Source of the DNA: a virus
Strand: one strand, 5' to 3'
DNA length: 20,246 nt
IMG/VR virus record: IMGVR_UViG_3300017730_000138
Span: 1 to 20,246 of that record
The notes under the pieces are model-generated. The model had not been told where the DNA came from. It made no database searches and was given only the letters and a program-made list of their open reading frames with translations. The number at the start of each line of letters is the position of its first letter. Positions within the stretch are counted from its first letter, which is position 1. Both the position numbers and the translations under genes were made by a program. Below, one piece after another: positions 1-20,246 of the stretch.

Positions 1-573
1 GATGCCCATGCCCTATCAATGCATGATAGTGATCCAGATCTTATGTCAGCCGGTGATGAGCTGATAGCTGCTAAAAAAAGATTACATAAATTAGAAAAAA
101 TTTTTCCAGAAATGACACTACTACATTCTAATCATTCATCATTAATATATAGAAGAGCATTGAAACATGGAATGCCAAGAGCTTACTTAAAAAATTATAA
201 TCAGTTTTTAGAAGTAGGCCCAGGATGGGAATGGGTAGATGATATTACAATACCATTATCAGATGGATCTAAAGCATTTGCTACACATGGTATGTCAGCT
301 GATGGATTAAAACTTGCTATGCAATATGGCCTTCATACAATCCAGGGCCATTTCCACAGTAAGATGAACATACAATACTTCTCAAATCCTTCTTCATTAA
401 TATGGTCAATGCAATGTGGCTGCCTCACAAAACAATCAAGTCTTGCCTTTGAGTATGCTCGTAATTTTAAAATGAGATTTGTTATTGGAACAGGAGCTGT
501 CATTGATGGACAACCAAAACTTTACATTATGAGATTAGATAAAGATAACCGGTGGGATGGTACTATAGTCTAA
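1..573 (+). CDS. Metallophosphoesterase (calcineurin-like), 5' end missing
   Basis: The reading frame is open from base 1, so the gene starts upstream; 190 residues are visible. The first visible residues (DAHALS) look like the end of the GDxxD metal-binding motif, followed by a DPD...DEL segment typical of phage members. Next come SNHS at the place of the usual GNHD motif and a clear QGHFHS (GHxH motif) near residue 118. The family uses two metal ions to hydrolyse phosphoesters, and phage members often lie near DNA replication genes, so a nuclease or phosphatase role in DNA metabolism is inferred. The GNHD motif is altered at its first and last positions while the Asn-His pair remains, so activity is probable but not certain. 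The stop overlaps the next start as TAATG, indicating co-transcription. Confidence 0.75.
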   Translation, partial: DAHALSMHDSDPDLMSAGDELIAAKKRLHKLEKIFPEMTLLHSNHSSLIYRRALKHGMPRAYLKNYNQFLEVGPGWEWVDDITIPLSDGSKAFATHGMSADGLKLAMQYGLHTIQGHFHSKMNIQYFSNPSSLIWSMQCGCLTKQSSLAFEYARNFKMRFVIGTGAVIDGQPKLYIMRLDKDNRWDGTIV

Positions 574-707
574 TGGCTAAACAAAAGTTCACTCATTTTG
601 TACCTCGTGATAAACCTAAAAAAAGACCAGGAGTACACACAAAAAGTTTAAACAAACATAAAAAATTACAACAAAAAAACACTAGATATAAAGGTGGTGG
701 AAGATGA
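573..707 (+). CDS. Small basic protein, 44 aa, conserved-looking phage microprotein
   Basis: A 44-residue frame starts on the last base of the upstream stop (TAATG) and ends in an ATGA overlap with the next gene. The product is rich in Lys, Arg and His (starts MAKQKFTHFVPRDKPKKRPG, ends YKGGGR) and has no acidic patch or membrane segment. Its amino-acid pattern resembles short basic proteins I know from marine podoviruses, but no function is established. Nucleic-acid binding is plausible from charge alone. The tight coupling on both sides is the strongest evidence that it is translated. Confidence 0.6.
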   Translation: MAKQKFTHFVPRDKPKKRPGVHTKSLNKHKKLQQKNTRYKGGGR

Positions 708-928
708 CAGCTAAAGCAGATTGGAAAGAAGTAGTACAAGAATTAAAAGACCAGGTAAGAATACTCAAGGATGAGAAGGCAGAGCTGCAATCAAGTGTTA
801 AAGAAAAAGAAAGTGCATTGAAAAGATCAACACAAAAATTAGAGAATGTTACAGAAGATTTAGATGCAGCTAATCAAGAGATAGAACAATTAAAGAAACC
901 AAAAGAAGATGAAATCAGTAACGATTGA
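704..928 (+). CDS. Coiled-coil protein, 74 aa
   Basis: The start codon overlaps the previous stop (ATGA). Almost the whole protein is charged heptad-like sequence (QELKDQVRILKDEKAELQ onward, with Leu, Ile and Val at regular spacing), so it probably forms one long coiled coil and oligomerises. The C-terminal end is acidic. I do not recognise a family. It overlaps the next gene by 20 bases, which supports a coupled early operon with the metallophosphoesterase. Confidence 0.6.
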   Translation: MTAKADWKEVVQELKDQVRILKDEKAELQSSVKEKESALKRSTQKLENVTEDLDAANQEIEQLKKPKEDEISND

Positions 929-1220
929 TAACACAAAATATTTTTTTAAGAAATTAACCTGGCTTGATATTGTAGGTGATAGTACGATTGCTGGTGAAAA
1001 TGATTATCATAATATGAAGTGTGCAGAGATAATTACAGAGGCATATGTCTATGACATCTTTGAGGAGGATGGTAGGGAGTTTGTAAGAACCTTTGCATCT
1101 TACCAAACAAAAAACAATGAGTTCGGATTTGGGGATAGAAACTGTTATCCTATGGAAGTCTTTGATAAACGCAGCCAGAAAGCCATCAGAGAGGCCTCCA
1201 GATTAACATTAAAGGGGTAG
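909..1220 (+). CDS. Conserved phage protein of unknown function, 103 aa
   Basis: The protein has the pattern TWLDIVGDSTIAGENDY, then EIITEAYVYDIF, RTFASYQT and FGDRNCYP. I associate this arrangement with a small conserved protein of marine podoviruses and related phages, whose function is unknown to me. It is the last rightward gene of the left module; after its stop there are only 50 bases before the end of the convergent leftward operon. No catalytic motif or membrane segment is visible. The start at 909 overlaps the coiled-coil gene; the pairing is tight but the coding signal (compact conserved-looking domain) is good. Confidence 0.6.
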   Translation: MKSVTIDNTKYFFKKLTWLDIVGDSTIAGENDYHNMKCAEIITEAYVYDIFEEDGREFVRTFASYQTKNNEFGFGDRNCYPMEVFDKRSQKAIREASRLTLKG

Positions 1221-1270
1221 CTAGTATGATTGGGTGTATAGAAACTAAACCTTCTGTATAGGCTTTATAT

Positions 1271-1522
1271 TCAATTTAAAGGTAAAGTCTTTGGTATGTT
1301 CTCTACTGAACCTAATAAACCAGCACAATAGCTACCGAACACTACATAACCATGGTAAAAAAATCTATCTAGCTCTACTTTATCCTTGTTTAGAATGGTT
1401 CTATGTTCAAAAAGATTATGCTCATGTGGATCCTGGCATTGCTCTTCTGTAACCTGGACAGGATGCATCATATATAATTCAGATCCTACACCCAGGTATA
1501 AAATCAAAACAAATAGTTTCAC
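1271..1522 (-). CDS. Putative exported or membrane-anchored small protein, 83 aa
   Basis: The N-terminus (MKLFVLILYLGVGSELY) is a short hydrophobic segment after one Lys, suggesting a signal peptide or membrane anchor. Two Cys residues in the mature part (about residues 29 and 66) could form a disulfide in the periplasm. It is the last gene of the leftward operon, and its start overlaps the upstream stop by four bases (ATGA). I do not recognise the family. A role at the host envelope, such as superinfection exclusion, would fit its shape and position but is speculation. Confidence 0.5.
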   Translation of the reverse strand: MKLFVLILYLGVGSELYMMHPVQVTEEQCQDPHEHNLFEHRTILNKDKVELDRFFYHGYVVFGSYCAGLLGSVENIPKTLPLN

Positions 1523-1860
1523 GATTTACAAAGATGTACGAGCTGCTTAATTATCTCTTGAATTCTATCCTTTAGTTTTGTTATAATCTTGTCCTTTATT
1601 TTTACATGTTCATACAAGGCTACAACCTCTTGTTCTTTTTTAGATAGTTTAGTTTGTAACTCACCATTCAAATCTTTGTGGCCCTTATTAATTGTAAGTA
1701 GATTATCTCTTTCTTCTGACAATCTATCTATTTCTTTTTCTAATCCAGAAAAATTTAGATCTTTATGTTTTTTTAATCCTTCATTCATTTTTTTTACCTC
1801 ATTCTCAAAAGAAATATCTGTTCCATGATCTTTCTCTTTCTTATAAGTTTTAGTTGCCAT
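1519..1860 (-). CDS. Coiled-coil protein, 113 aa
   Basis: The product is dominated by charged heptads (KEIDRLSEERDNLL, then GELQTKLSKKEQEVVALYEH and KIITKLKDRIQEIIKQL), predicting a long coiled coil and oligomerisation. I chose the ATG at 1860, which follows directly on a possible GTG; the start lies inside the last codons of the upstream gene. No known family is recognised. Coiled-coil genes occur in both the left rightward module and here, but their sequences differ. Confidence 0.55.
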   Translation of the reverse strand: MATKTYKKEKDHGTDISFENEVKKMNEGLKKHKDLNFSGLEKEIDRLSEERDNLLTINKGHKDLNGELQTKLSKKEQEVVALYEHVKIKDKIITKLKDRIQEIIKQLVHLCKS

Positions 1861-2146
1861 CACTATTCTCTGTTGGATTTTTAATAAACAAATGTTCTAT
1901 CTTATCTCTATGAGTTTCAAACCACAGCTCTTCAAATGGTCTAATCTCTACATCACTTGGGAACATAGGATTGTGTTCTAGCTTTTGTAACTCTGGACTA
2001 CTAGCTGTATAAAACTTTTGATAAGGTTCTATACCATCTTCAGTACCAGGAATTGTTATACAAATAACATCTTCTGTGCCATCAAAAGCCTCTATCAATC
2101 CCTTAATAAATTCTTTTCTAAATCTGCTTTTGTATAACTTCATCAT
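1850..2146 (-). CDS. Unknown protein, 98 aa
   Basis: The start ATG overlaps the stop of the LexA-like gene (ATGATGA), so translation is probably coupled. The sequence is mixed and globular-looking: a basic N-terminus (MMKLYKSRFRKEF), a beta-like stretch (VICITIPGTEDGIEPYQKF) and a helical C-terminal half. No motif is recognised. Because it is encoded immediately after a stand-alone LexA-like DNA-binding domain, it could be a partner of that protein, but nothing in the sequence shows it. Confidence 0.5.
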   Translation of the reverse strand: MMKLYKSRFRKEFIKGLIEAFDGTEDVICITIPGTEDGIEPYQKFYTASSPELQKLEHNPMFPSDVEIRPFEELWFETHRDKIEHLFIKNPTENSDGN

Positions 2147-2355
2147 AATATTTCTATACCTCTTGGTTTAGCTGGATGTACTTTAATATGATTATCTCTT
2201 TCTAATAACCTTAACATGCGATGCACATTTGAATGTACACATCCCATGTGTTTAGCTATCTCTCTTACTGTAGGAGGTACTCTATCTTTTTTGTAATAGA
2301 CTTTAATGTAATCTAAAACTCTTAATTGTTTTTTAGTTAGCATTACTGTCGCCAT
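2143..2355 (-). CDS. Stand-alone LexA-like winged-helix DNA-binding protein, 70 aa
   Basis: The protein matches the LexA N-terminal DNA-binding domain along its whole length: MLTKKQLRVLDYI (helix 1), RVPPTVREIAKHMG (turn and helix 2), HSNVHRMLRLLERD (recognition helix and helix 3) and a wing ending KPRGIEIL. It begins like alphaproteobacterial LexA proteins. LexA is normally about 200 residues with a C-terminal Ser-Lys self-cleaving peptidase; here the gene stops after the DNA-binding domain, so RecA-stimulated autocleavage cannot occur. A strong Shine-Dalgarno (AAGGAGGT) precedes the ATG at 2355, inside the end of the ERF gene. Two LexA-type boxes lie in the promoters of its own operon (4490-4504 and 5385-5399), so autoregulation or competition with host LexA is the natural inference. 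Confidence 0.8.
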   Translation of the reverse strand: MATVMLTKKQLRVLDYIKVYYKKDRVPPTVREIAKHMGCVHSNVHRMLRLLERDNHIKVHPAKPRGIEIL

Positions 2356-3061
2356 TGTTAACCTCCTTTTTCTTTTTAATTATTTCATTAAGTTTTGATT
2401 TAATGTATGAGCAACGAATAGAGATCTGATCACCAGCTGCTGGTAATTGCTCTTTACAATTATCCCAATTATTTTTTTGAGAATTTTCTTGATCTTCTAT
2501 TTTATTTAGTCTTTCTTCTGGTGATAGATTTGCATCTTTAGAAATAGTATTCATTTTTTCTACTTGTTCTTTAGAATACTTAATCCATTTATTATCTTCT
2601 GCTGTTGGTTTAGAAGATACAGCTGCATTACCATCATCATCTTCACTAGGTAATCCATAGATAGCTTGTAAAGAATATCTTTTGGCATAAGTAATAGCAG
2701 ATCCCAGGGCCTGGCTATCATCATACTTATTATTTTTTGGAATGATTAAGTATCTAGATTTAATTACAGCATCACTATCAGTATGCATTAAACTTGTTGT
2801 TACATACATAGTAGTGTCAATTACACCTTCTATTATTTGTTTTTGATAATCAATAGTTTGTGTAAATGCTAATCCAAACTTGGCCCCTTGATTAGCAGCT
2901 GCAATTACATCTTCTAATCCAGCATAACTTGATTTGAAATAAGGATTTTTTTTATCCTTAACTGCTACATTAGCCTCTTGTTGAAACTTACTTAAAGCCT
3001 CAACTATACTTTTAGTGTTGGGTTTCGTCATCGTCATTTTCTCCTGGTTCTTCTGGTTCAT
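2333..3061 (-). CDS. erf: ERF-family single-strand annealing protein
   Basis: Residues of about 15-155 follow the ERF superfamily pattern: SIVEALSKFQQEA at the start, NPYFKSSYAGLEDVI, GLAFTQ, then SRYLIIPKNN and the family-typical QALGSAITYAKRYSL followed by an acidic DDDGNAA segment. ERF proteins bind single-stranded DNA and anneal complementary strands in phage recombination. The C-terminal third is charged and variable, as usual. The exonuclease encoded two genes upstream would supply the 3' single-stranded tails it needs, so together they form a Red-like recombination pair. A good Shine-Dalgarno (AAAGGAGC) precedes the ATG at 3061; a second ATG at 3037 also has one. It overlaps the genes on both sides. 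Confidence 0.88.
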   Translation of the reverse strand: MNQKNQEKMTMTKPNTKSIVEALSKFQQEANVAVKDKKNPYFKSSYAGLEDVIAAANQGAKFGLAFTQTIDYQKQIIEGVIDTTMYVTTSLMHTDSDAVIKSRYLIIPKNNKYDDSQALGSAITYAKRYSLQAIYGLPSEDDDGNAAVSSKPTAEDNKWIKYSKEQVEKMNTISKDANLSPEERLNKIEDQENSQKNNWDNCKEQLPAAGDQISIRCSYIKSKLNEIIKKKKEVNNGDSNAN

Positions 3062-3281
3062 TTATTGCTCCTTTGTCCACATGAATTGTGAATATTTGAT
3101 TTTGCATTTTAAGACCTTCAATGGCAGCCATAGCCACATACTCAATAAGCTCCTCAACAAAAGGAACCTCAAGTTCAAGACCGGTCTTTTCATAGATCTT
3201 GTTTCTAACTTTCCTGGCACTTTCTTTTCTTGCCAATAAATAGGCATTGATCTGAAAGTATTTTCTTGGATCATCATCCAT
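3012..3281 (-). CDS. Unknown protein between exonuclease and ERF, 89 aa
   Basis: A mostly helical small protein (FQINAYLLARKESARKVRNK, then VEELIEYVAMAAIEGLKM) with a very acidic tail (EEPGENDDDE). It overlaps the exonuclease stop by eight bases and the ERF start by about 50 bases, so the three are translated as a block. No family is recognised. Position between the two recombination genes suggests a recombination accessory factor; the acidic tail could mimic DNA or recruit a partner. Both ideas are inference. Confidence 0.55.
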   Translation of the reverse strand: MDDDPRKYFQINAYLLARKESARKVRNKIYEKTGLELEVPFVEELIEYVAMAAIEGLKMQNQIFTIHVDKGAINEPEEPGENDDDETQH

Positions 3282-4254
3282 TCATATCCTTTATGGTAAA
3301 CCTTCTAGTTATTGTAGGAGCTGCACCTTCAACTTTAATTGTTTTAGTTTTAGCTCTTTCATAAGTAGAATGATTAATCATATATCCTTGGCATTCAGCT
3401 TTCTCATGCTCACCCAGGATCTCTTTCATTCTTATTGATACTGTGTCCTGGATTTTTTTAGATGCTTTGATTGCTTTATCAGCAGATAGATAATCATCTA
3501 TTAATTGTGGTAGTTCATTATTTTTATTAAAGTTAATTACATCTTTAGATCCATTACCTTTGAAGATCCTTGATGCCTCTTTTGTATTAGCAGCTGCGTA
3601 GTGTAGCTTATCACCTTGCATGATACCATCAACTCTATGCCAAAATTCTACAGCAGCATTAATTAACTTATCTTGTATTTCTTTATTTGGTTTATAAACA
3701 AACCATTGTAACTCCCATCCCTTAACTAACCTAACCAAGATGGCATAGTTATAACCGGTAGTTAAGAGTTGGGCCTGTACCTGGAGTTTATAAATTTCAG
3801 ATACATCATCAGAGGCAGCCCCAGAATAATTTTTAATCTCAATCACACCCTTACCATTCAAGCTGTGGGAGCTTTTAGAATGGTCAATCAAGTTTAAAGT
3901 TTTATCAAGATGCATTTCTGCATCCAGGGAGCTGCCTATTTTTCCACCATCAACTTCATAGAAGTATGCTTTATCCGGAACACTTATATTTAGAGGGAGC
4001 TTTCCTTGTTCAGCACAAATCAATTTCAGTTCATTGTGAAACATTTGTATTATTGCCGGTTCTAAAATAGTACCAGCTTTAACTTTAGGTAAGTTAGCTA
4101 TGTCATTTGTAGCCTCCTGTCCTTGTAAGGCATTGATTGCCTTTTCCAACTCATCATTCGGTGAGCTGAAACCTATATAACCTTGATCGGTTAAAACTAA
4201 ATTAGGGATAGAGCTAGATCCTATCTCTCTTCTGGCATACGAAGTTAATTTCAT
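3274..4254 (-). CDS. YqaJ/lambda-exonuclease-like PD-(D/E)XK recombination nuclease
   Basis: The 326-residue protein carries the motifs of this family in order: GxxxEP-like G61-E65-P66, Asp111 in GSSLDAEM, Glu139-x-Lys141 in GVIEIKNY, and the Gln-rich helix YKLQVQAQL at about 155-163. In the family Asp and Glu bind metal and Lys activates water to degrade one strand 5' to 3', giving 3' overhangs for annealing. The ERF protein downstream is the expected partner. I chose the ATG at 4254 because GGAGG lies seven bases upstream and the start overlaps the stop of the membrane microprotein; an in-frame ATG 36 bases upstream has no such site. Roles in recombination, repair and concatemer formation are inferred from the family. 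Confidence 0.85.
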   Translation of the reverse strand: MKLTSYARREIGSSSIPNLVLTDQGYIGFSSPNDELEKAINALQGQEATNDIANLPKVKAGTILEPAIIQMFHNELKLICAEQGKLPLNISVPDKAYFYEVDGGKIGSSLDAEMHLDKTLNLIDHSKSSHSLNGKGVIEIKNYSGAASDDVSEIYKLQVQAQLLTTGYNYAILVRLVKGWELQWFVYKPNKEIQDKLINAAVEFWHRVDGIMQGDKLHYAAANTKEASRIFKGNGSKDVINFNKNNELPQLIDDYLSADKAIKASKKIQDTVSIRMKEILGEHEKAECQGYMINHSTYERAKTKTIKVEGAAPTITRRFTIKDMNG

Positions 4255-4412
4255 TATATGCCTCCCATCATTCCATAGTATGCAGCACACTTATCTGACA
4301 ACGCACACATAACTATAGTAAATAAATAAATTGCAACTAACATTAAAAGAAATGTTATGCACTCGGCAGCAAACTTGATTTGCTCTTTATACTTTTTAAT
4401 CAACTGTATCAT
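4254..4412 (-). CDS. Membrane microprotein, 52 aa, single transmembrane helix
   Basis: The product has a short basic N-terminus (MIQLIKKYKEQIKF), one transmembrane helix (about residues 18-38, FLLMLVAIYLFTIVM region) and a short Cys-containing tail ending YYGMMGGI. A strong ribosome-binding site (AAAAAGGAG) lies eight bases upstream of the ATG, and its stop overlaps the exonuclease start. These two facts support translation although it is short. It is the first gene after the candidate internal promoter and LexA-type box. No family is recognised. A lysogeny- or damage-linked membrane effector is possible, but unproven. Confidence 0.6.
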   Translation of the reverse strand: MIQLIKKYKEQIKFAAECITFLLMLVAIYLFTIVMCALSDKCAAYYGMMGGI

Positions 4413-4431
4413 CTTTACTCCTTTTTAATTG

Positions 4432-4469
4432 GTGTCTAAATGACCTTGTATAGTTTATCTTTTAGACAC
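4432..4469. repeat. 38-bp palindrome: 9-bp perfect inverted repeat beside the serine recombinase gene
   Basis: GTGTCTAAA at 4432-4440 is repeated inverted as TTTAGACAC at 4461-4469, with a 20-base AT-rich centre. It lies 12 bases beyond the recombinase stop and between a candidate promoter and the ribosome-binding site of the membrane microprotein. Size and symmetry fit a crossover site of a serine recombinase (two half sites around a central dinucleotide), a repressor operator, or an RNA hairpin in the leader. No uridine tract follows on either strand, so a terminator is unlikely. Confidence 0.6.
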
Positions 4470-4480
4470 ATATTGTTTCT

Positions 4481-4504
4481 ATTATAGATGAACATTAACA
4501 GAAC
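4481..4504 (-). promoter_or_regulatory. Internal promoter -10 (TATAAT) with LexA-type box GTTC-N7-GTTC
   Basis: On the minus strand GTTCTGTTAATGTTC occupies 4504-4490, a perfect match to the alphaproteobacterial LexA operator GTTC-N7-GTTC. A consensus TATAAT follows at 4486-4481, overlapping the stop codon of the recombinase gene. The box therefore lies where the -35 to -10 spacer would be, so a bound repressor would block RNA polymerase. The -35 region is poor, as in activated or weak promoters. The transcript would begin near 4474 and carry the membrane protein, exonuclease, ERF and LexA-like genes. Confidence 0.6.
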
Positions 4505-5147
4505 ATCTATTTACATAATTTCTTACAGTAGAAGGATACCATTCACCATTTCTAACTGTAGGAATTCCTCTTGCATTTAGAGCTTTTGCAATTTCAGATA
4601 ATGTAGTTACACCATATTTTTTAAGATCTACTATAAGGTTATTAACAGATCTAGCTTTCTCATCTGCTAACAATTTCTTTTTAGCATTACCTTTTATTGC
4701 AGCTTGTTTTAAGTTTTTAGTATTACCTAAAACAACTCCTCTTTTTTTTGCCTGGGCCAAAGCAGATTTAGTATTCTTTCTTAAAGTATCTAAATACTGT
4801 TCAGCTACAGCAGCCAAAACTTGTATCGTAAATTTATTTACTGATGGCATATCACAACAAACAAACTCAATCTTACTTTCCATAAGTGATGCTGTGAATG
4901 CCAGGTTACGAGATAGTCTATCAAGTCTAGCAATAACTAAAGTTGCTTTTTCTTTTTTACATAACTCCAGGGCCTGTGTTAATTGTGGTCTATCATTTTT
5001 AGATCCACTTTCTTCTTCCTGGAATACTTGCAGCAGCTCATCATTCTTAACAAACTCATTAATAGTTTGTAATTGATCAGCAGATCCATAACCTTCCTTA
5101 CCTTGCTTATCTGTACTAACTCTAGTGTAACCTACATATTTTTTCAT
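4482..5147 (-). CDS. Small serine recombinase (resolvase/invertase family)
   Basis: The N-terminal catalytic domain is clear: YTRVSTDKQ with nucleophile Ser11, then ESGSKNDRPQL, TLVIARLDRLSRN with the conserved arginines, and the long helix KFTIQVLAAVAEQY. The C-terminal region (TTLSEIAKALNARGIPTVRNGEWYPSTVRNYVNR) is a helix-turn-helix DNA-binding part. At 221 residues it has the size of resolvases and invertases, not of large serine integrases (over 400). It breaks and rejoins DNA through a phosphoserine link. Possible jobs are phage integration, dimer resolution or inversion; the window does not decide. A 38-bp palindrome just downstream is a candidate site. The start overlaps the previous stop (TAATG). 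Confidence 0.88.
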   Translation of the reverse strand: MKKYVGYTRVSTDKQGKEGYGSADQLQTINEFVKNDELLQVFQEEESGSKNDRPQLTQALELCKKEKATLVIARLDRLSRNLAFTASLMESKIEFVCCDMPSVNKFTIQVLAAVAEQYLDTLRKNTKSALAQAKKRGVVLGNTKNLKQAAIKGNAKKKLLADEKARSVNNLIVDLKKYGVTTLSEIAKALNARGIPTVRNGEWYPSTVRNYVNRCSVNVHL

Positions 5148-5359
5148 TACGCAGCCCCCTTATCCATATAGTATCCTTCGGATCCTAATTTTAATTCAGC
5201 AAATAAAAATGTTTTAGTATAGCCAAACTTTTTTACAACTTGTTTTCTGTTTGCAATTCTAAAAACTTTTTCCCATGCCATAATTACAGCTTGTGCTTTA
5301 TGTGGAGCTTTAACTTTGCAAATAACTTTTTCTGCTTTTTTTATTAACCATGTTTTCAT
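5147..5359 (-). CDS. First gene of leftward operon, unknown, 70 aa
   Basis: I chose the ATG at 5359 because GGGAGG lies about eight bases upstream; an upstream in-frame ATG at 5401 has no ribosome-binding site and coincides with the predicted transcription start. The product is small and basic (MKTWLIKKAEKVICKVKAPH..., then QVVKKFGYTKTFLFAELK), with a probable alpha/beta fold and no known motif. It is translationally coupled to the serine recombinase (TAATG overlap). By position it might regulate or assist the recombinase, like an excision factor, but no homology is visible. Confidence 0.55.
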   Translation of the reverse strand: MKTWLIKKAEKVICKVKAPHKAQAVIMAWEKVFRIANRKQVVKKFGYTKTFLFAELKLGSEGYYMDKGAA

Positions 5360-5384
5360 TTGTGTAGCCTCCCTAGCTTTTGTT

Positions 5385-5399
5385 GTTCTTATATTGTTC
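5385..5399. promoter_or_regulatory. LexA-type operator GTTC-N7-GTTC at the divergent promoter
   Basis: GTTCTTATATTGTTC is a perfect match to the alphaproteobacterial SOS operator (GTTC, seven bases, GTTC). It lies immediately downstream of the predicted -10 of the leftward promoter, at roughly +2 to +17, and upstream of the ribosome-binding site of the first gene. A repressor here would block initiation or early elongation of the recombination operon. It is one of only two such motifs I found by eye on both strands of the window; the other also precedes genes of this operon. Confidence 0.65.
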
Positions 5400-5407
5400 A
5401 TATACTA

Positions 5408-5437
5408 AATATATATTTACGATATATAAATAGTCAA
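5408..5437 (-). promoter_or_regulatory. Leftward sigma70-type promoter
   Basis: On the minus strand TTGACT (5437-5432) and TATATT (5413-5408) are separated by 18 bases, a good sigma70 match. The start point would be near 5401. It drives the leftward operon and sits in the only divergent gap of the window, 65 bases upstream of the rightward ribbon-helix-helix gene. For the rightward direction I see only AT-rich -10-like sequence (TATAAA at 5425-5430) without a convincing -35. Confidence 0.6.
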
Positions 5438-5466
5438 GAGTTAAATTAATAAAAAGGAAAAAAAAT

Positions 5467-5652
5467 ATGCAACCTAAATTAACCCCACTTTTCCTTAATA
5501 TTTCAGCAGATTTGAAGAGTAAGCTAAAGATCCAGGCTAAAAAAGAGAGGATCCCTATGGTTACTTTGATCAGCGAGGTATTGGAATTTGGACTACCGAA
5601 GAGAAAACAAATCAAAAAACAAATCATGGGAGGTATAAGTAATGGCCGATAA
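5467..5652 (+). CDS. Ribbon-helix-helix (Arc/CopG-like) regulator, 61 aa
   Basis: The sequence has the ribbon-helix-helix arrangement: a short strand (PLFLNIS, residues 7-13), helix A (ADLKSKLKIQAKKERI) and helix B (VTLISEVLEFGL), followed by a basic tail. Proteins of this fold dimerise and insert the beta ribbon into the major groove of operators; phage Arc and Mnt are examples. GGAAAA upstream of the ATG is a modest ribosome-binding site. It is the first rightward gene of the divergent region, where such regulators usually control their own and the opposite promoter. It overlaps the next gene by 11 bases. Confidence 0.72.
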   Translation: MQPKLTPLFLNISADLKSKLKIQAKKERIPMVTLISEVLEFGLPKRKQIKKQIMGGISNGR

Positions 5653-6022
5653 AATAAATCCGGATCACTACAAAGATAACAAAATAGAAACTTGCGATGC
5701 TACATTCTCACAATTATCAGAGGCAGAGATACTTGGGGCCTGTAAGTTTAATATAGCTAAATACACATTCAGAGCTGGTAAGAAAGTACAAACTCTTGAA
5801 GGTACTAGGGATGACATTGGTAAGGCCCATTGGTACTGCGAGAGATTACTCAAAGAGCTTACTGACATGATTAATAAAAGAAAAAAAGCAAAACGAAAAG
5901 ATCCAACAGATATTGATCTTGAAGATCTAACAGAAGAAGATCTACAGGAGCTGCTAAACCCTGGAGCTAAAGTTGTTCCAATAAAAAAGAAAGAGGATAA
6001 GAATGACAAAAATTCCAAATAA
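5642..6022 (+). CDS. DUF3310 family protein (phage nucleotide-kinase-like annotation)
   Basis: The N-terminal 75 residues follow the DUF3310 pattern: INPDHYKDNKIETCDA, then LGACKFNIAKYTFRAGKK and DDIGKAHWYCERLL. Members are widespread in phages and are sometimes annotated as nucleotide kinase, but I know no demonstrated activity and no P-loop is present. The remaining residues form a charged tail rich in Lys, Asp and Glu. GGGAGGT upstream is a strong ribosome-binding site. It lies in the replication module, overlapping the RHH gene and the DnaA-like gene. Confidence 0.8.
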   Translation: MADKINPDHYKDNKIETCDATFSQLSEAEILGACKFNIAKYTFRAGKKVQTLEGTRDDIGKAHWYCERLLKELTDMINKRKKAKRKDPTDIDLEDLTEEDLQELLNPGAKVVPIKKKEDKNDKNSK

Positions 6023-6545
6023 TGTAATGCGACCACCGAAAGGTTTTGAGTATGTACAACAAGGATCTGTACCTAATGTTCAAGCTAAACCCATTCAAGA
6101 TGATACGAAGATAAGGATCAACTATCTTGAAAGTAAATTAGATAAGATCATGGATGAGCTGCGAGTATTGAAGAGAAGAGATAAGTATAAACCTCAACCA
6201 AACGAGAGAGCTAAACGAGTATGGATTTCAGATATACTTGAGGCTGTTTGTGATTACTATGAAATGACACCAGCTGACATACAATCTGCAAGTAGGCTTT
6301 CAGAGATTGTAAGAGTTAGATCTGTATTTATAAACTTATGCAATTCACTTACTCATGGATCTTATTCTGCAATAGGTAGAATGTGTGGTAACAGAGATCA
6401 TACAACAATCATTCATCATGTAAGATTAAAAAGAGATAAGACTAATTGCTGGAATATTAAGAAGGAATTGGGATTAGAGCTGTGGTCAGATTTTGGCAAA
6501 CTTGAGGCCGAATTAAAGTCTAAAGCAGAACCAGATAATGAATGA
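6003..6545 (+). CDS. DnaA domain-IV-like DNA-binding protein without ATPase domain
   Basis: Residues 72-145 resemble the C-terminal DNA-binding domain of DnaA: VWISDILEAVCDYYEMTPADIQ, RVRSVFINLC, YSAIGRMCGNRDHTTIIHHV. The GxRDHTT signature, which contacts DnaA boxes, is intact (129-136). The AAA+ ATPase core of DnaA is absent: the 180-residue protein has only a short basic and coiled N-terminus before the domain. It therefore probably binds DnaA-box-like DNA without forming the origin-opening filament. It may target the phage origin or compete with host DnaA (inference). GAGGA precedes the ATG, and the stop overlaps the replication initiator start (ATGA). Confidence 0.82.
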   Translation: MTKIPNNVMRPPKGFEYVQQGSVPNVQAKPIQDDTKIRINYLESKLDKIMDELRVLKRRDKYKPQPNERAKRVWISDILEAVCDYYEMTPADIQSASRLSEIVRVRSVFINLCNSLTHGSYSAIGRMCGNRDHTTIIHHVRLKRDKTNCWNIKKELGLELWSDFGKLEAELKSKAEPDNE

Positions 6546-7396
6546 CAAAAAAGAAAGCAGATTATGGTAAGGGCAAAACACCTGGAGCATTCTGTGTGCT
6601 GCCCCAAAGAGCTGTCATAGATCCTAGGTTCAAGACTTATCCTAGAACATTTATGATCCTGGCTTGTCTAGGTAACTACACATCAAGAACCGGTGTGTGT
6701 TGGCCTAATCAGATTACTATTGCCAGAAACTTACACATCACCCAATCAACTGTATCCAAGCACATACAGAAACTAATTGAATGGGGTTACATAAGATATG
6801 CAAAGAAACATCCTGGATTAAAAGGTAACAAATACTTTATGGTGTTTGATCCTAAAGTTAAGGAAGAGGATGCGAAGGCTATTGCTACAGTAAATGATAG
6901 ATCCTTTGAAGAGAAGATAACTATTCCGAAAGGCCCCCTTATGAATAAAAACAGTAATAGTAAATATTCCCCTAGAGTGAATAATAAGAAAGATACTAAC
7001 AAGGTAGATATTCCCTCTAATGAATATGTAGATATTCCTTCAGACCGACTACATAACACTCCATCTAACAATATATCTATTCTTAATAGCAGTAGAGTAA
7101 TTATGAATAGTTATGTTAAATTCTGTAGAGAAATATTCGGACAACATAAAGTTTACGATTTTAAGCAAGAAGAATTAGTGAAGAGCTGGTTAAATCAAGG
7201 ATTGCATCCGGATACAGCCATTGCCAAGATCAGAACCACAATACAATGGAGGAAGGATAATAGGTATGATTGTCCTGGTACTATCTATTTCTTTAAGCCT
7301 ATATTCTTTAAGGAAGATAAGGGTAATGATACCAGGCTAGATATACAGAAGATGATTAAGAAACTAGCCAATAAAAAAAGGATGCCATGGAAATAG
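6542..7396 (+). CDS. Phage replication initiator, winged-helix (lambda O-like organisation)
   Basis: The N-terminal 100 residues form a phage replication-type winged helix: PRTFMILACLGNYTSRTGVCWPNQITIARNLHITQSTVSKHIQKLIEWGYI, quoted here in substance as helices around residues 35-90. A low-complexity linker (about 130-180, with two VDIPS repeats) separates it from a C-terminal region (VKFCREIFGQH, EELVKSWLNQG, YFFKPIFF) that may bind helicase or loader. N-terminal DNA binding, linker and C-terminal partner domain match the layout of lambda O. DNA repeats inside the linker-coding part are a candidate origin. It overlaps the DnaA-like gene by four bases. Confidence 0.72.
   Translation: MTKKKADYGKGKTPGAFCVLPQRAVIDPRFKTYPRTFMILACLGNYTSRTGVCWPNQITIARNLHITQSTVSKHIQKLIEWGYIRYAKKHPGLKGNKYFMVFDPKVKEEDAKAIATVNDRSFEEKITIPKGPLMNKNSNSKYSPRVNNKKDTNKVDIPSNEYVDIPSDRLHNTPSNNISILNSSRVIMNSYVKFCREIFGQHKVYDFKQEELVKSWLNQGLHPDTAIAKIRTTIQWRKDNRYDCPGTIYFFKPIFFKEDKGNDTRLDIQKMIKKLANKKRMPWK
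7004..7075 (+). repeat. 24-bp tandem repeats inside the replication gene, candidate origin
   Basis: GTAGATATTCC occurs at 7004-7014 and exactly 24 bases later at 7028-7038; a degenerate third unit follows at about 7052, and a related TAAATATTCCCC occurs at 6961. The units are in frame and encode repeated VDIPS. An AT-rich stretch with a small palindrome (CTATTcttAATAG, 7078-7090) follows. Iterons inside the initiator gene next to AT-rich DNA are the layout of the lambda origin. The alternative is simply a repetitive protein linker. Confidence 0.4.
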
Positions 7397-7530
7397 AATT
7401 ATTTACAAAGCCTAAAGGTTCGTATATGATTTGTACTGTAGAAGATTGTAAATATACAGGGCAGAAACCTGGGCCTTTTTCTTTTAGAAAAAGTGTACCC
7501 CCTTCTCCCCCAGGGTGCGTATATCTATAG
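7387..7530 (+). CDS. Possible small protein, 47 aa
   Basis: A 47-residue frame overlaps the end of the replication gene by ten bases and begins MEIELFTKPKGSYMICTVED, with Cys-x5-Cys and a Pro-rich end. Its start overlaps the upstream gene as for most neighbours, but there is no strong ribosome-binding site. The Cys residues could bind a metal only with help from others. It fills the gap before the SSB-like gene. I consider it likely but unproven; otherwise this stretch is an intergenic region. Confidence 0.4.
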   Translation: MEIELFTKPKGSYMICTVEDCKYTGQKPGPFSFRKSVPPSPPGCVYL

Positions 7531-7588
7531 GGGTATATCTCACAATTTTTTTACAAATAAAACATGAAACAAACAAGTGAGGAAATAT

Positions 7589-7894
7589 ATGACGAAACCA
7601 ATATCCAGCAACAGAGGATTTAAGTTTTTTAAAGCTGCATCTATTCCAGAAGGAACAGAAGTAATTATAGAAACTTGGCCTGGTGCTGATTACAATAAAG
7701 ACACAGGAAAGTATGTTCCGGTTCCAGGTAGATTAGATACAAAGATCTATAGGAAAGATGAAACCAAAGAATATAAAAAAGGTGAACCTATTTTATTCTT
7801 TAACACATTTGAGAATAAAGATGAGGAACCCCCTGTCAATCTAGCAGCTGAACAAGCTGATAAGGAAGAAATGGATGACGCAATCCCCTACTAA
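7589..7894 (+). CDS. Probable single-stranded-DNA-binding-type protein with SSB-like acidic tip, 101 aa
   Basis: I chose the ATG at 7589 because TGAGG lies six bases upstream; an earlier GTG at 7577 contains that site. The protein begins MTKPISSNRGFKFFKAASIP and has several beta-like segments (TEVIIETWPG, RLDTKIYRK, EPILFFNTF), compatible with a small OB fold. It ends in KEEMDDAIPY, which strongly resembles the conserved acidic tip of bacterial SSB (DDDIPF) that recruits replication proteins. I recognise no SSB signature in the body, so the assignment rests on the tail, size, and position between the replication and packaging genes. Confidence 0.5.
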   Translation: MTKPISSNRGFKFFKAASIPEGTEVIIETWPGADYNKDTGKYVPVPGRLDTKIYRKDETKEYKKGEPILFFNTFENKDEEPPVNLAAEQADKEEMDDAIPY

Positions 7895-8378
7895 AAAGAG
7901 GATTATAAAACCCCCTCTGGATCGTTTCGGTGGTGTCCGAGTGGTTCAGAGGAGGATTAGAAAATCCGAAGTCATTGAGCATAACAAAGATAATGTTGCT
8001 CAAGAATTGATTGATATAGCTACTGCGAATATTGATGAGATAATGGATTGGGATGATGAAGGTAATGTTACTATTAGAGATCCTAAAAATATTTCAAAGT
8101 CAGCAATCAAAGCTATAAAAAAAATTAAAGTAACACCGACAAAGATGGGGCCACAGTTAGAAGTAGAGCTGCATGATAAAGTTGGAGTGTTAAGAGTATT
8201 AGCTAAAGCATCTGGATTATTAGAACCAGAGCAAGATGTAGATAGACCGAGTGTTGTGCAAATAAATATGAGTGGGCCGGAAGAACCTAAAATAGTGGAG
8301 GCAGAGAATGTTGAGGTTAATGAACCACAAGGAAGTGGAACAGATCCAAGTAGCGATGCTCAAGAACAAGTTGAGTGA
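7875..8378 (+). CDS. terS: Terminase small subunit (putative)
   Basis: The gene directly precedes the large terminase and has the usual small-subunit size (167 aa). The central part (VTIRDPKNISKSAIKAIKKI, then VELHDKVGVLRVLAKASGLL) matches the C-terminal pattern of small terminases of the terminase_2 type, where a helix repeats Leu around DKxxxLxxLA. The N-terminus is very basic (KKRIIKPPLDRFGGVRVVQRR) and could bind the packaging site. The tail is acidic and probably disordered. The small subunit recognises phage DNA and regulates the large subunit. It overlaps the previous gene by 20 bases. Confidence 0.7.
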   Translation: MTQSPTKKRIIKPPLDRFGGVRVVQRRIRKSEVIEHNKDNVAQELIDIATANIDEIMDWDDEGNVTIRDPKNISKSAIKAIKKIKVTPTKMGPQLEVELHDKVGVLRVLAKASGLLEPEQDVDRPSVVQINMSGPEEPKIVEAENVEVNEPQGSGTDPSSDAQEQVE

Positions 8379-8499
8379 TCGTGAGTGTGCAAAAAAGTGT
8401 GGCAAGAATATAAAAGATTATAGAGATATAGTCTTTAAAAGAAAAAAAGAAGATGACAGCAGAATTAAATCAATAGTAAAGGCAATCACAAATGAGTAA
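8356..8499 (+). CDS. Small protein between terminase subunits, 47 aa
   Basis: A basic, helical 47-residue frame (MLKNKLSDRECAKKCGKNIK..., ending IVKAITNE) overlaps the end of the small terminase gene and the start of the large terminase gene. An upstream ATG at 8308 in the same frame is possible but lies deep within the small terminase. The LSDRECAKKCG part resembles the start of a helix-turn-helix, without proof. No family is recognised; translation is supported mainly by the ATG overlap with the terminase start and lack of any gap. Confidence 0.45.
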   Translation: MLKNKLSDRECAKKCGKNIKDYRDIVFKRKKEDDSRIKSIVKAITNE

Positions 8500-10012
8500 T
8501 GCAATAGCAAATCTAAATCTAGACTTTAGTACATCCCCTACTGTTTGGAAATTTTTAAATGATAAAAGTTTTGTAAGAGGATTAATGGGGCCGGTGGGAT
8601 CTGGCAAGTCTTATGCTTGTGCAGCAGAGATTATGATCAGAGCTGTTAATCAAGTACAAAGTCCTCGTGATGGGATCAAGTATTCTAGGTTTGTTGTAGT
8701 TCGTAATTCTTATCCGGAGTTGAGGACAACTACTATTAAAACATGGCAAGAGTTATTTCCAGAGAACATTTGGGGTGCATTTAGATGGTCACCTCCATTA
8801 ACACATCATATAAAATTACCAGCTAGAGATAATGCTCCAGGTATAGATTGTGAAGTTATCTTCCTGGCCCTTGATCAACCTAAAGATGTTAGAAAGTTAT
8901 TATCAATGGAATTGACAGGAGCATGGGTAAACGAGGCTAGAGAGCTGCCTAAAGCTGTTATAGATGGATTAACACACAGAGTTGGAAGGTATCCTACATT
9001 ATCAGATGGTGGAGCAAAACCATGGCGAGGAATTATTATGGATACAAACCCAATGGATGATGATCATTGGTGGTATAATTTAGCAGAGAAAGAAAAGATG
9101 AAAGGTAAATATGCCTGGAAGTTTTATAAGCAGCCAGGAGCTGTTGAAGAGGCTACAGAAAATGAGTTACCAGAAAATCCAGAGGCTAATGGTTTTGTTT
9201 ATGCAGCAAACAAATGGTGGGGAACAAATCCTACTACAGAAAATAGAAAAAATTTAACAGCTGGTTATTACGAACAAACATTACTTGGTAAGAATGCTGA
9301 TTGGATTAGATGCTATGCCCAGGGTAGATATACTTATGTTCAAGAAGGTAAGCCTGTCATGGGTGAGTATGATGATACTTTAATGACAGAAGAATATTTA
9401 GAACCAGATATTCAATATCCTATCCAGGTAGGTGTTGACTTTGGTTTAACTCCAGCTGCTATCTTTGGTCAGAAATTACCTAATGGACAATGGCGAATAT
9501 TTCATGAGCTTGTAACATTTGATATGGGCCTGGAAAGATTTGGTTATATGTTAAAAGGTGAATTAGAAACAAGATTTCCAAAGTATGATGTATTAGTTTG
9601 GGGTGATCCAGCTGGTATGAAAAGGGATGAGATCTTTGAAGTTACTGCATTTGATCATTTAAGAACCATTGGATTAGTTGCTAGACCAACTGCTACAAAT
9701 GATTTTAGAGTTCGTAGAGAGGCTGGTGCAGCTCCAATGAATAGGTTAATCCAAGGTAAGCCTGGATTGTTAGTTGATAAAAGATGTAAGCGATTACGAA
9801 AAGCATTGAATGGTGGTTATCATTTTAAACGAGTTCAAATATCTGGTGGTGAAAGATACAAAGATCAACCTAATAAGAATGAACATTCGCATGTCGGTGA
9901 TGCTTTTATGTATTTACTATTAGGTGGTGGTGAACATAAACGATTAACAAGAGGTGGTAATAAAAACTTTTCAGCATCAGTAGCTAGTGCAGATTTTGAT
10001 ATATTTGCATGA
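8492..10012 (+). CDS. terL: Terminase large subunit (packaging ATPase and nuclease)
   Basis: The N-terminal ATPase has Walker A GPVGSGKS (33-40) and a Walker B/catalytic Glu in GAWVNEAREL (Glu148). The C-terminal RNase H-like nuclease has the expected three acidic positions: Asp316 in VGVDFG, Asp372 in WGDPAG and Asp470 in HVGDAF. The 506-residue length is typical. The protein pumps DNA into the procapsid at the portal and cuts concatemers. It lies upstream of the structural genes, not downstream as in T7. The start overlaps the preceding small gene and its stop overlaps the next (ATGA). Confidence 0.93.
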   Translation: MSNAIANLNLDFSTSPTVWKFLNDKSFVRGLMGPVGSGKSYACAAEIMIRAVNQVQSPRDGIKYSRFVVVRNSYPELRTTTIKTWQELFPENIWGAFRWSPPLTHHIKLPARDNAPGIDCEVIFLALDQPKDVRKLLSMELTGAWVNEARELPKAVIDGLTHRVGRYPTLSDGGAKPWRGIIMDTNPMDDDHWWYNLAEKEKMKGKYAWKFYKQPGAVEEATENELPENPEANGFVYAANKWWGTNPTTENRKNLTAGYYEQTLLGKNADWIRCYAQGRYTYVQEGKPVMGEYDDTLMTEEYLEPDIQYPIQVGVDFGLTPAAIFGQKLPNGQWRIFHELVTFDMGLERFGYMLKGELETRFPKYDVLVWGDPAGMKRDEIFEVTAFDHLRTIGLVARPTATNDFRVRREAGAAPMNRLIQGKPGLLVDKRCKRLRKALNGGYHFKRVQISGGERYKDQPNKNEHSHVGDAFMYLLLGGGEHKRLTRGGNKNFSASVASADFDIFA

Positions 10013-10203
10013 TCAAAAAATATTTAATTAAGGTTTGGCAGATCGGTGAAATGAGTTTGCTAGAAGAAAAAATTATAGAAGTAGAAGATGATAAATGGAA
10101 AGGCATTGTATTACATCAACCAGGAACCAGAGCAACAGCAGAAGAAATAAATGAACCTACAGAAACTAGAACAGATATTCAAGATCCAGGAAACAAAGAT
10201 TAG
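10009..10203 (+). CDS. Unknown protein, 64 aa
   Basis: The start overlaps the terminase stop (ATGA). The N-terminal half could form a small beta fold (MIKKYLIKVWQIG, then EEKIIEVEDDKWKGIVLHQP), and the rest is acidic, Thr-rich and probably disordered. It shares 53 bases with the next gene in another frame. No family is recognised. The regular coupling to the terminase gene is the main support. Confidence 0.5.
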   Translation: MIKKYLIKVWQIGEMSLLEEKIIEVEDDKWKGIVLHQPGTRATAEEINEPTETRTDIQDPGNKD

Positions 10204-10639
10204 TGTAGTTCCTTTTAGATCTTACTTATTAAAGATTATGGATCTAAATGAATTTGATAGATTAAATTTATCTCAAACTAATTACTTTGATTATATAGAT
10301 GCTGCTAGTGAGCAAGGCTATGGCTATACAGTTATTGAGAATGGTAAGCCTATGTTATGCTTTGGTGTAGTTCCTTATTGGCCTGGAGTTGCAGAATTAT
10401 GGTTGATACCAGATAAAAAAAAAATTTCAGAGCATAAAATAAAATTTCACAAAGGTGCATTAGAGTTTATGAAGTTAGCAGCTGCTGATCTAAAATTAAA
10501 AAGATTACAAGTAACTGTCAGTTCTTTAAATGTTTCTGCTCTCAAATGGATAAAAGCAATGTATTTTGTAGAAGAAGGAATTTTAAAACATTATGGTGTT
10601 GATAATTCCGACTATGTAATGTTTGCGAGGTACTTTTAA
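10151..10639 (+). CDS. GNAT-fold protein, T7 gp13 (DUF2833)-like
   Basis: The sequence has an acetyltransferase-like arrangement: YGYTVIENGKPMLCFGVVP (beta strands 2-3), WPGVAELWLIPD, a helix FHKGALEFMKLAAADLKLKR, then LQVTVSSLNVSALKWIKAM and FVEEGILKHYG. The VAELWLIP segment is typical of the phage T7 gp13/DUF2833 group, described as a protein needed for virion assembly or as an acetyltransferase. In T7 it lies between the tail and internal virion genes; here it follows the terminase. The start codon is uncertain because the conserved part begins near residue 17, where no ATG is available. Confidence 0.65.
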   Translation: MNLQKLEQIFKIQETKISVVPFRSYLLKIMDLNEFDRLNLSQTNYFDYIDAASEQGYGYTVIENGKPMLCFGVVPYWPGVAELWLIPDKKKISEHKIKFHKGALEFMKLAAADLKLKRLQVTVSSLNVSALKWIKAMYFVEEGILKHYGVDNSDYVMFARYF

Positions 10640-10643
10640 AACT

Positions 10644-10910
10644 ATGGGATCACTATTCAAAATGCCAAAATATGAACCACCTAAACAAGTGGAAACATCT
10701 AATAAACTTTTAGATGAAAGAGAGGCGAGAGCTGATGCCAATGAACAAAGAGAAAAAAGAAAGATAGCTGCAAGATCTAGATCTCGTAGAACAAACGCAA
10801 AATTATTATTTTCAGATGAAAGAAACAATCCAGCATTAGGAGTTACAAATAGCATGACACCAACAGTAGCTAATCGTAATCCTTATGATACAGAGAAGAG
10901 GTACACATAA
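10644..10910 (+). CDS. Small phage protein with MGSLFKMPK N-terminus, 88 aa
   Basis: I start at the ATG at 10644 (MGSLFKMPKYEPPK), because short podovirus proteins often begin MGxLFxxPKxP, rather than at an upstream TTG. The middle is a charged helix rich in Arg and Ala (EREARADANEQREKRKI, SRSRR), and the tail contains Asn-Pro repeats. It may be a minor virion or assembly protein. Its stop overlaps the next start (TAATG). Function is not recognised. Confidence 0.6.
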   Translation: MGSLFKMPKYEPPKQVETSNKLLDEREARADANEQREKRKIAARSRSRRTNAKLLFSDERNNPALGVTNSMTPTVANRNPYDTEKRYT

Positions 10911-11179
10911 TGGGAGGATCACCAGCAAGAGTAATTAAAAAAACTATTTCTAGAGTTACCGGTGGAGGTGGATCACCTTCAGCAACATCTCAAATTGAAG
11001 ATAGAAGAACAGAAGTAAAAAAAACAACTGAACCAGAAGGTAAAAAATTAGTTAGAAGAAAAGTAGGAGGAAGAAAAAGAAGAAATGTATCTACTCTAGC
11101 TAACTATGCTCCATCAACATCATTAGGTGAAACAGTAAGTAGAAATCCAAGAGATACTAAAAATAAATTAGGAGCTTAA
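10910..11179 (+). CDS. Basic, Gly- and Ser-rich protein, 89 aa
   Basis: The product begins MGGSPARVIKKTISRVTGGG, contains a strongly basic stretch (KKLVRRKVGGRKRRNVSTL), and ends in SRNPRDTKNKLGA. The Gly-rich start and basic core suggest a flexible nucleic-acid or membrane-binding protein. It shares the NPRDT/NPYDT-like tail pattern with the upstream gene (NRNPYDTEKRYT versus SRNPRDTKNKLGA), so the two may be related paralogues. The ribosome-binding site for the following gene (AGGAG) lies in its last codons. Confidence 0.55.
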   Translation: MGGSPARVIKKTISRVTGGGGSPSATSQIEDRRTEVKKTTEPEGKKLVRRKVGGRKRRNVSTLANYAPSTSLGETVSRNPRDTKNKLGA

Positions 11180-11305
11180 ATGCCAGATAGAGAAACTCAA
11201 GAATATAATAGAAACCCTCGTTTCATAAAATTAAAAAATAATTGTGAGTGCAATGGTGATTGTAAATGCAAGAATGATGAAAAAAAAAGAGAGGAAAATA
11301 AATAA
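11180..11305 (+). CDS. Cys-x-Cys microprotein, 41 aa
   Basis: The ATG follows directly on the previous stop, with AGGAG five bases upstream. The 41-residue product contains NNCECNGDCKCKND, with four Cys (22, 24, 28, 30) arranged CxC-x3-CxC, a layout able to bind one zinc or iron ion. The rest is charged and helical. Its stop overlaps the next start (TAATG). I recognise no named family. Confidence 0.6.
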   Translation: MPDRETQEYNRNPRFIKLKNNCECNGDCKCKNDEKKREENK

Positions 11306-11454
11306 TGGCTAAACCTGGATTATACGCAAACATAAACGCAAGAAAGAAAAAAGGAATTAGCAGATCTAAAAAGAATTCTACTATTTCAGATAAGGCATAT
11401 AAAAATATGAAAGCTGGATTTCCAAGATCTAAAAGAAATAAAGGATTAGTTTAA
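11305..11454 (+). CDS. Conserved basic microprotein (GLYANI type), 49 aa
   Basis: The protein begins MAKPGLYANINARKKKGISR. The GLYANIxAxxKR start is one I associate with short proteins found in many marine podoviruses next to capsid genes; their function is unknown to me. It is highly basic and ends KRNKGLV. TAATG overlaps join it to both neighbours, so it is translated as part of a chain of microproteins. Confidence 0.65.
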   Translation: MAKPGLYANINARKKKGISRSKKNSTISDKAYKNMKAGFPRSKRNKGLV

Positions 11455-11567
11455 TGCCTAATGTAGCTGGTAAGAAATATCCTTATACAAAAGCTGGAAA
11501 GAAAGCAGCTAAACAAGCAAAGAAAAAAATGAGTAGAAAAAATAGAAAGAAAGGATTGGTTTATTAA
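11454..11567 (+). CDS. Basic microprotein (GKKYPYTKAGKKAA type), 37 aa
   Basis: A 37-residue, Lys-rich peptide starting MPNVAGKKYPYTKAGKKAAK and ending KKGLVY. The KYPYTxAG pattern recurs in small proteins of marine phages as far as I recall, with no known role. The ending KGLV resembles that of the preceding protein (KGLV), suggesting a duplicated or convergent C-terminus. The start overlaps the previous stop. Confidence 0.6.
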   Translation: MPNVAGKKYPYTKAGKKAAKQAKKKMSRKNRKKGLVY

Positions 11568-11569
11568 TT

Positions 11570-11707
11570 ATGTACAAAATGAAAATGAAAAAAAAGAATA
11601 CTTTAAAAGGTAATCAAAAAAAATTAGATGCTAATAAAGATGGTAAAATAAGTGGTAATGATTTTGCTTTATTAAAAAATAAAAAAAAACAAAAGGCAAC
11701 AGCATGA
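11570..11707 (+). CDS. EF-hand microprotein, 45 aa
   Basis: The core is a canonical EF-hand loop, DANKDGKISGND (residues 20-31), with Asp, Asn and Asp at positions 1, 3 and 5, Gly at 6, Ile at 8 and Asp at 12, followed by FALLK as the start of the exit helix. EF-hand loops bind calcium. The N-terminus is a basic entry helix. A single EF-hand in 45 residues would probably dimerise. Calcium is abundant in seawater, so a virion or adsorption role is conceivable (inference). The stop overlaps the next start (ATGATGATG). Confidence 0.65.
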   Translation: MYKMKMKKKNTLKGNQKKLDANKDGKISGNDFALLKNKKKQKATA

Positions 11708-11814
11708 TGATGTTTGGAAAAACTCCTAGTGATTGGAAAGCATTAGAATTACATTACAGAAGAGAATGGATCTGCTTTGTTGTTGGATTTATTTTAGGAG
11801 CTGTAATATTCTAA
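11704..11814 (+). CDS. Single-transmembrane microprotein, 36 aa
   Basis: The 36 residues comprise a polar N-terminus (FGKTPSDWKALELHYRRE) and one hydrophobic segment to the end (WICFVVGFILGAVIF) long enough to span a membrane, with Gly-x3-Gly packing. It overlaps the EF-hand stop and the next start. In this late-gene region, a very small holin or spanin-like helper is possible, but size alone does not prove it. No endolysin is seen in the window. Confidence 0.55.
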   Translation: MMMFGKTPSDWKALELHYRREWICFVVGFILGAVIF

Positions 11815-12062
11815 TGGTAGCTAAAAGATTTCAAGATCCATCTGGTGGTTTAAATGATGCTGGTAGAAAAAAATTTGGTGTTAAAAGACCACAAAGCTCT
11901 GGTAAAGATGGCCGAAGAATTTCTTTTGCTGCAAGATTTTCTAAAGTACCTGGCCCATTAGAAAAAGATGGAAAGCCAACGAGATTAAAACTTGCATTAA
12001 AAAAATGGGGATTTGCAAATAAACAAGCAGCAGCTAGTTTTGCAGCAAACAATAAGGCATAA
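11814..12062 (+). CDS. DUF6321-like conserved phage protein, 82 aa
   Basis: I start at the ATG at 11814, which overlaps the previous stop (TAATG); an in-frame upstream start would run through the membrane microprotein. The pattern GGLNDAGRKKFGVKRPQ, GRRISFAARFSKVPGP and GKPTRLKLALKKWGF matches a family I know from marine phages (DUF6321-like), with no described function. It is compact and basic. It immediately precedes the portal gene. Confidence 0.7.
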   Translation: MVAKRFQDPSGGLNDAGRKKFGVKRPQSSGKDGRRISFAARFSKVPGPLEKDGKPTRLKLALKKWGFANKQAAASFAANNKA

Positions 12063-12064
12063 TT

Positions 12065-13672
12065 ATGATGTATTTAAAACCACAAGAAATTTTAAAAAGA
12101 CACAAGAAAGCATTTGGTGCAAAAGAAAATTGGAGAACAATTTATGAAGAGTGTTATCAATATGCTTTACCTCAAAGAAATTTATATGATGGTTATTATG
12201 AAGGTAACATTCCTGGACAGGGTAAAATGTCTAGAGTGTTTGATAGTACAGGAATACATTCTGTTCAAAGATTTGCTAACAGAATTCAATCTGGATTATT
12301 TCCTCCTTATAAAAAATGGTGCAGATTAGAACCTGGTAATGATATACCAAATGAAAGAAAAGGTGAAACGCAACAAGCTCTTGATTTATATTTAGATAAA
12401 TTATTTGCAGTATTAAGACAAAGTAATTTTGATTTAGCTATTGGTGAATTCTTATTAGATCTATCAGTTGGTACAGCTGCAATGTTAATTCAGCCTGGCG
12501 ATGATTTAAACCCTGTAACATTTACTCCTGTTCCTCAATATTTAATTGCATTAGAAGAAGGGCCTAATGGTACAGTTGATAATGTATATAGAAGATTAAG
12601 AGTTACCGGTGATGCTGTTGCTAGACAATTCCCTGGTGCAAATATTTCACCAGAGTTACAAAGAATGATAGATGATAAGCCACAGGAAAAAATAGAGTTC
12701 TGTGAGGCAGTAGTAGTAGATCCAGAAAGAAAAGATTACTGCTATCATGTCATCCATGAAAAAACTAATACAGAATTAGTTTATAAAAGAATGGATCAAT
12801 CACCTTGGATAGTAAGTAGATATATGAAAGTACCAGGTGAAGTTATGGGTAGAGGCCCATTAGTAACTGCTTTACCAGATATTAAAACATTAAATAAAAC
12901 TTTAGAATTATTATTAAAGAATGCATCATTAGCAATCTCTGGAATTTACACAGCAGCTGATGATGGTGTATTAAATCCAAACAACATTAGAATTACTCCA
13001 GGTGCAATTATTCCTGTAGCTAGAAATGGTGGGCCTCAAGGTGCATCATTGGCCCCTCTTCCAAGAGCTGGTGATTTTAATGTATCTCAAATTGTTATTA
13101 ATGATTTAAGAATGAATATTAAAAAAACATTATTAGATGATACTTTACCTCCAGATAATATGTCAGCTAGATCTGCAACTGAAATTGTAGAAAGAATGAA
13201 AGAGTTAGCTCAAAATATGGGAGCTGCATTTGGAAGATTAATTACAGAAACAATGGTTCCAATAATTCGTAGAACATTATTTATAATGGATGAAAAAGGA
13301 TTGATACAATTACCTCTAAAGATAGATGGATTAGAGGTTAAAGTAGTACCAATATCACCTCTTGCTAAAGCTCAAAATTTAGAAGAGGTAAATGAGGTCA
13401 TGCAGTTTTTCCAAATTGCTAACTCGTTAGGCCCTGGTGGGGTGGCTGAAATAAAACCGGATGCTATTGCTGCATTCGTTGGTGATAAACTTGGCATACC
13501 AGCTAGTTTAAGAAACAGCGAAGAAGAAAAGCAACAGATCCAACAACAAGCTATGGCTATGCAGCAACAGATGATGATGCAGCAGCAACCACCTGGGAAT
13601 GAGCAACCTCAAGATCAAGCTCCTCCTCAAGAAGAACCAGCTATGGCTTTAGAGGCAGAGGCTAGATCTTAA
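12065..13672 (+). CDS. Portal (head-tail connector) protein, T7 gp8-like
   Basis: The 535-residue product has the T7-type connector pattern: EILKRHKKAFGAKENWRTIYEECYQYALP near the start (in substance residues 7-36), STGIHSVQRFANRIQSGLFPP, and later GRGPLVTALPDIKTLNKTLE and MSARSATEIVERMKELAQNMG. Twelve copies form the DNA channel at one capsid vertex, docking the terminase and then the tail. The last 50 residues are extremely Gln- and Met-rich (QQQAMAMQQQMMMQQQ) and probably disordered. The stop overlaps the next start (TAATG). Confidence 0.92.
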   Translation: MMYLKPQEILKRHKKAFGAKENWRTIYEECYQYALPQRNLYDGYYEGNIPGQGKMSRVFDSTGIHSVQRFANRIQSGLFPPYKKWCRLEPGNDIPNERKGETQQALDLYLDKLFAVLRQSNFDLAIGEFLLDLSVGTAAMLIQPGDDLNPVTFTPVPQYLIALEEGPNGTVDNVYRRLRVTGDAVARQFPGANISPELQRMIDDKPQEKIEFCEAVVVDPERKDYCYHVIHEKTNTELVYKRMDQSPWIVSRYMKVPGEVMGRGPLVTALPDIKTLNKTLELLLKNASLAISGIYTAADDGVLNPNNIRITPGAIIPVARNGGPQGASLAPLPRAGDFNVSQIVINDLRMNIKKTLLDDTLPPDNMSARSATEIVERMKELAQNMGAAFGRLITETMVPIIRRTLFIMDEKGLIQLPLKIDGLEVKVVPISPLAKAQNLEEVNEVMQFFQIANSLGPGGVAEIKPDAIAAFVGDKLGIPASLRNSEEEKQQIQQQAMAMQQQMMMQQQPPGNEQPQDQAPPQEEPAMALEAEARS

Positions 13673-13941
13673 TGGCAGATATTAATACTCCAGGATGGGA
13701 AGGATTAAATACTCTTGATGTTGTTCATCGTAAAGATGATCAGTTAGAATTAGATAAGGCTTATGCTAGAACATTTGAAACAGAAGAAGGAAAAAAAGTT
13801 TTAGAACATTTAAAATCTAAAACACTTGATCAACCAACTTGGATACCAGGATCTGAAACATCTTTTGGCTTTGCTAGAGAAGGACAAAATTCTGTTATGC
13901 GAGATATATTAATGAGAATAGAAAGGGCAAAAAATGAGTAG
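13672..13941 (+). CDS. Bbp19-like small phage protein, 89 aa
   Basis: The pattern LDKAYARTFETEEGKKVLEHLKS, a short insertion, then FAREGQNSVMRDILMRIERA fits the Bbp19-like phage domain, a small helical protein often encoded between portal and scaffold genes. Its function is not established; the location suggests head assembly. It overlaps the portal stop and the scaffold start. Confidence 0.7.
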   Translation: MADINTPGWEGLNTLDVVHRKDDQLELDKAYARTFETEEGKKVLEHLKSKTLDQPTWIPGSETSFGFAREGQNSVMRDILMRIERAKNE

Positions 13942-14737
13942 TGAAGAAATAAAAAATGAAGAAAGTTTAATTGGTGATGCTCCAGCTACAGAACCGGTAG
14001 AACCTAATGCAGAGGAAACAACTATTCCTCATAAAGAAGAAGAGCAAACTAATACAACTCCTCAACAAGAAACAGATGGAGCTAAATTAGAAAAACCAGA
14101 TTACATTGAAGATAAATTCTGGGATGAAAAAGAAGGAGTTAAAACAGAAGATTTAAGTAAGTCATATACTGAATTACAAAAACAATTTTCTATGGGAAAA
14201 CATAAAGCTCCTAAAGAATATGATATGGCAGCATTAGAAGATATAGATGAGGATGATGAATTAGCATCTTATTTTAAAGATTGGGCAAAAGAAAATAAAC
14301 CAACTCAAGCTGCATTTGATAATCTTGTAAATAAATTTAAAGAATTATCTGTAGCTCAAGCAGAAGAAGATAGTATTAATATTGACGAAGAAAAAAAAAT
14401 ACTAGGGCCTAATGCTGATCAGATTATAAAAGGTATTACTACTTGGGGCCAAGGATTAGTATCTAAAGGTATATGGTCAGATGCTGACTTTGATGAGTTT
14501 AAAATTTTTGCAGCTACAGGCAATGGTATTAATGCTTTAAATAAAGTTCGTAAGTATTATGGTGAACAAACTATACCTACAGCTCCTATAGATGTTGAAG
14601 GGCAACCATCTAAAGAAGAGTTGTATAGTTTAGTAAATGATCCTAAATACAAATCAGATCCAGTATTTAGAAGAAAAGTTGAAGAACAGTTTGCTAGAGC
14701 ATTCCCTGGTACTGCAACATCAACAGGCGAAATCTAA
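13934..14737 (+). CDS. Capsid assembly scaffolding protein, T7 gp9-like
   Basis: The 267-residue product is acidic and helical, with a disordered Glu/Thr-rich N-terminus, the motif IEDKFWDEKEGVKTEDLSKSYTELQK (about residues 55-80) common to podovirus scaffolds, and a C-terminal part rich in helices. Scaffold proteins direct procapsid assembly and are then lost. Location between the portal and capsid genes supports the call. After its stop comes the only sizeable gap in the structural operon. Confidence 0.82.
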   Translation: MSSEEIKNEESLIGDAPATEPVEPNAEETTIPHKEEEQTNTTPQQETDGAKLEKPDYIEDKFWDEKEGVKTEDLSKSYTELQKQFSMGKHKAPKEYDMAALEDIDEDDELASYFKDWAKENKPTQAAFDNLVNKFKELSVAQAEEDSINIDEEKKILGPNADQIIKGITTWGQGLVSKGIWSDADFDEFKIFAATGNGINALNKVRKYYGEQTIPTAPIDVEGQPSKEELYSLVNDPKYKSDPVFRRKVEEQFARAFPGTATSTGEI

Positions 14738-14921
14738 TGAATAAATAATTTTTTTTAAACTATTTACATTTGATATAAAATCGCTTATCTTTGTAAGTGA
14801 AGATAACTAAATATTCATTTAGCCTTCTGGCTGGTGGGCAACTACACCATACGATCAGCCGGATATGTATTCCGACAACTGAAAATAATAGTAACAATGT
14901 GTAATATATGAAAGGATAAAT
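14738..14921 (+). promoter_or_regulatory. Capsid gene leader: extended -10 promoter and structured 5' region
   Basis: The 184-base gap contains TGaTATAAA (14771-14779), an extended -10 promoter with a weak -35 (TTTTTT). Downstream are several inverted repeats: TTATCTT/AAGATAA (14785-14791 and 14800-14806), AGCC/GGCT (14821-14832), TGGTG/CACCA (14832-14836 and 14845-14849), GGCTG/CAGCC (14829 and 14856, mutually exclusive in part), and CGGA/TCCG (14860-14874). The GC-rich block in AT-rich DNA suggests a folded leader RNA stabilising or regulating capsid mRNA. AAAGGA precedes the capsid start. Confidence 0.55.
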
Positions 14922-15773
14922 ATGGCACAATCAATAACAAATGCTTTTGTTACTCTATTTGATGCAGAGGTCAAACAGGCTTACCAATCAGAAAGTGTAT
15001 TGCGACAGGCTGTTAGATTAAGATCTGGAGTACAAGGGCAAACTTACAAGTTTAATAAACTTGGTAAGGGATCTGCAACTGCAAGGATACCTCAAACTGA
15101 TGTTACACCTTTAAATGTAACTTACAGCCAGGTAACTGCAACTATGTCAGATTACAATGCTGCTGAATACAGCGATATTTTTCATCAAGCAAAAGTTAAT
15201 TTTGATGAAAGATCAGAGCTTGTTCAAGTAGTATCAAAAGCAATCGGTAGAAGAATAGACCAATTAGTCATAGATGCTCTTAATGGTGCATCTGGTGCAT
15301 CAACAGTAGCGAAAAATGTTGTTACATCTGGTTCTGCTGCAAACTCAAACTTGAATGTTGGAAAGTTAATAGCTGCTAAAAAAGCTCTTGACACAAAAAA
15401 TGTTCCCTTTGATGATCGTTGCATAGCTGTTCATGCTAACAATTTAGCTGGACTACTAGGTGATGAGAGAGCAGTAAGTGGCGACTTTGCGTCTATCAAA
15501 GCTCTTGTTTCTGGCGAAATTAACACATTTATGGGTATGAAATTTATTGTGTTAGGCGACAGAGATGAAGGTGGACTACCATTAACATCAAACGACAGAA
15601 GTATTTTTGCTTTCCATCGTTCAGCAATAGGTATGGCTGAAAACATGGCACAAAAAACAGAGATCAACTATGTTCCGGAGAAAACTTCGTTCCTAGTTAA
15701 TTCTATGTTTAGTGCTGGTGCAGTATCTATAGATGACGAAGGTGTTGTAAAAATAACTTGTGACGAAAGCTAA
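14922..15773 (+). CDS. Major capsid protein
   Basis: The 283-residue product begins MAQSITNAFVTLFDAEVKQA and carries the pattern LRQAVRLRSGVQGQTYKFNKLG, ATARIPQTDVTP, then VSKAIGRRIDQLVIDAL, HANNLAGLLGDERAVSGDF and a C-terminal VNSMFSAGAVSIDDEGVV. This is the layout of podovirus capsid proteins with an HK97-like fold (phage capsid 2 family). It follows the scaffold and is preceded by its own candidate promoter, as expected for the most abundant virion protein. Confidence 0.9.
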   Translation: MAQSITNAFVTLFDAEVKQAYQSESVLRQAVRLRSGVQGQTYKFNKLGKGSATARIPQTDVTPLNVTYSQVTATMSDYNAAEYSDIFHQAKVNFDERSELVQVVSKAIGRRIDQLVIDALNGASGASTVAKNVVTSGSAANSNLNVGKLIAAKKALDTKNVPFDDRCIAVHANNLAGLLGDERAVSGDFASIKALVSGEINTFMGMKFIVLGDRDEGGLPLTSNDRSIFAFHRSAIGMAENMAQKTEINYVPEKTSFLVNSMFSAGAVSIDDEGVVKITCDES

Positions 15774-15792
15774 TAGAGGAAGGATATAAATT

Positions 15793-16068
15793 ATGGCTTA
15801 TGCAGAAATAGGACTACAACCAATAGGTGGTCAATCAAAAGCTGGTAATGCTCCTCAAATGTGGAGTTACAAATCAGCTGACGCAATCGCAACTGTTAAT
15901 ACTTCTGGATACTTTAATACAGCATCCGATAGTTTAAAAGTTGGTGATTTAATTTATGTGTACGATAGTAATACACCTACTGCTAGTTTAGTAGTAGTGC
16001 TATCAAATGCATCTGGAGTAGTGGATGTATCTGATGGAACAGCTATTACTGTTGCTGACGCAGATTAA
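15793..16068 (+). CDS. Putative head decoration or fibre-like protein, 91 aa
   Basis: GAGGAAGG gives a strong ribosome-binding site. The sequence is beta-rich and Ser/Ala/Val-rich: MWSYKSADAIATVNTSGYFNTASDSLKVGDLIYVYDS. I know similar WSYxSxDAIATVNxxGYF proteins next to capsid genes in marine podoviruses. A virion surface role (decoration) is inferred from its location directly after the capsid gene and before a terminator. No enzymatic motif is present. Confidence 0.6.
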   Translation: MAYAEIGLQPIGGQSKAGNAPQMWSYKSADAIATVNTSGYFNTASDSLKVGDLIYVYDSNTPTASLVVVLSNASGVVDVSDGTAITVADAD

Positions 16069-16079
16069 TAAATAAATAT

Positions 16080-16104
16080 GAGGAGGCCCTTAATGGGCCT
16101 TCTC
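16080..16104 (+). terminator. Hairpin terminator after capsid genes
   Basis: GAGGAGGCCC and GGGCCTTCTC form a ten-base-pair stem (one G-U pair) around the loop TTAAT. The following TGTATT is a weak uridine tract, so partial read-through is likely. It occupies the place of the T7 T-phi terminator, between capsid and tail genes, and would boost capsid over tail expression. Confidence 0.72.
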
Positions 16105-16122
16105 TGTATTAAAAGGAATTAA

Positions 16123-16755
16123 ATGGCAAGTGGCGATACAAATATAACTATATGCAACCAAGCTCTAAATTTATTAGGAGCTGATACTATAAGTTCATTT
16201 AGCGATACATCAAATGATGCTGCTGCTGTATGTAATAACATTTACGAAACTATTAAAAGACAAACTCTATCTATGTACCAATGGAGTTTTGCATTTACAA
16301 AATTACAATTATCTCAATCTTCTACATCACCAATAGGTGAATGGGATTATAGATATGATTTACCTTCAACAGCTGTAGCTGGTCAAGCATTTCAAGTTTA
16401 TAATACTAAAGCATCTTTAGCTCAACCAATTACAAATTTTGAAATGTTTTATACAACATCTGGCCCAGCAATATTTACAAATGAAAAAACAATTTTTATT
16501 GATTATATTACAAGTGAAATAACAGAAGGATTAATGCCTTCATATTTTGTACAATTACTTGTTTATATGATGGCTTGGCATTTAGCTGAACCGGTAACAG
16601 ATCAAATAACAAAGGCAGATTATTGGAAAGTCACAGCATTAGGTACTCCATCTGAAAATGGTAGAGGGGGTTATTTTAGACAAGCTGCTAATGCAGATGC
16701 TAGAGGTAAACCTTCTTATGCAATTCACGAGTTTCCATTAACAGATGTTAGATAA
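16123..16755 (+). CDS. Tail tubular protein A (T7 gp11-like)
   Basis: The 210-residue protein starts with the typical pattern ITICNQALNLLGADTISSF and continues with CNNIYETIKRQTLSMYQWSFA and, near the end, YFVQLLVYMMAWHLAEPVT. Gp11-like proteins form a ring (adaptor) between the portal and the tail nozzle. A good ribosome-binding site (AAAGGA) precedes the start. It overlaps the nozzle gene (TAATG). Confidence 0.9.
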   Translation: MASGDTNITICNQALNLLGADTISSFSDTSNDAAAVCNNIYETIKRQTLSMYQWSFAFTKLQLSQSSTSPIGEWDYRYDLPSTAVAGQAFQVYNTKASLAQPITNFEMFYTTSGPAIFTNEKTIFIDYITSEITEGLMPSYFVQLLVYMMAWHLAEPVTDQITKADYWKVTALGTPSENGRGGYFRQAANADARGKPSYAIHEFPLTDVR

Positions 16756-18719
16756 TGAGCAGAGCTGCAACTTTACAAACAAATTTTACCACAGGGGAAA
16801 TAGATCCTTTATTAAAATCTAGAATAGATATTGATCAATATTATAATTCATTAGAACAAGCTCGTAATGTAGTTATTCAGCCTCAAGGTGGAATTACTCG
16901 TAGGCCAGGACTACAATATGTTTCAACTATACCTTCTGCTGCTGCTCCTCAAAGTGGATGTAGATTAGTACCTTTTGAATTTTCAACTACACAAAGTTAC
17001 ATGTTATTATTTGTACATAATAGAATGTACATTTATAAAGATAAAGTTTTACAAACAAATATTAATGCATCTGGTAACGATTATTTAACCACATCTATTA
17101 CATCAGCAATGATTGGTACAATAGATTATGCTCAATCAGCAGATACATTAATTGTTGTCCAGGAGGACATGGCCCCTAAACAAATTAAAAGAGGAGCTAG
17201 TCATACTGCCTGGACTATTACAGATATTACATTTGAGTATATTCCAAAGTTTGCATTTTCATTATCTACTTCTAATCCAGCTGGAACAATAACTCCTTCT
17301 GCTGTAGATGGTAATATTACAATAACAGCATCTTCATCAGTTTTTTCATCTGGTAATGTTAATGATTATGTTGAGGCAGTTGATGGAATTGGTAGAGCAA
17401 GAATAACTAGATTTGTATCTGGCACATCTGTTGAGGCTATTGTTGAAATACCATTCTTTAATACATCTGCTATAGCAAATGGATCTTGGTTATTAGAAGT
17501 TGATTATGTAGATGCCTGGAGTAATACTAATGGTTACCCTAGAACAGTAACTTTTCATGAAGGAAGATTATATTTTGGTGGATCTAAATCTAGACCAAAC
17601 ACAATCTTTGCATCTAGAGTAGCAAGATTTTTTGACTTTAATCCAGGTGAGGCATTGGATGATGATGCTATAGAAGTTACATTAAACACAGGCCAGGTTA
17701 ATGCTGTTACAGGATTATTCTCTGGTAGAGATTTACAAATATTTACTAAAGGTGGTGAATTCTTTTTACCACAATCAGATCTAGATCCAATCACACCAGG
17801 CAATGTTGTAATACAAGGTGCAACTAAACGAGGATCAAAAGAAGGTATCAAGCCTGTGGGAGCAGAAAGTGGTACAATGTTTATACAAAGATCTGGTAAG
17901 TCATTAAGAGAATTTTTATTTAGTGATGTAGAGTTATCTTACATATCAAATAATATTTCTTTATTATCTTCTCATTTACTTGTTTCCCCAACAGATCTAG
18001 CATTAAGAAAAGCAACATCTACTGATGATGGTGATTTATTATTAATTGTTAATACTGATGGATCTCTTGCAACTTACTCAATCTTGAGAGGCCAAAATGT
18101 TATAGCTCCATCTTTATCATCTACTGATGGTGAATTTATAAATGTAGCTGTAGATGTAGATACAATTTATTTTGTAATTAAAAGAACAGTAAATTCTAAT
18201 ACAGTTTATCATGTTGAAACTTTCAATGATGATAATACTACAGATGGTTCAATATTATTTATTGGTGGTACAAAACCATCATCTACAACATTGAGTGGCC
18301 TATCACATTTACAAGGTAAGACAGTTAAGGTAATTGCTGATGATGCAATGCAAACTGATAAAGTTGTTAATGGATCTGGTCAAATAACTTTAGATGCTAT
18401 TCCAACAACTTATGTTGAAGTAGGATTAAACTATACACCTACTATAAAAACAATGCCGGTAGAATTAAAATTACCAAGTGGTAATACAGTTGGACAAAAG
18501 AAAAGAATAGTAGAGGCAACAGCTTTATTATACCTTTCACAAAATTTAACTTTAGATGCTAAAGAATTTCCATTTACAGCAGCAAGTTTTTTTACAGGAA
18601 AGAAAAGAAGAAAACCAATGTTAGGTTATGATCGTGAAGGACAACTAACATTTAGTCAATCAGCTCCCCTCTTCTTCACATTACTTGGGGTGGAGTATAA
18701 AGTGAGTGTAGGACAATAA
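16755..18719 (+). CDS. Tail tubular protein B / tail nozzle (T7 gp12-like)
   Basis: The 654-residue product begins with the conserved start TNFTTGEIDPLLKSRIDIDQYY and NVVIQPQGGITRRPGLQYV, and continues with beta-propeller-like segments (RTVTFHEGRLYFGGSKSRPNTIFAS). In T7 the hexameric nozzle closes the tail tube and holds the fibres. The length is less than T7 gp12 (794 residues) but typical of marine podoviruses. It overlaps neighbours on both sides. Confidence 0.9.
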   Translation: MSRAATLQTNFTTGEIDPLLKSRIDIDQYYNSLEQARNVVIQPQGGITRRPGLQYVSTIPSAAAPQSGCRLVPFEFSTTQSYMLLFVHNRMYIYKDKVLQTNINASGNDYLTTSITSAMIGTIDYAQSADTLIVVQEDMAPKQIKRGASHTAWTITDITFEYIPKFAFSLSTSNPAGTITPSAVDGNITITASSSVFSSGNVNDYVEAVDGIGRARITRFVSGTSVEAIVEIPFFNTSAIANGSWLLEVDYVDAWSNTNGYPRTVTFHEGRLYFGGSKSRPNTIFASRVARFFDFNPGEALDDDAIEVTLNTGQVNAVTGLFSGRDLQIFTKGGEFFLPQSDLDPITPGNVVIQGATKRGSKEGIKPVGAESGTMFIQRSGKSLREFLFSDVELSYISNNISLLSSHLLVSPTDLALRKATSTDDGDLLLIVNTDGSLATYSILRGQNVIAPSLSSTDGEFINVAVDVDTIYFVIKRTVNSNTVYHVETFNDDNTTDGSILFIGGTKPSSTTLSGLSHLQGKTVKVIADDAMQTDKVVNGSGQITLDAIPTTYVEVGLNYTPTIKTMPVELKLPSGNTVGQKKRIVEATALLYLSQNLTLDAKEFPFTAASFFTGKKRRKPMLGYDREGQLTFSQSAPLFFTLLGVEYKVSVGQ

Positions 18720-19207
18720 TGAGTATTTGGACAGTAATAGCAGTAGCATCTAGTGTAGGTAAAGCCTATGCTACTTTATATTCAGCAGCTGCTACTAAAG
18801 CTAGTATGGATGCCCAGGCAGATATATCAGCATTACAATTTAAAGAAAAAAGAATTGAATACAAAGAGCAAGGTGTTGAGGCATTAAAAGAAACTAATAA
18901 AGCATTAGGTACTATTGTTGCAAGAGGTGCAGCTGGTGGGGCCTTAACTAATGAAGGATCTATTTTAACATCACAAATTATTTCATTAAGAGAAGGTGCA
19001 GAGGACTTTTCACTTGCAGCTCTTAACCAGGAGCTAACACAAAATTTAGGTATTATACAATTTAATAATTATAAGATAGCTGGGAAACAAGCAAAAAAAA
19101 TGGGTTATCTAAATGCTATATTTGGATTAGGTACTGATATGGGGCAGCTAGGTACTACCGGTGCATTTGATAAAAAACCACCAACTGATAAAAAGAAAGT
19201 AGTATAA
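18719..19207 (+). CDS. Internal virion protein B-like (T7 gp14-like)
   Basis: The 162-residue protein has a hydrophobic, Ala/Ser-rich N-terminus (WTVIAVASSVGKAYATLYSAAA), a coiled central part (LQFKEKRIEYKEQGVEALKE), a Gly-rich turn (GAAGGALTNEGS) and a Lys-rich tail. This is the organisation of gp14-type ejection proteins, which insert in the outer membrane during DNA entry. Position directly after the nozzle gene agrees with T7 order once the gp13-like gene is set aside. Confidence 0.72.
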   Translation: MSIWTVIAVASSVGKAYATLYSAAATKASMDAQADISALQFKEKRIEYKEQGVEALKETNKALGTIVARGAAGGALTNEGSILTSQIISLREGAEDFSLAALNQELTQNLGIIQFNNYKIAGKQAKKMGYLNAIFGLGTDMGQLGTTGAFDKKPPTDKKKVV

Positions 19208-20246
19208 TGGCAAGAGAAAGAAAAACATATCCAGGTGGTTTAGTTAGAGGAGCAGCAATTCCTTCTATATCATTTCCTCAATTCCAAGTAGCTCAAGCTG
19301 GTATGGATAGTTTAAATAATAAACTTAATCAATTAAATAACTTTGCTTTAAAAAAAGTTGATAAAGAAATGGAAGATGCTGGTATTAAATATGCAGCTGA
19401 AAATCCTGTATCAACTGATCAATTTCTAGATGCTAATCCAGATGAAAAAAATAAACTGATAGAAGGTAAAAAAGGTACAACTTATGGCAATGCTATAAGA
19501 GCTACTCAATTAAGTTTACTTACATCACAGATTACAATGAGAGCATCTAATGATTTTGCTAATCTTAAAACAAAAGCCTATGCAAGAGATATGGATCTTG
19601 AAACATTTACAACAGAATTAAATGCTATTGTTAATGGATACTCTGATAGTTTATTAGAAGTAGATGGTGAGGCAAGTATTGTAGCTAATGCTAAACTAGC
19701 AACAACAGCAAATACTTATCTTAATTCTTATTCAGATAAATTATTAAAAGATTATAAAAATATGAAAGATGCTACTGTATTAATTTACAGTAATGAAACA
19801 CTAGAATTAATACCGGATATTATTAAAGGTGGAGCTGAACAAAGTATTAATGGCCCAGATAATACACCATTAATGGGTGAAGATGGTAACCCAATAAAAT
19901 TATCTTTAGATGATATTTTAAAATTGCGTAAAGAAGAAAAACAACAAGAGCTTATTGTTAATGGTATTAGTAAAGCTGATCTTCTTGCTTGGTCTAAAAA
20001 TTGGGATGCAAGAGTAATTAGAGAAAAAGCAAACTTTTTATTTAGTGAGTATGTTGATACTCCATTCAATTATAAGAATGGTACAAAACATGCAAACAAT
20101 ATTTATAAACAAGTTCAAAATGGAAACTTTGGTGGATATGAAAATCTTAAAAAAATATATGAAAGTTTACCAGAAGATAAACAAAAAGAATTTAGATCTA
20201 AAGTTTCAGAGTGGAAACAAAGTATTATTAAAGCTAAAGAAGATGA
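19207..20246 (+). CDS. Internal virion (ejection) protein, T7 gp15/16-like, 3' end missing
   Basis: The frame starts in a TAATG overlap with the gp14-like gene and stays open to the edge of the window (346 complete codons). It begins MARERKTYPGGLVRGAAIPS and is mainly helical and polar, with coiled-coil-like stretches (NNKLNQLNNFALKKVDKEME, KIYESLPEDKQKEF). In T7-like phages, large helical proteins at this place form the inner core and the ejection channel. Identity with gp15 or gp16 cannot be decided from the visible part. Confidence 0.75.
   Translation, partial: MARERKTYPGGLVRGAAIPSISFPQFQVAQAGMDSLNNKLNQLNNFALKKVDKEMEDAGIKYAAENPVSTDQFLDANPDEKNKLIEGKKGTTYGNAIRATQLSLLTSQITMRASNDFANLKTKAYARDMDLETFTTELNAIVNGYSDSLLEVDGEASIVANAKLATTANTYLNSYSDKLLKDYKNMKDATVLIYSNETLELIPDIIKGGAEQSINGPDNTPLMGEDGNPIKLSLDDILKLRKEEKQQELIVNGISKADLLAWSKNWDARVIREKANFLFSEYVDTPFNYKNGTKHANNIYKQVQNGNFGGYENLKKIYESLPEDKQKEFRSKVSEWKQSIIKAKED

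Follow-up and report, generated by a model that had tools for sequence, protein, structure and literature searches.

The operator of the alphaproteobacterial SOS response is a direct repeat, GTTC-N7-GTTC (PMC8565304), and a SAR11 host is reported to have recA, lexA and umuDC (PMC12753301). The closest precedent for a phage that carries LexA-type boxes at its own genes together with a small LexA homologue, nearly a DNA-binding domain alone, is GIL01, a Bacillus phage (PMC6182141). In this phage, host LexA-gp7 acts on the dinBoxes, and gp6 is a truncated LexA homologue (PMC6182141, PMC4551915) that activates late genes and binds GaCACAnnTGTGaC (PMC6182141). The kind of system considered here is already known from GIL01 (PMC6182141).

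The locus studied here lies in a virus record of 20,246 bases, referred to below as the window, from a marine phage that is related to MEP301 and whose connector and tail tubular genes show relatedness to pelagiphages. GIL01 is a tectivirus with a Gram-positive host (PMC6182141), and the window phage is unlike it in that the box precedes recombination genes; the gp6 operator had no match in the window when up to one mismatch was allowed. In the literature, titles and abstract openings among the matches listed, with most subscription journals outside the scope, contained nothing on this box or on a LexA-like protein in MEP301-type phages. If the reading that we favor below is true, the GIL01 principle, host LexA combined with a truncated phage LexA, would extend to marine phages of Gram-negative hosts, and phage recombination, a shaper of phage mosaicism, would be tied to host DNA damage.

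Results

Gene layout of the locus

The original prediction had assigned a serine recombinase, an exonuclease, an ERF protein and a LexA-like domain to one leftward operon, and Pfam and PHROG matches confirmed all of them, as a resolvase-type recombinase, a RecE-like exonuclease, ERF and a LexA DNA-binding domain. The exonuclease is RecE-like by its PHROG match (9.5e-27), and its Pfam YqaJ match falls under the cut-off of that family. The features of the locus, in window coordinates, are:

2143..2355, minus strand: mini-LexA, 70 aa, a LexA DNA-binding domain alone, without a protease domain
2333..3061, minus strand: ERF single-strand annealing protein (Pfam and PHROG matches)
3012..3281, minus strand: p89, function not assigned by matches
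3274..4290, minus strand: RecE/YqaJ-like exonuclease; the reading frame opens at 4290, with the ATG at 4254 the likely start (Pfam and PHROG matches)
4254..4412, minus strand: p52, a small protein, first gene past the box-dyad element
4432..4469, minus strand: dyad GTGTCTAA-N22-TTAGACAC, 20 nt past the box and just before the p52 ribosome-binding site
4482..5147, minus strand: small serine recombinase, 221 aa (Pfam and PHROG matches, alignment)
4490..4504, minus strand: site 2 box
5147..5401, minus strand: 84-aa open reading frame, first gene of the leftward operon
5385..5399, plus strand: site 1 box
5408..5437, minus strand: candidate sigma-70 promoter of the leftward operon, TTGACT-18-TATATT (consensus match only)
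5467..5652, plus strand: Arc-like protein of the ribbon-helix-helix type, transcribed divergently from site 1, assigned by weak PHROG matches (E 0.0014 and 0.0036)

Within the 84-aa frame, a GGGAGG ribosome-binding site, read from the sequence, sits before an internal ATG near 5359, so that translation from 5401 may be leaderless, or 5401 may serve as an alternative start. The genes between the operon leader and the recombinase (5147-5401 in the window, and the corresponding interval in relatives) vary among close relatives, like a slot for exchanging small genes. Farther along the window, 6003-6545 encodes a phage protein with a DnaA C-terminal DNA-binding domain (PF08299), adjoining a DUF3310 protein.

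Number of boxes in the window

Exactly two copies of GTTC-N7-GTTC were found in the 20,246 bases, both where they had been predicted: site 2, GTTCTGTTAATGTTC, at 4490-4504 on the minus strand, and site 1, GTTCTTATATTGTTC, at 5385-5399 on the plus strand, which reads GAACAATATAAGAAC on the minus strand. The argument that fewer than one would be expected by chance stands with regard to the expectation (shuffle mean 0.34), but the count is only mildly unusual, with at least two boxes in 6 of 100 shuffles, and the number of boxes alone is therefore a weak argument. A separate run of 1000 shuffles gave a mean of 0.31 and a probability of 0.037 for at least two. The stricter form GTTCT-N6-GTTC, picked only after the host lexA boxes described below had been seen, fits both sites, with a shuffle mean of 0.14 and P = 0.009 for at least two. 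Allowing one mismatch gave six matches in the window where 3.9 were expected, so there is no signal in degenerate boxes, and the E. coli-type CTGT-N8-ACAG had a single, distant match, with one present in 24 of 100 shuffles.

Boxes proved rare in related genomes, with 1-2 per record in five records of 33.7-35.9 kb. Over 26 records there were 16 box matches versus 6 for the reversed pattern, many of the 16 being orthologous. Among ten control records (six from pelagiphages and four contigs that carry related recombinases), two contained GTTCT-N6-GTTC, with three matches. Two of these three are in the SAR11 phage Baldr, both within annotated genes, and a clade B record (G004; clades are defined below) has a second box that is distant from both sites. 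A further GTTCT-N6-GTTC, GTTCTGCTAATGTTC, was observed between acetyltransferase-like and portal genes at L159:1799, in a MEP301-related contig that belongs to a MAG labelled Flavobacteriaceae, with the recombination genes not in view. We also noticed that in OQ414635.1 and OQ414636.1 (Hodr, Baldr) the locus tags bear each other's name.

Comparison with alphaproteobacterial lexA boxes

The LexA DNA-binding domain was searched in 289 alphaproteobacterial genomes, of which 224 matched, and the surroundings of lexA were read in 16 small genomes (1.2-1.7 Mb) picked by hand for their size. A box was present no more than 120 nt upstream of the LexA domain in 14 of these 16, and all 14 lexA-promoter boxes had the form GTTCT-N6-GTTC, with T at position 5, including six whose loci have 27-34% G+C. 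The two phage sites match this operator, as had been proposed, sharing with it the direct repeat and the T at position 5. Site 2 differs from the alphaproteobacterial operator in that it is phage-borne and has no recognizable promoter, and the host of the phage may not be alphaproteobacterial.

Conservation of site 2

Site 2 overlaps the final codons of the gene for the serine recombinase. The TATAAT at 4486-4481, which had been read as part of a promoter at this site, is present, but it overlaps the recombinase stop codon and the scan of 4200-5700 found no sigma-70-like site there, so that this part of the original prediction was not sustained. The hexamer is kept in the four nearest relatives only (L003-L006).

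Relatives were placed in three clades, a grouping of our own, with recombinases of 85-100% identity (clade A), 61-63% (clade B) and, where read, ~32% (clade C). Where the element was visible, site 2 was perfect in the window, in all 21 contigs of clade A and in 14 of the 16 from clade B; in L022 and L028 of clade B the second half is GTTT. These counts do not depend on the pattern scan, since the same contigs were also recovered by protein-based scans. Four of the 39 retrieved stretches (L068, L076, L093 and L094) were rejected as unrelated contigs with other spacings. Clade C had no box in any of four longer records, nor in nine non-redundant loci covering 76,885 bases. Conservation at the same positions in relatives, on which the predicted circuit had been made to depend, was thus found for site 2, kept in two clades before the recombination cassette, but not for the perfect site 1 box.

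The gene over the box differs between the two clades that retain it. It is the 3' end of the recombinase gene in clade A, where it encodes the tail C-S-x-N-V, whereas three aligned clade B recombinases end earlier and have no such tail, and the box in six annotated clade B loci lies in the 3' end of a gene for a 114-116-aa HTH protein (the imperfect form in L022 and L028), matching HTH_3 in L025, the one tested. The box is coding in both clades, in the same frame (C-S-x-N-V), which could help to keep it; a synonymous test at site 2 in clade A (5 of 5 single-codon positions versus 102 of 157, about 0.12) was weak and not significant. In both clades site 2 precedes p52 and then, normally, the exonuclease gene, with L008 having other sequence past p52.

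A dyad at constant distance from the box

Across relatives the dyad has the form GTGTCTAA-N22-TTRGACAC, and its distance from the box is constant in clades A and B. The box, the 20 nt and the dyad make up a 74-bp element. Among six distinct clade A and seven distinct clade B sequences, invariant columns made up 12/16 of the box, 15/16 of the dyad arms and 12/42 of the spacers (Fisher 0.002 and 1e-5, which are guides only because neither columns nor sequences are independent). Identity between A and B was 98% in the box halves, 100 and 96% in the arms, and 53 and 45% in the spacers. In clade A the dyad lies outside any gene and in clade B within one, a difference that speaks for selection at the DNA or RNA level. 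As RNA it folds into a hairpin of -11.4 kcal/mol (z -2.73), and 3 of 200 shuffles fold equally well; Rfam had no match in 4200-5500.

A scan of the collection found the dyad in 42 stretches, five of them new, four without these genes (L150, L151, L153 and L154) and one that is clade A-like (L152). The dyad accompanies recombinases of 61-100% identity. A role as a recombinase site of the res or att type was considered and rejected, since no such arms occur beside 12 recombinases that are 32-46% identical, where other 8-bp dyads are found. As a separate observation, both ends of a 34-kb contig (L033/L034, IMGVR_UViG_3300030380_000444) lie within the recombinase gene, suggesting a circular or circularly permuted genome.

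Site 1 and the operon leader

On the minus strand, site 1 lies directly past the candidate -10 of the leftward operon. The promoter predicted here is only partly borne out: TATATT is present at 5413-5408 and, with TTGACT at 5437-5432 and a spacer of 18, forms the better of two sigma-70-like sites in 4200-5700, but the region has fewer such matches than its shuffles, which average 6.1 sites versus the two found, so the scan itself is no promoter evidence. Counted by contig, the perfect site 1 box was present in 6 of 20 clade A sequences (window included) and in none of eight in clade B or eight in clade C (6/36), contrary to the conservation that had been expected. Over the three clades the site takes six forms, all but one of which depart from the box by a single mismatch, with GGTC for one half in A and B and GTAC for the other half in C, and the block is readable in A and B as a translation start, ATG AAC AAT ATA AGA. 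We therefore treat the perfect box as lineage-specific; site 1 is best read as a conserved operon leader, with a perfect box in some lineages only. The divergent Arc-like protein is a possible rival regulator.

The phage LexA-like protein

Mini-LexA matches PF01726 over residues 6-66 of its 70 (E 1.8e-12), and all nine PDB matches are LexA chains. It is encoded within the same cassette in the loci that were annotated from all three clades, and the clade C protein is 68-80% identical to it. No S24 domain (PF00717) was found in any of six long clade A and B records, so coupling to SOS would require an alpha-type host LexA, and no tyrosine integrase was found in the six long records either.

The recognition helix of mini-LexA reads S-N-V-H-R, and S-x-[IV]-H-R is present in 12 of 16 alphaproteobacterial LexAs; the one betaproteobacterial LexA read has an E. 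coli-like N-A-A-E-E helix. In these residues the mini-LexA helix resembles the alphaproteobacterial type more than the betaproteobacterial, and a preference for the GTTC half-site may be surmised from this. The alphaproteobacterial LexA closest to mini-LexA in this respect, with S-N-I-H-R (L190), is encoded at a lexA locus that has no box, as is the case at only one other of the 16.

Host and relatives

The original prediction assumed an alphaproteobacterial host, an assumption that is undercut by the nearest isolate, MEP301, which infects Methylophilales (PMC8024684) and has TerL, portal and phosphodiesterase proteins of 67, 66 and 66% identity. MEP301 and the window phage both have recombinase, YqaJ and ERF genes, but MEP301 has no box and no mini-LexA match at E 1e-3. 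A TerL scan for the host gave 15 loci, the best 66-68% identical and thus no close match, with MAGs labelled Alphaproteobacteria, Chloroflexi, Flavobacteriaceae and Hyphomicrobiales. The Hyphomicrobiales MAG has a MEP301-type relative in a 186-kb contig (TerL 67%, portal 63%), and this phage region may be a prophage, since a MazG gene and a tyrosine integrase gene lie some 14 kb off on one side, where a YqaJ exonuclease gene is also found. Relatives of the window's phage group may be temperate in alphaproteobacteria (L160, L238 and L239). If the reading set out below is true, the alpha-type box would predict that phages with a Methylophilales phage as their nearest isolate have an alphaproteobacterial host.

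Proposed control of the recombination cassette

We propose, with a probability of roughly 0.4, that a LexA-family repressor uses site 2 as its operator, within a conserved 74-bp element of the exonuclease-ERF-mini-LexA cassette. What is observed is the sequence of site 2, its agreement with the lexA boxes of hosts, its conservation with fixed geometry in two clades and its rarity in those genomes; from these we infer that LexA binds, that the box has a promoter, and that the cassette is repressed and depends on SOS. Site 2 probably belongs to a real control element, and binding by a LexA-family protein would, on these sequence comparisons, be the best single explanation of it. The element would consist of the box, 20 nt and the dyad, directly ahead of p52-exonuclease-p89-ERF-mini-LexA. 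An alpha-type host LexA, the protease-less LexA of the phage, or both, would bind the GTTC repeats and hold the recombination cassette down, and the level of the cassette would be set by the disappearance of host LexA when DNA is damaged, or by build-up of mini-LexA.

In favor of this operator reading, site 2 is kept in clades A and B although the gene that overlaps it is a recombinase gene in one and an HTH gene in the other; the column counts of the 74-bp element, the lexA boxes of the small alphaproteobacterial genomes and the helix shared with 12 of their 16 LexAs point the same way. Against it are the boxes away from such cassettes (G004, L159 and Baldr), the L190 helix at a locus without a box, the missing promoter at site 2, the coding of the box in both clades, the GTTT halves of two clade B contigs, the lack of the box in clade C, HTVC103P and HTVC104P despite their LexA-like proteins, a host that may belong to Methylophilales, and the E. 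coli-like helix of the one betaproteobacterial LexA read. Of the SOS-type circuit predicted from the two boxes, what stands is an alpha-type box at site 2, conserved before a recombination cassette; the comparisons do not establish a two-operator circuit, and they weaken its site 1 half. A bolder version, in which host LexA and an uncleavable mini-LexA contest the alpha-type box, with box and dyad acting as one unit, so that the phage borrows and then overrides SOS control of the cassette, seems to us quite improbable.

Other explanations were weighed for each site. We give an even chance to the view that site 1 is not a LexA box but the conserved leader or start region of the operon's first gene, possibly leaderless. 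The six variants spread over clades A, B and C, five with a mismatch, point this way, and the clade A variants, read by eye, hold one frame into the next start codon; yet no variant has lost both perfect halves or the 11-bp period, even with a different spacer (L065), as an operator might. That both boxes are chance matches is unlikely. Two or more boxes in 6 of 100 shuffles and the boxes that other phages have where no such cassette lies would be consistent with chance, but chance does not readily account for the conservation of site 2 with fixed geometry, nor for P = 0.009 with the stricter form.

For site 2, an alternative nearly as probable as the operator reading is that the dyad does the work, either as an RNA hairpin in the p52 leader or by being recognized by the recombinase or an HTH protein, while the box beside it is a passenger that coding and shared ancestry have kept. 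Conservation within the element is highest in the arms, they are noncoding in one clade and coding in the other, and the RNA folds better than most shuffles; on the other hand, the box is more conserved than the spacers, the arms do not accompany the 12 more distant recombinases, the invariant left arm means that no compensatory changes are seen, and Rfam gave no match. Rather less probable, though somewhat more so than chance, is that mini-LexA, and not host LexA, reads site 2 and perhaps site 1. The cassette would then be autoregulated and independent of SOS, as mini-LexA has no self-cleaving domain. Such a role would agree with its place in the cassette in all three clades, with a helix region that is invariant in five A1 sequences, with the lack of an S24 domain in the long records, and with the precedent of a truncated phage LexA that has its own operator, GIL01 gp6 (PMC6182141). 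However, clade C, HTVC103P and HTVC104P have the protein but no GTTCT-N6-GTTC, and the half-site preference is not to be assumed, because GIL01 gp6 evolved a different site.

GTTC repeats in other phages with LexA-like proteins

HTVC103P and HTVC104P encode a LexA-like protein and have no GTTCT-N6-GTTC. Enrichment of GTTC pairs was looked for in phages with distant LexA-like proteins. The peaks at GAAC-N4-GTTC, GTTC-N16-GAAC and GTTC-N11-GTTC were mostly repeated homologous coding-like stretches and were discarded; the N7 peak was partly one conserved gene junction. A second promoter-like region of the HTVC103P group keeps the first half, with GAAC as the second half in at most 3 of 10 aligned rows. 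We also observed GAAC-N7-GAAC immediately ahead of a small early gene's ribosome-binding site in 8 of 10 loci read from contigs that are related to HTVC103P and HTVC104P and encode a LexA-like protein. This early-gene site is not there in HTVC103P and HTVC104P themselves; it occurs at L129:1595, L133:558, L134:616, L139:1400 and L141:239, and also in L132, L144 and L145, with three different spacers.
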